From Halopseudomonas nanhaiensis (GTDB taxonomy: Bacteria > Pseudomonadota > Gammaproteobacteria > Pseudomonadales > Pseudomonadaceae), in contig NZ_CP073751.1 in the NCBI RefSeq assembly GCF_020025155.1, positions 992,001 to 1,056,000 on the forward strand: a stretch of 64,000 nucleotides of DNA. Direction: 5' to 3'. A program made the translations under genes and the position numbers. Positions 1-64,000 of this stretch are shown in pieces. Under the pieces are notes generated by a model that did no database searches, had not been told where the DNA came from, and was given only the letters and a program-made list of their open reading frames with translations. The first letter of the stretch is position 1. Each line of letters begins with the position of its first letter.

Positions 1-742
<742 letters not shown>

Positions 743-798
743 GGCCAGGACACCTGGTATTTCAGGGGGAACGAATGCAGGTCGGGAAGGACGGCATC

Positions 799-834
799 AA
801 AAAATCAGGCCCGCCGGGGGTGCCGGCGGGCCTG
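799..834 (-). terminator. Hairpin with T-run between livK and livH
   Basis: A perfect 12-bp inverted repeat (806-817 with 823-834, loop 818-822) is followed, in the direction of livK transcription, by a run of six T (complement of 799-804). It has the form of an intrinsic terminator, or of an attenuator that lets the binding protein be made in excess over the permeases. Confidence 0.8.
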
Positions 835-847
835 AGACGTTTACTGC

Positions 848-1975
848 TTACTCGGTCATTGCGGTCTTGCTGGCGTCAGCGTGCCACTTGTAGACAACGA
901 AGTTGAAATCCTTCAGGTCGCCCTTTTCGTCAAAGGCCAGGGTACCGGTGGGGGTTTCGAAACTGTTGCTGCGCAGTGCCTCGGCAACCTCTTCGGTGTC
1001 GGTGCTGCCCGCGATGCGGATGCCATCGGCAATAACCTGGACCGCAGCGTAGGCCGGGAACACGAAGGGACCGCTCGGGTCTTCGTTCTTGGCCTTGAAC
1101 GCTTCAACCAGTTCGGCGTTCTTCGGATCCTGGTCGAACGCCTTCGGCAGGGTCACCAGCAGGCCCTCGGAGGCTTCGCCGGCAATAGCGGAAATGTCAC
1201 TGTTACCGACACCTTCCGGACCCATGAAGCTGACCTTCAGGCCCTGCTCGGCAGACTGGCGCAGGATCAGACCCAGCTCAGGGTGGTAACCACCGTAGTA
1301 GACAAAATCGACGTTCGCCTGGCGCAGCTTGGAGATCAGTGAGGAGAAGTCCTTGTCCCCTGCGGTGATACCTTCGAAGACGGCTACTTCGACGTTGTTT
1401 TCCTTGAGTACGTCGCGTACCGCGGTGGCGATGCCTTCGCCGTACTGCTGCTTGTCGTGGATCACGGCGACTTTCTTCGGTTTGACCTGTTCGACAATGT
1501 AGTTGCCGGCGGTCGGGCCCTGCAGGCTGTCGAGGCCGATGGTGCGGAACACCAGTTCATAGCCGCGCTCGGTGATCTCCGGGCTGGTCGAGGCCGCGGT
1601 GACCATCAGGATACCTTCGTCTTCATAAATGTCGGACGCCGGCTGGGTAGAGCTGGAGCAGAGGTGACCGACGACGTAACGGATGTCTTCGTTGACGATA
1701 CGGTTGGCAACGGCAACTGCCTGTTTGGGATCACAGGCGTCGTCGAACACAACACCTTCGAGCTGGCTGCCATTCACACCGCCCGCCTTGTTGATCTGCT
1801 CGATGGCCATCTTGGCACCGATGAACTGCATGTCACCATACTGTGCTACCGGGCCGGTTACCGGGCCGGCCAAAGCGATCTTGATCGGGTCGGCTGCCAG
1901 CGAGAAGCTGCTGACGCCTGCCAGAGCTGCTGCTGCGATAATCTGAGAAAGCGCTTTCTTGTGTGCCTTTTTCAT
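848..1975 (-). CDS. livK: Branched-chain amino-acid ABC transporter substrate-binding protein
   Basis: Periplasmic Leu/Ile/Val-binding protein of the LivK/BraC family, about 375 residues. The N-terminus MKKAHKKALSQIIAAAALAG followed by a Leu-Ala cleavage region is a Sec signal peptide. The mature protein opens with DPIKIALAGPVTGPVAQYG and has the two-lobe type I periplasmic-binding fold (IEQINKAGGVNG, then DDACDPKQAVAVANRIV). ATG at 1975 is preferred because it starts the signal peptide; a GTG at 1987 is also in frame and neither has a strong ribosome-binding site. The gene is first in the liv operon, with livH next. Confidence 0.92.
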   Translation of the reverse strand: MKKAHKKALSQIIAAAALAGVSSFSLAADPIKIALAGPVTGPVAQYGDMQFIGAKMAIEQINKAGGVNGSQLEGVVFDDACDPKQAVAVANRIVNEDIRYVVGHLCSSSTQPASDIYEDEGILMVTAASTSPEITERGYELVFRTIGLDSLQGPTAGNYIVEQVKPKKVAVIHDKQQYGEGIATAVRDVLKENNVEVAVFEGITAGDKDFSSLISKLRQANVDFVYYGGYHPELGLILRQSAEQGLKVSFMGPEGVGNSDISAIAGEASEGLLVTLPKAFDQDPKNAELVEAFKAKNEDPSGPFVFPAYAAVQVIADGIRIAGSTDTEEVAEALRSNSFETPTGTLAFDEKGDLKDFNFVVYKWHADASKTAMTE

Positions 1976-2242
1976 TTTTCTGCTCACTTGGATGGTCCGT
2001 TAAGACGAAGCGGGCGCCTGATGGCGAAGCGCCACACCTCCCCCGGTAACTGTACCGGAGCAGTTTAGCAATGGCACGGTGCCGTGGAAACGAAACGGTA
2101 GCAATTTGTCGGCAAATGTCCTTAAACCGCAAAACTGTTACTGATTGGCGACAGAATTTTCATTTTGGTCACGCCAGCGGCCACTCGCCTGTCTGCGCTC
2201 GGGACGTTACCATGCGCGCTCGAACATTCGCAGGGGAACAGG

Positions 2243-2548
2243 ATGACCGGTCAGGACGATACCTACGCGGCAATCGTGGGCGCCACGGGTCGTATCGAAT
2301 GGAAGGCGCTGGAGCCGCATTTCGCTCGCGGTGAAATACTCTGGGTGGACGCCCGTCTCGATCTGGTCGGCGCTGCTCAGGCTCTGATCAACGACGACCG
2401 GGACGCCGTCGCCGGCTGGATGGAACGCGGGCTTCTGGGCCAGCTGCGGGATGAACAGGCCGCCGACTGGCATGAGCGTGACCCTGACTCGCTGTGGGCG
2501 GTGGTGATTCGACCCTGGGTGCTCGTGCAGGAACGCAGCGAAACCTGA
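2243..2548 (+). CDS. DUF2288 family small protein
   Basis: A 101-residue acidic cytoplasmic protein recognised as the DUF2288 type by WKALEPHFARGEILWVDARL and the following LDLVGAAQALINDD region; no function is known for the family. The start at 2243 is chosen for the AGGGG sequence about 9 bases upstream and the lack of family resemblance before it. It ends 8 bases before the convergent end of the permease gene at 2557, so it is transcribed alone, divergently from livK across an intergenic region of about 265 bases in which no clear promoter was identified. Confidence 0.75.
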   Translation: MTGQDDTYAAIVGATGRIEWKALEPHFARGEILWVDARLDLVGAAQALINDDRDAVAGWMERGLLGQLRDEQAADWHERDPDSLWAVVIRPWVLVQERSET

Positions 2549-2556
2549 AGGCGCGA

Positions 2557-3321
2557 TCAGCGCAGAGCGCTACGCAGCCAGCTGCTGGCTGCATCGACGA
2601 CGATCACCATGAGCAGCATGGCGAGAATGACGCTCATCGCACGGGGCTGCTGGAACAGGCTCAGCGTCACATACAGCATCTGCCCCAAGCCCCCCGCTCC
2701 CACGAAGCCCAATACCGCCGCCATGCGAATGTTGTTCTCCCATCGATACAGGCTGTAGGCCAGCCATTGGGGAATCACGTTGGGAAGCGTGCCATAGAAG
2801 AAGCACGCGACCGGCCCTGCCCCCGCTTCGCGCAGGGCAGAGGCGGGCGCCTGCGGGGCATTCTCCAGCGCTTCGGCGAACAGCCGGCCGAGGACGCCGG
2901 TGGTATGCAGAGCAATCGCCAGGGTGCCGGCGAAAGGTCCCAGGCCTGCTGCTAAAACCATCAGCGCAGCCCACACCAGTTCGGGGACTGAACGCAGCGC
3001 ATTGAGCAGTAGTCGTGCGGATGCTTTGGCGATCCGTCCGAGACGGCCAGCGGCGAGCAGGCTGAGCATCGCGCCAGAAAAAGCCGCAAGCAGGGTGCCG
3101 ATCGCGGATATTCCCAGCGTTTCCAGCGCGCCCTGACCCAGTTGGCCGAGCCAGGCGGGAGACGTATCCGGCGGAAAGAAGCCGGCCGCGTAGGACGCCA
3201 TCTGGCCGGCGCTTTGCGCACTGAACAGCGCGGCGAGATCCAGCTCGAGATAGCTGAACGAGGCGAGCAGGGCAGCTACGATAAGCCCCAGCCAGAGCAG
3301 GCCCTCCAGGCGACGGATCAC
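2557..3321 (-). CDS. PhnE-type ABC transporter permease 2
   Basis: Inner-membrane permease of about 254 residues, of the PhnE/phosphonate-importer type. Several hydrophobic helices and the conserved cytoplasmic coupling region (RSVPELVWAALMV, and near the C-terminus GFVGAGGLGQML) are visible. The GTG start overlaps the stop of the preceding permease by 4 bases, so the two are probably translationally coupled. Last gene of the four-gene operon running from 5847 down to 2557. It shares the RSVPELVWA and GFVGAGGLGQM segments with its neighbour, so the pair arose by duplication and probably forms a heterodimer. Confidence 0.85.
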   Translation of the reverse strand: MIRRLEGLLWLGLIVAALLASFSYLELDLAALFSAQSAGQMASYAAGFFPPDTSPAWLGQLGQGALETLGISAIGTLLAAFSGAMLSLLAAGRLGRIAKASARLLLNALRSVPELVWAALMVLAAGLGPFAGTLAIALHTTGVLGRLFAEALENAPQAPASALREAGAGPVACFFYGTLPNVIPQWLAYSLYRWENNIRMAAVLGFVGAGGLGQMLYVTLSLFQQPRAMSVILAMLLMVIVVDAASSWLRSALR

Positions 3322-4157
3322 GCCAGTCTCCTGCGCAGCAGCGAGCTGAGCTGGTCCGCAAACAGCACAAGGATCAGGAAGGTCGCCAATATGGTTGCCA
3401 CCTCGCCACCGGCAAACATGCGGATCGACAGATCAATCATCTGCCCCAGCCCGCCGGCGCCAACGAAGCCCATGACCACGGATGCACGGATCGCGCATTC
3501 CCAGCGATATAGCGTATAGGACGTCAGCTCCTGCGCAGCGCCGGGCAGGACGCCGTAGAAGAACGCCGCGAGCCTGGAGCTGCCGGCTTGCAGCAGCGCC
3601 TGGGCCGGACGCTGGTCGATCGATTCGTAGATCTCCGCGTAGACCTTGCCGAGCATGCCGCTATAGGTGATCGCAATGGCCAGCACGCCGGCTGTCGGCC
3701 CCAGCCCAACCGCTCGAACGAACAGCAGCGCCCACACCAGCTCCGGTACGCTGCGTAGAATAATCATCAACAGTCGGGCGGGGTAGCGCAAACCCCTGCC
3801 CAGCCAGGCGGGGCGTCCGAAGGTGATGCGCGACACGGACAGCGTCCGCGTCGCGACGAGGCTCAACGGCACAGCGGCAACGAGTGCCAGCGCCAATCCG
3901 GCGGTAGCCATGGCCAGCGTCTGTAACGTCGCCACCCACAGCAGGTGCATGAATTCGCTCGAGAGCTCTGGCGGCCAGAAGCCTGAAAGGAAGCCGCCGA
4001 GGGTGGCCAGGTTGCGCTCATCCACGAGCGTCGCGGGATCGAACTCGGTAATCACCAGTCCTGGCCAGAGCAGCAGGACGGCCAGGGCGGTCAGCAGCAG
4101 TCGGGGCAGGGCTGCGGGGTCGCGCCGGGCCGCAAATGGCACACTGGTTACAGACAT
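3318..4157 (-). CDS. PhnE-type ABC transporter permease 1
   Basis: Inner-membrane permease of about 279 residues, paralogous to the gene that follows it. The motifs ILRSVPELVWALLF and MGFVGAGGLGQMIDL mark the PhnE-type BPD_transp_1 domain in the second half; a single helix near residues 19-37 and an approximately 40-residue periplasmic stretch precede it. The start overlaps the end of the ATPase gene by 10 bases. It works with the ATPase and binding protein encoded upstream; whether the substrate is phosphonate, phosphite or selenate cannot be read from the permease. Confidence 0.86.
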   Translation of the reverse strand: MSVTSVPFAARRDPAALPRLLLTALAVLLLWPGLVITEFDPATLVDERNLATLGGFLSGFWPPELSSEFMHLLWVATLQTLAMATAGLALALVAAVPLSLVATRTLSVSRITFGRPAWLGRGLRYPARLLMIILRSVPELVWALLFVRAVGLGPTAGVLAIAITYSGMLGKVYAEIYESIDQRPAQALLQAGSSRLAAFFYGVLPGAAQELTSYTLYRWECAIRASVVMGFVGAGGLGQMIDLSIRMFAGGEVATILATFLILVLFADQLSSLLRRRLA

Positions 4158-4981
4158 CGCGGCGCAATTGGCCTGATAGGTAACTTGGGTGGCTGAACGG
4201 CTGGCGCGACCCCGGCTTTTGGCAGCGGCTCTGCGGTAAGGCTGGCGTTGGCATACAGCGCCTGCAGGTCTGCATCAGAGACCTGGGATGCCGGGCGGTC
4301 GAACAGGACCTCGCCATCGCGCAGCCCGATGACCCGGGGGAAATGCCGCAGCGCCAGATCCACGGCGTGCAGGCTGGCCACAAGCGTGGTCCCGTCTTCC
4401 TCTGCCAGCCGATTGAGCAAGGCGAGCGTATGGTCGGCAAGCAGTGGATCCATCGCCGACACGGGCTCGTCGGCCAGAATCAGCTCCGCCTGTTGATACA
4501 GCACGCGGGCAATGCCGACGCGCTGAAGCTGGCCGCCAGAGAGCTGATCGCAACGTTCGAACAACTTGTCCTCCAGGTCAAGCCTGCTCAATATCGAGCG
4601 GACGCCGGAGATATCCAGCGGATAGCACAGCGAGGCCAGCGCGCGCAACGTAGACCACTGCCCGAGCCTGCCGGCGGATACGGCCGTGATCACCCGCTGG
4701 CGCGCAGGCAGAGGAGGGCTCTGGTGAATCAGGCCGATACGTGAGCGCAGGCGCCGGGTAGCGCGTGCGGACAGTTCTGCCGGATTGCTTCCCAATATTT
4801 GCAGGCTCCCGGAAGCAGGCACCAGGCTCATACCCAGCAGCCGGAGCAGGCTGGTCTTGCCCGCGCCGGACGGCCCGATCACGGCCACACGCTCGCCGGT
4901 CTCGATACCCAGTTCGAGACCTTTCAGGACCTGGCCGGCGCCGGGGTGGGCAGCGCCCACCCCGGCGAGGCGAATGCTCAC
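4148..4981 (-). CDS. PhnC-type ABC transporter ATP-binding protein
   Basis: Cytoplasmic ATPase subunit, about 277 residues. Walker A GPSGAGKTSLL, signature LSGGQLQRVGIARVL and Walker B LILADEPVSAMD are intact, followed by the H-loop His in VASLHAVDLALRHF. The GTG start overlaps the TGA of the binding-protein gene (GTGA), indicating coupled translation. The C-terminal 30 residues are an unconserved proline-rich tail. It belongs to the phosphonate/oxyanion importer class by its closeness to PhnC and by its two PhnE-type partners. Confidence 0.88.
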   Translation of the reverse strand: MSIRLAGVGAAHPGAGQVLKGLELGIETGERVAVIGPSGAGKTSLLRLLGMSLVPASGSLQILGSNPAELSARATRRLRSRIGLIHQSPPLPARQRVITAVSAGRLGQWSTLRALASLCYPLDISGVRSILSRLDLEDKLFERCDQLSGGQLQRVGIARVLYQQAELILADEPVSAMDPLLADHTLALLNRLAEEDGTTLVASLHAVDLALRHFPRVIGLRDGEVLFDRPASQVSDADLQALYANASLTAEPLPKAGVAPAVQPPKLPIRPIAPRCL

Positions 4982-5847
4982 TGCAGCAGACCAGCAGCCC
5001 TGGCGGCCTGCTCGATGCCCTCGTAGTTCTCCGGGCTGGTCTCGATGAACCGGCTGGCCCGCTGCAGATCGAGGATTTCCTTATGCTCCGGGTTGGCCGG
5101 GTCAAGTTTGAGGAAGGCTGCCTTGATGCGCTCGGCCAGTTCCGGTTGCAGGTCGCCGCGTACGGTCCAGTTGTAGTCGTAATAGGTGGGGGTGGTTGCG
5201 TAGGCGTGCACCTTGCTGGTGTCGACCTTGCCTTCCTCGACCAGTTTGTTCCACACCGAGGAGTTCAGCACGCCGCCGTCCACGCGGCCGGACGCAACCC
5301 AGGCGACTGTCGCGTCATGCGCATTGGAGAACGCGACGCGGCCGAAGAACGCGTCGACATCAATGTCGGCCTGTTGCAGAAAGTAGCGCGGCATCAGGTG
5401 CCCGGAGGTGGACGATACCGAGCCGAAGGCGAAGCTCTTGCCTTTCAGATCCGAGTGCTCGTCCACCGACGCGTCAGAGGCGATGAAGGTGCTGGTGAAG
5501 GCTGCGTCCTGCTCGCGCTGCACCAGGGGAACCGCATCACCGGTGCGCAACCGTGCCTGAACGAAGGTGAAACCGCCGAGCCAGGCCAGATCCAGCCGAC
5601 CCGCGTCGAGTGCCTCGACCACCCCGGCGTAATCCGATACCGGCTGGAAGCGCACTTCCATATCCAGTTCTTTCTCAAGATATTTGCCCAGGGGCTCGAA
5701 CTTGCGCTGCAGTTCGGTAGGGGCTTCATCGGGAATCGCCGACACCCGCAACACCGACTCGTCGGCAGCGTGAGCAGCAGGGAAAACAGCGGCAACAGAC
5801 AGGCACAAGCCGGCCAGCACGGCCAGCGGACGTTTCAGCTTCGACAT
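4978..5847 (-). CDS. PhnD-family periplasmic binding protein, probably for an oxyanion (selenate/phosphonate type)
   Basis: About 289 residues with a Sec signal peptide ending near AHA. The mature part begins LRVSAIPDEAPTELQRKFEP and contains DLAWLGGFTFVQARLRTGDA, the PhnD-like ligand-binding signature. From memory, this wording matches the family named putative selenate ABC transporter binding protein more closely than classical PhnD; no selD or selU gene is in view to support that. ATG at 5847 is preferred over 5865 because GGAG lies 8 bases upstream. First gene of a tightly overlapping four-gene operon. Confidence 0.82.
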   Translation of the reverse strand: MSKLKRPLAVLAGLCLSVAAVFPAAHAADESVLRVSAIPDEAPTELQRKFEPLGKYLEKELDMEVRFQPVSDYAGVVEALDAGRLDLAWLGGFTFVQARLRTGDAVPLVQREQDAAFTSTFIASDASVDEHSDLKGKSFAFGSVSSTSGHLMPRYFLQQADIDVDAFFGRVAFSNAHDATVAWVASGRVDGGVLNSSVWNKLVEEGKVDTSKVHAYATTPTYYDYNWTVRGDLQPELAERIKAAFLKLDPANPEHKEILDLQRASRFIETSPENYEGIEQAARAAGLLQ

Positions 5848-5970
5848 GTCATTTCTCCGGTTCAATAGCGGAAGACTCCCAACCGGGTGTCGAAGCCGGC
5901 CGGGGCGTGGCGCAAGTGTACTGAAAACCGCGCGTCAGGCAAGGCGCACCGAAGATGGGAACTGTAGCGA

Positions 5971-6090
5971 GTAGGAGCGGTGCCCCCGCCGCAAAGCCGG
6001 CGGAGCGCCGGTCGCCGCGGGTCGCGCCTCCCATGGGTCCTATCGGATATCGCCCTAGTCATTGTGGGAGCGGCGACTCGCCGCGATAGC
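5971..6090. repeat. REP cluster A (three copies)
   Basis: Three REP-like units in alternating orientation: 5971-5997 (degenerate), 6011-6036 (inverted) and 6061-6090. The best copy has the head GTGGGAGCGGCGACTCGCCG followed by CGATAGC, a pattern that recurs at 8.4, 12.9, 18.1 and 18.8 kb. It lies between the promoter side of the ABC operon and the hydroxypyruvate isomerase gene. Confidence 0.8.
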
Positions 6091-6158
6091 ATCCTTAAAG
6101 CCCAGATAGATGGGTGAGCTTTTGCTAATCTGCCTCCAGCTCATTTGAGGAGGTGAAG

Positions 6159-6974
6159 ATGTCCTGGCCACTGGCTGCCAATGTGTCCCTGCTGTTCACC
6201 GAACACTCTCTGCCCGACCGCATTGCTGCGGCGGCATCGGCGGGATTCGACGGAGTCGAAATCCAGTTTCCCTACGAACTGGCTGCCGCGGATCTGGCGA
6301 AGCAGTTGGCCAGCAGCGCCATGCCCCTCGCACTGATCAATCTGCCGGCAGGCGACTTGATGTCTGGTGGGCCCGGTCTCGCCGGCGTTCCGGATCGAGT
6401 CGAAGCGTTTCGCCAGGCATTGGATCAAGCTTTGCGCTACGCCGAGCGTGCCCGGCCTCAGCGCGTCAATATATTGCCGGGCCGGCTGATCGAAGGTGTC
6501 GAGCCTGAGGCTGCGCTTGATGCGCTGGTCGCCAATCTCCAGCATGCCTGCCCGGCCTTCGAGTCCCTGGGCATCGACGTTACCTTCGAGGCGATCAACC
6601 GGCTCGACATGCCGGGCTTTCTGATTGCCACGCCAGCGGAGCAGATGAAGGTGATCAGTCGGGTTGGCCACCCCAATCTCTCTGCGCAGCTTGATCTCTA
6701 TCACATGGCAAAAATGGGTGTTCCCATAAGAGAAGCCATCGCTGAGCTGTCGGGGTCGATCGGCCACATTCAGTTCGCTGATGTACCCGCGCGCGGCGCG
6801 CCGGGCAGCGGCGGTTTGGATTTTGCCGAAGCGTTTAGCGCGTTGGCGGCGGTGAACTACAACGGCTGGCTGGCAGCAGAATACCGTCCGGCAGGGTCAA
6901 CTGCTTCGGATCTCGCCTGGATCGGCGACTGGCGCGACAAAGGCTGGATCAGAAGCCCGGCGAACAGCGAATAG
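6159..6974 (+). CDS. hyi: Hydroxypyruvate isomerase / 2-oxo-tetronate isomerase family protein
   Basis: A 271-residue TIM-barrel enzyme of the Hyi/OtnI type, which isomerises hydroxypyruvate to tartronate semialdehyde (or 2-oxo-tetronates) in glyoxylate metabolism. Diagnostic segments are AAAASAGFDGVEIQFPYE near the N-terminus, the catalytic glutamate in VTFEAINRLDMPGFLI, LDLYHMAKMG, the loop FADVPARGAPGSGGLDF and the second glutamate in LAAEYRP. ATG at 6159 is chosen because GAGGAGG lies directly upstream at about 6 bases; a GTG at 6153 overlaps that site. No glyoxylate pathway gene (gcl, glxR) is adjacent, so the substrate is uncertain. Its 3' end overlaps the convergent lipoprotein gene by 26 bases. 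Confidence 0.8.
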   Translation: MSWPLAANVSLLFTEHSLPDRIAAAASAGFDGVEIQFPYELAAADLAKQLASSAMPLALINLPAGDLMSGGPGLAGVPDRVEAFRQALDQALRYAERARPQRVNILPGRLIEGVEPEAALDALVANLQHACPAFESLGIDVTFEAINRLDMPGFLIATPAEQMKVISRVGHPNLSAQLDLYHMAKMGVPIREAIAELSGSIGHIQFADVPARGAPGSGGLDFAEAFSALAAVNYNGWLAAEYRPAGSTASDLAWIGDWRDKGWIRSPANSE

Positions 6975-7377
6975 TCTGCGCGCTGGCCAGCTTCTCGCTG
7001 GAGCTGCCGCGCAGTGAGCCGACGCTCTGCCAGCCAAGCCGCTGAGCGCTGAATACATAGGTCTCGCCGGCTGCAAAGTTGTCATAGGCCACGCCAAGGA
7101 TGCAGGTGCGGTACTGCGGCTCACCCATGGTCCCACCGCCGCCGGCACCGCCGGGCATCTCGTAGCGAAAGCGCACCTGCAATTCATGAGAACCGGGGGT
7201 GAGATCAGGGAAGCGGATGCCGTCGACCAGCTCCCCATCCAGTCGATACGCCGACAGCTGGTCCATGGGCGCGGTATCGAATTCGATTCTCGCGTTGCCT
7301 TCTGCCACGGGCTCACTGGGCTGCTGGGCGCAGCCGGCCATCAGCAACGCACACACTGCAAACGTAATCTTTCGCAT
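6949..7377 (-). CDS. Small predicted lipoprotein of unknown function
   Basis: About 142 residues. The N-terminus MRKITFAVCALLMAGCAQQ is a lipoprotein signal with lipobox LMAG-Cys, so the mature protein is probably anchored in the outer membrane. The rest is predicted beta-rich (LTPGSHELQVRFRYEMPG, a Gly-rich loop, then AAGETYVFSAQRLGWQ), resembling PEGA-like or carbohydrate-binding beta modules without a named family I can assign. The start at 7377 follows from the signal peptide. Transcribed alone, convergent with hyi. Confidence 0.75.
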   Translation of the reverse strand: MRKITFAVCALLMAGCAQQPSEPVAEGNARIEFDTAPMDQLSAYRLDGELVDGIRFPDLTPGSHELQVRFRYEMPGGAGGGGTMGEPQYRTCILGVAYDNFAAGETYVFSAQRLGWQSVGSLRGSSSEKLASAQTIRCSPGF

Positions 7378-7572
7378 GATCTCTCCAGCGCCTGTGTTCC
7401 TTGCCACACTGTAGCGAAAAGCATCGAGATCTGCTGCGAACCATAAGTCGGGTTACTGCATGCCAATCAGCTCCACGCATTGGGCTGGCACCTCGGGCGG
7501 TTCCTCGGCATTCTATTCACCATAATTATGATCATGGGAGCTCCGAATCACCGGAGCGCAGAGGAGAGATCG

Positions 7573-8427
7573 ATGCAAGCATTGAACGGCAAGGTTGCGG
7601 TAATCACCGGTGGCGGTAGCGGGCTGGGGCGCGAGCTGGCGCTGTGCTGCGCCGCGCGGGGCATGAAGCTGGTACTCGGCGACGTGGACGAGAAGGGCAT
7701 GCAGGAAACCCTGCGCCTGGTCGAAGAAGCGTCCCCCGGTACCGAGTCCGCCACCATGCGCCTGGATGTGTCCAAGCTCGAGCAAATGCAGGCGTTCGCC
7801 GACCTCGCCAAGAGCCGCTTCGGCGCTGCCCACGTGATCTTCAACAACGCCGGCGTGAGCGTCGGTGGCCCGGCCTGGGAAAACACCCCGCACGACTGGG
7901 AATGGGTCATGGGCGTTAACCTGTACGGCGTGGTATGGGGCGTCAAGGTGTTCACCCCGATGTTGATCGAGCAGAACGAAGGCCACATCGTCAATACGGC
8001 CTCGGCCGCGGGCTGGCTGAACGGACCGAACATGGCAATTTACAACGTCACCAAGCACTCGGTGGTAGCACTGTCGGAAACTCTGGCGCTGGATCTGCGC
8101 GACATCAATGCCAACGTTGGCGTCACCTGCCTGTGCCCGGCCTTCTTCCCCACCGCCATCCACGAGTCCGCCCGCAACCGCCCCGCCGACAAGGGCGAAA
8201 CCATCACCCCCAGCGAAACCGCCCTCAAGCGCGCCGAACTGACCAAGCAGGCGGTACAGAAAGGCAAGATCCAGGCAACCGACATCGCCGAGATGACGCT
8301 CAAGGCCGTGGAAGAGGACCAGTTCTACGTGTTCCCGCATCGCAAGATCAAACAGTTGATCGCCATGCGTGCGCAGGCTGCGGCGGATGAGAAGAAAGCG
8401 TTTGATTCCCTAAATCCCGAAGCCTGA
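7573..8427 (+). CDS. SDR family NAD(P)-dependent oxidoreductase
   Basis: A 284-residue classical short-chain dehydrogenase. The cofactor motif TGGGSGLGRELA is at residues 13-24, NNAG follows in FNNAGVSVGGPAWEN, a Ser in the loop VNTASAAGWLNGP completes the site, and the catalytic YNVTK motif is intact. The C-terminal 60 residues (MTLKAVEEDQFYVFPHRKI) resemble the extension of SDRs annotated for fatty or alicyclic alcohols; the substrate is unknown. The start at 7573 is supported by GAGGAGAG upstream. Followed by a REP pair rather than a T-run terminator. Confidence 0.85.
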   Translation: MQALNGKVAVITGGGSGLGRELALCCAARGMKLVLGDVDEKGMQETLRLVEEASPGTESATMRLDVSKLEQMQAFADLAKSRFGAAHVIFNNAGVSVGGPAWENTPHDWEWVMGVNLYGVVWGVKVFTPMLIEQNEGHIVNTASAAGWLNGPNMAIYNVTKHSVVALSETLALDLRDINANVGVTCLCPAFFPTAIHESARNRPADKGETITPSETALKRAELTKQAVQKGKIQATDIAEMTLKAVEEDQFYVFPHRKIKQLIAMRAQAAADEKKAFDSLNPEA

Positions 8428-8443
8428 TCCCGCCTCATATCCT

Positions 8444-8596
8444 TTGTGGGAGCGCCGTCCCCGGCGCGATAGCGGCCTGGCAAATGTGCTGCGGCAGCCG
8501 GCGCTCCTGCGATGCTCACCTCGGGGCACCCGTCCGTCTCGGACGGGTCTGGCTTGACCAGCCAACCCCATCGCGCCGAGGGCGACGCCCCCACAA
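8444..8596. repeat. REP cluster B (inverted pair) with internal hairpin
   Basis: A REP unit at 8444-8473 and an inverted one at 8567-8596 flank about 95 bases that hold a perfect 8-bp stem (8528-8535 with 8541-8548). Such a BIME-like arrangement can form a long stem-loop and probably marks the end of the SDR transcription unit. Confidence 0.78.
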
Positions 8597-8673
8597 GCTG
8601 GCCGCGACTCTCCGTTCTACCGCTCGTCGCTCCAAGCTTTTCAACGCTTGACGTGCATAGAACGTGCTCGTCC

Positions 8674-8700
8674 TAAAGTTCCCAGCCCTAGCGCCGATAA
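8674..8700 (+). promoter_or_regulatory. Sigma-28 (FliA) promoter P1 for fliC
   Basis: TAAA (8674-8677), a 15-base spacer and GCCGATAA (8693-8700) match the FliA consensus exactly. It lies about 240 bases before fliC, giving a leader of more than 200 bases. A 7-bp hairpin (8721-8727 with 8733-8739) sits just inside that leader. Confidence 0.85.
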
Positions 8701-8816
8701 CCCAAACATCGGTAGGGAAGGGCAACGCAACCCGTTGCCAACCGTGTGGGCTAGGGCCTGTTTGACACCTGATTGGGTTGTCAAGCGAAGCAGGGAAACT
8801 TTTTTACGAAAGTTCC

Positions 8817-8843
8817 TAAAGGTCCTGAAAGGCACGCCGATAC
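8817..8843 (+). promoter_or_regulatory. Sigma-28 (FliA) promoter P2 for fliC
   Basis: TAAA (8817-8820), a 15-base spacer and GCCGATAC (8836-8843). It is the nearer of two FliA-type promoters upstream of the flagellin start at 8941. Confidence 0.87.
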
Positions 8844-8940
8844 AGTAATCGAATGCGAACTCAATGGGTGCCTGGGCAAAGCCGGCCCGCGAGTCGCAAG
8901 CTCAGGCAAACATTATTTCAGGTCCTTCGGAGGCAATACC

Positions 8941-10419
8941 ATGGCCCTTACAGTTAACACCAACGTAGCGTCAATCAACGCCCAGCGTAACCTGGGAGCT
9001 TCTTCCAGCAACCTGGAAACTTCGCTTCAGCGTTTATCTTCCGGCTCCAAGATCAATAGCGCCAAAGACGACGCAGCTGGCCTGCAGATCTCCAACCGTT
9101 TGACCAGTCAGGTTAGTGGCCTTGGTGTTGCGGTCAAGAACGCCAACGACGGTATCTCTATCGCTCAGACCGCTGAAGGCGCGATGCAGGAATCGACCAA
9201 TATCCTTCAGCGCATGCGCGACTTGGCTCTTCAATCTGCTAACGGCTCAAACGGAGCGGATGACCGCAAAGCGTTGCAGAAGGAAGTCACTGCACTTCAA
9301 TCGGAACTAAATCGCATTTCTGAAACCACCACTTTCGGTGGCCGGAAGTTGTTGGATGGGTCCTTCGGCACAAGTCAGTTTCAAGTAGGCTCCAATGCCA
9401 ACGAAACTATTTCGGTCGGGCTGGGTAATACCTCGGCTCGCTCCTTGGGTGCGTACCAATCCAACTCTAACGCCCGTATCGGCACTGCCACTTTGGCTGC
9501 AGCAGCAGACACTACTGGCGGTAACGGTGTTGCAGCCACAAACGATCTGACGATCAATGGTCCGACTGGCACGGCTTCGATTGATGTGGCAGCCAACCAG
9601 CAAGCGAACTCAATCGCTAAGGCTATCAACGACAAGTCAGGTACGACGGGCGTCACCGCCTCCGCCACAACCGAAACGACTCTGACTACCGGCACAGCAG
9701 GCACGATTTCTTTCAGCCTAAAGTCGGGTGATAGCGGCGCCACCGCGGCTACGATATCGGCAGGCGTAACTGCATCTGACCTTTCTAACTTGGCCGAGGC
9801 GATCAACCAGCGCGCAGCCGAAACTGGGGTTTCTGCCAAGTTGAGCGACGATAAAGCCTCTATCACGCTTAAAAACTCAGAAGGTTACGATATTCAGATT
9901 TCGAACGCTGACAATAGCGGAGCAGCTGCTGCTGGAACCGCCATGGTAGTCGGTGGGGCGAACGTCACGAAGACTGACGGCGCAACTGCAACTGACAGTA
10001 TCGTGGTCGGCGGCAAGCTGAAGCTCGAATCGGACAAGAGTTTCACCGTGGCGGAAGCTGGCACAGCAAGCATCTTCGCAGCAGCTTCAAACGTTTCCAG
10101 CTTGGCATCGGTTGCTAAGGTCGATATCTCGACGGTTGACGGCTCCAACAATGCAATTTCAGTAATTGACAAGGCTATCGCAAACATCGACTCCCAGCGT
10201 GCAAGCCTTGGTGCCGTGCAGAACCGCTTCGAGTCTACCATCAGCAACTTGCAGAGCATTTCGGAAAACGTGTCTGCGGCGAACAGCCGAATCAAGGACA
10301 CTGACTACGCTGCCGAATCTGCCAATCTGACCAAAAACCAGATCATGCAGCAGGCGGGTACTGCGATGCTGTCCCAGGCGAACCAGCTGCCGCAGGCTGT
10401 CCTCAGCCTCCTGGGCTAA
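8941..10419 (+). CDS. fliC: Flagellin (filament subunit)
   Basis: A 492-residue flagellin, secreted by the flagellar export gate and polymerised into the filament. The N-terminal D0/D1 region is canonical ([19 protein letters not shown], then [20 protein letters not shown], residues 1 to about 170), as is the C-terminal D0/D1 region ([20 protein letters not shown], ending [10 protein letters not shown], about residues 410-492). The middle 240 residues are a Thr/Ala/Gly/Ser-rich variable domain (surface-exposed in assembled filaments). Strong GGAGG lies upstream of ATG 8941. Two sigma-28 promoters precede it and a terminator follows. Confidence 0.97.
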
Positions 10420-10439
10420 GGTAGCGGGGCGGTAATGAT

Positions 10440-10472
10440 GCGGGGAGAAGGGTGACCTTCTCTCCGCTTTTT
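10440..10472 (+). terminator. Rho-independent terminator after fliC
   Basis: A 12-bp stem with one G-T pair (10440-10451 with 10456-10467), GTGA tetraloop, then TTTTT. It ends the flagellin message before flaG. Confidence 0.9.
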
Positions 10473-10491
10473 CCTATGCGAGGTTAGTACC

Positions 10492-10896
10492 ATGGATATG
10501 GGCACACTCAAACCGTTGCAACTCAACCGTAGCAGCCTTAGCGCTGAGCCGGTCGAGGCGGGCCTCAGCAATCGCCCGGCAGCCAGACAGGCAGATGTTG
10601 CACAGCTCAAGTCGGCGATTGCGCCGGTATCTACCGACTCGCAAAACGCGGTCGGGCAATCCCCGGAGGTGGATCGCAACGCACTGGATAGCGCGATTAC
10701 CGATATCCAGGACTTTGTGCAGTCAGCCAGTCGCAACATCGACTTCAATATCGACGATTCCAGCGGTCGCGTGGTGATCAACGTCACCGAGCGGTCCAGT
10801 GGCGATGTGATCAGGCAGATACCCTCGGAGGAGGCACTGCGCCTTGCCGAAAATTTGTCATTGATTCGAAGCGTTTTATTCAAAGCTGAAGCCTGA
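10492..10896 (+). CDS. flaG: FlaG family protein
   Basis: A 134-residue protein with the FlaG C-terminal domain: IDFNIDDSSGRVVINVTERS followed by IRQIPSEEALRLAENLS. FlaG in Pseudomonas and Vibrio affects filament length and attachment by an unsettled mechanism. The first 60 residues are variable and Ser/Ala/Pro rich. It sits in its usual place between fliC and fliD; the terminator in front suggests it is expressed by read-through or from an unseen promoter. Confidence 0.9.
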   Translation: MDMGTLKPLQLNRSSLSAEPVEAGLSNRPAARQADVAQLKSAIAPVSTDSQNAVGQSPEVDRNALDSAITDIQDFVQSASRNIDFNIDDSSGRVVINVTERSSGDVIRQIPSEEALRLAENLSLIRSVLFKAEA

Positions 10897-10915
10897 GCTT
10901 CTTCGCCGGTTTAGC

Positions 10916-10931
10916 TGGCACGTAACTTGCC
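10916..10931 (+). promoter_or_regulatory. Sigma-54 promoter for fliD-fliS
   Basis: TGGCAC, 5 bases, TTGCC with the GG and GC elements 12 bases apart, 64 bases before fliD. The form is that of an RpoN promoter and FleQ is the expected activator. Confidence 0.82.
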
Positions 10932-10994
10932 TGATGACCGGGAAGCGCTGCGCGGATTTGTAATCCGTCAACTTTTGGTCGGAAGGATACACAC

Positions 10995-12458
10995 ATGGCT
11001 ATTACAGGTATCGGTTCGGGACTCGACATCAAGGGCATGGTGGCCGCCCTGGTCAACGCCGAAGCAGCACCGAAAACTGCTCAGCTCAATCGCCTGGAAA
11101 AGGCGACCACGGCCAAATTCTCTGCGCTCGGGCAATTCCGCAGCGCCCTCTCCGAATTTCAGACCACCGTCAAGGATCTGAACAGCGCCTCGTTGTTCGA
11201 GAAGCGCACGGCTAGCTCTGGCAAAGCCGACATCTTTACCGTCAGTGCCGATACCAAGGCGGTGGCGGGTAGCTACAACGTCCAGGTATTCAACCTGGCC
11301 CAGACCAGCAAAATCGCCCTGAAGGGCCTGGATGACCCTGCTGCCAAGCTGGGTGCCGGGCAGCTTGAAATCAAGGTCGGCGATGAAACGATAGCGCTGG
11401 ATATCACCGAAGAAGCCAGCAACCTGACCGGCATTCGTGATGCGATCAACGCAGCAGGCAAGGAAAAGGGCCTGAGCGCAACGATCGTGAGCGATCCGAG
11501 CGGTGTCGGCGGGGCGCGGCTCGTGCTCAGTTCGACCAAATCGGGAACCGGTAACGACATTTCCGTCACCGGAACGTCAACAGCTACCACAACGGGCACC
11601 CCAACGCTTGCCGATTTGAGCTTCACCCCGCCTGCTCCGGGAGACGACTTCGTTCCGCCTACGGTAACCGACCCGCGCGCGCCCAAGGTGATCAGTTTCG
11701 CCCGCGACGCGAACCTGGCTATCGATGGGATCAACCTCGCCAGCAAGACCAATTCGGTGTCCGAAGCCATTGATGGTGTCACCATCACCCTCAAGGCAGC
11801 GCAGTCGAAGGAAGACGTCACCAACGTCAGTACCATTAGCCTGACGGTTGGTGAAGACCGCGCTGGTGTGAAGTCGTCGTTGAAGAAGTTCGTCGATGGC
11901 TACAACAAGTTGATGAGCACCATAGGTTCACTCACAAAGGTGACGCCGGTCGGCGGCGATAGCAGCCAGCCCCTGGCCGGGGGGCTGGTCGGCGATGCAT
12001 CGGTGCGTACGTTCATGTCGGGCATGCGTAGCGATATGGGCAACCCCGCTGGTGGAGGTGAGCTAAAAATCCTGTCAGACCTCGGCATCAGCACGCAACG
12101 CGACGGAACACTCAAGGTCGATGATGCCAAGCTGGACAAGGTGCTTGCTGACAACTTTGACCAGGTGAGCAGCTTTCTTACCGGCGACGCTGGCTTGATG
12201 GCGAAGCTGGAAAACACCATCAAACCGTATACTCAGTCCGACGGCATTATAGAAAGCCGGACCAAGGGGCTGCAAAGCACCCTCGATAGCGTCGACGATC
12301 AGCGCGAAGTCCTGAATCGTCGCATCGGCAAGCTCGAAACCCGACTGCTTGCGCAGTTCAACAAGATGGATACGCTGATCGGCCAGATGTCTGGCACCAG
12401 TGATTACCTCGCCGGCGTGCTTAACAGTCTTCCCGGCGTCGTCAAAAAGGACAAATAA
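10995..12458 (+). CDS. fliD: Flagellar filament cap protein
   Basis: A 487-residue hook-associated protein 2 that caps the growing filament and inserts flagellin. The N-terminus AITGIGSGLDIKGMVAALVN is the FliD signature; the C-terminal half has the FliD_C domain with the coiled-coil end (RRIGKLETRLLAQFNKMDTL, then MSGTSDYLAGVLNSLPG). Residues about 200-230 are a Pro/Thr-rich insertion in the variable head. The stop codon abuts the GTG start of fliS with no gap. Confidence 0.95.
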   Translation: MAITGIGSGLDIKGMVAALVNAEAAPKTAQLNRLEKATTAKFSALGQFRSALSEFQTTVKDLNSASLFEKRTASSGKADIFTVSADTKAVAGSYNVQVFNLAQTSKIALKGLDDPAAKLGAGQLEIKVGDETIALDITEEASNLTGIRDAINAAGKEKGLSATIVSDPSGVGGARLVLSSTKSGTGNDISVTGTSTATTTGTPTLADLSFTPPAPGDDFVPPTVTDPRAPKVISFARDANLAIDGINLASKTNSVSEAIDGVTITLKAAQSKEDVTNVSTISLTVGEDRAGVKSSLKKFVDGYNKLMSTIGSLTKVTPVGGDSSQPLAGGLVGDASVRTFMSGMRSDMGNPAGGGELKILSDLGISTQRDGTLKVDDAKLDKVLADNFDQVSSFLTGDAGLMAKLENTIKPYTQSDGIIESRTKGLQSTLDSVDDQREVLNRRIGKLETRLLAQFNKMDTLIGQMSGTSDYLAGVLNSLPGVVKKDK

Positions 12459-12827
12459 GTGACCAGCCCCATCGATACCTACAAGCAAGTCAATATCAGT
12501 CAGGAAGTCTCCCAGTACCGCGCCGTGCAGCTGCTGCTTAACGGCGCGATCGAACGCTTGAAGCTTGCTCGCCACGCGCAGGCTACGGGCAACCCCGAGC
12601 GCCGTGGTGCAGCGGTAGGTAGCACCATCAGCATCATCGGCGCGCTGCAGGGCTCGCTGGATATGGAGCTCGGTGGCGAGATTTCTCAGAACCTGGATGC
12701 GCTGTACGACTACATGCTGCGCAAGCTCGCTGGCGTGGCGCTGGACGATACGCCGCGTTCGCTGGAGGAAGTGCAGGGTCTGTTGGAAGAGATCAAGGAA
12801 GCGTGGGACGCGATCGAGCCGAAGTAA
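12459..12827 (+). CDS. fliS: Flagellin export chaperone FliS (copy 1)
   Basis: A 122-residue all-helical chaperone that binds the flagellin C-terminus before export. [20 protein letters not shown] and the central [20 protein letters not shown] are typical FliS motifs. GTG start directly after the fliD stop, so it is translationally coupled to the cap gene. A second copy follows 240 bases downstream; the two differ clearly in sequence (here [15 protein letters not shown], there HRLIQMLFEGGLQRL). Confidence 0.93.
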
Positions 12828-12850
12828 GCGAGATCACGCAAGCGCAGGTA

Positions 12851-12950
12851 GGTGTGGGAGCGGCATCCCCGCCGCGATGGTTTTTTCGTACCCTTCGAAC
12901 ATTCAACGAACCTAGAGCCCGCTATCGCGCCGGGGACGGCGCTCCCACAG
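12851..12950. repeat. REP cluster C (inverted pair)
   Basis: A REP unit at 12851-12880 and an inverted unit at 12918-12950 lie between the two fliS genes. The spacer holds a T6 run (12881-12886) right after the first unit, so the first REP stem may also act as a terminator for fliDS. Confidence 0.8.
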
Positions 12951-13007
12951 GGACGTGGGGCTCGGCGAGTGATGGCCCCGTTCATTCCGATTAACGTTTA
13001 ATTTCCC

Positions 13008-13033
13008 TCAAGTTTTACTGCGCCGGCCGATAT
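13008..13033 (+). promoter_or_regulatory. Sigma-28-like promoter for the second fliS
   Basis: TCAAGTTT (13008-13015) and GCCGATAT (13026-13033), with a 14-base spacer between TCAA and GCCGATAT. This is one base shorter than the fliC promoters but fits the Pseudomonas FliA pattern, and lies 37 bases before ATG 13070. Confidence 0.65.
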
Positions 13034-13069
13034 AAGGGGTATGTGCAACACACCCAGGGACACAGCGCC

Positions 13070-13447
13070 ATGAATGCCTACGCGATGAAGCAATACCAGA
13101 CTGTCAACGTTCATGCTCAGGTCAGCGAAGCCAACCCGCATCGTCTTATCCAGATGCTGTTCGAAGGTGGTTTGCAGCGCCTGGCGCAGGCCAAGGGTGC
13201 GATGCATCACGGTAATCTGGCGTTGAAGGGTGAGCTGATGGGCAAGGCGATTGGCATCATCGGCGGCCTTCGCGATGGGCTCGATCTTCAGAAAGGTGGC
13301 GAACTGTCGGCCAACCTGGATAATCTCTACGCTTACATGATTCAACGGCTGAGCCAGGCGAATCTGAAGAATGATCCGGCGATCATTGACGAAGTGGCCG
13401 GGCTGTTGCGTGAAATCAAGGAGGGCTGGGATAGCATCCCGGCCTGA
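13070..13447 (+). CDS. fliS2: Flagellar export chaperone FliS (copy 2)
   Basis: A 125-residue FliS paralogue: MNAYAMKQYQTVNVHAQVSE, LIQMLFEGGLQRLAQAKGAM, IGIIGGLRDGLDLQKGGELS. It has its own sigma-28-like promoter, so it is expected to be made with flagellin, whereas copy 1 is coupled to the cap gene. ATG 13070 is preferred to an in-frame GTG at 13043 because family similarity starts there. FliT-like gene follows after 10 bases. Confidence 0.92.
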   Translation: MNAYAMKQYQTVNVHAQVSEANPHRLIQMLFEGGLQRLAQAKGAMHHGNLALKGELMGKAIGIIGGLRDGLDLQKGGELSANLDNLYAYMIQRLSQANLKNDPAIIDEVAGLLREIKEGWDSIPA

Positions 13448-13457
13448 GGAGAACGAC

Positions 13458-13754
13458 ATGGCACACGCTGTCGAGCAATTGGAGCAGACCCATCACGCAC
13501 TGATCGCCGCTGTTCAGGCTGGCGACTGGGAGCAGGTGAGCGAGCTCGATGTGTTGTGCCGCGAGCTGGTCGGGCGGGCGATGCAACAGCCCGAGCGAGA
13601 CGAGCAGGCGCTGGCCAATGCGCTGACATCGCTGTCGGAAACGTACCGCGAAGTCATCGGCTTGTGCCAGGCAGTGCAGGGGAAGCTCGCTGAAGAACTG
13701 CACGGAATCCAGCGCAGCAAGGAAAGCGCCAAGGTCTACCAGATGTTCAGTTGA
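13458..13754 (+). CDS. fliT: FliT-like flagellar chaperone
   Basis: A 98-residue, mostly helical, acidic protein. In Pseudomonas the gene at this position, right behind the second fliS, encodes FliT, a chaperone for the cap protein in enterics. Sequence features are modest: LEQTHHALIAAVQAGDWEQV, then a heptad-like helix ending SKESAKVYQMFS. ATG 13458 follows GAGGAG at 7 bases. The call rests mainly on position, size and helical pattern. Confidence 0.72.
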   Translation: MAHAVEQLEQTHHALIAAVQAGDWEQVSELDVLCRELVGRAMQQPERDEQALANALTSLSETYREVIGLCQAVQGKLAEELHGIQRSKESAKVYQMFS

Positions 13755-13795
13755 TCCGGTTTCGGATGGATGGCAGTAAATCATGCGCCAACTAT

Positions 13796-13824
13796 TTGAC
13801 TCCCGCTCTGAATCTGGCTACCTT
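13796..13824 (+). promoter_or_regulatory. Possible sigma-70 promoter for fleQ
   Basis: TTGACT (13796-13801), 17-base spacer, TACCTT (13819-13824). A housekeeping promoter is expected here because fleQ is the class I gene of the hierarchy; the -10 match is partial. Confidence 0.45.
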
Positions 13825-13904
13825 TGACAAAATATTAAAAGGCAATGGCGTTGCGCTATCACGCGTTCGACCTGCCCGTCTGTCAACAGGACGCCGCACT
13901 GCTT

Positions 13905-15374
13905 ATGCTGCCAAACTCTCACATCTTGTTAATCGAAGATTGCCCGGAAAATCGGCGCAACATCCAGGTCATTCTGGATTTCCTCGGCGAAGAAACCATC
14001 ATCACTACCTCCGATTCCTGGACTGCTGCTGTCGAAGCGCAAGTCGAGGGTTCGGAAGCCATCAAATGTGTGCTACTGGGTCGCTGTGATCACACCAATG
14101 GACTGCCGGGATTGCTTACCCAGCTCGACAAGTGGGACGACGCACTGCCGGCGATTTCCTGCGATGCGGGTGACCCATCGGGCTGGCCGGATCATGTTCG
14201 CCAGCGCCTGCTTGCCATCCTTCCGCCGCCGCTGAGCTACAACCAGTTGATTGATGCGCTGCATCGGGCGCAGGTATACCGCGAGATCTACAGCGAGCGC
14301 ACCCGTCGCGGCAGTCAGCGCGAGCCGAACCTCTTTCGCAGCCTTGTGGGTACCAGTCGCAGCGTGCAGTCGGTTCGCATGATGATGCAACAGGTAGCCG
14401 ATACCGAAGCCACCGTGTTGATCCTTGGCGAGTCGGGCACGGGCAAGGAAGTGGTCGCCCGCAATCTGCACTACCATTCGCGCCGCAAGGACGCCCCTTT
14501 CGTTCCGGTCAATTGCGGCGCGATTCCTGCCGAGCTGCTTGAAAGTGAGCTGTTCGGCCACGAGAAGGGTGCCTTCACGGGAGCCATTACTACCCGTGCG
14601 GGTCGCTTCGAACTCGCCCAGGGTGGCACGCTGTTCCTCGACGAGATCGGCGATATGCCGCTGCCGATGCAGGTCAAGCTGCTGCGCGTTCTTCAGGAGC
14701 GTACGTTCGAGCGCGTCGGCAGCAACAAGGTGCAGACGGCGGATGTACGCGTGATCGCTGCGACGCACAAGAACCTTGAAGACATGATCGAGAACGGCGG
14801 CTTCCGCGAGGATCTGTTCTATCGGCTCAATGTGTTCCCCATCGAAATGCCGGCCTTGCGTGAGCGAATCGAAGACCTTCCGATCCTGCTCAACGAGCTG
14901 ATTACCCGGCTGGAGATGGAGAAGCGCGGTTCCATTCGCTTCAGTACGTCAGCAATCATGTCGCTGTGTCAGCATGACTGGCCGGGGAACGTACGTGAGC
15001 TGGCCAACCTGGTGGAGCGCATGGCGATCATGCATCCGCATGGCGTGATCGGCGTAAACGAGCTGCCGCGCAAGTTTCGCTATGTCGAGGATGACCACGA
15101 GGACCTGCGCTCTCAACGCGAGGACGATGACGAGCGTGGTGAGGCCTTTAACGGTCTGGTCGGGCTGAACAGCCCTGCGTTCCTGCCGCCCGAGGGGCTG
15201 GATTTGAAGGAATACCTCGGAGGCCTGGAGCAGACGCTGATCCAGCAGGCGCTGGACGAGTCGGCCGGCGTGGTGGCGCGTGCCGCGGAACGATTGCGCA
15301 TTCGCCGGACCACTCTGGTGGAGAAGATGCGCAAGTACGGTATCAATCGCGGCGTGGAAATGTCAGAAGAATGA
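13905..15374 (+). CDS. fleQ: Flagellar master regulator FleQ
   Basis: A 489-residue sigma-54 enhancer-binding protein that switches on class II flagellar genes and, in Pseudomonas, responds to c-di-GMP and to FleN. Domains: atypical receiver (1-130), AAA+ with Walker A GESGTGKE and the sigma-54 contact loop GAFTGA, the region [13 protein letters not shown] ahead of it, and a C-terminal Fis-type helix-turn-helix ([20 protein letters not shown]). Start choice is uncertain: 13905 gives the usual length and N-terminus ([14 protein letters not shown]) but has a poor ribosome-binding site; ATG 13845 is in frame, directly behind AAAAGG, and would add 20 residues. Confidence 0.95.
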
Positions 15375-15439
15375 CGCAGATGCGCTTTTGGGAAGCCAGG
15401 ATCTGTCTAAGTAATTGAAATATATAGATCCTCCTGTCG

Positions 15440-15455
15440 TGGCATAGCGCTTGCT
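15440..15455 (+). promoter_or_regulatory. Sigma-54 promoter for fleSR
   Basis: TGGCAT, 5 bases, TTGCT, with GG at 15441-15442 and GC at 15453-15454. Standard spacing puts +1 near 15466, which falls inside the 5' arm of the hairpin described next. FleQ, encoded just upstream, is the expected activator. Confidence 0.88.
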
Positions 15456-15460
15456 AAGAA

Positions 15461-15491
15461 TCCCCTGAAGAGGTTTTTTCAGGGGATTTTT
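15461..15491 (+). terminator. Terminator of fleQ that also covers the fleS ribosome-binding site
   Basis: A perfect 9-bp inverted repeat (15461-15469 with 15478-15486, 8-base loop) is followed by five T, two bases before the fleS ATG at 15493. The 3' arm contains AGGGGA, the only plausible fleS ribosome-binding site. Messages reading through from fleQ would form the stem; messages starting near 15466 would lack most of the 5' arm. Confidence 0.8.
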
Positions 15492-15492
15492 C

Positions 15493-16710
15493 ATGTCGGG
15501 CACCGCTCATATCCTGCCGCAGGCAACCAGTGAACTCGCGCAGGCCAGAGAAGCCGTCGATGAACAGGAGCGTGCGCGCCTGGAGCAGGCCTATGCCCAG
15601 TTCAGCAAGGTCTCTGGGCAGCTGTCTGCTTCATATGCGCTGCTTGAACAGCAGGTCTCCACACTTAAGTCCCAGCTGGCTGCTGTGAGTGAGCAGCGCA
15701 CGCGTGAGCTGGCCGAGAAGGCCCGCCTGGCTGGTCGATTGCAGAACCTGCTCGATTTGCTACCGGGTGGCGTAGTGGTGCTCGATGGGCGAGGCGTGGT
15801 ACGCGAGGCCAACCCCGCTGCGCGTGATCTGCTGGGCGAACCGCTGGAAGGCATGCTCTGGCGTGACCTGATCCGTGATCGCTTTGCCCCGCGCGAGGAT
15901 GATTACCACGAGATTTCACTTCGCAGCGGCCGCCGGGTGTCGATGGCGACGCGCTCGCTGGTGGGCGAGCCCGGTCAACTGATTCTCCTGACTGATCTGA
16001 CCGAAACTCGGGCGCTACAGACGCAGCTGGCGCGGCATGAACGTCTTTCCGCGCTTGGTCGGATGGTCGCATCCCTTGCACATCAGATCCGCACGCCGCT
16101 TTCTACTGCGATGCTCTACGCCAGCCACCTGAACGATCCGGCGCTGGCAGAGGAGCACCGGACACGCTTCAGTGCGCGGCTCAAGGGCCGGCTGGAGAGT
16201 ATCGAGCATCAGGTCCGCGACATGCTGCTGTTTGCCAAGGGCGACCTGCCGCTCAATGACCGCATTAGTGTGCAGGACTGGTTCGCGCTGCTCAGGCAAT
16301 ATGCCGAGCCTGCAATCGAGCAGGCCGGCGCGGTCTGCTTGTGGCAGAACCGCTGCCCGCCCGGTCTGATCCTGCGCTGCAACACGGAAACGCTTACCGG
16401 CGCAGTGACCAACCTGATCGACAACGCCATCCAGGCTGGCAGCGATGCGGCGCGCCTGAAGGTCTGCCTGCGGTTGATTGCAGGGCAGCTCGCCATCAGT
16501 GTGGTCGACGGTGGGCGCGGAATGTCGCCGGCCGAACTCAACCGCATTGGCGAGCCGTTCCATACCACCCGCGCACAGGGTACCGGTCTTGGCGTGTCGG
16601 TGGTCAAGGCCGTGGCCCGCGCCCACGGTGGGGCGTTCCATATTCGCAGCAAGGCCGGGTGGGGCACGTGTGCAGAACTGCTGCTACCGGTGCAGGAACA
16701 GCACGCATGA
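15493..16710 (+). CDS. fleS: Flagellar sensor histidine kinase FleS
   Basis: A 405-residue soluble kinase, partner of FleR, controlling class III flagellar genes. An N-terminal coiled coil (about 15-85) leads to a PAS domain (about 85-175: LDLLPGGVVVLDGRGVVREA), then HisKA with phospho-acceptor His197 in SLAHQIRTPLS, and an HATPase domain with N-box NLIDNAIQAG and G-boxes DGGRGM and GTGLGVSVVKAV. No membrane segment. Its stop overlaps the fleR start (ATGA). Confidence 0.94.
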   Translation: MSGTAHILPQATSELAQAREAVDEQERARLEQAYAQFSKVSGQLSASYALLEQQVSTLKSQLAAVSEQRTRELAEKARLAGRLQNLLDLLPGGVVVLDGRGVVREANPAARDLLGEPLEGMLWRDLIRDRFAPREDDYHEISLRSGRRVSMATRSLVGEPGQLILLTDLTETRALQTQLARHERLSALGRMVASLAHQIRTPLSTAMLYASHLNDPALAEEHRTRFSARLKGRLESIEHQVRDMLLFAKGDLPLNDRISVQDWFALLRQYAEPAIEQAGAVCLWQNRCPPGLILRCNTETLTGAVTNLIDNAIQAGSDAARLKVCLRLIAGQLAISVVDGGRGMSPAELNRIGEPFHTTRAQGTGLGVSVVKAVARAHGGAFHIRSKAGWGTCAELLLPVQEQHA

Positions 16711-18098
16711 CTGCCAGACCCCGCATTCTCCTCGTAGAAGATGACCGCAACCTGCGCGAAGCGCTGTCCGATACTCTGACCCTGGGCGGTTATGAGCACA
16801 TCGAAGCGCCTGATGCGGAAACCGCGTTGCGGTTGCTCAAGCGCGAAGCGGTTTCGCTTGTGGTGAGTGACGTCAACATGCCGGGCATGGACGGGCATAT
16901 GCTGCTGCGTCAGGTGCGCGAACACCATCCGCAGGTGCCGGTGCTCCTGATGACAGCGTACGGAACCGTGCAGCAGGCGGTGGTGGCGATGCGCGACGGG
17001 GCGGTGGATTACCTGGTCAAGCCGTTCGAACCCCGGGCCCTGTTGGATCTTGTTGCGCAGCACAGCCAGGGCCGTTTGCCCGTCTCGGCAGCAGCAGAAG
17101 GGCCGGTGGCTGTAGAGCCTGCCAGTCAGCAGCTGCTGCAGCTTGCCGCACGCGTTGCCGCCAGCGATTCGACGGTGCTGATTTCGGGCGAGTCGGGTAC
17201 CGGCAAGGAGGTGCTGGCGCGGTATATCCACCAGCAATCGCCGCGTGCGGCGCAACCGTTCATCGCGATCAACTGCGCGGCCATTCCGGACAACATGCTC
17301 GAGGCCACGTTGTTTGGACACGAAAAGGGCGCCTTCACTGGTGCCGTCGCTGCGCAGCCTGGCAAGTTCGAACAGGCCAACGGCGGCACTATCCTGCTCG
17401 ACGAGATATCCGAAATGCCCCTAGGGCTGCAGGCCAAGCTATTGCGTGTCCTGCAGGAGCGCGAAGTCGAGCGGGTAGGTGGGCGCAAGCTCATACAGCT
17501 GGATATACGCGTCGTCGCCACCACCAACCGCGATTTGTTGGCCGAGGTCGCTGCCGGTCGATTTCGCGAAGATCTTTACTACCGCCTGGGCGTCTTTCCG
17601 CTGCAATGGCAAGCGCTGCGCACGCGCCCCGGCGATATCTTGCCGATCGCCGAACGCCTGCTCGACAAGCACAGCCGCAAGATGAACCAGCCCAGGCCGC
17701 GATTTTCATCCGAAGCAGCGCAGGCCATGACGACTCACACTTGGCCTGGAAACGTTCGCGAGCTGGACAATGCCGTACAGCGTGCGCTGATCCTGCAGCA
17801 GGGAGGGGTGATCAGACCTCAGGATCTCTGCCTGGATACCGCGCCGGGCGCTGCCATTTTTCCGACAGAGTTTCAGTCGCAGACGGCTCCGGCGTTCGAT
17901 GGGCCCGTGAATGCGCCATCGCCGAGTCTGGGCGAAGGCGTCAAGGAGCGCGAATTCCAGCTGATCATGGATGTGCTGCGCGCTGAAGGTGGCCGCCGCA
18001 AGGAAGCCGCGGAACGGTTGGGCATCAGCCCCCGCACACTGCGGTACAAGCTGGCGCAGATGCGCGATGCGGGCTTCGACGTGGCTGGAGGAGCCTGA
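16707..18098 (+). CDS. fleR: Sigma-54 response regulator FleR
   Basis: A 463-residue NtrC-type activator. Receiver domain with Asp55 (VVSDVNMPGMDG) and Lys in YLVKPFEP, AAA+ domain with Walker A GESGTGKE and the GAFTGA loop, and a C-terminal Fis-type HTH (RRKEAAERLGISPRTLRYKL). It activates hook/basal-body genes with RNA polymerase-sigma-54 after phosphorylation by FleS. The 4-base overlap with fleS implies coupled translation. Its end is followed by REP units and the RAYT gene instead of fliE. Confidence 0.94.
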   Translation: MTARPRILLVEDDRNLREALSDTLTLGGYEHIEAPDAETALRLLKREAVSLVVSDVNMPGMDGHMLLRQVREHHPQVPVLLMTAYGTVQQAVVAMRDGAVDYLVKPFEPRALLDLVAQHSQGRLPVSAAAEGPVAVEPASQQLLQLAARVAASDSTVLISGESGTGKEVLARYIHQQSPRAAQPFIAINCAAIPDNMLEATLFGHEKGAFTGAVAAQPGKFEQANGGTILLDEISEMPLGLQAKLLRVLQEREVERVGGRKLIQLDIRVVATTNRDLLAEVAAGRFREDLYYRLGVFPLQWQALRTRPGDILPIAERLLDKHSRKMNQPRPRFSSEAAQAMTTHTWPGNVRELDNAVQRALILQQGGVIRPQDLCLDTAPGAAIFPTEFQSQTAPAFDGPVNAPSPSLGEGVKEREFQLIMDVLRAEGGRRKEAAERLGISPRTLRYKLAQMRDAGFDVAGGA

Positions 18099-18119
18099 AC
18101 GGCACATCGCCCACAGTGC

Positions 18120-18201
18120 TTCGCCGCGGGTCGCGCCTCCCACGACAGATTGGTGCGGAGTGTGGCCCGGGTTTTGTGGGAGGCGCGACTCGCGGCGATC
18201 A
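18120..18201. repeat. REP cluster D (inverted pair) at the 3' side of the RAYT gene
   Basis: An inverted REP unit at 18120-18146 and a direct unit at 18173-18201. The motif here (TGTGGGAGGCGCGACTCGCG) differs from cluster C in its central bases but equals the unit in cluster E, as expected of REPs tied to a given transposase. It lies 11 bases from the end of the RAYT gene. Confidence 0.85.
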
Positions 18202-18211
18202 GCGGCAATGC

Positions 18212-18652
18212 TCAAAGCCAAGCAGCATCCCAGTGGGGGTAATCCCCGACAGACTCGACCAGACCAGCGCGTACCGGGTTGGCGATGACGTACCGCGCCA
18301 TAGCCTTCAAGTCTTCTTCGGCCCGCACTGCGCGGTCATGAAATCCGTCTTGCCAGAGGGGCTTACCAGCTTTCGCTGATGCCAACCGCTTCACTCGGCC
18401 GACCGTTACGGACAAGCTTTCGTTACCGAGTTTCATAAGCCAATGGAAGTGGTCTGGCATAACGACGTACGCCCACGTCTGCGCCTGATTCCGGATGGAT
18501 GTTTCACGTAGGATGCCAACCAGTGCTCTTGCCGCTTGCATGTCAGCAAAGTGTGGAAAACGGTTCCGTGTGGTAGCGGTTATCAGGTAGAAGTGGCCGG
18601 GTTGGGATTGTCGACCGTTGCGTAGGTCGCGTGAATGAGGTGTTGGTTTCAT
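18212..18652 (-). CDS. REP-associated tyrosine transposase (RAYT)
   Basis: A 146-residue IS200/IS605-like Y1 transposase. It has GHFYLITATTRNR near the N-terminus, the metal-binding HxH at His68/His70 in MPDHFHWL, and Tyr121 in ARYVIANPVRAG as the likely nucleophile. RAYTs are domesticated, single-copy, non-self-mobilising enzymes thought to spread REP sequences. It is complete and flanked on both sides by REP pairs, is antisense to the flagellar genes, and separates fleR from fliE. Confidence 0.92.
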   Translation of the reverse strand: MKPTPHSRDLRNGRQSQPGHFYLITATTRNRFPHFADMQAARALVGILRETSIRNQAQTWAYVVMPDHFHWLMKLGNESLSVTVGRVKRLASAKAGKPLWQDGFHDRAVRAEEDLKAMARYVIANPVRAGLVESVGDYPHWDAAWL

Positions 18653-18757
18653 CGAATCTGGACGGGTTAAAGCGAATATCTAATCAGACAAACTCGGGCC
18701 GAGCGAAGCGCGATAGCGAAAGTGTGACCGGGACTGTGTTTGCGGTGCTCAGGCTTG

Positions 18758-18830
18758 CTGTCGCCGCGGGTCGCGCCTCCCACAACCTTAACTGCCGCGC
18801 GCATGCAGGAGTGCGGCTCGCGGCGACGCA
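18758..18830. repeat. REP cluster E at the 5' side of the RAYT gene
   Basis: An inverted unit at 18758-18785, almost identical to the inverted unit of cluster D, and a diverged direct unit at 18806-18830. Together with cluster D it brackets the transposase. It ends 14 bases before the sigma-54 promoter of fliE. Confidence 0.82.
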
Positions 18831-18843
18831 GAAGGTATAAAAG

Positions 18844-18859
18844 TGGCACCAATCTTGCT
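18844..18859 (+). promoter_or_regulatory. Sigma-54 promoter for the fliE operon
   Basis: TGGCAC, 5 bases, TTGCT: the best RpoN match in the window, 56 bases before the fliE start. It probably drives fliEFGHIJ. Confidence 0.9.
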
Positions 18860-18914
18860 CTAGTAATTGCAAAGCTGAATTTGCCGTCAATTTTCCTACG
18901 GCTCGGAGATAGCG

Positions 18915-19247
18915 ATGACTCAGGGTGTTGAATTCAATCGACTGATGCTGCAAATGCGTTCCATGCAAGTGGAAGCCATGGGCAAGCCGCAGGCGCCTGC
19001 CCAGATCGACAGGAACGTCAACGAGTCCGCTTTCGGCGATATGCTTTCGCAGGCAGTCGACCGCGTCAATCAGCTGCAGAAAACCACCAGTGGACTGCAG
19101 GCCGGCTACGAGCGTGGCGAGCCGGGCATCGATCTCACGGAAGTGATGATCGCGTCGCAGAAGTCCAGCGTGGCATTCCAGGCGGCCACCCAGGTGCGCA
19201 ACAAGCTCATCACCGCCTATGAAGACATCATGAAGATGCCGATCTGA
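18915..19247 (+). CDS. fliE: Flagellar hook-basal body protein FliE
   Basis: A 110-residue rod adaptor joining the MS ring to the rod. Typical FliE features: FGDMLSQAVDRVNQLQKTT, IDLTEVMIASQKSSVAFQAA and the C-terminus VRNKLITAYEDIMKMPI. First gene of the basal-body/ATPase operon, behind a sigma-54 promoter. Confidence 0.95.
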   Translation: MTQGVEFNRLMLQMRSMQVEAMGKPQAPAQIDRNVNESAFGDMLSQAVDRVNQLQKTTSGLQAGYERGEPGIDLTEVMIASQKSSVAFQAATQVRNKLITAYEDIMKMPI

Positions 19248-19300
19248 ACGCTGAATCGCTCTGCACCCTTGCTGCTCGCCCTGTTTGATCGAGGATAATC

Positions 19301-21022
19301 ATGGAAGCCACTCCCAACACTCCAGCCACCCGCGGCGCGCCGGATATCGAATCCGAGCGCAAGCCCCTGCTGGGCCTGAGCTTTCTCGACAATCTGTCGC
19401 AGTTGCCACTGCTGCGGCAATTCGGTCTGCTGATCGGACTGGCCGCCAGCGTGGCAATCGGTTTTGCCGTGGTGTTGTGGTCACAGCAGCCGGATTACCG
19501 CCCGCTCTACGGCAGCATGGAAAATTACGACGCCGCCCAGGTAGTCGACATCCTTCAACAGGCGCGGATCGAGTACAAGGTCGAGCCGAACAGCGGCGCG
19601 CTGCTGGTTCGCACCGAGCATCTGGCCGACGCCCGGCTGCGCCTGGCGAGTGCTGGCGTGACTCAGCGAGACGCCAATCTGGGCTATGAGATTCTCGATC
19701 GTGAGCAGGGCCTCGGCTCCAGCCAGTTCATGGAAACCACCCGCTACCGTCGCGGTCTGGAAGGCGAGCTGGCGCGGACCATTTCCAGCCTGAACGGCAT
19801 CAAGGGCGCCCGGGTACATATCGCCATGCCGCGCACCACGGTCTTCGTGCGCGATGACCGCAAGCCCAGCGCATCGGTGCTATTGGAGATGTACGCCGGT
19901 CGCAGCATCGAGCCTTCCCAGGTCATGGCCATCGTCAATCTCGTAGCGACCAGTGTTCCGGAGCTGTCGAAGGATCAGGTCACGGTTGTCGATCAGAGCG
20001 GCAATCTGCTGTCCGACCAGAGCGAACTCAGTGAACTGACCATAGCCGGCCGCCAGTTCGATCACGCGCGCCGTCTGGAAGACACCTATACCCGCCGGGT
20101 GCACAACATCCTTCAGCCAGTCCTGGGCACCGGCCGTTACAAGGCTGAAGTGTCTGCAGACGTCGACTTCAGCGCCATCGAATCGACCGCGGAGACCTTC
20201 AGCCCGGAATCGGCCGTGCGCAGCGAGCAGGTCCTCAGCGAGCAGCGCGCTTCCGGCCAAGGGCCGCAGGGCGTACCGGGCGCATTGACCAATCAGCCGC
20301 CCGGCGCCGTGCAGGTGCCGGAGCAGGTGGTCGATCCGGAAACCGGCGAGCCTGTTGTTGCCGCCCCGCCGCGCGACGTCCGCGAGCAAAGCACCCGCAA
20401 CTACGAGCTCGACCGCCAGATCAGCTATACCCGCCAGCAGCAGGGGCGGTTGCGTCGGCTTTCCGTCGCGGTAGTGGTGGACGACCCGGTCCAGGTGAAT
20501 GCGGAAACCGGCGAAACCACACGCGTCCCCCTCAGTGAGGCCGAGATCGCTCGTCTGACCCGGCTTGTGCAGGACGCTGTAGGTTATGACGCCAGCCGCG
20601 GCGACAGCGTCAGCGTCATCAACAGCGCCTTCGTGCCGCAGAGTGTCCCGGAAGAGCTGCCCGAAATTCCGTTCTGGTCGCAGCCCTGGTTCTGGGATGT
20701 GGCCAAGCAGTTCCTCGGTATACTCTTCGTCCTGATTCTGGTGTTCGGCGTGTTGCGCCCGGTGCTCAAGAACCTGACCACCAGCAGCAAGCCGCTTGCC
20801 GCGGGCGCCGGATATCCGGCGGAGCTGGACGATATGGGGGGGCTTGGTGACGACCTGCGAGAAGACCGTGTCAGCCTCTCCGGCCCTTCAGGTGGTCCGG
20901 TCATGTTGCCAGCACCTGGCGCAGGCTATGAACAGCAGTTGAACGCGATCAAGGGCCTGCTTGCAGAAGACCCCGGCCGTGTCGCCCAGGTAGTCAAAGA
21001 GTGGATCAACGAAGATGAATGA
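19301..21022 (+). CDS. fliF: Flagellar MS-ring protein FliF
   Basis: A 573-residue inner-membrane ring protein. Two membrane segments bracket the periplasmic ring-building part: one at about residues 44-63 (GLLIGLAASVAIGFAVVLWS) and one at about 465-490 (FLGILFVLILVFGVLRPVL). Between them lie YRPLYGSMENYDAAQVVDIL, the conserved RRGLEGELARTI, and the Gln/Arg-rich RYNYELDRQ-like segment seen as STRNYELDRQISYTRQQQG. The C-terminal tail (LLAEDPGRVAQVVKEWINED) is the FliG-binding helix. It overlaps fliG by 8 bases. Confidence 0.96.
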   Translation: MEATPNTPATRGAPDIESERKPLLGLSFLDNLSQLPLLRQFGLLIGLAASVAIGFAVVLWSQQPDYRPLYGSMENYDAAQVVDILQQARIEYKVEPNSGALLVRTEHLADARLRLASAGVTQRDANLGYEILDREQGLGSSQFMETTRYRRGLEGELARTISSLNGIKGARVHIAMPRTTVFVRDDRKPSASVLLEMYAGRSIEPSQVMAIVNLVATSVPELSKDQVTVVDQSGNLLSDQSELSELTIAGRQFDHARRLEDTYTRRVHNILQPVLGTGRYKAEVSADVDFSAIESTAETFSPESAVRSEQVLSEQRASGQGPQGVPGALTNQPPGAVQVPEQVVDPETGEPVVAAPPRDVREQSTRNYELDRQISYTRQQQGRLRRLSVAVVVDDPVQVNAETGETTRVPLSEAEIARLTRLVQDAVGYDASRGDSVSVINSAFVPQSVPEELPEIPFWSQPWFWDVAKQFLGILFVLILVFGVLRPVLKNLTTSSKPLAAGAGYPAELDDMGGLGDDLREDRVSLSGPSGGPVMLPAPGAGYEQQLNAIKGLLAEDPGRVAQVVKEWINEDE

Positions 21023-22034
21023 AGAAGTCAAACGCCCGCAGAAGCTCTCCAAGCTCGACAAGGCGGCGATCTTCCTGCTGAGCCTGGGTGAATCGGATGC
21101 CGCGGCGATCCTCAAGCACATGGGCCCGAAGGAAGTTCAGCGGGTAGGCAGCGCCATGGCCGGGTTGCGCACCGTCCAGCGTGAGCAGGTGCAGCAGGTG
21201 ATGGGCGATTTCATCGAGGTGGTTGGCGAGCAGACCGGTCTGGGCGTTGGCGCCGACAACTACATCCGCAAGATGCTTACCCAGGCGCTGGGCGAGGACA
21301 AGGCCAACAGCCTGGTCGATCGGATTCTGCTCGGCGGCAGCACATCGGGCCTGGACAGCCTTAAATGGATGGAGCCGCGCGCCGTGGCCGACGTCATTCG
21401 TTACGAGCATCCGCAGATCCAGGCCATCGTGGTCGCCTACCTTGATCCGGACATGGCCGCCGAAGTCATCGGCTATTTCGATCACAAGGTGCGCCTCGAC
21501 GTGCTGCTCCGCGTAGCGTCGCTCAATACCGTGCAGCCGTCGGCGCTGAAGGAACTCAACGAAATCCTCGAGAAACAGTTCGCCGGCAATTCGAACACCA
21601 TTCGCGCCAACATGGGCGGAGTCAAGCGCACGGCGGACATCATGAACTTCCTCGAAACCACTACCGAGTCGCAGATCATCGAGGCGATCCGCGAGATCGA
21701 CGAGGATCTTTCGACCAAGATCGAAGACCTGATGTTCGTCTTCGACAACCTGGCCGACGTCGACGACCGCGGTATTCAGGCGCTGCTGCGCGAAGTATCC
21801 TCGGAGGTGCTGATCGTCGCGCTCAAGGGCGCCGACGAGGCGATCAAGGACAAGATCTTCCGCAACATGTCCAAGCGCGCATCCGAGCTGCTGCAGGACG
21901 ACCTCGAAGCCAAGGGGCCGGTGCGCATCAGCGAAGTGGAAGCGGCGCAGAAGGAAATTCTCACCATCGCACGCCGCATGGCCGACGCTGGCGAAATCGT
22001 GCTGGGTGGCAAGGGCGGCGAGGAAATGATTTAA
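21015..22034 (+). CDS. fliG: Flagellar motor switch protein FliG
   Basis: A 339-residue C-ring protein that meets the stator and turns ion flow into torque. Segments LDKAAIFLLSLGESDAAAIL and MGPKEVQRVGSAMAGL (N domain), LDSLKWMEPRAVADVIRYEHPQIQ with the EHPQ motif (middle), and MFVFDNLADVDDRGIQALLR plus LKGADEAIKDKIFRNMSKRA (C domain carrying the charged torque residues). Starts inside the end of fliF. Confidence 0.96.
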   Translation: MNEEVKRPQKLSKLDKAAIFLLSLGESDAAAILKHMGPKEVQRVGSAMAGLRTVQREQVQQVMGDFIEVVGEQTGLGVGADNYIRKMLTQALGEDKANSLVDRILLGGSTSGLDSLKWMEPRAVADVIRYEHPQIQAIVVAYLDPDMAAEVIGYFDHKVRLDVLLRVASLNTVQPSALKELNEILEKQFAGNSNTIRANMGGVKRTADIMNFLETTTESQIIEAIREIDEDLSTKIEDLMFVFDNLADVDDRGIQALLREVSSEVLIVALKGADEAIKDKIFRNMSKRASELLQDDLEAKGPVRISEVEAAQKEILTIARRMADAGEIVLGGKGGEEMI

Positions 22035-22098
22035 CCTTTTCATCATGCGGCTCCGTCTGGACGGAGCCACCGTGTCCCGATTCTCGAGGTGGTTTCAG

Positions 22099-22875
22099 AT
22101 GGCCGAAAAATCCGACAGCGACCTGATACGCGGGGCCAAGCCGACCGCGTTCGCCCTGTGGGATCTGCCGAGCTTCGATTCGGAACCGCTTCAGGTTCCT
22201 CTGGAATCGTCGGAGCCGGAGGCCGAGGACGAGACCGTTATCGAACTACCCGAAGAGGTGGAGGAAGCGCCCAAGCCCTTCACCGTCGAAGAGCTTGAAC
22301 AGATCCGTGAGGAGGCCTACAACGAGGGCTTCGCTGCCGGCGAGCGTGACGGTTTTCATTCCGGTCAGCTGAAGGGTCAGCAGGAAGCCAAGGTGCGCCT
22401 GGATGCGCGCATGGGTGAGGTCGAAGCGCTGATGGCGCAGCTGATGGAGCCGATGCATGATCAGGACGAGCAGATCGAGGACATGATGCTCAAGCTTGTC
22501 GAGACCATGGTCCGGCAGGTCATCCACCGCGAACTGCTGACCGACTCCAGCCAGATTCTCAAGGTTCTGCGTGGCGCGCTGAAAGCCTTGCCAATGGGGG
22601 CCGGAAATATCCGTATCTATCTCAATCCGGCCGATTTCGAAGCAGTCAAGGCGTTGCGCGAGCGGCACGAGGAGAGTTGGCGCCTGCTCGAGGACGACGC
22701 GCTGCTGCCCGGCGGCTGCCGTGTCGAGACCGAGCACAGCCAGGTCGACGCCACGCTGGAAACGCGGCTGGCGCAGATCGTCGAACAACTGTTCGAGGAG
22801 CGCCGCGAACAGCGCGCTCACCCGCCTGAGCCGGACATGACGCTGTCGGCTTCCCCTGCGCCGGACGCGCCATGA
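22099..22875 (+). CDS. fliH: Flagellar export ATPase regulator FliH
   Basis: A 258-residue stalk protein that holds the FliI ATPase inactive and links it to the C ring. It has an acidic N-terminal third ([18 protein letters not shown]), a glycine-spaced helix ([20 protein letters not shown]) typical of the FliH dimer, and the C-terminal domain [18 protein letters not shown]. The start at 22099 is chosen because FliH similarity starts at MAEKSDSD and GAGGTGG lies upstream. Overlaps fliI by 4 bases. Confidence 0.92.
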
Positions 22876-24224
22876 GCACCCCCGAGCGCATCAGCTTCGC
22901 CAGGCGGCTTGCCCGCTATCCCGCCGCGCTCAGGCTGGCTGATGAGCCGGTGGTGGAAGGCCGCCTGATCCGCATGGTGGGGCTGACCCTGGAAGCCGAA
23001 GGCTGCAAGGCGCCGGTCGGCAGCCGCTGTCTGGTGATCAGTGAAACAGCGGCCGGCCACAGCCAGATCGAAGCCGAGGTGATGGGCTTTGCCGGTAGCA
23101 AGATCTATCTCATGCCGGTCGACAGCCTGCAGGGCGTGCAGCCCGGAGCGCGGGTCGTGCCATCCGCAGGCGGCGGCAAGTTGCCGATGGGCTTCGGCAT
23201 GCTTGGACGGGTGGTGGACGGAATCGGCCGGCCTCTGGATGGCAAAGGCATGTTCAAGGCCGACGATTGGGTCGACCTCAATGGCCCGGTGATCAACCCG
23301 CTCAAGCGCCATCCCATCGAGGACACCCTGGACGTCGGTATCTGCGCCATCAACAGTCTGCTCACCGTCGGGCGCGGACAGCGCCTGGGCCTGTTTGCCG
23401 GTAGCGGGGTCGGCAAGTCGATGTTGCTTGGCATGATGACCCGTTTCACCGACGCCGACATCACCATCGTCGGGCTGGTCGGAGAGCGTGGCCGCGAGGT
23501 AAAGGAGTTCATCGAGCAGATTCTCGGCGAGAAGGGTATGGCCCGATCGGTGGTTGTGGCGTCGCCAGCCGATGATGCACCGTTGATGCGCCTGCGCGCG
23601 GCGATGTACTGCACGCGTATAGCGGAGTACTTCCGCGATCAAGGGAAGAACGTGTTGCTGCTGATGGACTCGCTGACCCGCTTCGCGCAGGCCCAGCGCG
23701 AGATCGCCCTGGCGATTGGTGAGCCGCCGGCGACCAAGGGATACCCGCCATCGGTGTTCGCCAAATTGCCGGCGCTGGTCGAGCGGGCGGGCAATGCCGA
23801 GGAGGGCGGCGGCTCGATTACCGCGTTCTATACCGTGCTTTCCGAGGGCGATGACCAGCAGGACCCGATCGCCGATGCCTCCCGGGCGATTCTTGACGGT
23901 CACGTTGTACTCTCGCGCCGCCTGGCCGAGGAGGGGCACTACCCCGCGATCGACATCGAAGCGTCGATCAGCCGAGCCATGCCGCAGATCGTCAGTCACG
24001 ACTATCTGCAGAAGGCCCAGTTGTTCAAGCAGATGTACGCACGCTACCAGCAGAGTCGCGACCTGATCAGCGTTGGCGCCTATTCGGCCGGCTCAGATCC
24101 GCTGACCGACAGGGCCATTCACAAGATGCCCGCGATGCAGGGCTTCCTGCGGCAGAGTCTGAACACCAGTGTACGTTTGCCGGAAAGCCAGGCGGCGCTG
24201 GAAAAGCTGGTGAGCAATGAGTGA
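22872..24224 (+). CDS. fliI: Flagellum-specific ATPase FliI
   Basis: A 450-residue F1-beta-like ATPase of the flagellar type III export system. Walker [18 protein letters not shown], the [12 protein letters not shown] loop and Walker [21 protein letters not shown] are intact, followed by [18 protein letters not shown]. The N-terminal beta barrel is at about 1-100. The start overlaps fliH and the end overlaps fliJ by 8 bases. Confidence 0.96.
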
Positions 24225-24672
24225 AAGCCGCATCCGCCGCCTCGCGCCGGTCGTGGAGATGGCCGTCGACGAAGAGCGCAAGGCTGCCGCCCGCCTGGGT
24301 GAAAGCCAGAAGCAGGTTGACGACGCCAGGGTGCGACTGCGTGATCTGGAGTTCTACTGCAGCGAGTACGAAAAAGGCTGGACCCAGCGTGGCAGTCAGG
24401 GCGTCGGTCGTGACTGGCTGCTCAACTATCAGCGGTTCATGGCGCAGATGCAGACCGCCATCGAGCAGCAGACGCAAACCGTGAAATGGTACGAAACCAG
24501 CCTGGACAAGGTACGCGAGCAGTGGCGTCAGCGCTATCAGCGTGTCGAAGCACTGCGCAAGCTGATCGAGCGTTACCAGCAGGAAGCACGGGCCAGAGCT
24601 GACCGCCAGGAGCAGAAATTGCTCGACGAACTCTCGCAGCGCGCATTCGACTCTCGTCGTAGCAACCCCTGA
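24217..24672 (+). CDS. fliJ: Flagellar export protein FliJ
   Basis: A 151-residue, highly charged, antiparallel coiled-coil protein that inserts into the FliI hexamer like the gamma subunit of F-ATPase. Long helices rich in Gln, Arg and Glu run throughout ([40 protein letters not shown]). Starts within the end of fliI. The short gap that follows (72 bases) holds no clear terminator or promoter. Confidence 0.9.
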
Positions 24673-24744
24673 CAGCCTGCCCAGCCTGTGCTACAAACAA
24701 TTGAACAACCCGCGCTTTTTCCGATGCCAGTTCAGGAGTCATAA

Positions 24745-25050
24745 ATGCCGATTCAGGCCAACCTGTCAAACGATGGTCAGGTGCTGACCATCCGCGTGAG
24801 CGGGCGTTTCGACTTCGGCGCCCACCAGGACTTTCGTGAGGCGTACGAGCGCAGCGGCCTGACTCCGCAGCGCTATGTCGTGGACCTGCAGGATACCGAT
24901 TACATCGACAGCTCGGCGCTCGGCATGCTGTTGTTGTTGCGCGATCATGCCGGGGGCGATTCGGCGATGATCCAGATCGTTCATTGCAATCCGGACGTGC
25001 GCAAGGTGTTCGCGATCTCCAATTTCGAACAACTGTTCGCAATCGAATAA
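24745..25050 (+). CDS. STAS-domain anti-sigma factor antagonist (HsbA-like)
   Basis: A 101-residue single STAS domain. VLTIRVSGRFDFGAHQDFRE and YIDSSALGMLLLLRDHAGGD are the SpoIIAA-type motifs, with Ser56/Ser57 at the site phosphorylated by partner kinases. In P. aeruginosa the similar HsbA, phosphorylated on Ser56, binds the anti-sigma factor FlgM and so tunes sigma-28 activity; that role here is inference. It lies two bases ahead of the gene for its likely kinase/phosphatase. Confidence 0.85.
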   Translation: MPIQANLSNDGQVLTIRVSGRFDFGAHQDFREAYERSGLTPQRYVVDLQDTDYIDSSALGMLLLLRDHAGGDSAMIQIVHCNPDVRKVFAISNFEQLFAIE

Positions 25051-25052
25051 TC

Positions 25053-26774
25053 ATGTCCGAACAGGCGCTGCGGCCTGTCGAGTCGACAACGGGCCTCACG
25101 GTTCTGGTTGCCGATGATAACCCGACCGATCGAATGATCCTCGGCCGTCTGGTCGAGAGCCTGGGCCATCGCGTGCTGCGGGCGGAGAACGGGCAACAGG
25201 CCGTGGACCGTTTCATCGCGGAGCGCCCTGATCTGGTCCTGCTGGATGCGCTGATGCCGGTGATGGACGGCTTTGAAGCGGCCCGGCAGATCAAGCGGTC
25301 GGCCGGCGAAGACCTGATTCCGATCATCTTCCTCACCAGCCTGACCGAAACCGACGCACTGGTCAGCTGCCTTGCCGCCGGTGGCGACGACTTTCTCACC
25401 AAGCCGTATAACCCGATCATCCTCCAGGCGAAGATTCAGGCGTTTCAGCGGATGCAGGAGATGCATCAGACGCTGCAGACGCAGCGCGATCTGATCGCCA
25501 GTCAACACCAGCGGCTGATTCGCGATCAGGAGATGGCCAAGATCATCTTCGACCGGGTCGCGCACGCCGGCTGCCTGTCGGCAGGTAATCTGCGGTACCT
25601 GCAGTCGGCCTACGCCATGTTCAACGGTGACATTCTTCTGGCGGCGTACAAACCGTCTGGTGGGATGCACCTGCTCCTTGGCGACTTCACCGGGCATGGC
25701 CTGTCCGCGGCCATCGGTGCGATGCCGCTTGCCGAAGCCTTCTACGCCATGAGCGCACGGGGGTTCGTGCTACGCGACATCGTCACCGAACTCAACCACA
25801 AGCTCGGGCAGATCCTGCCAGTGGGCATCTTCTGCTGCGCCGTGCTGGTGGAGGTCAATCCCGGCAAGGGTCTGGTGGAAATCTGGAACGGTGGGCTGCC
25901 GGAAGTGCTGATCCTCGGGCGTGAAGGGCAATTGCTGCACCGGGTGGAGTCCAGTCATCTGCCCCTTGGCGTGGCCAGGGCCGATCGATTTGATGCAAGC
26001 CCTGTGGTGTTGCCGATGGCGCCCGGCGAGCGGCTGATGTGCTGGACCGATGGCGTCATCGAGAGCCGCAGCCAGGCCGGTGAGCTATTCGGCGAGCAGC
26101 GGGTACTGGAGGTGCTGCAGTCCTTCGTCGGCTCGCCGGAACAGGCTTTCGACGGTCTGCTGGCAGCCGTCGAGGACTTCCACGGCAGTCCTGAGGACGA
26201 CTTGAGCCTGCTGGAAATGGTCATGCTCGAGCCGGGCCAGCAGCGACCGGTACCTGCTGCGCCTCGCGGTCATTACCAGGCGGCTCAGGATTGGCGGCTG
26301 GCCTATACCTTTCGGGCGGGGTCGATACGGCAGCACAATCCGCTGCCCTTTCTGCTCGAGATGCTTATGGAGGTGCCCGGGCTGCGCCCGCATGCCGGCA
26401 CGTTGTTCACCGTTCTCAGCGAGTTGTACAGCAATGCGCTGGAGCATGGCCTGCTGAAGCTGGACTCGGGCTGGAAGCGTGATTCGGAGGGGTTCACCTA
26501 TTACTACTCCGAACGCAATCAGCGCCTCGCTGCACTCGACAATGGCTGGATCGACGTGAGTATCGACCACTGCCCCGGCCCCACCGGCGGGCGGCTGGTC
26601 ATCGAGATGGAAGACAGCGGTGGTGGCTTTAGCGTGCAACCAGCCGCGATCGGGGAGGGCTATGCGGGGCGCGGTCTGGCGCTCATCTCGGCGCTGGCGG
26701 ACAAGGTTCAGTTCAACGAGCAGGGCAATCGCGTCACGGTAGAGTTCACCTGGCAGCTTGGGCATACTCACTGA
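25053..26774 (+). CDS. Fused receiver - PP2C phosphatase - HATPase kinase regulator (HsbR-like)
   Basis: A 573-residue three-part regulator. Residues about 15-135 form a receiver with Asp65 (LVLLDALMPVMDG) and Lys in LTKPYNP. Residues about 185-395 are a SpoIIE/PP2C phosphatase (GDFTGHGLSAAIGAMPLAEA, CWTDGVIES). The C-terminus, about 430-573, is a GHKL anti-sigma-type kinase (VLSELYSNALEHGLLKLDSG, MEDSGGGF, GRGLALISALAD). One protein can thus phosphorylate and dephosphorylate the STAS protein next door under receiver control. The start at 25053 follows the STAS stop by two bases. Confidence 0.9.
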   Translation: MSEQALRPVESTTGLTVLVADDNPTDRMILGRLVESLGHRVLRAENGQQAVDRFIAERPDLVLLDALMPVMDGFEAARQIKRSAGEDLIPIIFLTSLTETDALVSCLAAGGDDFLTKPYNPIILQAKIQAFQRMQEMHQTLQTQRDLIASQHQRLIRDQEMAKIIFDRVAHAGCLSAGNLRYLQSAYAMFNGDILLAAYKPSGGMHLLLGDFTGHGLSAAIGAMPLAEAFYAMSARGFVLRDIVTELNHKLGQILPVGIFCCAVLVEVNPGKGLVEIWNGGLPEVLILGREGQLLHRVESSHLPLGVARADRFDASPVVLPMAPGERLMCWTDGVIESRSQAGELFGEQRVLEVLQSFVGSPEQAFDGLLAAVEDFHGSPEDDLSLLEMVMLEPGQQRPVPAAPRGHYQAAQDWRLAYTFRAGSIRQHNPLPFLLEMLMEVPGLRPHAGTLFTVLSELYSNALEHGLLKLDSGWKRDSEGFTYYYSERNQRLAALDNGWIDVSIDHCPGPTGGRLVIEMEDSGGGFSVQPAAIGEGYAGRGLALISALADKVQFNEQGNRVTVEFTWQLGHTH

Positions 26775-26821
26775 CCGGCGAGCGACAACGCAGCCAAATT
26801 TCCATGCCAGACAGGGATGCG

Positions 26822-27172
26822 ATGACTACAGATCTTCCGGATTTCGACCCGAGTGTTCAGGACGCGCTGAAGGAATTGATGCGCGACGACTATCGGCTGC
26901 TGGTCGAAACCTTTCTCGGCGATGCGCAGCGGCGGCTTGATGATCTGCGGGCGGCGCTGACAACCCAGAGCTGGGATCTCTTTCGACAGAGCGCACACAG
27001 TTTTCGCGGCAGCTGCGGCAACATGGGCGCGCTGGCATTGGAACAGGCGTGCAGCGTGGCGGAACGCGCCGGGCTCGAGCGCAACGCGCCTGCCGCCGAG
27101 CGCGCCCTCTCCGAGCTCGAGTTGCTGCATGCCCGCGTCGTCCCGTTGATGCAGGCAAGGCTGGATGTCTAG
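26822..27172 (+). CDS. Hpt histidine phosphotransfer protein
   Basis: A 116-residue Hpt domain with His59 in QSAHSFRGSCGNMGALAL, the four-helix-bundle pattern and no other domain. It is the third gene of the STAS/receiver module, and its likely job is to carry phosphate to the receiver at Asp65 of the neighbouring regulator from an unlinked hybrid kinase. ATG 26822 is preferred because AGGGA lies just upstream; ATG 26804 would add six residues. Confidence 0.88.
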   Translation: MTTDLPDFDPSVQDALKELMRDDYRLLVETFLGDAQRRLDDLRAALTTQSWDLFRQSAHSFRGSCGNMGALALEQACSVAERAGLERNAPAAERALSELELLHARVVPLMQARLDV

Positions 27173-27187
27173 GTATCTGCGCTAACT

Positions 27188-27203
27188 TGGCCCGGACCTT
27201 GCT
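27188..27203 (+). promoter_or_regulatory. Sigma-54 promoter for fliK
   Basis: TGGCCC, 5 bases, TTGCT, with the GG and GC elements correctly spaced. It lies 51 bases before fliK and just after the Hpt gene. Confidence 0.8.
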
Positions 27204-27253
27204 TCGTCACCGGTTATAGACGTACAACCGTCGCGTTATCGGAGATGCATGCG

Positions 27254-28597
27254 ATGTCGGTCAGCCAACCCATGATGGCGCTTTTTACTCCACCTAATGC
27301 AGCCGTAACCACCTCTGGCCTGCCTGCCGGCGCGGCGGACGCGGCTGCTACCGATCCTGCCGCCGAGTTTGCCGCGCTGCTCGCCGGGCAGGATCCTGCC
27401 AGAATCCAGGCCGTTCTCGATCAGTTGGGGATCGCCGGCAAGTCTGGCAAAGGCGGGTTGGAACTTGCCGCCGATGGCAAGCAATTGCCGGAATCGATCC
27501 AGGACTGGTTCGGGCAACTTGCCTCGCTGGAGTCCGAGCAGACAACAGAGCAGCTTGTGGATACTGTGGCCGTCGAAGAGTCGCTGCAGGGCGAATCGGA
27601 GCAGTGGTTTCGCTGGCTCAGTGAATCCCGGCTGAGCCTGGTCGATGCTCCCGTCGAAGAAGCCGAGCTGGACCGCGCGCCTGGCGAGCCTGTCACCGAG
27701 GAGGAAACAGATCCTGCCTTGGGCCTCGAGCCCGTGTCGCTCGGCTCGGTCGAGCCTTCTACCGAAGCTGACGGTCTCGCTCCTACCTCCGTCGATTCAG
27801 ACATCCCGGGCCTGCAAAGCACCATTGGTACCGTGACTGCCGTTGGCTCGGATGGTCAGGCGGACTCCGCCGAGTCAGCTGAACAGTTATCTGCTGTGGA
27901 TGATCAGCGCAAATCCAGTCCCAAACTTGCGGCAGACGTTGTGCAACTGAATCAGCGCAACAACGCAGTGGCTTCGGCGCCTGTGGAGTCAGTCGCCTTC
28001 GCCGGTAAATTGGCGGAGCAGCTCGATGCCGGTTTGAAAGCGTCCGCCTCGGAGAACGAATCGACGGACGGTTCGTCTCGCACGGGCCTTGGAGCCCAGG
28101 CTGCCAGCGTAGCGGCCCTGACCGCCAGACCGGTGGCCGCGCCGCCGCAGGCCCTGGGGGTTCCGTTCGGCCAGCAAGGCTGGGGCGAAGCCATGGTCGA
28201 GAAGGTGATGTGGGCATCGAGTCAAAACCTGCGCAGCGTCGAAATTCATCTGGACCCCGCCGAGCTGGGCCCGCTGGAGATCCACATCCAGCAACGGGGC
28301 CAGGAACAGCAGATCCAGTTTGTCAGCCAGAACGCATCGGTTCGCGAAGCACTTGAATCCCAGATGTATCGCCTTCGCGAAATGTTCACGCAACAGGGCA
28401 TGAACCAGGTGAATGTGTCGGTGGGTGACTCCTCTGCCGGTCAACAGTCGGCACGTGAACAGTCCGCCGGCAATCGTGGCGGTTCAGGACGAGCCGACGA
28501 ACGGGGTGGCAGCAGCGTCGAGGCCGGCGACACCATCCTGACCAGTGCAGCGGCGGCGCGGGTGTCGTCGGAGCGGTTGGTCGACTACTACGCCTGA
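27254..28597 (+). CDS. fliK: Flagellar hook-length control protein FliK
   Basis: A 447-residue molecular ruler that stops hook growth and switches export specificity through FlhB. The first 300 residues are low-complexity, Glu/Ser/Ala rich and disordered, as usual. The conserved C-terminal domain is clear: VEIHLDPAELGPLEIHIQQR, then VREALESQMYRLREMFTQQG and the Gln/Ser/Gly-rich tail. ATG 27254 has GGAG at 9 bases; ATG 27245 lies immediately against that site. Confidence 0.9.
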   Translation: MSVSQPMMALFTPPNAAVTTSGLPAGAADAAATDPAAEFAALLAGQDPARIQAVLDQLGIAGKSGKGGLELAADGKQLPESIQDWFGQLASLESEQTTEQLVDTVAVEESLQGESEQWFRWLSESRLSLVDAPVEEAELDRAPGEPVTEEETDPALGLEPVSLGSVEPSTEADGLAPTSVDSDIPGLQSTIGTVTAVGSDGQADSAESAEQLSAVDDQRKSSPKLAADVVQLNQRNNAVASAPVESVAFAGKLAEQLDAGLKASASENESTDGSSRTGLGAQAASVAALTARPVAAPPQALGVPFGQQGWGEAMVEKVMWASSQNLRSVEIHLDPAELGPLEIHIQQRGQEQQIQFVSQNASVREALESQMYRLREMFTQQGMNQVNVSVGDSSAGQQSAREQSAGNRGGSGRADERGGSSVEAGDTILTSAAAARVSSERLVDYYA

Positions 28598-28718
28598 CGC
28601 CCGGAACACCCGGCGGCCATGTGATCGGGCGGCGCAATGCGGCCCGGTCGTGTCCCGATCAAAGACTTTTCTCCCTCGTGCCTTTATCCTAGTGGCCGCA
28701 AGCAGGCGGCTGCGGTGT

Positions 28719-28734
28719 TGGCACGCTCGATGCA
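28719..28734 (+). promoter_or_regulatory. Sigma-54 promoter for the fliL operon
   Basis: TGGCAC, 5 bases, ATGCA, with the GG and GC pairs 12 bases apart, 51 bases before fliL. Probably drives fliLMNOPQR-flhB. Confidence 0.75.
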
Positions 28735-28784
28735 AGATCCTATCAAGATCACGATTCCACCTCCTATAGTGACGGAAATTTGTC

Positions 28785-29300
28785 ATGGCGCGTAAACAGG
28801 CCGAAGCGGCCGCAGCCGAGACTGATGCCAAGCCGGCAGCGAGTCGCAAGAAGTTGTTCATCCTCATCGGTGCAGGCGTGCTCGCCTTGCTGGTTTCCAT
28901 CGGTGGGGTTCTGTTTTTCGTGCTTTCCGGTGATAGCGAAGAGCCGGTCGAGGAGGCCGCGGCTGTTCCCGCAGGCAAGCCTACCGCGCTCTATCAGCCG
29001 CTGGAGCCGGCGTTCGTGGTGAACTACACCCACGGCGGCCGACAGCGCTACATGCAGGTCAATGTGGTATTGATGGGCCGCGACGCCGCAGGTATGGCGA
29101 CGTTGACCAAACATCTGCCGCTGGTACGCAACCAGCTGGTAATGCTGTTCACCAGTGAAGAATTCGATACGCTGTTTACCCCGGACGGCAAGGAAACCTT
29201 GCGTCAGCGCGCCACTCTGGCGGTCCAGTCGTTACTCGAGAAGGAAATCGGCAATCCGGTAATCGAGTCGGTACTGTTCACCAACATCGTTTTGCAATAG
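28785..29300 (+). CDS. fliL: Flagellar basal body-associated protein FliL
   Basis: A 171-residue single-pass inner-membrane protein that surrounds and stabilises the stator. Lys/Arg-rich cytoplasmic head, helix at about 24-46 (LFILIGAGVLALLVSIGGVL), an acidic linker, and the periplasmic stomatin-like domain (YQPLEPAFVVNYTHGGRQRY, ending VIESVLFTNIVLQ). The ribosome-binding site is weak (GACGGA). First gene of the C-ring/export-gate operon. Confidence 0.92.
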   Translation: MARKQAEAAAAETDAKPAASRKKLFILIGAGVLALLVSIGGVLFFVLSGDSEEPVEEAAAVPAGKPTALYQPLEPAFVVNYTHGGRQRYMQVNVVLMGRDAAGMATLTKHLPLVRNQLVMLFTSEEFDTLFTPDGKETLRQRATLAVQSLLEKEIGNPVIESVLFTNIVLQ

Positions 29301-29309
29301 GACTCATCC

Positions 29310-30281
29310 ATGGCCGTTCAGGACCTGCTGTCACAGGACGAAATCGACGCGCTGCTCCACGGCGTGGACGACGGTGCAATCGATACCGACGTCGATGTCG
29401 AGCCCGGCTCGGTCAAGAGCTATGACCTGACCAGCCAGGATCGAATCGTCCGCGGTCGCATGCCGACGCTCGAGATGATCAACGAGCGGTTTGCGCGGTA
29501 TACGCGCATCAGCATGTTCAACCTGTTGCGCCGCTCCGCGGACGTGGCGGTCGGCGGCGTGCAGGTGATGAAGTTCGGCGAATACGTACATTCGCTGTAC
29601 GTTCCTACCAGCCTCAACCTGGTCAAGATGAAGCCGCTGCGCGGCACTGCGCTGTTCATTCTGGACGCCAAGCTGGTATTCAAGCTGGTCGACAACTTCT
29701 TCGGCGGCGACGGGCGTCATGCCAAGATCGAGGGGCGCGAGTTCACGCCGACCGAGTTGCGCGTGGTGCGCATGGTGCTCGATCAGGCCTTCCTCGACAT
29801 GAAGGAGGCCTGGCAGGCGATTCACCCGGTCCAGTTCGAGTATGTCAATTCCGAGGTCAATCCGGCGCTGGCCAACATCGTGAGCCCGAGCGAAGTGGTC
29901 GTGGTCTCGACCTTTCACATCGAACTAGATGGCGGGGGTGGTGATCTGCATGTGACCCTGCCGTACTCGATGATCGAACCCTTGCGCGAAATTCTCGATT
30001 CAGGCGTCCAGTCCGATGTGGATGATCAGGATGAGCGTTGGGTGCGCGCGTTGCGTGAGGAGATCACCGGGGCCAAGGTACCGCTGAGCGCTACCGTCGT
30101 GCGTCGTGAGCTGAAACTCAAGGATCTGCTGAGCATGCAGCCGGGCGATGTCATTCCGGTCGAGCTCCCCGATCACATGGTGCTCTGCGCCAACGGCGTG
30201 CCCACCTTCAAGGCCAAGCTCGGCTCGGTTAAGGGCAACCTGGCGCTTCAGATCATCGGCCCGGTTGCGCGTCCGAGATAG
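29310..30281 (+). CDS. fliM: Flagellar motor switch protein FliM
   Basis: A 323-residue C-ring protein that binds CheY-P. The N-terminal CheY-binding peptide LLSQDEIDALLHGVDDG is present, followed by the middle domain with VRGRMPTLEMINERFARYTR and the GGXG-type segment DNFFGGDGRHAKIEGREFTP. The C-terminal SpoA domain holds LKLKDLLSMQPGDVIPVELP. Starts 9 bases after fliL. Confidence 0.96.
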   Translation: MAVQDLLSQDEIDALLHGVDDGAIDTDVDVEPGSVKSYDLTSQDRIVRGRMPTLEMINERFARYTRISMFNLLRRSADVAVGGVQVMKFGEYVHSLYVPTSLNLVKMKPLRGTALFILDAKLVFKLVDNFFGGDGRHAKIEGREFTPTELRVVRMVLDQAFLDMKEAWQAIHPVQFEYVNSEVNPALANIVSPSEVVVVSTFHIELDGGGGDLHVTLPYSMIEPLREILDSGVQSDVDDQDERWVRALREEITGAKVPLSATVVRRELKLKDLLSMQPGDVIPVELPDHMVLCANGVPTFKAKLGSVKGNLALQIIGPVARPR

Positions 30282-30337
30282 CGCTGTCATGAATCCAACT
30301 TTTTGCTTCAACCGTTTTTCCGGGGAGGAACGCCAGC

Positions 30338-30805
30338 ATGGCAGATGACAAGACCGAACAGATGAGTCCCGAGGAACAGGCGTTGGCCGACGAGTGGGCA
30401 GCTGCCCTGGACGAGGCCGGCAATGCCGACCAGGACGATATCGACGCGCTGCTGGCAGGTACTGGCGGTTCCAATCGGGTGAAGATGGAAGAATTCAACG
30501 CGCCCGCTCGTACCTCCGGTGAGGATTATTCGGAGCACGGCGACAGCCCCAATCTGGACGTGATTCTGGATATCCCGGTGACCATTTCCATGGAGGTGGG
30601 CAACACCGAGATCACCATCCGCAACCTGCTGCAGCTGAACCAGGGCTCGGTGGTCGAGCTTGACCGCCTTGCCGGCGAGCCGCTTGATGTGAAGGTCAAC
30701 GGCACCCTGATCGCCCATGGCGAAGTGGTCGTGGTCAATGAGAAATTCGGCATTCGCCTGACCGACGTCATCAGTCCCAGCGAACGCATCAAGAAGCTGC
30801 GCTGA
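30338..30805 (+). CDS. fliN: Flagellar motor switch protein FliN
   Basis: A 155-residue C-ring protein. The C-terminal SpoA domain is canonical (LDIPVTISMEVGNTEITIRN, LNQGSVVELDRLAGEPLDVK, NEKFGIRLTDVIS). The first 70 residues are acidic and variable, with QDDIDALLAG resembling the FliM CheY-binding peptide. It abuts fliO with no gap. Confidence 0.95.
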   Translation: MADDKTEQMSPEEQALADEWAAALDEAGNADQDDIDALLAGTGGSNRVKMEEFNAPARTSGEDYSEHGDSPNLDVILDIPVTISMEVGNTEITIRNLLQLNQGSVVELDRLAGEPLDVKVNGTLIAHGEVVVVNEKFGIRLTDVISPSERIKKLR

Positions 30806-31234
30806 ATGAAACGAACTGCCTTCGCTTTCATTCCGGCTGGCTGGTTGCTATCGAGCATCGCCATGGCTGCCCCGGCCGCAACCAGCAATGCGCAGGAGTC
30901 GGTTGCCGGGCAGGTCGCGCAGTTGGTTTTGGGACTGCTGTTCATCATCGGGCTGATCTTTCTGCTCGGCTACCTGATGCGTCGACTCGGTCCGCTGGCA
31001 GCGCAGGGCGGGCAGCATATCCGCGTGCTCAGCAGTCTGCCACTTGGCCCGCGGGACCGGCTGATGCTGGTAGACGTTGCCGGCAAGCAGATATTGCTTG
31101 GCGCGTCGCCGGGTCGTATCAGTACGCTGCACGTATTCGACGAGCCAATTGCCGATGTGCCTGCGCCGGGCGCCGCTACAGGTGACTTCGCGCAGAAACT
31201 GCAGGCCCTGCTCAAGCGGGAGAATCGTCCGTGA
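30806..31234 (+). CDS. fliO: Flagellar export-gate assembly protein FliO
   Basis: A 142-residue membrane protein that helps FliP assemble. Signal-like N-terminus (about 1-22), one transmembrane helix near 38-56 ([20 protein letters not shown]), and a cytoplasmic part with the FliO motif [20 protein letters not shown]. Overlaps the fliP start by one base. Confidence 0.9.
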
Positions 31235-31983
31235 TGCGCTGGATCCTGCTGCTGGCCGTATTGCTCGCCCCGGCCGCCTTCGCGCAGACTGCGGCTGATC
31301 CGCTGAGTATCCCGGCAGTGACGCTCAGCGCCGATGGGGACGGGGAACAGACCTACTCGGTAAGTCTGCAGATCCTTCTGCTGATGAGCGCACTGACGTT
31401 TATTCCTGCGTTCGTCATGATGATGACCAGCTTCACCCGGATCATCATTGTCTTCTCGATCCTGCGTCAGGCGCTGGGTCTGCAGCAGACGCCGTCGAGC
31501 CAGATTCTCATCGGGCTGGCGCTGTTCCTGACGCTGTTCATCATGGCACCAGTGTTCGAGCGGATAAACGAGACGGCGCTGCAACCTTATCTCGCCGAAG
31601 AGCTGGCGCCGCAAGAGGCCATCGATGCAGCGAGCATACCGCTGCGCGAATTCATGCTGGCGCAGACCCGCGAGACCGATCTCGAGCTGTTCGTTCGCCT
31701 GGCGCGCCGTGACGACATCACCAGCGTGGACTCGGTGCCGTTCCACATCCTTGTACCGGCGTTCGTCACCTCCGAGCTGAAGACGGCTTTCCAGATTGGC
31801 TTCATGATCTTCATCCCGTTTCTGATCATCGATCTGGTCGTTGCCAGCGTGCTGATGGCCATGGGTATGATGATGCTCTCGCCGTTGATCATCTCGCTGC
31901 CATTCAAGATCATGCTCTTCGTGCTGGTAGATGGCTGGGCGCTGATCATCGGCACGCTGGCCGCCAGCTTCGCCACCAGTTAG
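31234..31983 (+). CDS. fliP: Flagellar export-gate protein FliP
   Basis: A 249-residue core component of the export gate with a cleavable signal ([17 protein letters not shown]). Conserved segments: [38 protein letters not shown] and [23 protein letters not shown] 31234 overlaps the fliO stop; the in-frame GTG at 31231 would add one residue. Confidence 0.95.
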
Positions 31984-31993
31984 GAGCGCGCTC

Positions 31994-32263
31994 ATGACCC
32001 CCGAAGTTGTCGTTGACCTCTTCCGCCAGGCGGTCTGGCTCACCACGGTGATGGTGGCGATCATCGTCATGCCGAGCCTGCTGGTCGGCCTGCTGGTCGC
32101 CGTGTTCCAGGCGGCAACGCAGATCAACGAGCAGACGCTGAGCTTCCTGCCGCGTCTGCTGTGCACCTTCGTCACCCTGATCGTTCTGGGCCCCTGGCTG
32201 GTCAACCAGTTCATCGAGTTCACCGACCGGCTCTACCGGGAAATCCCGGGCCTGATTGGCTGA
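31994..32263 (+). CDS. fliQ: Flagellar export-gate protein FliQ
   Basis: An 89-residue, two-helix membrane protein of the FliPQR gate. LTTVMVAIIVMPSLLVGLLV and VAVFQAATQINEQTLSFLPR are the FliQ signature. Its stop codon overlaps the fliR start by one base. Confidence 0.95.
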   Translation: MTPEVVVDLFRQAVWLTTVMVAIIVMPSLLVGLLVAVFQAATQINEQTLSFLPRLLCTFVTLIVLGPWLVNQFIEFTDRLYREIPGLIG

Positions 32264-33039
32264 TGTTCGAATACTCGCTGGACGAGCTCGCGCGTACCAT
32301 CAGCGGCTACACCTGGGTGCTCTTTCGCGTGGCCAGTGTCTTCATGACCATGCCGGTATTCGGCACGCAGCTGCTACCGGCGCGTGTTCGTCTGTTTCTG
32401 GCAATGATGATCACGCTGCTGGTCGCTCCGCAGATCCCGCTGATGCCTGAGCTCGATCCGCTTTCTCTAGGCACCTGGGTGGTCATCGCCGAGCAGATTC
32501 TGATCGGCGCTGCTATGGGCTTCATGCTGCAGCTGCTGTTTCAGATTCACGTCCTGGCCGGCCAGATCATCGCCATGCAGATGGGTCTGGGTTTTGCCTC
32601 GATGAACGACCCGAGCATGGGCATCTCCGTGGCTGTCGTGGGCCAGGTCTTCACCATGCTGGTCACGCTGCTGTTTCTCACGCTCAACGGCCATCTGGTG
32701 GTTATCGAGGTGCTGGTGGAGAGCTTTACCACGCTACCGATCGGCGAGACGCTGGGCTCTGCGGATTTCTACACGCTGGTCCTGAGATTCTCCTGGGTGC
32801 TGGCTGCTGCCCTGCTGATTGGCCTGCCGGCGATCATTGCGCTGCTGATCGTCAATCTGGCCTTCGGCGTGATGATGCGCGCGGCGCCCCAGCTGAACAT
32901 CTTCTCCATCGGCTTTCCGCTCACCCTGGTGTTCGGTCTGTTCATTCTCTGGGTGACGCTCGGTAACGTGGGTGCCGAATACCAGGCATTGGCTGCCGAG
33001 TCTCTTGTTTGGCTGCGTGAAATGGTCAGAGCGAACTGA
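32263..33039 (+). CDS. fliR: Flagellar export-gate protein FliR
   Basis: A 258-residue polytopic membrane protein that completes the FliPQR gate. It contains RVASVFMTMPVFGTQLLPAR, GFMLQLLFQIHVLAGQIIAM and GLGFASMNDPSMGISVAVVG. ATG 32263 shares a base with the fliQ stop, and its own stop shares a base with flhB, so the export genes form a tightly coupled unit. Confidence 0.95.
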   Translation: MFEYSLDELARTISGYTWVLFRVASVFMTMPVFGTQLLPARVRLFLAMMITLLVAPQIPLMPELDPLSLGTWVVIAEQILIGAAMGFMLQLLFQIHVLAGQIIAMQMGLGFASMNDPSMGISVAVVGQVFTMLVTLLFLTLNGHLVVIEVLVESFTTLPIGETLGSADFYTLVLRFSWVLAAALLIGLPAIIALLIVNLAFGVMMRAAPQLNIFSIGFPLTLVFGLFILWVTLGNVGAEYQALAAESLVWLREMVRAN

Positions 33040-34178
33040 TGGCCGAATCACCGGACAGCGGACAGGAAAAAACAGAAGAGCCCACGGCCAAGCGACTCAA
33101 GGAGTCGCGTGACAAGGGTCAGATACCGCGCTCCAAGGAGTTGAGTACGCTTGCGGTGGTCATGGTGACCGCAGTGGGATTGCTGATGCTCGGGCCAGCC
33201 ATGGTTCGCCAGATGATGGACCTGATGGTCTTCAACTTCCGTATCGATCGTGAAAGCCTCTACGCGACCGACAGTATGGGGCTGCACCTGCTGTCCTCGG
33301 TCGGGGTCGGGCTGGATATCATCGGTCCACTGTTCATGATGATCTTCATCGCTGCCCTCGTGGCACCGGTGCTGCTCGGCGGCTGGTTGTTCAGCGGCAA
33401 ACTGCTGGCGCCGAAGTTCGAACGGATGAATCCGTTGGCCGGCATCAAGCGCATGTTCTCGGTTCAGGCGCTGGTTGAGCTGCTCAAGGCCTTCGCCAAG
33501 TTTCTCGTGGTTCTGGCGATGGCCCTTGTGGTTCTGAGCCTGCGCAAGAATGACCTGCTGGCGCTGGCCAGCGAACCGCTTCCAGATGCGCTGGAGCACA
33601 GCGCCTGGATTCTGGGCATGTCGCTGGTGTTACTGGCCTGTTCCCTGATCGCCATCGCCGCAGTCGACGTTCCATTCCAGCTGTGGAGCAACAAGAACAA
33701 GCTGAAGATGACCAAGCAGGAAATTCGTGACGAGTACAAGGACTCCGAGGGCAAGCCGGAGGTCAAGTCGCGTATCCGCCAGTTGCAGCGGGAGATGGCC
33801 GAGCGCCGGATGATGAACAATATTCCGCAGGCCGACGTGGTGATTACCAACCCGACCCATTACTCGGTGGCGCTGAAATACGATCCGTTGAAGTCCGGAG
33901 CGCCGGTGGTGGTGGCCAAGGGCGCGGATTTCATCGCGCAGAAGATTCGTGAGGTCGCCGCCGAGCATGACGTAGTGGTGCTCGAATCGCCCCCGCTGGC
34001 ACGTGCGGTGTATTACAGCACCGAGCTCGATCAGCAGATTCCCGCTGGCCTGTACATGGCCGTTGCGCAGGTGCTGGCCTACGTGTTCCAGCTTCGACAG
34101 TACCGCGCAGGGCAGGGCAAGCGTCCCGGCAAGATGCCGGACGTGCCGATCCCCAGCGAGCTGCGCCGCGACGAATAA
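33039..34178 (+). CDS. flhB: Flagellar export switch protein FlhB
   Basis: A 379-residue membrane protein that switches substrate specificity. N-terminal EEPTAKRLKESRDKGQIPRS motif, four membrane helices, and the autocleavage site Asn271-Pro-Thr-His in ITNPTHYSVALKYDP. The C-terminal domain is complete (LDQQIPAGLYMAVAQVLAYV). flhA, flhF and fleN, which often follow, are absent; a terminator lies right behind the stop codon. Confidence 0.96.
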   Translation: MAESPDSGQEKTEEPTAKRLKESRDKGQIPRSKELSTLAVVMVTAVGLLMLGPAMVRQMMDLMVFNFRIDRESLYATDSMGLHLLSSVGVGLDIIGPLFMMIFIAALVAPVLLGGWLFSGKLLAPKFERMNPLAGIKRMFSVQALVELLKAFAKFLVVLAMALVVLSLRKNDLLALASEPLPDALEHSAWILGMSLVLLACSLIAIAAVDVPFQLWSNKNKLKMTKQEIRDEYKDSEGKPEVKSRIRQLQREMAERRMMNNIPQADVVITNPTHYSVALKYDPLKSGAPVVVAKGADFIAQKIREVAAEHDVVVLESPPLARAVYYSTELDQQIPAGLYMAVAQVLAYVFQLRQYRAGQGKRPGKMPDVPIPSELRRDE

Positions 34179-34202
34179 AAAACCCGGATTGCTCCGGGTT
34201 TT
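34179..34202. terminator. Bidirectional terminator between flhB and the nitronate monooxygenase gene
   Basis: A 9-bp stem AAAACCCGG / CCGGGTTTT (34179-34187 with 34194-34202). The A- and T-ends make it work in both directions, ending flhB and the convergent gene at 34220. Confidence 0.88.
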
Positions 34203-34219
34203 GTTCGTCGTCAGTCAGG

Positions 34220-35185
34220 TCATGCGCCGAGCAGTCGCTGGCGTGCGGCCAGATATTCCTGCTTGAGCTGCGCGATGACCTCGGCGGTCGGCTTGACCGC
34301 ATCGATATTGCCGACACCCTGACCCGCGCCCCAGATATCGCGCCAGGCTTTGGATTTGCTGCTTCCGCCCGAACCAAAGGACATCGCGCTCTTGTCCGCG
34401 ACGGGCAGATTCGCCGGGTCCAGGCCGGCGTTTTCGATGCTGCCGCGCAGGTAGTTGCCGTGCACGCCGGTGAACAGGTTCGAATAGACCACATCCTGGG
34501 CTGCGCTGCTGACAATCATGTCCTTGTACGCCTGGTCAGCGTTCGCCTCGGGAGTGGCGATGAAACGCGTGCCCATGTAGGCGAAATCTGCCCCCATGGC
34601 TTCGGCCGCCAGGATATGTTCGCCGCGGCTGATCGACCCGGAAAGTGCGATCGGACCGTCATAGAACTTGCGTACTTCCGACACCAGCGCGAACGGGCTC
34701 AACGTACCGGCATGTCCGCCGGCACCGGCGCAGACCAGGATCAGACCGTCCACCCCTGCCTCGATGGCCTTCTCGGCATGACGAACGCTGATGACGTCAT
34801 GAAACACCTTGCCGCCGTAACCATGCGCAACCTCGACCGCCTCGTGCGGAGCGCGCAGGCTGGTGATCATGATGGGTACGCGGTACTTGGCACACATCTC
34901 GAGGTCGTGCTGCAGCCGATCGTTCGACTGATGCACAATCTGGTTGACGGCAAAGGGGGCGACCTTCTTCTCGGGATGGGCCGCCTTGTACTCGGCCAGT
35001 TCGGTGGTGAGCTGCTCCAGCCACTGCTCGAGAACTTCTGCCGGGCGCGCGTTGAGCGCGGGGAACGAGCCGACGATGCCGCTCTTGCACTGCTCGGCAA
35101 CCAGCCGGGGATTGGAGATGATGAACAGCGGCGATCCGATCACCGGTATATCGAGCTGAGCCTTGAGTTCCTGGGCGAATGACAT
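34220..35185 (-). CDS. Nitronate monooxygenase family flavoprotein
   Basis: A 321-residue FMN-dependent TIM-barrel enzyme of the nitronate monooxygenase / 2-nitropropane dioxygenase family, which detoxifies propionate 3-nitronate and related compounds. Features: PVIGSPLFIISNPRLVAEQC, the phosphate-binding VCAGAGGHAGTLSPFALVSE and GSISRGEHILAAEAMGADFA, and YMGTRFIATPEANADQAYK. ATG 35185 is chosen because AGGAAGG lies upstream; ATG 35203 would add six residues. Transcribed alone, between flhB and pomB. Confidence 0.88.
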   Translation of the reverse strand: MSFAQELKAQLDIPVIGSPLFIISNPRLVAEQCKSGIVGSFPALNARPAEVLEQWLEQLTTELAEYKAAHPEKKVAPFAVNQIVHQSNDRLQHDLEMCAKYRVPIMITSLRAPHEAVEVAHGYGGKVFHDVISVRHAEKAIEAGVDGLILVCAGAGGHAGTLSPFALVSEVRKFYDGPIALSGSISRGEHILAAEAMGADFAYMGTRFIATPEANADQAYKDMIVSSAAQDVVYSNLFTGVHGNYLRGSIENAGLDPANLPVADKSAMSFGSGGSSKSKAWRDIWGAGQGVGNIDAVKPTAEVIAQLKQEYLAARQRLLGA

Positions 35186-35274
35186 CGTACGTGCCTTCCT
35201 CATTGATGAGCGAGGCCTGAGTGTAAACGCTTTACGACAGGCCCATCCAGCGGGCGGGGCTGCTATCAGCCGTC

Positions 35275-36219
35275 CTATTGTTGCGGCATAACCCCGGTTG
35301 AATCAGGTTCGGCGGCAGCCTCATCGCCGGTAGCCAGCCCGGCCGATATGCCTTCGCTCTGCACATCCATGAGCATTCGCAGGCGTTCTTCGTACGCGCT
35401 GATAGGGCCTGCCAGATCGAGAATGATCTCCACGCGGCGGTTGAGTGTGCGGGTGTCCGGCCAGTCGTTGCTGGCTCGGGGCCGCGTATCGGCATAGCCC
35501 TGCACGCGGACCCGCTCCGGTCCGACGGCCTCGCTGGCGAGGAGGGCATTGGCGACTGACGAGGCGCGGGCGGCGGACAGGTCCCAGTTCGACCGAAAGC
35601 GCGGCGTGCTGATCGGTACGTTGTCAGTATGCCCTTCAATGGTGATCTCGCCGGGCAGCTCGGCCAGCACATCGGCGATGCGCAGCAGTACGTCTTCGAA
35701 GCCCAGCGTCATGTCCGCTGAACCGGACGGAAACGAGCCCTTTTCCTCGACGCGAATGATCACGCGCTTGCGGTCATGCTCAAGTTGCAGCCGTCCCTCG
35801 GTCAGCTCCTGCTGCAGCACCTCGGTCAACGCGTCGAGACTGATCTCGATCTGCTCGCGAGTGGTCTGCTCGACCTGCCGGGTAATCGCGCTCTCGCGGT
35901 CGGCCCGAAGCGTTTCGAGCTGTGGGTCCTGCGGGCTGGTGTCCTGCCGTACGTTGTCTACCGGTGTAGGCTCAGGGATGCCCGGTGAGAACTTGTCGAA
36001 AATCGGGCTGGTGCCCATGGGGGTATCGGTCGCCGGCACGTCGCGTTGCACGCCAAACGCCTTGGACAGTTCTCCGGCAATCTGCTTGAACTTCGCCGCA
36101 TCGATTTCCGAGAACGACAGCAACAGTACGAAGAAGCACATCAGCAGCGACATCAGGTCGGCAAAGGTGACCACCCAGGCAGGGATGCCGGCCTTCTCTT
36201 CTTCTTCGGGCAGCTCCAT
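35275..36219 (-). CDS. pomB: Na+-type flagellar stator protein PomB (MotB family)
   Basis: A 314-residue stator subunit. The N-terminal helix PAWVVTFADLMSLLMCFFVL carries the ion-binding Asp21, and the stretch after it, SFSEIDAAKFKQIAGELSKA, reads like Vibrio PomB rather than Pseudomonas MotB/MotD. The C-terminal OmpA-like domain holds the peptidoglycan-binding motif ITIEGHTDNVPIS and NWDLSAARASSVANALL. A coiled-coil or plug linker of about 110 residues lies between. Its start overlaps the pomA stop by one base. Confidence 0.9.
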   Translation of the reverse strand: MELPEEEEKAGIPAWVVTFADLMSLLMCFFVLLLSFSEIDAAKFKQIAGELSKAFGVQRDVPATDTPMGTSPIFDKFSPGIPEPTPVDNVRQDTSPQDPQLETLRADRESAITRQVEQTTREQIEISLDALTEVLQQELTEGRLQLEHDRKRVIIRVEEKGSFPSGSADMTLGFEDVLLRIADVLAELPGEITIEGHTDNVPISTPRFRSNWDLSAARASSVANALLASEAVGPERVRVQGYADTRPRASNDWPDTRTLNRRVEIILDLAGPISAYEERLRMLMDVQSEGISAGLATGDEAAAEPDSTGVMPQQ

Positions 36220-36989
36220 CAGGCCGCCTCCGCATCAGCCGCCTTGGTGCGCTTGTCCGGCGGGAGATAGCTCGCCAGCAGCTGTTCGATGGTGCGCGGG
36301 TTGGTGCCTTCCTGGATCGCCAGCACGGCATCGATCCACAACGCCTGCATGCGCGCCTCTTCGGTCATGCGCAGGGTCAGTTTGTCGGCGATCGGCAGGC
36401 AGATCATCGTCGCCAGCATCGCACCGTAGAGCGTGGTCAGCAGCGCGACCGCCATGGCCGGGCCGATCGACTTCGGGTCCTCCATGTTCGAGAGCATCTG
36501 CACCAGGCCGACCAGCGTTCCGATCATGCCCATCGCCGGGCCGACGTCGCCCATCGCCGAGAAAATCTTCGCGCCCCACCGGTTGCGATCGAGCGTCAGG
36601 ACCCGCTCCTTGTCGAGAATGGCGCGCACCGTTTCCGGCGGGTGGCCGTCGATCAGCAGCTGGATGCCGGTCTTGAGAAAGGGGGCGGATATCTCCTTGT
36701 CTTCCAGCGCGAGCAGACCCTGCTTGCGGGATATGGCGGCCAGCTCTACCAGCTCAGCGATGGTCGACTCGACATCAGGCAGCTTGAAGAAGAAGGCTCG
36801 GCCCGCCACCTTCATCGCCCCCAGAAACTGGCCGATGCTGAACTTGGCCAGCACCACGAAAATACTGCCGCCAATCACGATGAGCAGCGACGGCACGTTG
36901 ACAAAGGTCAGCGGCGAGGCGCCCAGCAGGATCGAGGAAAGAATGATGGCCAGGGCGCCAACGAGCCCGACGAGGGTTGCGATATCCAA
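36219..36989 (-). CDS. pomA: Na+-type flagellar stator protein PomA (MotA family)
   Basis: A 256-residue four-helix stator subunit. LLIVIGGSIFVVLAKFSIGQ, GDVGPAMGMIGTLVGLVQML and GPAMAVALLTTLYGAMLATM are very close, from memory, to the sodium-driven Vibrio PomA. The TTG start at 36989 has GGAG five bases upstream, supporting it. Forms an operon with pomB. Pseudomonas normally has H+-type MotAB and MotCD; those genes are not in this window. Confidence 0.9.
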   Translation of the reverse strand: MDIATLVGLVGALAIILSSILLGASPLTFVNVPSLLIVIGGSIFVVLAKFSIGQFLGAMKVAGRAFFFKLPDVESTIAELVELAAISRKQGLLALEDKEISAPFLKTGIQLLIDGHPPETVRAILDKERVLTLDRNRWGAKIFSAMGDVGPAMGMIGTLVGLVQMLSNMEDPKSIGPAMAVALLTTLYGAMLATMICLPIADKLTLRMTEEARMQALWIDAVLAIQEGTNPRTIEQLLASYLPPDKRTKAADAEAA

Positions 36990-37097
36990 GCTGACTCCAG
37001 AATGAGCGAGGTACGGAGGAAACGGCTATTGCGGCAGGCTGCCATGCAGGCACTGTGGAAGCGCCGGCATTCTATCCATAGCGGTTGTGCTTTGGAA

Positions 37098-37141
37098 TCG
37101 GCCGGCGAAAGCAATTCATGAGCATTCATTCCGCCGGCCGA
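37098..37141. repeat. 10-bp inverted repeat upstream of pomA
   Basis: TCGGCCGGCG (37098-37107) and its complement (37132-37141) enclose 24 bases. It lies between the end of the hydrolase gene and the pomA promoter region. It could be a terminator stem (no T-run) or an operator. Confidence 0.5.
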
Positions 37142-37165
37142 CGAAAGGCGAAGACGACCTTGGTC

Positions 37166-37942
37166 CTAGGTTTGGCTGGACAGGAAATCGTCGATCAGGC
37201 GCGGCCAGCACGACAACTGCGCGGCGGTATCGATGATCTGCAGGTTAGCGGCCGGCAGCGTCTGCGCAAGCATCTCTGCGGTGGCTACCGGGTGGATACC
37301 GTCTCCTTCCCAAGCCAATATCAGTGCGGGCATGGTCAGCTGCGTGAGCGCCTCCCGCGGCGGCAGATCGGACTGCATGGCACCTTCGAGAATTGGCTGC
37401 AACACAGTCGGATCGAATTGCTCCATAGTGTGCAGTGCCTTGGCATTGTCGCCCGGATGCGCCTCGTGCAGCCAAGGCGGTAACGTCGGGAATTGCCTGG
37501 CGAGGGCGACAAGCGACGCCACGCCCCTGGCGCGGATCAGCCCCAGCATCTTGCCGTACCGCTCGACCTGGGCCGGACGGCTGGTCCAGGCAGTGGGCGG
37601 GAGGGCCAGAACCAGATGACTGACTGCGCCCGGTTCCAGCAGGGCGGCATACAGCGCGCTGGCGCAACCCATCGACTGGCCGCCGAGGGCGAAGCGAGGC
37701 TGGCCCGCATGCTGGTGAGCGATGTCCAGCATGTCCTGTCCGAGGCGGGCCCACTGGTGATCCGCTGCCGACCGACCGGGACTCGACTGGCCATGACCGC
37801 GGGCATCGTAGCGAATCCGGCGCACCGCCTGGCTCTGGTCGGGGTGAAACCAGCCGGTGGCGGTTTCCAGCGCTGTGCTCCCGAGCAGGCCGTGCCCCCA
37901 GATCAGCGGGTGGCCACTGCCGTGTATTGTCGTATTCAGCAT
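37166..37942 (-). CDS. Alpha/beta hydrolase of unknown substrate
   Basis: A 258-residue alpha/beta hydrolase. The oxyanion motif is LIWGHGLLGS, YDARGHGQSS follows, the nucleophile elbow is GGQSMG (Ser), and an acidic residue lies in AWEGDGIHPVATAEML. The catalytic His at the usual C-terminal position is not obvious (the region reads IIDTAAQLSCWPRLIDDFL), so activity may be altered. ATG 37942 has AAGGA upstream. Divergent from the next hydrolase across about 96 bases. Confidence 0.8.
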   Translation of the reverse strand: MLNTTIHGSGHPLIWGHGLLGSTALETATGWFHPDQSQAVRRIRYDARGHGQSSPGRSAADHQWARLGQDMLDIAHQHAGQPRFALGGQSMGCASALYAALLEPGAVSHLVLALPPTAWTSRPAQVERYGKMLGLIRARGVASLVALARQFPTLPPWLHEAHPGDNAKALHTMEQFDPTVLQPILEGAMQSDLPPREALTQLTMPALILAWEGDGIHPVATAEMLAQTLPAANLQIIDTAAQLSCWPRLIDDFLSSQT

Positions 37943-38038
37943 GCTGATGTCCTTGTAAAGCGCGGCGGCACAGCATAAAACGAACGTGGACAATCTGACA
38001 GGTCGCGCACGACGCACCGCTGTAGTGGAATCGAGACG

Positions 38039-38914
38039 ATGATGTTGCTCCCCTGGTCGCACAAGACTTCTGCCGGCTTTGCCCTAAGCGGCTGGTATTC
38101 CCCGCCAACCGGCAAACCGCTGCTGCATTTCCTGCATGGCAACGGATTTTGTGGTCGTACCTATGAACCATTCATCGAGCGGCTCGCTGAACACTTCGAT
38201 CTCTGGCTGTGCGATTTACAGGGTCACGGTGACAGTGAGCATGGCGGGACGTTTTTAGGCTGGAACCGCAATGCGGAGCTCGCCCTCGAGGCGTTCGAAG
38301 CCGGCCGCGGACGCTACGGTGACGTCCCGCGCTACGCCTGCGGCCACAGTTTCGGTGGTGTGCTCAGCGGCCTGATATTGGGCACGCGGCCGGATGTATT
38401 CCAGCGTGCCGTCCTGCTCGACCCGGTCGTCTTCCCGCCGCGGCTGCTGGCCATGCGCTCACTGTTGGCTCTGATTGGCAAGCGGGCCAATCCCGTATCG
38501 AACAAGGCCCGTGGCCGGCGTGATACCTGGCCGGACCGCGAGGCGGCGTACAAGGCTCTGCACGGTCGAGGCATGTTTCGTGGCTGGGAAGAGCTGGCTT
38601 TTCAGGCTCATATCGACCATGCCCTGGATGAACAGCACGGGAAGGGCGTAGTGCTCAAGTGCCGACCCAGCCGTGAGGCCGAAGTCTTCGAGTCATTCCC
38701 GAATCGCACCTGGCATTGGCTGGGACAGGTGCAGGCGCCGACGTTGATCCTGCACGGCGATGCAAGCTATCCCTTTGTCGCCGAATCGGCGGGCAAGCTG
38801 TCACGCCGGAACCCGTCGTTCAGTGAGCGGGTAGTGCCGGGTGGCCATTGTTTCATGCTCGAGGATTCGGCTATGGCCGCTGAGCAGACACGAGCATTTC
38901 TGCTCGGCGAATGA
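38039..38914 (+). CDS. Alpha/beta hydrolase of unknown substrate
   Basis: A 291-residue alpha/beta hydrolase with an intact triad: FLHGNGFCGRTYEP (oxyanion loop), nucleophile elbow CGHSFGG, Asp in LILHGDASYP and His in VVPGGHCFMLED. The lap domain is Arg-rich. Its last 44 bases overlap the convergent antiporter gene. Substrate unknown. Confidence 0.85.
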   Translation: MMLLPWSHKTSAGFALSGWYSPPTGKPLLHFLHGNGFCGRTYEPFIERLAEHFDLWLCDLQGHGDSEHGGTFLGWNRNAELALEAFEAGRGRYGDVPRYACGHSFGGVLSGLILGTRPDVFQRAVLLDPVVFPPRLLAMRSLLALIGKRANPVSNKARGRRDTWPDREAAYKALHGRGMFRGWEELAFQAHIDHALDEQHGKGVVLKCRPSREAEVFESFPNRTWHWLGQVQAPTLILHGDASYPFVAESAGKLSRRNPSFSERVVPGGHCFMLEDSAMAAEQTRAFLLGE

Positions 38915-40448
38915 GCTCACGGTCGACCTGCTCGGCCAGGCCGGCTCCAGCCTCGCTCATGGTCAGGTAGGTCTGGTCGGCACCGGCGTCCATGATGCGC
39001 TGCGCGATGTCATCGAACATCGCGTGCGCCACGATGAGACCCCTGAAACCGCGTTCGCGCAGCTTGCGTACCGCGATGGTTTTCGCTTCAGCGTCGTTCA
39101 TGGCGAGAATGACGGAGTGGACTTGAGGCATCTCCAGGCTCTGCCATAGCACCTGATCCTCGGCATCGGCAAAGCGGGCGTTGCGTCCTGCGGCGATACT
39201 GGTTTCGATGGCCACCGGATCGGAGTCCATCGCCACTATCCGATAGCCCTTTTCATGCAGCCGGTCATAGGCTGCCCGCCCGGTGCGGCCCAGCCCCATG
39301 ATCAGAATCTCGGCATCCCCGAGCGTCACAGGTTGCTCGTCGGGGTGGCGGGTGTCGCGCTCCAGCGGGATCAGCTTCTTCGAGAGTCGCTCGTACAAAG
39401 GGTGAGCGATACGGTTGAGCGGGGCGGAAACCAGGAACGACACCGACACGGTTACCGCCAGCGGAATCAGCCACTCGGGCAAGACCACGCTGGCGACGAT
39501 CAGGCCGAATTCACTGTAGTTGGTCAGGCTGATGCCGCTGAGGAAGGCGCTGCGCGCACGTAGCTTGAACAGCAGAAACAGGAAGAAAAACAGAATGGCC
39601 TTGATCGGCAGCACTACGCCCATGACGGCTGCAAACAGCAGCGCGTTCATGTCCGGCAGTCCGCCAATGCCGATCTGCAGGAAGAACCCCACCAGGAACA
39701 CTTCCTTCAGGCTCCACAACGATTGCGACAGTTCTCCTGCGCGCTTGTGGTTGGCAAGCATGGCGCCGAACGCCAGCGCGCCGAGTTCGGAGCTCAGGCC
39801 GACCGACTCGAACCCCAGTCCGCCGATGACCAGCGCCAGAAACAGGCCCAACAGCACCAGCAGCTCCTCGTGCCCGCTCATGTCGAGCAGCTTGTATAGC
39901 AGCGGACGCAGCAACGGCACCGCGAATACCAGCAGGGCCCAGGCCGACGGCGAGTTGCCGCTGGCGATGCTGATGACCACCAGCGCAATCAGGTCCTGCA
40001 TGATCAGCACGCCAATCGCGACGCGGCCGTGGAAGGCCCTCAACTCGCGCTTGCCCTCCAGCACCTTGGCGGCCAGGACGGTACTGGAAAAGGACAGCGC
40101 TATCGCCAGTAGCAGCGCTTCCCGCGACCCGATGTCGAGGAACAACAGCAAACCCGGGAAGTAAACAGCGACCGACAGGCCGAAGTGGATCAGGCTGCCG
40201 CCAATCACTTCCGGCCGGATCAGGTTCTTCAGCTTGAGCTTGAGCCCTACGGTAAACAGCAGCAGCAATACGCCGAGATGCGCGATATGCGAAAGCACCT
40301 TGCTGTCCTGAGGCTGGGCTCCGAACAGATCGCCAAACCCCGCCAGGGCAAACCCTGCGCCGAGGTAACCTATCAGTGGCGGCAACCCGACCTGGCGCAT
40401 GACCAGGCCCATCACAAAGGCAAAAGCAATCCAGACGGCTTCGATCAC
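38871..40448 (-). CDS. CPA2-family cation:proton antiporter with RCK domain (Kef/YbaL-like)
   Basis: A 525-residue monovalent cation antiporter. The N-terminal 370 residues hold about 12 membrane helices with CPA2 landmarks (RQVGLPPLIGYLGAGFALAG, LALAIALSFSSTVLAAKVLE in spirit, GLSSELGALAFGAMLAN). The cytoplasmic C-terminus is a TrkA-N/RCK nucleotide-binding domain (ILIMGLGRTGRAAYDRLHEK, then VDSDP-like MDSDPVAIE). It probably exchanges K+ or Na+ for protons, useful for ion balance in a saline habitat; ion preference is not readable. Confidence 0.88.
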   Translation of the reverse strand: MIEAVWIAFAFVMGLVMRQVGLPPLIGYLGAGFALAGFGDLFGAQPQDSKVLSHIAHLGVLLLLFTVGLKLKLKNLIRPEVIGGSLIHFGLSVAVYFPGLLLFLDIGSREALLLAIALSFSSTVLAAKVLEGKRELRAFHGRVAIGVLIMQDLIALVVISIASGNSPSAWALLVFAVPLLRPLLYKLLDMSGHEELLVLLGLFLALVIGGLGFESVGLSSELGALAFGAMLANHKRAGELSQSLWSLKEVFLVGFFLQIGIGGLPDMNALLFAAVMGVVLPIKAILFFFLFLLFKLRARSAFLSGISLTNYSEFGLIVASVVLPEWLIPLAVTVSVSFLVSAPLNRIAHPLYERLSKKLIPLERDTRHPDEQPVTLGDAEILIMGLGRTGRAAYDRLHEKGYRIVAMDSDPVAIETSIAAGRNARFADAEDQVLWQSLEMPQVHSVILAMNDAEAKTIAVRKLRERGFRGLIVAHAMFDDIAQRIMDAGADQTYLTMSEAGAGLAEQVDRELIRRAEMLVSAQRP

Positions 40449-40555
40449 GGCGTGTTTCCAGCGAGGCTAAGCGACGTGGAATTGTGCAGTCTGGGGGAGA
40501 GCGGAGCAAGGGACTGTGCCAGAGAGCGGGCACGTCGGACGAAAAAGGCGGGGCC

Positions 40556-40597
40556 GTGTATAAAGAGGAGCACCGATCAGGGAGCTCCTCTATACAC
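40556..40597 (-). terminator. Hairpin after the ectoine operon
   Basis: An 8-bp stem (40564-40571 with 40584-40591) extended by six more pairs (40556-40561 with 40592-40597) past a two-base bulge. On the minus strand a T5 run lies about 10 bases beyond it. Probably the 3' end of ectABCD-ask, though the T-run is not adjacent. Confidence 0.55.
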
Positions 40598-40602
40598 CAG
40601 CT

Positions 40603-42033
40603 TCAGGCTGCGGCGATCACGTCGCCGTGATTTTCCGGTTCGATGAGCGCCTTGTGCAGCGCGGCAACGGCTGCGTCGTAATCTTCCTCATTGATTACGC
40701 ACTGCATCTCGACCTGGCGAATCGACTGGTGGATCGCCTGGATGCTGATGCCGGCAGTCGCCAACGCTGCGACGGTCTTGGCAAGAATGCCCTTGACCTT
40801 GAGGTCCGATCCAATCGCCGAGACGATGGCGATGTTGTGTACCCGGACCTCAGCCATCGGGTAGCGCTCCTCGATCAGCCGGGAGGCCCGGTTGATCATC
40901 TTGCGCGAGCCTGACGCATAGTAGGTGATGCTGTTGGCATCGGAGTCCTTGTTCACCACGTACAGGCGCAGCTGCTTGAGCAGCTTGGTGATTTCGATGT
41001 CGTAGCCGACGTCACCGAGCATCTCCTGGTCGAATACCTCGAGTCCGAAGACATCCTTGCGACCGGCAATGATTTCGACGCAGGGCTTCTCGCTGCAGTA
41101 GTCCTGACTGATCAGAGTACCGTTGTGCTCGGGCTCGAAGGCATTCTTGATGCGCAGCTCGATGCCTGCACGGCGCAGCGTGCGTGCGGCCTTGGGGTGG
41201 ATTGCCTCCATCCCGAGGTTCGACAACTGATCGGCGACGTCATAATTGGTACGGCCGATGGTTACCACGTTGTCAACGCCCACCAACGCAGGGTCCGCGC
41301 TGGAAAGATGGTATTCCTTGTGGATCACGGCCTCGCGTGCACCGGTGCTCGCGGCGATTTCGGCGAAGGTGATTTCGCTGTAGCCGCGGTCAAAGGTGTT
41401 CATCAGGCCTTCGCTGCAATGCGTGTAGCCTGTCGCCACGACCAGCTCGCGTCCCAGGTCAATGCCCTGAAAGCTGTCACGAATCATGTCGTGAAACTTC
41501 TTCGGCTCGCTCTGGTTCCAGCCGGTCAGATCGACCAGACGTGCATTGACGCCGTGCTTCTTCAGCGCCAGGACGGTATTGAAGGCGCTATGAGCCTCAC
41601 CCAGTGAAGCCAGCATCTCGCGCACCTTCATCAGGTGTTCGGTCAGCTGGAAATGGCCGTAGGTACATAGCTGCTGCAGGCTGAGCATGCAATCGCGCAC
41701 GTCGCTGATGCGGCCTTCGATGAAGCGGTCGGCGGCCTGACGCTCATACTCTGCAGAGAAGAGCTCGGCATTCTTTTCCTTCATCCGATCCAGCACCGCG
41801 TCGAGCGCGTCAAGCCACGCGTCTTCGTTCTGCGCGTCGGCAAAACGCTCATAGACGCCCGGCTCGCCGGTTTTCTTGTGCTCCAACAACATGTTGGTCA
41901 TGCCGCCATAGGCAGAGACGACAAATACCCGCTGATAAAGCTCGGCTTTATCGCGCTGGCCAATGAAAATGGTCTTCAGTACTTCATCAAAACGGCTCAT
42001 TGAAGTGCCGCCGATTTTCTCTACTGTATGCAT
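40603..42033 (-). CDS. ask: Ectoine-specific aspartate kinase
   Basis: A 476-residue aspartokinase that feeds aspartyl phosphate to ectoine synthesis. It opens VEKIGGTSMSRFDEVL (kinase motif KxGGTS), holds VVATGYTHCSEGLMNTFDRG in the aspartate-binding half, and ends with two ACT domains (HNIAIVSAIGSDLKVKGILA, then GISIQAIHQSIRQVEMQCVI). Such Ask_Ect enzymes are usually insensitive to lysine/threonine feedback. Last gene of the ect operon, 50 bases after ectD. Confidence 0.93.
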   Translation of the reverse strand: MHTVEKIGGTSMSRFDEVLKTIFIGQRDKAELYQRVFVVSAYGGMTNMLLEHKKTGEPGVYERFADAQNEDAWLDALDAVLDRMKEKNAELFSAEYERQAADRFIEGRISDVRDCMLSLQQLCTYGHFQLTEHLMKVREMLASLGEAHSAFNTVLALKKHGVNARLVDLTGWNQSEPKKFHDMIRDSFQGIDLGRELVVATGYTHCSEGLMNTFDRGYSEITFAEIAASTGAREAVIHKEYHLSSADPALVGVDNVVTIGRTNYDVADQLSNLGMEAIHPKAARTLRRAGIELRIKNAFEPEHNGTLISQDYCSEKPCVEIIAGRKDVFGLEVFDQEMLGDVGYDIEITKLLKQLRLYVVNKDSDANSITYYASGSRKMINRASRLIEERYPMAEVRVHNIAIVSAIGSDLKVKGILAKTVAALATAGISIQAIHQSIRQVEMQCVINEEDYDAAVAALHKALIEPENHGDVIAAA

Positions 42034-42083
42034 AATCCTGGTTCTTTTTTGGTGAATGTCGTCCCTGGGGTGTGCAGGGATCG

Positions 42084-42998
42084 TTACCCCGTGTAGCGCT
42101 GGGGCTCGATCTTCAACGGCTCGACCGGCCCGCGTTCTGCTACAAATTCCGGCCGGGGTGCAATCTTCCCGAACGGCTCGACCGGCCTGTTTTCCACGCT
42201 GTTGTAGACGTAGAACAGGTTGCTGCGCGGGCTCGGGGTGATGTTGCTGTTCGAGCCGTGCAGCGTGTTGCAGTCGAAGATCACTACCGAGCCCGCCGGA
42301 CCGGTCGCCAGGTCGATGCCGTTACGCTCGACCATCTCGGTCAGGCTGCCGTCGTCCGGCACCCCGAAGTCCTGCTTGCGCAGCGAGTTCTGGTAGTGAT
42401 TGTCGGGCGTCTTGCCCACACAGCTGATGTACTGCTTGTGCGAGCCGGGTATGAGCATCAGAGGCCCGTTATGCGGAAAGTTGTCCGTCAGCAGGATCGA
42501 GAAGCTGACCATCCGCATGCGCGGAACGCCATCCTCTATATGCCAGGTCTCGAAGTCGGAGTGCCAGTAGAACTCCTTGCCTTTGAAGCCGGGCTTGAGG
42601 TTGAGTCGCGACTGGTGCACATAGACGTCACCGCCCAGAATGAAGCGGGCGATGCCGGCAATGCGCTCGTCGCGAGCGACGCGTGAAAACAGCTCGTTGT
42701 CTCGGTGGATGGCGAACAGCGAACGCAAAGCGCCGCTGTCGGGTTCCCTGATTGCCGAGGGTGCTTCGAGCACCTCCGGCAACTGGCTGATGCGCTGGAG
42801 TTCTTTTTTGAAAACCGACACTTCTTCCTTGTTGAATACTTCGGGCAGTACAAGGTAACCGTCACGTTCGAAGCTAGCCACCTGCTCGGCGCTGATCGGA
42901 GCGTTCTGCGGATCGTCCCGGTAAACTACCGGGTCAAGGCGATCAAGCCAGTTAGGAAACTCGTCCTCTCGTGATGGGTAAACATCGGCAATCATCAT
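42084..42998 (-). CDS. ectD: Ectoine hydroxylase
   Basis: A 304-residue Fe(II)/2-oxoglutarate dioxygenase that converts ectoine to 5-hydroxyectoine. The iron ligands are visible as His and Asp in WHSDFETWH and a distal His in CNTLHGSNSNITPSPRSNLF. The EctD signature around GDVYVHQSRLNLKPGFKGKE is present. Located between ectC and ask, so hydroxyectoine is made along with ectoine. Confidence 0.95.
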   Translation of the reverse strand: MMIADVYPSREDEFPNWLDRLDPVVYRDDPQNAPISAEQVASFERDGYLVLPEVFNKEEVSVFKKELQRISQLPEVLEAPSAIREPDSGALRSLFAIHRDNELFSRVARDERIAGIARFILGGDVYVHQSRLNLKPGFKGKEFYWHSDFETWHIEDGVPRMRMVSFSILLTDNFPHNGPLMLIPGSHKQYISCVGKTPDNHYQNSLRKQDFGVPDDGSLTEMVERNGIDLATGPAGSVVIFDCNTLHGSNSNITPSPRSNLFYVYNSVENRPVEPFGKIAPRPEFVAERGPVEPLKIEPQRYTG

Positions 42999-43017
42999 TC
43001 CTCCTGGTAATTAAGTC

Positions 43018-43413
43018 TCAGGCGGTGTCGTCCAATGGATAGACACCGTTCTCATCGTGAACTTCCTTGCCGCTGAGGGGCGGATTGAAGACACAGGCCA
43101 TCTTCATCTCCGTCTTCCCTCGCAGCAGGTGTTCGTCATTCTTGTCGAGGATGTACAGGGTGCCCGGTTCGATCGGGTAGACCTTGCCATCCGACAGTGT
43201 TTCGATTTCACCTTCGCCGCTCATGCAGTACACGGACTCGAGGTGGTTCTGGTACCAGATATGCGTTTCGGTGTTCGCATAGATGGTGGTGATATGGAAA
43301 GAGAACCCCATCTTGTCGTCTTTCAACAGCATGCGGGTGCTTTCCCATGTCCCAGTTTCCGACACGACGCGGCGTTCGGAGTTCTCGCAGTCCTTCAATG
43401 TCCGTACGATCAT
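43018..43413 (-). CDS. ectC: L-ectoine synthase
   Basis: A 131-residue cupin enzyme that closes N-gamma-acetyl-diaminobutyrate to ectoine. [20 protein letters not shown], the aromatic/His-rich [20 protein letters not shown] and [20 protein letters not shown] are typical of EctC. Ten bases after ectB. Confidence 0.96.
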
Positions 43414-43423
43414 CTACCTGTCC

Positions 43424-44710
43424 TCAAGAAGCCTGATTGGCGACGCTGTCGCCCATAACCTTGCCGAACGCCTTGTCCAGGATGGACATCGCCTGGTCAA
43501 TCTGCTCTTCGCTGATGATCAGCGGGCAGAGGCACTTCACGACCTGGCTATGGTTTCCGCTGGTCTCGATGACCAGGCCCATCTCGAAGGCTTCACGGCA
43601 GATAGCCGCAGCGGTATCACCATCCGGGCAGCTGATGCCGAGCATCATGCCGCGGCCCTTTACGAACAGAGAATCAGGACCATATTTGCGGACGATCTTC
43701 TGCATGCGATCACGGATGATCTTGCCCTTGGCCTGAACGCTTTTGGCGAATTCGTCATTCGTCCAGAAGTGCTCGATGGCGGCGGCGGCGGTGACGAACG
43801 CGTGGTTGTTTCCGCGGAAGGTGCCGTTGTGCTCGCCCGGCTCCCACTGGTCCAGTTCGCGGCGCATGACCACGATGGCGAAGGGCAGACCGAAGCCGCT
43901 GAGCGACTTGGACAACGTGATGATGTCCGGCTTGATGCCCATTTCCTCGAAGCTGAAAAACGTGCCTGTACGGCCGCAGCCAGCCTGAATATCGTCGGCA
44001 ATCAGCAACATCTCATGCTTGCGGCAAAGCTTCTCGAGCTTGCGCATCCAGTCGGCCGACGCGGCATTCAGGCCACCTTCGCCCTGAACGACTTCGACGA
44101 TCACGGCTGCGGGCTTGTCGATGCCGCTGCTCGGATCGCTCAACAGCTTGTCCATCATTGCAATGGTGTTGACCTTGTCGCCGAAGTAGTTGGCATACGG
44201 CATCCGGCTGACGTCGGTGAGCGGTACCCCGGCAGCGCCGCGGTGGTGGCCGTTACCGGTAGTGGCGAGCGCACCGACAGTCACACCATGAAAACCGTTG
44301 GTAAAGCTGATGACGTTGCTGCGACCAGTGACCTTGCGAGCGAGCTTGAGCGCCGCCTCGACGGAGTTTGCGCCAGTCGGTCCGGTGAACTGGACGACGT
44401 AGTCACCCAGTGCGCGCGGCTCGAGGATGACGCGATGGAAAGTCTCCAGGAAGCGCTCCTTGGCTTCCGAGTACATGTCCAGGCCGTGGGTCAGGCCGTC
44501 GTTCTCCAGATACTCGATGAGCGCCTTCTTCAGCACGGGGTTGTTGTGCCCGTAGTTCAGAGTGCCCGCACCGGCGAGGAAGTCGATGTAATGCTTGCCT
44601 TCGCGAGTGATCAGTTCCGCACCGCGCGCCTGCTTGAAGATCACAGGGAAGGAACGGCAATAGCTGCGAATACCGGACTCGTGTTTTTCGAACTGTTCGA
44701 AGGTGTTCAT
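43424..44710 (-). CDS. ectB: Diaminobutyrate-2-oxoglutarate transaminase
   Basis: A 428-residue class III aminotransferase making L-2,4-diaminobutyrate from aspartate semialdehyde. PLP-site features: FTGPTGANSVEAALKLARKV, SFTNGFHGVTVGALATTGN, LLIADDIQAGCGRTG and the Schiff-base Lys in ITLSKSLSGFGLP. Its ATG overlaps the ectA stop by 4 bases. Confidence 0.96.
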   Translation of the reverse strand: MNTFEQFEKHESGIRSYCRSFPVIFKQARGAELITREGKHYIDFLAGAGTLNYGHNNPVLKKALIEYLENDGLTHGLDMYSEAKERFLETFHRVILEPRALGDYVVQFTGPTGANSVEAALKLARKVTGRSNVISFTNGFHGVTVGALATTGNGHHRGAAGVPLTDVSRMPYANYFGDKVNTIAMMDKLLSDPSSGIDKPAAVIVEVVQGEGGLNAASADWMRKLEKLCRKHEMLLIADDIQAGCGRTGTFFSFEEMGIKPDIITLSKSLSGFGLPFAIVVMRRELDQWEPGEHNGTFRGNNHAFVTAAAAIEHFWTNDEFAKSVQAKGKIIRDRMQKIVRKYGPDSLFVKGRGMMLGISCPDGDTAAAICREAFEMGLVIETSGNHSQVVKCLCPLIISEEQIDQAMSILDKAFGKVMGDSVANQAS

Positions 44711-45231
44711 GCTGTCTCCTGGTTCAAATTTTTCTGGGCAGTGGCAGGTGTAAAAGGGCCGGCGCGATACAGCACCTCGTCATCATGCAGACCATTGAAA
44801 TGTTGGGCGCGGCTGAAAATCACCCGCGTCTGGGGTTCAACGCCGAGCTGGCGGAACGCCTTGGCGAACAGCGCTTCGGAAGCGCCATTGCCGGGGGAAA
44901 TGGTGGTTTCGAGAAACCGTACGCCATCACTGGCGGTGCGCTGGATCAGGCCCATGAGCATTTTCAGCGCGAGCCCCTGGCCGCGCATGCTGCTGTCGAC
45001 AGCCACCTGCCAGACGAAGAGTGTGTCGGGGCGTGCCGGTGGACGGTAGCCGGAGATGAAGCCGACCAGCTTGCCGTCATGTTCGGCGGCGATGGACGTA
45101 TCCGCAAAGTCCGTGCACTGCAGCAGGTTGCAGTACACCGAATTGGTATCGAGCGGTTGGCAACGTGCGACCAGCTCGTTCAGGGCAGAACCGTCCATAT
45201 CGGTAGGGCGGCGGAGCGTAATGGGTGTCAA
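44707..45231 (-). CDS. ectA: Diaminobutyrate acetyltransferase
   Basis: A 174-residue GNAT enzyme that acetylates L-2,4-diaminobutyrate. PITLRRPTDMDGSALNELVA and CQPLDTNSVYCNLLQCTDFA open the protein; VDSSMRGQGLALKMLMGL is the acetyl-CoA-binding loop. The start is TTG at 45231, since similarity begins directly after it and AAAGG lies 9 bases upstream. First gene of ectABCD-ask; a weak start codon may limit translation. Confidence 0.93.
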   Translation of the reverse strand: MTPITLRRPTDMDGSALNELVARCQPLDTNSVYCNLLQCTDFADTSIAAEHDGKLVGFISGYRPPARPDTLFVWQVAVDSSMRGQGLALKMLMGLIQRTASDGVRFLETTISPGNGASEALFAKAFRQLGVEPQTRVIFSRAQHFNGLHDDEVLYRAGPFTPATAQKNLNQETA

Positions 45232-45375
45232 AACGTGGAACCTTTATATTTACTCATAAATTCTTTTACTACTAAAACATATTCAAAAACTTATCTCAAC
45301 CCGCGCTTGTAGCCGCTTACAGGGTTGTATCGTTGCTCATGTAATATTTATACCTGTTAAATAATACTGTCATGA
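45232..45375 (-). promoter_or_regulatory. AT-rich promoter and leader region of the ect operon
   Basis: About 140 bases that are far richer in A and T than the surroundings. On the minus strand several hexamers resemble -35/-10 boxes (for example TTGAGA followed 17 bases later by TTTAGT), none fully convincing. Osmotically induced sigma-70/RpoS promoters are known for ectA elsewhere; no ectR-type regulator gene lies next to it. A seven-codon reading frame (45317-45340, minus; MSNDTTL) sits in the leader. Confidence 0.5.
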
Positions 45376-45588
45376 GGCCGCTTCGCTTGGCTGCAGCCCG
45401 CGGCACCGTAGGGATAGACCGCAGCGAGGCCGGGCGGTTGCGATGTGACGATCCGATACCCCGACGAACGGTAACGGGCCTCGGCTGAAGATATTGGTCA
45501 CAGACCTCCTGGTCCGCTACGGCGACCGGCAGGCGACAGGGTTTTGCTTTATCCTTTAGCCAACTCAGATCAGCAGAAGAGGTGTTCG
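45376..45588. other. Intergenic region upstream of speA with no recognised element
   Basis: This is the speA side of the 357-base divergent region between ectA and speA. The only pattern seen is a 10-bp palindrome (45389-45398). No clear promoter, riboswitch or small gene could be supported. Confidence 0.4.
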
Positions 45589-47520
45589 ATGGTGTCACAG
45601 CGACGTTCGCGCAAAGAGGATGCTTCCGCCTGGACCGTGGCCGACAGCCGCAGCGTCTATGGCATCCGGCATTGGGGCGCCGGATATTTCAATGCGAACG
45701 ACAAGGGTCACGTCGAAGTCATGCCTCACGGGCCGAGCGGCGGCAGCATCGACCTTCAGAATCTGGTGCAGCAATTGCGCGACAGCGGACTGGATCTGCC
45801 GCTGCTGGTGCGCTTTCCCGATATTCTCCAGAGCCGGGTTCGGCAGCTGACCGGGGCGTTCGATCGAAACATTGCCAACATGGGTTATCGGAGTGGCTAC
45901 ACGGCGCTCTACCCGATCAAGGTCAATCAGCAGGAGGCGGTGGTGCAGAACATCATCGCCACCGAGAACGTCTCGATCGGTCTGGAAGCAGGCTCCAAGC
46001 CGGAGCTTATGGCGGTGCTCGCTCTGGCACCCAAGGGCGGCACCATCGTCTGCAACGGTTACAAGGATCGCGAATTCATTCACCTCGCGCTGGTGGGGCA
46101 GAAGCTCGGCCACAAGGTGTTCATCGTGATCGAAAAGGAGTCGGAAGTTCGACTGGTCATCGAGGAAGCTGAGAAGCTCGGAATTACGCCTCAGGTGGGC
46201 TTGCGGGTGCGCCTGTCCTCGCTGGCTTCGAGCAAGTGGGCTGACACCGGCGGCGAGAAGTCCAAGTTCGGTCTGTCCGCCGCCCAGCTGCTGCGGGTGA
46301 TCGATCGCTTCCGGGCCGCCGGACTCGAGGATGGTGTGCGGCTTTTGCACTTTCACATGGGCTCGCAGATTGCGAACCTGGCCGATTATCAGCACGGGTT
46401 CCGCGAAGCGATCCGCTACTTCGGCGAGCTGCGGGCGCTGGGCATGCCGGTGGATCATATCGATGTCGGCGGCGGGCTGGGCGTGGACTATGACGGTACG
46501 CACTCGCGCAACGCCAGCTCGATCAACTACGACGTTGACGAGTACGCGCAGACAGTGGTGGGCATGCTCAAGGACTTCTGTGACGAACAGGGCCTGCCCC
46601 ATCCGCACATCTTCTCCGAAAGTGGCCGCGCCATGACGGCGCACCATGCGGTGCTGATCGTTCAGGTCACCGATGTGGAACGGCATAACGACACGGTGCC
46701 GCCGCTGGAAAATGTCGAAGAGTTGCCGCAGGTAGTGCGCAACCTTGTCGGGCTGCTTGGTCAGACCGACATCGAGATGGTGACCGAAACCTACTGGCGC
46801 GCGACCCACTACATGGCCGATGTGGGTTCACAGTATGCCGAGGGCAAGCTGTCGCTGTCGGAAAAGGCCCTTGCCGAGCAGTGTTACTTTGCCCTGTGCA
46901 CCCGCCTGCACACGCTGCTCAAGGCGCGCCAGCGTTCGCACCGTCAGGTGCTCGATGAACTCAATGACAAGCTGGCCGACAAGTACATCTGCAACTTCTC
47001 GGTGTTCCAGAGCCTGCCGGATACCTGGGCGATTGCTCAGGTGCTGCCCATCATGCCGCTGAACCGTCTGGATGAAGAGCCACTGCGCCGCGCGGTGCTG
47101 CAGGATCTGACCTGCGATTCGGACGGCAAGATTCGTCACTATGTGGATGAGCAGAGTATCGAAAACAGTCTGCCGGTTCATGAACTGAAGGAAGGCGAGG
47201 ACTATCTGTTGGCCATTTTCATGGTCGGTGCGTATCAGGAAATTCTGGGCGACATGCACAACCTGTTCGGTGATACCGACTCGGTGAATGTCTTCCTGCG
47301 CGAGGATGGGCGCGTGGTGCAGGGTGGCATCGAAACCCACGATACCATCGAGGACATGTTGCGCTACGTGCACATCGAGCCGCACGAGCTGGTCACGCTG
47401 TACCGGGACAAGGTGGCAGGGGCCAAGCTGAGCCAGACCGAACGCACCCGTTACCTGGATGCGTTGCGTCTCGGCCTGACTCGCTCGTCCTATCTCAACG
47501 CGGAGGAAGGCAGCGCTTAA
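45589..47520 (+). CDS. speA: Biosynthetic arginine decarboxylase
   Basis: A 643-residue PLP enzyme making agmatine from arginine, the first step of putrescine synthesis. The N-terminus has [20 protein letters not shown], the PLP Lys111 lies in [14 protein letters not shown], and [20 protein letters not shown] and [18 protein letters not shown] [20 protein letters not shown] mark the alanine-racemase-type barrel. ATG 45589 has AAGAGG upstream; ATG 45544 would add an unconserved 15 residues. Length and ending ([10 protein letters not shown]) match the SpeA family. Its stop codon overlaps that of the convergent autotransporter gene. Confidence 0.95.
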
Positions 47521-47529
47521 AAGCGCTGC
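47510..47529. terminator. Palindrome shared by two converging stop codons
   Basis: A 9-bp inverted repeat (47510-47518 with 47521-47529, centre AA) contains the stop codons of both speA and the autotransporter gene. It could act as a compact two-way transcription stop, although it lacks long T-runs. Confidence 0.5.
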
Positions 47530-50213
47530 TGCCACTGGGCCATGAAGACCTGCATGGGTCCAGCCTGCGCCTGATGCCCTGGTTCGCGAATGCCGAGCCA
47601 GGACAGCTTCACATCGCTGTCTTTCCACACAGGCTTCTGCCAGAACGCTTCCAGGTTGATCTGCCGGCCATCTGGCGTCAGGTCGAGCGTCACCGTCTGC
47701 ATATCGAAGAGGTTCCCGGCGTAGCCGGTCGCAACGTTGATACGGGTGTCGGCAGACTCGACGCGCAATGGTTGCTGCAGCACGACGCCCAGCGTTGATT
47801 TATCAAGGGCGTAGCGTCCTGCAAACAGCCAGCTGCTGGTGGTCACCGTGCCCAGATCGCTGAACAGACCTTTGGCGTCGGCCTGACTCTGACCAATGTA
47901 CGCGGCGTGACCGAAGGTAACTGCCCCCTGTTGCAGCTCACCGCGAACGCCGGCGAACAGCGTCTGGCTGACATCGTCTAGATCGAAGGCGCCGCGCCCG
48001 TGGCTGTCGAACAGCCCGTCCTCGCTGCGCACGTAACCTGCTTCAAGCCGCGGCATATAGCCGGCGATCGTCGGCAGATTCAAGCCGGCCGACACACCCT
48101 GGCGAAGCGCATTTGCCGTGCTGGTCAGATCCACGCTGAAACTCCCCAGCGGGAGCCGCTGGCGGACCGCCAAGGTCTGCTCGCCGGGCTGTTGCAGCCA
48201 CAAGGGAGAGGAGAGCGTGGCGTCCAGTTGACTGAAGCCGGCCCAGCTGCGGCGCGCCTCAAGCATATCCAGATCATCCACCTGGCCCATGCTGATGGTG
48301 CGGCCTGCGCCCTGGTTGAAATGCATCACCTGGCTGTTGGATCCGCCTACGGTTCCGGCGGTCCAGCTGAGCGTGTGGTGACCTTCGCCCTGGCTCTGCC
48401 AGCTACGTCCGAGTCGCTGCCATGCCTGATGGGTGTCGTAGCGATAGCGTCGCTGGCTGACCTGCTCACCCAGATCGACACTGAAGCCCGCTTCCAGTGA
48501 GTCGGTCGCCATGACCTGCAGACTGGAGAGCGGGTTGTCGTAGCCGAAGGCACCGCCCAGCACCAGCGCAGATTCGTCTACCGACAGCACGTCTCCGGAA
48601 TCACTGACCACAGTCAGTCCGCCGACGGGACGCGTGGCCCGCTCCAGGTCCATCAGACCCTGGCCGTAGAAACTCTGGTTGGCATAGATGCCCTCCTTGT
48701 TGGCCGTGACCAGCAGGCGCTGTACCACCTGTTCCGGCGCCAGGGTCGGAAACGCCTGGCTGATGACGGCGAGGCCGCCGGTCACCGCCGGGGCGGCCAT
48801 TGAGGTTCCGGAGGCGATGGCGTAGGCGTCGTCACCACCAACATAGCTGGAGATGATGTCGGTTCCCGGCGCGGCTACGCACCAGGCTGCAGCGTCACCG
48901 CATGCATTGGCAAAGTCGCTGAGTACGCCGGTATCGGAGTCGACACTGGTTACCGCGACCCAGTTGTACTGAAGTTCCGGATACAGTTGCGGCATCGCAG
49001 CAAAGACCAGGGGCTGGTTCAGACCTTCGTTGCCGGTGGCCCAGACATAGATCCGGTCAGCCTGCGCTCCGGCCTGCCATTCTGCGCGCAGGTTGGGGAA
49101 ATACGCCTCCACCTCTCCGCGACTGAATTCGGCGACGGTCGCGTCGATCCCCCAGCTGTTGTTGAACCAGGTGGCGCCATTGGCGCGTGCCCAGGCGAAG
49201 CCGCTGGCCAGCTGGGCATCGGTCGCGGTGATGTTGTCGTTGGCGTCGCTGAAGCGGACGTTCAGCAGCTGCGCGCCATGTGCATAACCAACCACGCCGA
49301 AGTCGTCCTGGCGGGCTACCAATGTCCCGGCCACGTGACTACCGTGACCGCCGCTGTCCTGCCCATCGGCCTCAGTCGTGGTGCCCGTCAGAACGTTGTA
49401 ATGCCCGACAATCTGGCCCTGCAGCTCCCGGTGGCTGGAGTTAACGCCGCTGTCGATGATCGCGATGCGCTCGCCACTGCCTGTAAAACCGCGGTCGTGA
49501 GCAACGTGCCCGTAGGTCAGCTCGTAGCCGCCTGTATTGAAGTGCTCGCGCGTCAGCGGAGTCGACTTGGCTGATTCGTCATCGCCGGGGAGGGGGCCCG
49601 GATCAGGCAGGGCGCCCGGATCGCCGGTAATCGGCTGATCAGGCACAGGGGTGTCGGACGGCGGAGTCAGCACGGGAAGCGAGCCGTCGCCGGGCTGTTC
49701 GGTGACAGGCTGGTCATCGCCTCCTTCAGGAGGCGGAGTCGGCGTCGGAGCTGGATCGCTGCCCCCGCCACCACCGCCCCCGCCACCACCCGCCGCCGCA
49801 GCGGCAATACCGATGACCAGCCCGCCGCCTGCGATCCAGCCAAGCGTACGCCGGTCCGCCTGCATGCCGGCTGAGCGTTCAGGGGTCCGTGCCAGGCGCT
49901 GCTCGAGCATCTGCTCGAGCATGGCGGACTGGTCAGCGCTGATCAGGCCCTGTGTCTCCACGTATACCGACCGGGCGATCGCATCTCCCTGCGACATCAG
50001 TTCGCCGGCCTGTTGGCGCAGCGCGGTATCAGAACGGCCGGCTGCCTCGACCAGGCTGCGCACCTGATCCTGGCTCAACACGTTGGTATAGGCGGTCGAG
50101 GTTGCAACATTCGCGCTTTGCGCGTGCGCGATGATCGGAAACAGAACAAGGGGGGTACTGGCGAGCAGGGCAGCAAGACAAACGGGGCGGGCGTGAAAGC
50201 TCAATCTCTGCAT
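47517..50213 (-). CDS. Subtilisin-type autotransporter serine protease
   Basis: An 898-residue type Va secreted protease. Sec signal ([20 protein letters not shown], cleaved near AHA), a helical propeptide (about 25-110), a hydrophobic glycine-rich stretch with a ten-Gly run, then a Pro/Thr/Asp-rich linker to about 220. The S8 triad is intact: Asp in [14 protein letters not shown] (about 253), His in [11 protein letters not shown] (about 291) and Ser in [13 protein letters not shown] (about 470). The last 280 residues form the beta-barrel translocator, ending in aromatic QWQQRF. Start at 50213 fits the signal peptide. Confidence 0.9.
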
Positions 50214-50334
50214 GACGATCTCTTCTCGGTCGTATAGGCGAAGCTGAGGGAATCCTAGTCGACACGGTTTCGTCTCGCTGGTCAGCTGTCGCAATTCTGA
50301 GAATCGGCCGCCAGCAGATAAAGTTGAGTACCGT

Positions 50335-51060
50335 TCAGCGGGCCGGGATGCTGATCCAGGTCGCTTCAGCGAACGCGACCAGCGCACCGTCGGAGCGAAA
50401 GAGGGCAGTGCCGGCCTGATGCTTTCTACCATCATGACGGAGTGCCCAGCCGGCTACCGTCAGCGTGTCTCCCGCCGGCACCGGCACCAGCAACCTGGCT
50501 GCGAAGCGCCCCAGCAGTGCCAGGCCGGAAACCGGGCGCACGGCGAAGAAACCGGGGCAATCCAGCGCTGCCCAGATGTATTCGCTGGCGACGTATCCGT
50601 CCGCGGCAGTGAGCGTCGCATCCGGCGTCCACAATGCAGCAACGTTCCCCTGTGCAGCGCCCAGCGGCCCAGCGAAGATACGCAGGCCATCGCAGGGCTC
50701 GCGGTTCGGGCCGCAGACGAAGCACCCTGGCAGATCATGATGGACGATGCCGACGAAGTGCTGCTGGGCCTGGCTTGCCTCGTCCTGGGTGGGCGGTGGA
50801 GGCACGTCCATCACCAGCTGATAGGGTCGCGCACTGGCCAGCAGCCGATCGCCATCGCGCAGCTGCAAACCATCGCCCGCGCTAACCAGCGAAAGCGGAC
50901 GATCCAGAGGGGGCGGTGCATGGAGCGTGACCTGGCATTGGCCTGACATTTCGCGCGCCAACAGTCCGGCCACGTATCCACCGTTGCCGCTATCAGGCGG
51001 CCCGCAGAACCGCGAGGCAATGGTCAGGCTGTGTGCGACTGCGGCGTTCTCGTTCGACAT
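50335..51060 (-). CDS. Hotdog-fold thioesterase-like protein
   Basis: About 241 residues. The segment LPGCFVCGPNREPCDGLRIF and the later GRKHQAGTALFRSDGALVAF ending in AEATWI are typical of PaaI-like acyl-CoA thioesterases of the hotdog superfamily, probably two hotdog halves in one chain. No catalytic residue can be assigned with certainty. Starts 3 bases after the halohydrin dehalogenase-like gene, so it belongs to the same operon. Confidence 0.65.
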   Translation of the reverse strand: MSNENAAVAHSLTIASRFCGPPDSGNGGYVAGLLAREMSGQCQVTLHAPPPLDRPLSLVSAGDGLQLRDGDRLLASARPYQLVMDVPPPPTQDEASQAQQHFVGIVHHDLPGCFVCGPNREPCDGLRIFAGPLGAAQGNVAALWTPDATLTAADGYVASEYIWAALDCPGFFAVRPVSGLALLGRFAARLLVPVPAGDTLTVAGWALRHDGRKHQAGTALFRSDGALVAFAEATWISIPAR

Positions 51061-51062
51061 GG

Positions 51063-51743
51063 TCAGTCAGCCCACCCGCCACACACGGGGAAGATCTGCC
51101 CAACGAAGCAGTCGGCTGCATCGCTGCACAGGTAGGCAGCGAACGAGGCATCCTCTTCGGCAGATACCAGGCGGCCGAGCGGTACTTCACGCTTGAGTCT
51201 GGCCTGGAAGGCAGGATTGGCCTGAATCTCTTCGGGGAAATACGTCGGATTGTCGACGAAGTTCTGTGCGATCGCATTGATCTGCACATTGTGCGGCGCC
51301 GCTTCCAGCGCCACCGAACGGATATACGCAAGCTGCGCACCCCGCGCGGCGCTATAGCTGGAGGCACGCTTGATGCCGCGTAGCGCTGAAGCACTGCCCA
51401 TCAACAATATCTTGCCGGACTTGCGCTCGATCATCGTCGGCAGCGCCGCGCGTACCAGCCGCTGGAGCGGGTCGACCATCTGGCTGAACATCAGGCGCCA
51501 CTCGTCGTCCTCGACGTCGACTGCCGGGGTGTTCGGTGCAGGTACGCCGAGGTTGGCCACCAGCGCATCGATTCGGCCGGCCTGCCGGACAACCGCCTGC
51601 GCTTCGCCAGGGCCGGTCAGTGCTCCTTCGGCAGCAATGACCTCTGCGCCGCAGCGTTTGAACATCTGGTGCAGAGCTGGGCCCATGAACGCATCAGAAT
51701 GCGTGAGCAGAATACGTTTGCCTGAAAGATCGATCGGTTGCAT
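51063..51743 (-). CDS. Halohydrin dehalogenase-like SDR-fold protein
   Basis: A 226-residue SDR-fold protein that lacks the NAD(P)-binding TGxxxGxG motif. In its place is THSDAFMG (Thr14, Phe19, Gly21), the T-x4-F-x-G pattern described for halohydrin dehalogenases. The active site reads Ser117, Tyr130 and Arg134, that is S-x12-Y-x3-R, with Arg replacing the SDR lysine. NPTYFPEEI and the C-terminal GQIFPVCGGW resemble the halide-pocket and C-terminal regions of HheC as I recall them. Such enzymes turn vicinal haloalcohols into epoxides without a cofactor. The gene upstream is an epoxide hydrolase. An ordinary but degenerate SDR is the alternative. Confidence 0.7.
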   Translation of the reverse strand: MQPIDLSGKRILLTHSDAFMGPALHQMFKRCGAEVIAAEGALTGPGEAQAVVRQAGRIDALVANLGVPAPNTPAVDVEDDEWRLMFSQMVDPLQRLVRAALPTMIERKSGKILLMGSASALRGIKRASSYSAARGAQLAYIRSVALEAAPHNVQINAIAQNFVDNPTYFPEEIQANPAFQARLKREVPLGRLVSAEEDASFAAYLCSDAADCFVGQIFPVCGGWAD

Positions 51744-51791
51744 GAAATTTCCTTGAGCGAGACGACTGTCGATATGCCAGGGGGCGCGGCG

Positions 51792-52751
51792 TCAGGTAAA
51801 AGTACGCTTCAGGAACTCGAGCAGGTATCGATTGACCTGCTCGGGCTTTTCGCCCTGAATCCAGTGGCCGCAGTCCTCGAACACATGCTGCTCGACCCGG
51901 GGTATCAGTGAGGGCATCTTCTTGATCGTGTAGGCTTCCATTTCGCCTACCGGGTCCCCATCACCGATCAGGAACAGGGCGGGTTGCTCGATCATGCGGC
52001 CGGCGAGATCTGCGGTGCGCTCCCAATTGCGGCCGAAGTTCCGGTACCAGTTCAACGGCCCGCGAAAGCCGCTGCGCTCGAACGTCTCGACGTAGACATT
52101 GAAGGCGTCCTGCGAACACCATTGCGGCGGCACGCCCGGATCGACGCGGTCGTCGAGCCAGCGCGCGTCGGCTGGTTTGTTACCGAACAATGTATTGCCG
52201 CTGCCACTCTCGGACAGTCCGTGCATGACCAGACGCATGGTTCGGGGAATGTCCGACTCCAGTTCCGCTTCGGCGCGTCCGGGCTGCTGGAAGTAGAGAA
52301 TGTAGTGGAAGCGATCCTGGAAGTGTTCGCGCATCATGTCGATGGCCGGGCGCTTCGGGCGACCGCCGAACGGCACCGACATGCCTGAAACGACCTGAAC
52401 CCGCTCGGGCTCGAGCAGCGCCATATGCCAGGCCACCAGTGCGCCCCAGTCGTGGCCGATCATGGCGACCCGGGTGTGCCCGAGGTGATCCATAGCGGCC
52501 TGGATGTCGCCGCACAGCGTAATCACATCATAGGCTTCAACCGGTTGCGGCGCGCTGGTACGGCCATATCCACGCATCTCCGGCGCGCATACGCGATAGC
52601 CTGCTGCCGCCAGAGCGTCGATCTGATGCCGCCAGGAGTACCAGCATTCAGGAAAGCCGTGCAGCAGCCATACCGGCTTGCCGTCCTCCGGGCCGGAGAA
52701 ATGGACGCTCAGTTCGATATCGTTGACGTGAAGGATGTGCTGCTCGGTCAT
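51792..52751 (-). CDS. Epoxide hydrolase (alpha/beta hydrolase fold)
   Basis: A 319-residue epoxide hydrolase of the soluble/EphA type. Oxyanion motif HGFPECWYSWRHQ (His31), nucleophile Asp101 in MIGHDWGALVAWHMA, and general base His296 in EDCGHWIQGEKPEQVN. An Asp, not Ser, nucleophile marks it as an epoxide hydrolase or haloalkane dehalogenase; HGFPE with a preceding Pro-rich lid favours the former. First gene of a three-gene operon. Confidence 0.88.
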   Translation of the reverse strand: MTEQHILHVNDIELSVHFSGPEDGKPVWLLHGFPECWYSWRHQIDALAAAGYRVCAPEMRGYGRTSAPQPVEAYDVITLCGDIQAAMDHLGHTRVAMIGHDWGALVAWHMALLEPERVQVVSGMSVPFGGRPKRPAIDMMREHFQDRFHYILYFQQPGRAEAELESDIPRTMRLVMHGLSESGSGNTLFGNKPADARWLDDRVDPGVPPQWCSQDAFNVYVETFERSGFRGPLNWYRNFGRNWERTADLAGRMIEQPALFLIGDGDPVGEMEAYTIKKMPSLIPRVEQHVFEDCGHWIQGEKPEQVNRYLLEFLKRTFT

Positions 52752-52866
52752 GGCCTCGGTCCGGTCAGGGTGTCAGCTGACACTATGGCAAATCAATCGC
52801 GCCGAGGTCACAACCATTCACCAGAAAAAGAACGCTGCATAGCTGCTGACGAAGCGGGAGCCCGCT

Positions 52867-53481
52867 TCAGGATCCGCTGCGGCTGATCGACATCAGCAGA
52901 CTCAGCAGGCTGATGCCCAGCGCAAGCAGACTGATGATTAGCGGCCAGCGCCCACTCGGAGCGGCACTTCCGGTCTGGGTCTGTGGCGCGTGAACGATCA
53001 TCGTCGAACGCGCCGGAGCGGAGGGCGCTACCACCGGATCATCCTGGGTGGGATCAGCACTGCCCTGCATAAGACTGAGCATCCGCTCGACAAGATGATG
53101 ATCGAAGCGATAGGGATCAAAGGTACTGAAACCATGCTGCTCAAGCAGATTTCTGACGTGGGTATCGACCGGGACGAATTTCATCGACCAGTCGGGGAAT
53201 GAGAGTCGACGAATCGGCTCCTGTACCAGCACCTTCAGGTCCGTGTGACGGCCGTCGCGTTGCAGTCGACGGTACAGCGAGTTGATCTTGCCGCGTTCAC
53301 CTTCCAGGCACTGGAAGAAGCAGGCGTCGCCATAGTGCAGCATGCCAACCACCCCGCTGCGCTGGTTGTTGCGCCGCGACACGGCAAGGATGCGCGCTAC
53401 GGTCGGCTCCACCCCGTCTTCCGCCGATACCGGCTGGAAGCTCGCGCGACTGATGTAAACGATGCGGACCAGTTCTGTCAT
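52867..53481 (-). CDS. BLUF-domain blue-light sensor with C-terminal membrane anchor
   Basis: About 204 residues. The BLUF domain covers residues 1-100 and has all key residues of the flavin site: Tyr9 (LVRIVYISRAS), Asn39 (RRNNQRSGVVGML), Gln57 (ACFFQCLEG), Trp98 and Met100 (FPDWSMKF). Residues 100-145 form a helical capping region, followed by a Ser/Pro/Ala linker and one membrane helix near the C-terminus (LIISLLALGISLLSLLMSIS). No output domain is fused. ATG 53481 fits the usual BLUF N-terminus. Divergent from plsC, which starts about 105 bases away. Confidence 0.9.
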   Translation of the reverse strand: MTELVRIVYISRASFQPVSAEDGVEPTVARILAVSRRNNQRSGVVGMLHYGDACFFQCLEGERGKINSLYRRLQRDGRHTDLKVLVQEPIRRLSFPDWSMKFVPVDTHVRNLLEQHGFSTFDPYRFDHHLVERMLSLMQGSADPTQDDPVVAPSAPARSTMIVHAPQTQTGSAAPSGRWPLIISLLALGISLLSLLMSISRSGS

Positions 53482-53586
53482 AAACGCCCGTGTAGGAGGT
53501 GCTGAATCAGGAGCATAGGCGCTGGGGAATGAACTATGGCAAGCTTTGTATTTCAAGAAACGTCTGCCGCTGGTCGAGGATTCCCC

Positions 53587-54387
53587 ATGGCATGCAACCA
53601 ACGGAAGGTAACAGCAGCCGCGCCGTGGCAGCGGATCGGCGTGTTTCTCGGCTCCCTGTTGGTTACCGTGGCCTACTGCGTCGACGTACTCTGGCGCGCT
53701 GCGCTGGGACGGCTCGAGCGCAGCCGCGTGGACCGCTACACACGAAGCTGGTCCGGCTGGCTACTGCGGCTGATCCGGATGCGCCTGAGCGTTGAAGGCG
53801 ACTGTCCTGATTTCAATGACGGCCGGCGGTACATCATTCTCTGCAACCACGCCAGCCACTACGACATCCCTGCCACATTCGTCGCGATGCCGGGCTCGAT
53901 TCGCATGCTGGCCAAGTCGGAGCTTTACCGTATTCCCTTGCTGGGCTCGGCTATGCGCGCGGCAGAGTTTCCATCGATCAACCGGCACAGGCGCGACCAG
54001 GCGCTGGCTGATCTGCAGCGAGCTCGGACGATGATGGAGTCTGGGATCGTGCTCTGGGCTGCCCCTGAAGGGACCCGTTCGCCGGACGGCAGTCTGCTGC
54101 CCTTCAAGAAGGGCTGCTTCCACCTGGCGCTGGACACCGGAGCGATCGTCGTACCGGTAGCCATTCGCGGCATTCATCACGTGCTGCCCGCCAGAACGCG
54201 GCAGTTCAATCTGGGGCAGCCGGTCTCCGTACATATCGGTGAGCCAATCGACAGCTGCCGCTATGATCTGGCGGGGCTCATGACCGAAACGCGCGCGAGG
54301 ATGCTCGATCTGCTCGGCGAGCAGGCGGCGGGTGTGGCGGCGTCGGGCGAACCTGCCAGGCCGGGGATCAACCCGCAGCCGTTCTGA
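53587..54387 (+). CDS. 1-acyl-sn-glycerol-3-phosphate acyltransferase (PlsC family)
   Basis: A 266-residue membrane acyltransferase that adds the second acyl chain to lysophosphatidate. N-terminal helix near 20-40, the catalytic NHASHYD motif (HX4D), the glycerol-phosphate-binding AAPEGTRSPDGSLLPFKKG and VVPVAIRGIHHVLP. ATG 53587 is chosen for GAGGA at 6 bases; ATG 53536 would add 17 residues. It stands alone, convergent with the unknown gene at 54390. Confidence 0.87.
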   Translation: MACNQRKVTAAAPWQRIGVFLGSLLVTVAYCVDVLWRAALGRLERSRVDRYTRSWSGWLLRLIRMRLSVEGDCPDFNDGRRYIILCNHASHYDIPATFVAMPGSIRMLAKSELYRIPLLGSAMRAAEFPSINRHRRDQALADLQRARTMMESGIVLWAAPEGTRSPDGSLLPFKKGCFHLALDTGAIVVPVAIRGIHHVLPARTRQFNLGQPVSVHIGEPIDSCRYDLAGLMTETRARMLDLLGEQAAGVAASGEPARPGINPQPF

Positions 54388-54389
54388 CT

Positions 54390-54830
54390 TCAGCGCGCCG
54401 CGAGATGAAATTGCGCGCCTTCTGCCTCGAGCGGCCGAAGCGCCCGTTCGAGCTGAGCCAGCTCCTCACGCAGATCGCTACGGGCGCGCTCGCCGATACC
54501 GCTCGGCTGGTTACGCGAGAGATAGCCTGCCAGCGCCTCGATGGTCACCATTCCGATCGCCACCGGGGACCAGGACATGTCTTCGATGCCATAGGGCAGG
54601 CCGGTCAGCGGGTCGGGCTCGGCGCGCGTTGCCGCGTCGGGCTCGATCAGCACTGCGGCTTCCCGGTACTCCAGTTCCGTGACATCGATGAACTGGCTCG
54701 GCGGCGTCACGCCCAGGGTGCGCGACAGTTCATCCAGCCGCTGTAGATGCGAGACGAGACCGACATAGGCCTGTGGTTCAGTGCGAAACTCCCGGTCGAT
54801 CAGCGTGGCGAGATGCAGTACGGCTGACAA
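54390..54830 (-). CDS. Hypothetical protein
   Basis: About 146 residues, acidic, helix-rich, no signal peptide or membrane segment. It contains LVSHLQRLDELSRTLGVTPP and LPYGIEDMSWSPVAIGMVTI, which do not recall a family I can name. It ends 2 bases from plsC and begins 3 bases after the stop of the outer-membrane efflux gene in the same direction, so it may be co-transcribed at the tail of the efflux operon. Function unknown. Confidence 0.65.
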   Translation of the reverse strand: MSAVLHLATLIDREFRTEPQAYVGLVSHLQRLDELSRTLGVTPPSQFIDVTELEYREAAVLIEPDAATRAEPDPLTGLPYGIEDMSWSPVAIGMVTIEALAGYLSRNQPSGIGERARSDLREELAQLERALRPLEAEGAQFHLAAR

Positions 54831-54833
54831 GGA

Positions 54834-56249
54834 CTAGTCTCCTGAGGGGGATGGCTCTGCGTAGCTTACCGCCGGCTCCTGCCAGCCGCCACCCAGGGCC
54901 CGGAACAGGTCGACGGTGGTCTGCAGCCAGGCCGAACGCTGCTGCGCCAGATTGTCCTGACTCTGGTACCAGGTGCGCTGGGTGTCGAGCAGTGATTGCT
55001 GCGTAATGGCGCCGGCGCGATAGCGTGTCTCGGCCAGGTCGAACGATCGGCGGGCCTCTTCGTTGGCCTGCTCGAGCAGCGCGAACCGCATGCGCGCGCG
55101 ATACACCGCGCCCAGCGCCGTATCGGCGTCCTGCAGCGCCTGCAATACCACCCGCTGATAATTCACCAACAGTTCCTCCTGGCGCGCCGCGGACAGGTCG
55201 ACCTGCGCCCGCAACCGCCCGCCCTGAAAGATCGGCTGGGTAAGCCCGGCTACCAGGTTCCAGGTCCTGGCAGGGTCGTTGACCAGTCCGGACAGCGCCA
55301 GGCTTTGCACGCCGAGCTGGCCGGTCAACTGAATGGAGGGGTACAACGCTGCCCGCGCTGCATGCAGATCGGCATTGGCCGCGGCAAGGCGCGCTTCGCT
55401 GGCGCGAATGTCGGGGCGCCGGGCCAGCAGTTCGGCTGGCAGGCCGACGCCAATCTCCGGCACAGCCACATTGCCAAGCGCAATCGGCGCGGGAAGGGTC
55501 GTACCGGGCGCTTCACCCAGCAGCAGGGCCAGCGCATTGCGCAACTGCAGTTCGCTCTGATCGAGCGCAGGCAATGAAGCTTGCAGCTGCAACACCAGTG
55601 TACGCTGCTGACTGACTTCAAGCCGGTCTGCCGCTCCGAAGCGTTGGCGGGCTTCGATCAGTGCAAGCACACGCTCGGCGTTTTCCAGGCTTCTGCGCGC
55701 AAGTTGAAGCCGCTCGTGCGTTTCCAGCCACTGTATCCAGGTGCTTGCCACGCTGGCATCGATACTCAGCGCCAGCGTTTGCCGATCGAAGCGGGAGGCT
55801 TGCAACGCCGCCCGCGCTGACTCCACGTTGGCCCGATTGCGTCCCCAGAAATCAACCTCGTAACTGGCGTTCAGCGCGGCGGAGTAGCTGCGACGGTCAC
55901 TGCTGGGCTCGGCGGCACGCTGACTTTCACTGCGCGAGGCGCCTAGGCTCCCGCCGAGCTGCGGGAGCAGGCTGGCACCGGCCTGACGGAGCTGGGCGTC
56001 AGCTTGCAGCAATTGGGCGGCCGAGGAGGCCAGATCCAGGTTGCCCTTACGGGCACGGTGAAGCAGCTCATCCAGGGCGGGGGACTGATAGCCATGCCAC
56101 CAGTCCTCGGCAGGCCATTCGGCCTCTGGCGTGTGTACGCTCCAGCTATCAGGCACGTCGATTCCGACGTCTGGCTGCGCCACCCTGGCTGCACAGCCGG
56201 CCAGGGTGAGCAGGGCGACCGGTAGCAGGATGAATCCTTTACTCTGCAC
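54834..56249 (-). CDS. RND/MacAB-type outer-membrane efflux lipoprotein (NodT/OprM family)
   Basis: A 471-residue TolC-like channel. The lipobox [10 protein letters not shown] shows it is a lipoprotein. Two OEP repeats are visible ([20 protein letters not shown] and the later LNALRP-like [20 protein letters not shown]), with long periplasmic helices and the conserved [15 protein letters not shown]. It overlaps the macB stop by 11 bases and exports the substrate handled by MacAB. Confidence 0.92.
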
Positions 56250-58194
56250 TCAGGGCCACCACTGGATCGAGATGCGCCGCCTTGCGAGCGGGCATGTAGC
56301 CAAAGATCAGGCCGGTGGCGAATGCGCAACCGAAGGCCAGAGCCACCGGACCCGGCGTGAACTGGATGGGCGTGCCAAGCAGCTGCAGCAGCGCAGCGAA
56401 GCCAAGCCCGAACAGTACACCCAGCGCCCCGCCGATCGCCGACACCACCAGCGCCTCGACGATGAACTGCTGCAGGATGTGGCGCGTGCGCGCGCCGGTC
56501 GCCACCCGTATACCGATCTCCCGCGTACGCTCGGTGACGTTGACCAGCATGATGTTCATCACGCCAATGCCGCCGACCAGCAGGGATATCGCTGCAATCG
56601 AGCCGAGCAGTACGGTGAAGGTGTTCTGGGTATCTGCGATGTTCTCCAGCAATGAGGCCATGTTGCGAATCTGGAAGTCTTCCACGCCGCCATGGGCCTG
56701 CAACAGTGTCTGCTGTACGGCCTCCTGTGTTGCTTCTGCTGCGGCGAGATCATCGATCAACACGGTTATCGAGTTCAGATAACGCTGCCCGATCAGCCGT
56801 AGGCTGCCGGTGTTGAGTGGCACGAACACAACGTCGTCCTGGTCAGCGCCCCAGGGGGCGGCGCCTTTTTCGGCCATGATGCCGATGACCTGAAAGGGCA
56901 CGTTGTTGATCAGTACGTACTCCCCCAGCGGGTCGGAACTGCCGAACAGATTGCCGGCGACCGTCTTTCCCAGCACCGCGACAGCCGAATAGCGCTGATT
57001 GTCCAGATCATCGATGAACACGCCGGCCGCCACGGCCCAATCGCGGGCCAGCGGCAGCGCTGCAGTGGTGGCGGTTACCTGCGTGGAGTAATCGGTATTG
57101 CCGGCGCGCAGGATGACGCGGCCGTTCATCTCCGGCACGGCGGCCCGAACGTTGTCGACCTCGGCGATCACCTCCACATCGGCTGCGACCAGCGTGGTGA
57201 CCTGTCCGTCGAGCGAGCGGCGCATGTTCGGTGCGCCGGGTCGGACCAGCAACAGGTTGGTGCCCAGCGAGCTGATGCGATCGATCACGTCCTGGCGCGC
57301 GCCATTGCCTACTGCGAGCATCACCACCACCGAGGCTACGCCGATGACGATACCGAGCAGGGTCAGTACCGTGCGAAACAGGTTGGCCCGCAGCGCACGT
57401 AATGCCATCCGGATGGCCTCCCCGGTGTCAGCAAGCGCCGCCCGCCGCTCTGTCTCCCGCTCTCCGGTGAGGCAGTCCGAGCCGGTTGGAGACTGCCGCG
57501 CGCGTGCTGACGGGCCGCTGTCATGAATGATGCGGCCGTCCCTGATCTCCACCAGACGATCGGCGTGGCTGGCGACTTCGCGGTCGTGGGTAATCACGAT
57601 GACCGTCTTGCCCCGGGCGTGCAGCTGTTTGAGCAGCGCGAGAACGTCGGCGCCACTCTTGCTGTCCAGCGCGCCGGTCGGCTCGTCGGCCAGGATCACC
57701 CGTGCATCGTTCATCAGCGCACGAGCGATGGACACGCGCTGCTGCTGCCCGCCGGACAGCTGACTGGGACGGTTGCCGAGTCGTTCGGCCAGCCCCAGCT
57801 CGCTCAGCAGCGCCTCGGCGCGGGCATGCCGTTCGTGGCGCGGTGTGCCGGCATAGATGGCCGGCACTTCGACGTTTTCCGTCGCGGTGGCAGAGGGGAT
57901 CAGGTGATAACTCTGGAATATGAACCCGAAGGTCTTGCGCCGCAGATGTGCCAACTGATCCTTGTCCAGTGCGGCGATATCCTCACCGGCGAAGCGATAC
58001 CTGCCGGCCGTGGGACTGTCCAGACAGCCGAGCAGGTGCATCAATGTCGATTTACCGGAACCCGATGCGCCCATGATGGCGACGAACTCGCCTTCGTGGA
58101 TGTCCAGCGACACGCCATGCAGCACCGTGGTCGCCAGCTCGCCGTTGCGGTAGGTACGGGTAATGTCCTGCAGGCTGATCAGGGGCTCTGCCAT
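56239..58194 (-). CDS. macB: MacB-type ABC efflux transporter
   Basis: A 651-residue fusion of an N-terminal ATPase and a C-terminal MacB/FtsX permease. Walker [16 protein letters not shown], signature [15 protein letters not shown], Walker [13 protein letters not shown], then a first membrane helix near residue 270 ([20 protein letters not shown]), a large periplasmic domain and three terminal helices. ATG 58194 begins one base after the macA stop. Expected substrates are macrolides, peptides or siderophores such as pyoverdine; none can be chosen from sequence. Confidence 0.93.
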
Positions 58195-58195
58195 G

Positions 58196-59374
58196 TCACA
58201 TGAACCGGCGGGATGGGCCGCCACGGTTGGCCGCAGCCGTGCTGGCCTGGCCGGTCACGACCTGTTCACCTTCGTTCAGGCCTTCGAGGACCTCCACGCT
58301 CACCCGGTTGCGGATGCCTACACGGACCTCCCGCGGCTGGATACCGCCTTGTGCATCGATGACCTCGACCTGCCACCAGTCACCGTCCGAGCGGCGTTGT
58401 TCGCTGGAGGCCGGCTTCAAGGCCGCCACCGGAATGGTCAGCACATCCCGCGCAGCCGCGCGCACGAAAAAGACCTGAGCACTCATCTGCGGAAGCAGGT
58501 TGCCGTCAGGGTTGGGTACATCGAACAGGGCGTTGAACAGCACAACGTTATTGAGCACCTCGGGCGTGGGCAATATCTGGCGTAGCGTACCCTCCCAGCG
58601 CCGTTGCGGCTGGCCAAGCGTGGAGAAGTAGGCCGGCATGCCCACCTTCAACTGGGCGATATCGGCTTCTGACACCTGGGTGCGGACGGTCATGGTGCTG
58701 AGATCGGCGACCCGCACGATGATCGGCGCCGTCTGGTTGGCATTCAGCGTCTGGCCCTGGTTGGCCAGCTGTTGCACCACGGTGCCGCCCATGGGTGCGT
58801 AAATGCGGGTGTAATTGAGGTCGGCTTCTTCCCCCTTGAGCGCCGATTCGGCCTGGCGGACCTGGGCTTCGATGGCCTGAATCTGTGCGTTGGCCGAGCG
58901 CAGGGTGGCCTCGGCGCTTTCCACTTGCTCCTGACTGGTCGCGTCTAGCTCGATCAGATTTCGCTGGCGCTGGGCCTGCAGCCGGGCGAGCGTCTGCTGG
59001 GCTTCGCGATCGGCCAGCTGCGCCCTCAGGTTGGCCAGCTGGGCGCGGGTCGCCTCGACGCGGGCGAGATACACGGTGGGATCGATTTCCGCGAGGAGCT
59101 GACCTTCCTCCACCTGATCGCCCAGCTGCACATGCAGTGCCCGCAGCTGCCCCGAGACCTGAGTACCGACATCCACGTTGTTCAAGGGCTCGAGCGTTCC
59201 GAGTGCCGTGATGTTGTCCTCCACGTCGCCGCGTTCTGCGCTGGCAGTGGAGTAGGTCGGGGTACCGCGGGCGTTGCTGGACCAGGCATACCAGCCGGCC
59301 AGCGCAACGCACAGCGCAATGGCCAGCGCAAGCCAGACGTACCGGCGGCGTTTGCCCGGTGCTGCGGAGTTCAT
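58196..59374 (-). CDS. macA: MacA-type periplasmic adaptor protein
   Basis: A 392-residue membrane-fusion protein linking MacB to the outer-membrane channel. One N-terminal helix ([20 protein letters not shown]), the lipoyl halves [20 protein letters not shown] and [20 protein letters not shown], a long coiled-coil hairpin between them, and beta-barrel segments after residue 230. First gene of the macAB-oprM-like operon. Confidence 0.93.
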
Positions 59375-59456
59375 CGTAAGAGGTCTCTGCTGAAATCGTG
59401 GAGCCAGTGTACTGTGCTCACTGTCAAGCGCGCGCCCTGCAGCGTAAAGACTCTGT

Positions 59457-59481
59457 AAAGAGGTGCTTCCAGAACCTCTTT
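59457..59481 (-). terminator. Possible weak terminator after the VOC gene
   Basis: An 8-bp stem AAAGAGGT / ACCTCTTT (59457-59464 with 59474-59481, loop 9). The T-tail is only three bases long, so termination would be weak. It touches the stop codon of the VOC gene. Confidence 0.45.
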
Positions 59482-60158
59482 CAGACCGCCTTGCCGGTGA
59501 CCGAAGCGCGTTGAGACAGTTCGATCCAGGTACCGTCGGGATCCTTCACGAAGGCAATGCGGGCTGTGCTCCCCAGCGTCACCGGTTCTCGGGCAGGCAT
59601 CGCTCCCGCCGCAACGGCGTGCGCGAACGCCGTATCGCAATCGAACACCTGAAAGGTCAGATAGCGGATGCCGCGAGCGGCCAGAGGCTGGTCAGGGTCG
59701 GCGGTGCCGCCGGGCTCCAGCCACAACTGACCCAGGCCGCAATGTAGCCTGTCATCAGAGAGCTCGGTCATGCCTATCGCATCGCGATAGAACGTCCGGC
59801 TGCGCAGGGGATCGCTCACCACAAGACGCGCGGCCAGCCCCTGTATGTTCTGGTGACCGCAAGGTACGAGCGTCACACGGTTGCCGTCCGGGTCGCTCAG
59901 CGATATCGGCTCGGGAGCATCAGGACTTGCGACCAGTATTTCTCGGATCGGACCTGGCCCGATGTCGGCCAGCGCATCGCGTGCATCGTTGAGTTTCAGA
60001 ATTGCGGCGTCGGCCTGATAGCGATGTTGCAACACGCCGCCGCCGAGCTTCTGGGTATGGTCGAACGGCAAGCCCGCACGCTCCGCCCAGAACACCTGTT
60101 GGGCCTCGCGCTGGTTGGTGAACACGCCGATATCGAAGAATGCCTTGGCAAATTCCAT
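59481..60158 (-). CDS. Two-module VOC (glyoxalase/dioxygenase superfamily) protein
   Basis: A 225-residue protein with two VOC modules: residues about 5-110 (FFDIGVFTNQREAQQVFWAE, then SDPDGNRVTLVPC) and about 115-215 (ARLVVSDPLRSRTFYRDAIG, then VKDPDGTWIELSQ). Metal-ligand candidates are the His in QHRY and Glu in WIELS, but a full ligand set is not clear. Members include glyoxalases, ring-cleaving dioxygenases and resistance proteins. Start at 60158 has AGGAGT upstream. It lies 107 bases behind the response-regulator gene. Confidence 0.75.
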   Translation of the reverse strand: MEFAKAFFDIGVFTNQREAQQVFWAERAGLPFDHTQKLGGGVLQHRYQADAAILKLNDARDALADIGPGPIREILVASPDAPEPISLSDPDGNRVTLVPCGHQNIQGLAARLVVSDPLRSRTFYRDAIGMTELSDDRLHCGLGQLWLEPGGTADPDQPLAARGIRYLTFQVFDCDTAFAHAVAAGAMPAREPVTLGSTARIAFVKDPDGTWIELSQRASVTGKAV

Positions 60159-60265
60159 GGAGTACTCCTGTGCAATGTCGCTCCGACCGTAGGCCCCCTG
60201 CAGCTTGTACACCAGCTTCAGCAGCGCGCGGAATCGTCCGGTATGCGACAGCCTTATCCTTGTGG

Positions 60266-61639
60266 TTACTCCAGCCAGCGATACAGCGTGCGGCGAGTGA
60301 TGCCGAGGATGTCGGCAGCCCGTCGCTTGTTCCCCTGGGTCGCAGCGAGGACGCGATGGATGTGTTTGCGCTGAACGGTCTCCAGGTCCGGCAGATTCTG
60401 CGCATCGCCCTGGCTGGGAGCGTCTTCGTGCGACACGTCCGCTGAAGCGGGCTCCGCGGCAGGCGTATCGAGCATGCGTTCGGGCAGATGACGGGGCTCG
60501 ATCAGCGCCGTATCGCAAAACGTCGCAGCGCGCTCGACAGCGTTCTGCAGCTCGCGCACATTGCCGGGGAAGCCGTAGCCAGCCAGCAGCGCCAGGGTCT
60601 CATCGCTGAAGCCCTTGACGCTACGGCCCTGGCGGGCATTGAACCGCGCCAGGAAAAACGCGGCCAGCTGAGGGACGTCTTCGCGGCGTGAGCGCAGAGG
60701 TGGCACCTGAATGCCGAACGTTTCCAGCCGGTAGTACAGATCCTCGCGAAAGGTGCCATCTGCCACAGCCTCGGTGAGGTTGCGGTTGGTGGCGGCGATG
60801 ACCCTCACATCAACCTGGATTTCATGATCACTGCCGACCGGCCTGATGCGCCCGTCCTGCAGGGCTCTCAGTAACTTGGCCTGCAGGGCCAGCGGCATCT
60901 CGCCGAGTTCGTCGAGCATCAGCGTCCCGCCGTCGGCCTGTTGGAACAGGCCGGCACGTTGATTCTTCGCGCCGGTGAATGCTCCGGCTGAATGTCCGAA
61001 GAATTCGCTTTCCATCAGTTCGCCGGGGATCCCTCCGCAGTTCACCACCAGATAGGGCTTATCCTTGCGCGAGCTCTGTTCGTGCACGGCGCGCGCGACC
61101 AGTTCCTTGCCCGTTCCACTTTCGCCCTGGACCAGCACCGGGCCGTCCGAGCCGGCGATCTGCCTGATCTGGTGGAACAGCTGCTGCATGGCCGGGCTCT
61201 GCCCGATAATGCCGTGAAACTGCTCGACGCCGAGGATCGAGCGGTAACGCTGGACTTCGCTACGCAGGCGCCGGTTATCCAGCAGCCGGCTTACGGTCAG
61301 CAGAAAGTGATCCATCTCAAGCGGCTTGGTGAGGAAGTCGTCTGCGCCGGCCTTGAGTGATTCCACCGCCTGCTGGACCGAGCCGAAGGCGGTGATGATC
61401 AGCACCGAAGGTCTGGGGGAGCACTTCGCGATGGCCGGAAGCAGGCTCAACCCATCCGCACCCGGTAGGCGCAGGTCGCTGACGACGAGCGCGGGCACGT
61501 GCTCGCGTATCGCCAGCAGACCGCTTTCGGCATCTGCGCAGGCGGTTACCGAATAGCCTTCACCCTCGAGTTCTTCCTGCAGCAGCTCGCGCAGGCCCCG
61601 GTCGTCTTCGATGAGTACGATGTGCTCCCTGTCGTTCAT
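60266..61639 (-). CDS. NtrC-type sigma-54 response regulator
   Basis: A 457-residue activator: receiver with Asp55 ([12 protein letters not shown]) and [12 protein letters not shown]+ domain with Walker [21 protein letters not shown] loop, and C-terminal Fis-type HTH ([20 protein letters not shown]). It overlaps the sensor stop by 4 bases. Resembles ZraR/GlrR-type regulators; the target is unknown. A weak sigma-54-like sequence lies ahead of the following VOC gene. Confidence 0.93.
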
Positions 61640-63153
61640 GCAACCTCCGGGTTCATTGGGTGCGAAAGCGGCAGCAACAGCGTCGCCATGCAGCCTCCTT
61701 CCGCGGCGTTGTGCAAGGTCAGTCTGCCGTGATGTTCCTCGGCGACGGTTTGTACGATGGCCAGGCCGAGGCCAGTACCGTCGCCGGGGGATTTGGTGGT
61801 GAAGAACGGCTCCAGCAGCTGCTCTACTGGCAGATCGGGTAGCCCGGGTCCGTCGTCGATGACGTCGATTCGCAACCAGTCGTCGTCGGTCCGCGCGCGG
61901 ATATGGACCTGGCTGGTGGACGCTTGCAGGGCATTGCGTACCAGATTCAGCAGCGCCAGCTCGAGGCGGCCGGAGTCCCCCATGATCGGCGGCAGCGCGT
62001 CGCTGGCTCCGACTGACAGCGTGCGTGCGCTGGAATCGGCTTCAGGCTGAATGCCCTCGACGATGTTGGCGATCATCAGATGGGGGTCCAGCAAGCGAGG
62101 CTGAGGCGCAGCCGGACGACAGTAATCAAGCAGCTGACTCACCGTACGCGTCAGGCGGGCGACCTGTGAACGGATGCCTATCAGTTGCCGCTGTTGTTGT
62201 TCATCCAGGCTGGCCGAACGCTCCAGCCGGCGCGCACGGCCGTCTATCACGCTCAATGGTGCTCCGAGCTCATGGGCGATGCCGCGGGCCATGCTGCCAA
62301 TCGCCGCCATTTTCTCGTTGTCCTTGAGCCGTCTGAGCAGCTCCGTTTCGGCGCGGCGATGTTCGTCGAGTTCGCTGTTGGCCGCCTCGATGCTGTCGAG
62401 CATCCGATTGAGTCCCTCTGCAAGCGATGCCACTTCCTGAGGGCCATCCAGACCGGCACGGTGCGAGTGGTCGCCCTGGGCGACGCGGCTCATGTGTTCC
62501 AGGAGTCTGTCAACGTAGCGACCAATCCCGCCGTGGTGGCCCAGCAGCACCGCGGCGACGATGGTCACGCTGAGCAATCCCCAGATCAACCAGGCGATGA
62601 TGGTGAAGCGATCCAGCGCCTGACGGAAATCGCTCGCCAATCTCGTGATCTGGATCAGCCCCTGAATCTGCCCGGCGCTGTCGAACAGCGGCAGAAAGTG
62701 GGAAAACAGTTCGCGCCCGGCTACCCGGCTGTAGCCTTCCTGTCCCTGGCCCGTGGACACGATGCGTTCGGGAATCGTCGACCGCGACAGGTCGCTTTCA
62801 GTAATGCCTGCCGACGCAATGCGTACCCCGTTGACATCGAAAACCGAGGCGCCGTACACCTCGCCCAGCACGAATACGGAACCCAGCGACAGCTCGATCT
62901 GGCGCTGATCGCCCTGACTCAGGGCGGCGCCGACCGGGATGCTTATAGCGCGTCCGATCAGCTCAAGATCGTTTTTCAGGCGCTGTTCCTGGAACTGGTT
63001 CGCTTGTTGGAGGCCAATACGTATACCCAGTGCCGTCAGCAGCATGAGCGGAAGCACCACGAACACCAGCAATGTCTGCTGTAATCCGTTGGCACTGGAC
63101 CAGGCGGTCTTGAGGAAGGGAAGCTTCTGTTCGAGCGGATATTTTTTAATCAT
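61636..63153 (-). CDS. Membrane sensor histidine kinase
   Basis: A 505-residue sensor. Helices at about 24-47 and 184-206 enclose a periplasmic sensor domain of about 135 residues. A HAMP segment follows (about 208-260), then a short coiled coil, HisKA with His294 in GIAHELGAPLSVIDG, and HATPase with NLVRNALQAS, VIDDGPGLPD and GTGLGLAIVQTVAEEHHG. Cognate to the sigma-54 regulator it overlaps. No Shine-Dalgarno sequence is visible before ATG 63153, which coincides with a predicted transcription start. Confidence 0.93.
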   Translation of the reverse strand: MIKKYPLEQKLPFLKTAWSSANGLQQTLLVFVVLPLMLLTALGIRIGLQQANQFQEQRLKNDLELIGRAISIPVGAALSQGDQRQIELSLGSVFVLGEVYGASVFDVNGVRIASAGITESDLSRSTIPERIVSTGQGQEGYSRVAGRELFSHFLPLFDSAGQIQGLIQITRLASDFRQALDRFTIIAWLIWGLLSVTIVAAVLLGHHGGIGRYVDRLLEHMSRVAQGDHSHRAGLDGPQEVASLAEGLNRMLDSIEAANSELDEHRRAETELLRRLKDNEKMAAIGSMARGIAHELGAPLSVIDGRARRLERSASLDEQQQRQLIGIRSQVARLTRTVSQLLDYCRPAAPQPRLLDPHLMIANIVEGIQPEADSSARTLSVGASDALPPIMGDSGRLELALLNLVRNALQASTSQVHIRARTDDDWLRIDVIDDGPGLPDLPVEQLLEPFFTTKSPGDGTGLGLAIVQTVAEEHHGRLTLHNAAEGGCMATLLLPLSHPMNPEVA

Positions 63154-63187
63154 GTATAGATTCTATACAGCTTCATCCGCATGGCAA
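63153..63187 (-). promoter_or_regulatory. Sigma-70 promoter of the sensor gene with palindrome over the start codon
   Basis: On the minus strand TTGCCA (63182-63187) and TAGAAT (63160-63165) are 16 bases apart, with +1 expected at or next to the A of the ATG at 63153. A perfect 7-bp inverted repeat (63153-63159 with 63163-63169) covers the -10 box and the start codon and may be an operator. Confidence 0.6.
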
Positions 63188-63297
63188 ATCGAGGCCCCCT
63201 GCAAGATCGATGCGCCTGCAGTGCCGCGCAGCGTCGACAATCCGGTCGGCTACGCGAAATGGTGTGTCGTTAATGCTCATCCGAAGAGGAGTAGTGC

Positions 63298-63813
63298 ATG
63301 AACACCCTGAAGACTCTCACTGCCGCAATCGCATTTGCATCCCTCAGCCTGGCCGGTACCGCTGCCATGGCGCAAGGCGCTGCCGGGTCGTCCGGAGCCG
63401 GTGCAGGTACCTCGGGCGCCAACACCACCACCGGCGTCGACGCCGCAACCGGGACCAATACCGGCTCAGGCACCGCTGCGGGCGCCGGATCCACGACGGG
63501 TGCTGGTACCACCACAGGTCCGACCACGACCACTGACAGCCGCACTGGGGCAGACACTCGCATGGGGGCTGGCAGTAGCGGAACAGCCGGTTCCGGCGGT
63601 ACTGGAACAGGTACCACAACCGGTACTGCCGGCGGTGCCTCCACCGACACGGCAACAGGTGCCGGGAGCGGAACCACCACGCCCGGAGCCAGCACCGGCA
63701 TGGGCCCTGCCGATGAAGGTAGCGCGGCGCAAAGCACGCCAAGCGTGACCGGCCCCGACGCTGCAAATACCTCGGATCTGGAAGAAGAGGAAGATCGGGC
63801 CAGCGATTACTGA
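63298..63813 (+). CDS. Secreted low-complexity Gly/Thr/Ala/Ser-rich protein
   Basis: A 171-residue protein with a Sec signal (MNTLKTLTAAIAFASLSLAG ... AMA-Q). The mature part, about 125 residues, is built almost only of Gly, Thr, Ala, Ser and Asp in short irregular repeats (GTTTGPTTTTDSRTGADTRM, then GTGTGTTTGTAGG), followed by an acidic tail LEEEEDRASDY. Probably disordered. GAGGAG precedes the start at 63298. It is divergent from the sensor kinase gene. No function can be assigned. Confidence 0.75.
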   Translation: MNTLKTLTAAIAFASLSLAGTAAMAQGAAGSSGAGAGTSGANTTTGVDAATGTNTGSGTAAGAGSTTGAGTTTGPTTTTDSRTGADTRMGAGSSGTAGSGGTGTGTTTGTAGGASTDTATGAGSGTTTPGASTGMGPADEGSAAQSTPSVTGPDAANTSDLEEEEDRASDY

Positions 63814-63934
63814 TCCGGTATCTGGCGGGGCCTGAAGCGTCGAGCACACATCTCGTAGCAACCGTTCAGAGGAACTTTGCGCGGCGTGCCTCGCCCAATG
63901 CCTTACATCCAGACAGAAATGATGGAGATGCAGA

Positions 63935-64000
63935 ATGAAAATCATGACAACACTTGGTACCGCCGTTGCATTCGCTTCGCTTTCTATGATCGGTTCGGAC
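63935..64000 (+). CDS. Start of a second secreted protein related to the previous one (partial)
   Basis: Only 22 codons are in the window. MKIMTTLGTAVAFASLSMIG is a signal peptide that resembles the one of the preceding gene (LTAAIAFASLSLAG), suggesting tandem paralogues. GGAG lies 9 bases before the ATG at 63935; ATG 63944 is also possible. The rest lies beyond the window. Confidence 0.6.
   Translation, partial: MKIMTTLGTAVAFASLSMIGSD

Follow-up and report, generated by a model that had tools for sequence, protein, structure and literature searches.

Gene organization of the locus

We analysed a 64,000-nucleotide stretch of the Halopseudomonas nanhaiensis genome, referred to here as the window. 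Three open reading frames lie close together on its minus strand, at the positions given by the initial annotation: first a gene for a predicted epoxide hydrolase (EH), then one for an SDR-fold protein assigned below to the D-type halohydrin dehalogenases (HheD), and last one for a double-hotdog protein (Table 1). A gap of 48 bases separates EH from HheD, and the HheD stop codon and the ATG of the hotdog gene are 2 bases apart. A promoter consensus scan of the locus returned no sites, and terminators were found by scanning at no more than the level expected by chance.

Table 1 Genes at the EH-HheD locus and its borders
Gene or product	Position in window	Strand	Features
EphA/sEH-like alpha/beta-hydrolase, predicted epoxide hydrolase (EH)	51792..52751	-	319 aa; nucleophile D101, D266, H296
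Predicted D-type halohydrin dehalogenase (HheD)	51063..51743	-	226 aa; S117-Y130-R134 triad, T14-x4-F19-x-G21 nucleophile-pocket motif
Double-hotdog protein, TesB-like fold	50335..51060	-	241 aa; no Pfam or NCBIfam family
BLUF blue-light sensor gene	52867-53601	-	PF04940
Subtilase gene	47517-50435	-	PF00082

The locus is bordered by two further genes. The BLUF gene immediately precedes EH and has the same orientation, and a BLUF match also adjoins EH in the genomes G034, G013, G012, G006, G016 and G029; light-linked control of the EH and HheD genes is conceivable. The subtilase gene comes after the hotdog gene, which its longest open reading frame overlaps. The reading-frame list probably creates this overlap artificially, as a likely signal-peptide start lies further inside.

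The SDR-fold protein belongs with D-type halohydrin dehalogenases

Halohydrin dehalogenases (HHDHs) are defined in a review by an N-terminal T-X4-F/Y-X-G motif and a catalytic S-X12-Y-X3-R motif (PMC4989007). The 226-residue protein has exact matches to both (T14-x4-F19-x-G21 and S117-x12-Y130-x3-R134), and a motif scan found no NAD(P)-binding glycine motif TGxxx[AG]xG. Both HHDH motifs occur in all 120 homologues listed, the best 120 of 7301 matches, and S-x12-Y-x3-K in none of these 120; a chance origin of the motifs is therefore unlikely. As a control we read seven further SDR-like loci (L002-L008) from this genome. None had both HHDH motifs in a single frame, and six combined TGxxx[AG]xG with S-x12-Y-x3-K, no such frame being listed for L007. 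The first motif by itself is weak evidence, since its pattern occurs twice by chance in one SDR frame of L006.

HHDHs top the PDB matches in both the sequence and the structure comparison. The nearest solved relatives are the D-type enzymes HheD2 of a gammaproteobacterium (7b73) and a chloride-bound mutant of HheD8 (8xxb), each 62% identical to the window protein and like it in length class, motifs, fold and subtype. HheC, which belongs to another subtype, scores 64.9 bits against the window protein (4ixt), compared with 319.6 for HheD2. In a tree built without HheA, HheC and HheG, and in which the genus is represented by its genomes (G handles) with 12 same-genus loci left out, the protein groups with D-type sequences and not with NAD(P)-dependent SDRs; HheB falls among the D-type sequences on a very long branch, so that this tree does not fix the outer border of subtype D. 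The structure model has pLDDT values under 50 at residues 123-125 and 164-167, near the active site and including the pocket loops, and the halide pocket was compared solely through homology to chloride-bound HheD8.

These results bear on a rival assignment, since homologues of the protein are named by automated annotation as ordinary SDR oxidoreductases that depend on NAD(P). None of the NCBIfam models shown reaches its cut-off (best 25 of 182), the glycine-rich motif is missing, the catalytic Lys is replaced by Arg and the top sequence and structure matches are HHDHs, which together with the tree lead us to reject this assignment as extremely improbable. The initial annotation had favoured an HHDH over an NAD(P)-dependent SDR, and had named placement inside the latter as a result that would speak against it; because motifs, best PDB matches and tree all point to D-type HHDHs, that objection is not borne out. 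Judged by its sequence, the gene almost certainly encodes a halohydrin dehalogenase converting halogenated alcohols to epoxides.

The flanking epoxide hydrolase and hotdog protein

The upstream neighbour had been called an epoxide hydrolase with an Asp nucleophile, and all the expected residues were found. It carries an HGXP motif (H31-G-F-P) and GHDWGA with D101, and matches EphA (PDB 5cw2) over its full length (5.5e-80) with the catalytic motifs aligned; D266, H296, Y150/Y153 and Y236 coincide with identical residues in EphA. We take these residues to fill the catalytic roles of oxyanion motif, Asp nucleophile, Asp/His pair and two lid tyrosines. Soluble epoxide hydrolases, to which this EH is related, act on epoxy fatty acids.

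The downstream protein has a double-hotdog fold, and its best fold matches are TesB-like thioesterases. The TesB-type acyl-CoA thioesterases 3cjy, 4r9z and 1c8u share 10-13% identity with it. By sequence it had no match in the PDB or Pfam, with neither a thioesterase domain nor any other Pfam family at E 0.001; of eight homologues searched against Pfam, three gave sub-threshold matches only and five gave none even at E 1. The protein belongs to a large family that lacks a Pfam model (relatives P0121-P0240) and in which the motifs RFxGPPxSGNGGY, CFVCG and GRKH are strongly conserved. By fold resemblance only, it is possibly an acyl-CoA thioesterase.

Distribution of the three genes in the genus

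We compared 37 genomes of the genus. EH was found in 36 of them, in G023 as a fragment of 176 residues where the contig stops; HheD was found in 22 and the hotdog gene in 24. In 17 of the 22 genomes with HheD, EH is its immediate upstream neighbour and has the same orientation, with 14-84 bases between the aligned ends. In the other five it is 2.1 kb away (G015), elsewhere in the genome (G019, G027 and G031) or not found (G026). A dedication of EH to HheD is ruled out by these counts (36 of 37 genomes versus 22). EH is thus the resident core gene at the locus and HheD a variable partner that comes or goes, which argues that EH also has work without HheD, on other substrates.

In the tree, the HheD genes that adjoin EH group together (support 88, unstarred), with one Lysobacterales sequence and the G015 gene among them. 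The genes of G019, G026, G027 and G031 make up a starred clade of their own and lie at a different site, so the genus has at least two HheD lineages. The second is represented by loci L183, L188, L189 and L190 (G019, G031, G026 and G027), about 87-88% identical to the G019 copy. Their site is at another place, with neighbours partly shared between them and no EH match.

We also examined the locus in genomes without HheD. In the 19 EH regions fetched, EH generally has a speA-like arginine decarboxylase gene on one side and an outer-membrane efflux gene on the other, as named with the help of Pfam. In 10 of 11 HheD-less genomes a distance of 2.5-5.6 kb separates EH from the speA-like gene; in the eleventh, G005, a contig end cuts the region. 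Other genes fill the intervening space in the HheD-less regions inspected. They include a gene for a Vut_1 transporter with one for a homologue of NAD-dependent DNA ligase, or else genes for chemotaxis receptors and GGDEF proteins, with Pfam checks covering part of these assignments. A closely related pair differs by the HheD segment: G015 has 1,070 bases containing HheD alone (L170 5831-6900), flanked by genes for a GGDEF protein and a chemotaxis receptor, where G022 has 153 (L182 4262-4414), and the flanks are 94-96% identical. This difference may reflect either gain or loss of the segment.

The hotdog gene lies within 133 bases downstream of HheD in 12 of the 22 genomes, and in one further genome it is 972 bases downstream, behind a gene that resembles the GGDEF genes of the locus (Pfam check done on the G015 copy). 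It is present in 20 of the 22 genomes that carry HheD and in 4 of the 15 that lack it (37 genomes, Fisher p 9e-5). On a tree of EH, used as a stand-in for the species tree and covering 34 of the 37 genomes (G020, G023 and G026 left out), this co-occurrence comes down to 2 independent pairs on supported branches, or 4 on all branches (sign test p 1), and for this reason we did not count it as evidence of a shared pathway.

These data are relevant to the idea of a single dedicated pathway encoded by the three genes, which would have a fatty-acid halohydrin as its substrate and the hotdog protein as hydrolase of a dihydroxyacyl-CoA. The position of the hotdog gene directly after HheD in those 12 genomes, the raw co-occurrence, the TesB-like fold matches and the epoxy fatty acids used by kin of this EH would all fit such a pathway. 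Nothing in this analysis ties the hotdog protein to the conversion of haloalcohols through epoxides to diols, and we regard a dedicated three-gene pathway as very unlikely.

HheD outside the genus

For comparison beyond the genus, 80 named loci were kept from 470 places matching HheD, and 12 of these were set aside as belonging to the same genus, leaving 68. Nine of the 12 are titled as Halopseudomonas or Pseudomonas species, two as Pseudomonas sp. MAG and one as Gammaproteobacteria, and the three without a species title were assigned to the genus on matches equal to those of G030, G032 and G024. All 12 contain EH. A tblastn search at E 1e-5 found this EH in the flanks of none of the 68 outside loci; the sequence available on both sides reached 3 kb or more at 43 loci and 7 kb or more at 37. 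This suggests that HheD generally operates without this EH. With a single protein as the probe at that threshold, the search would overlook epoxide hydrolases from unrelated families. Two loci that group closely with HheD2 in the tree (L070 and L099) likewise have no EH in their flanks, unlike the window.

Within at most two neighbours on each side, no recurrent partner of HheD emerged outside the genus, the largest neighbour family being present at 6 of the 68 loci. Of 369 sampled genomes of the class, 5 encode HheD, that of the window included, and the fetched stretches of the other four (one of 3.9 kb) had no match to EH or the hotdog protein. HheD was found on a plasmid in one record, from Novosphingobium resinovorum (49.5% identity).

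A predicted route from haloalcohol to diol

Family membership, motifs, gene order and conservation in the genus were read from sequence; the chemistry ascribed to both enzymes is that of characterised relatives, and co-transcription and the passing of product from one enzyme to the next would follow from gene order. On this footing it is very probable that a cofactor-free HHDH of subtype D makes an epoxide from a vicinal haloalcohol and that the adjoining EH would give the diol, with haloalcohol to epoxide to diol as the likeliest order of reactions. By analogy with the steps described for characterised HHDHs (PMC4989007), Tyr130 of HheD, activated by Arg134 and helped by Ser117, which would hold the substrate, would deprotonate the haloalcohol. 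The alkoxide would then expel the adjacent halide into a pocket taking the place of the nicotinamide site, and the epoxide would be released. Attack on the epoxide by Asp101 of the upstream EH would yield the diol, which would both pull the reversible HheD reaction forward and remove a toxic product.

The two-step route put forward in the initial annotation is thus retained in part: the co-directional EH neighbour in 17 of 22 genomes supports it, whereas the notion of a dedicated HheD-EH route is weakened by the presence of EH in 36 of 37 genomes, with or without HheD. HheD could also be a true HHDH in vitro whose natural work is different, such as the opening of metabolic or xenobiotic epoxides with halide, nitrite or cyanide, its adjacency to EH being a by-product of promoter sharing. 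The independence of EH as a core gene and the lack of a recurrent HheD partner at the 68 outside loci would fit this reading, as would a review whose account has only two known HHDH genes sharing an operon with an EH and leaves other physiological functions possible (PMC4989007). Against it stand the tight same-strand adjacency, kept in 17 genomes with HheDs at 68-92% identity to the window protein, and the same arrangement at HheC, the hosts of which are known haloalcohol degraders (PMC11976700). We consider different natural work somewhat unlikely, and prefer the haloalcohol-to-diol route.

A more specific version of that route would be confined to the genus: HheD would have been recruited to the promoter of the resident sEH-like EH in Halopseudomonas and a hotdog hydrolase added downstream of HheD in some species, together clearing halohydrins that arise from marine halogenation of unsaturated lipids. 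This scenario is speculative and we think it quite unlikely; if true, it would give HHDHs a substrate that is natural and not a pollutant. Should the locus serve ordinary detoxification of haloalcohols, its worth would lie in one further pair of biocatalysts.

Relation to known systems

HHDHs had initially been called rare, and a native operon with an epoxide hydrolase new for a marine-type pseudomonad, a view that the literature for the most part does not bear out. HHDHs have been reported in all the marine species of the lineage examined in PMC6922532 except P. litoralis, and additionally in P. xinjiangensis; the same paper reports HheD12 in P. pelagia CL-AP6. D-type HHDHs in print already number dozens (PMC4989007). 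An operon that joins an HHDH to an EH is known for HheC of Agrobacterium radiobacter AD1, for which joint haloalcohol detoxification has been proposed (PMC11976700); the host of HheC is a haloalcohol degrader, whereas the HheD of the window comes from an environmental genus. Our literature searches for HHDH with Halopseudomonas and for HheD8 returned no match. Because the enzyme type and its presence in the marine pseudomonad group have already been reported, the find is sound but largely ordinary.

A close known counterpart is HheD12 of Pseudomonas (Halopseudomonas) pelagia CL-AP6 (L031), from the same genus and 77% identical to the window protein, with an EH that ends 14 bases upstream; unlike the window, this locus has no match to the hotdog gene. 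The HHDH section of PMC6922532 makes no mention of an EH neighbour, and the pairing of HheD12 with EH may have been published before. What is new here is the comparative picture of a conserved but non-obligate EH-HheD pairing within one genus. With the two genes side by side in 17 of 22 HheD-bearing genomes, and with two near-identical genomes set apart at this locus by the HheD segment, the genus lends itself to natural comparisons that bear on the physiological role of HHDHs.
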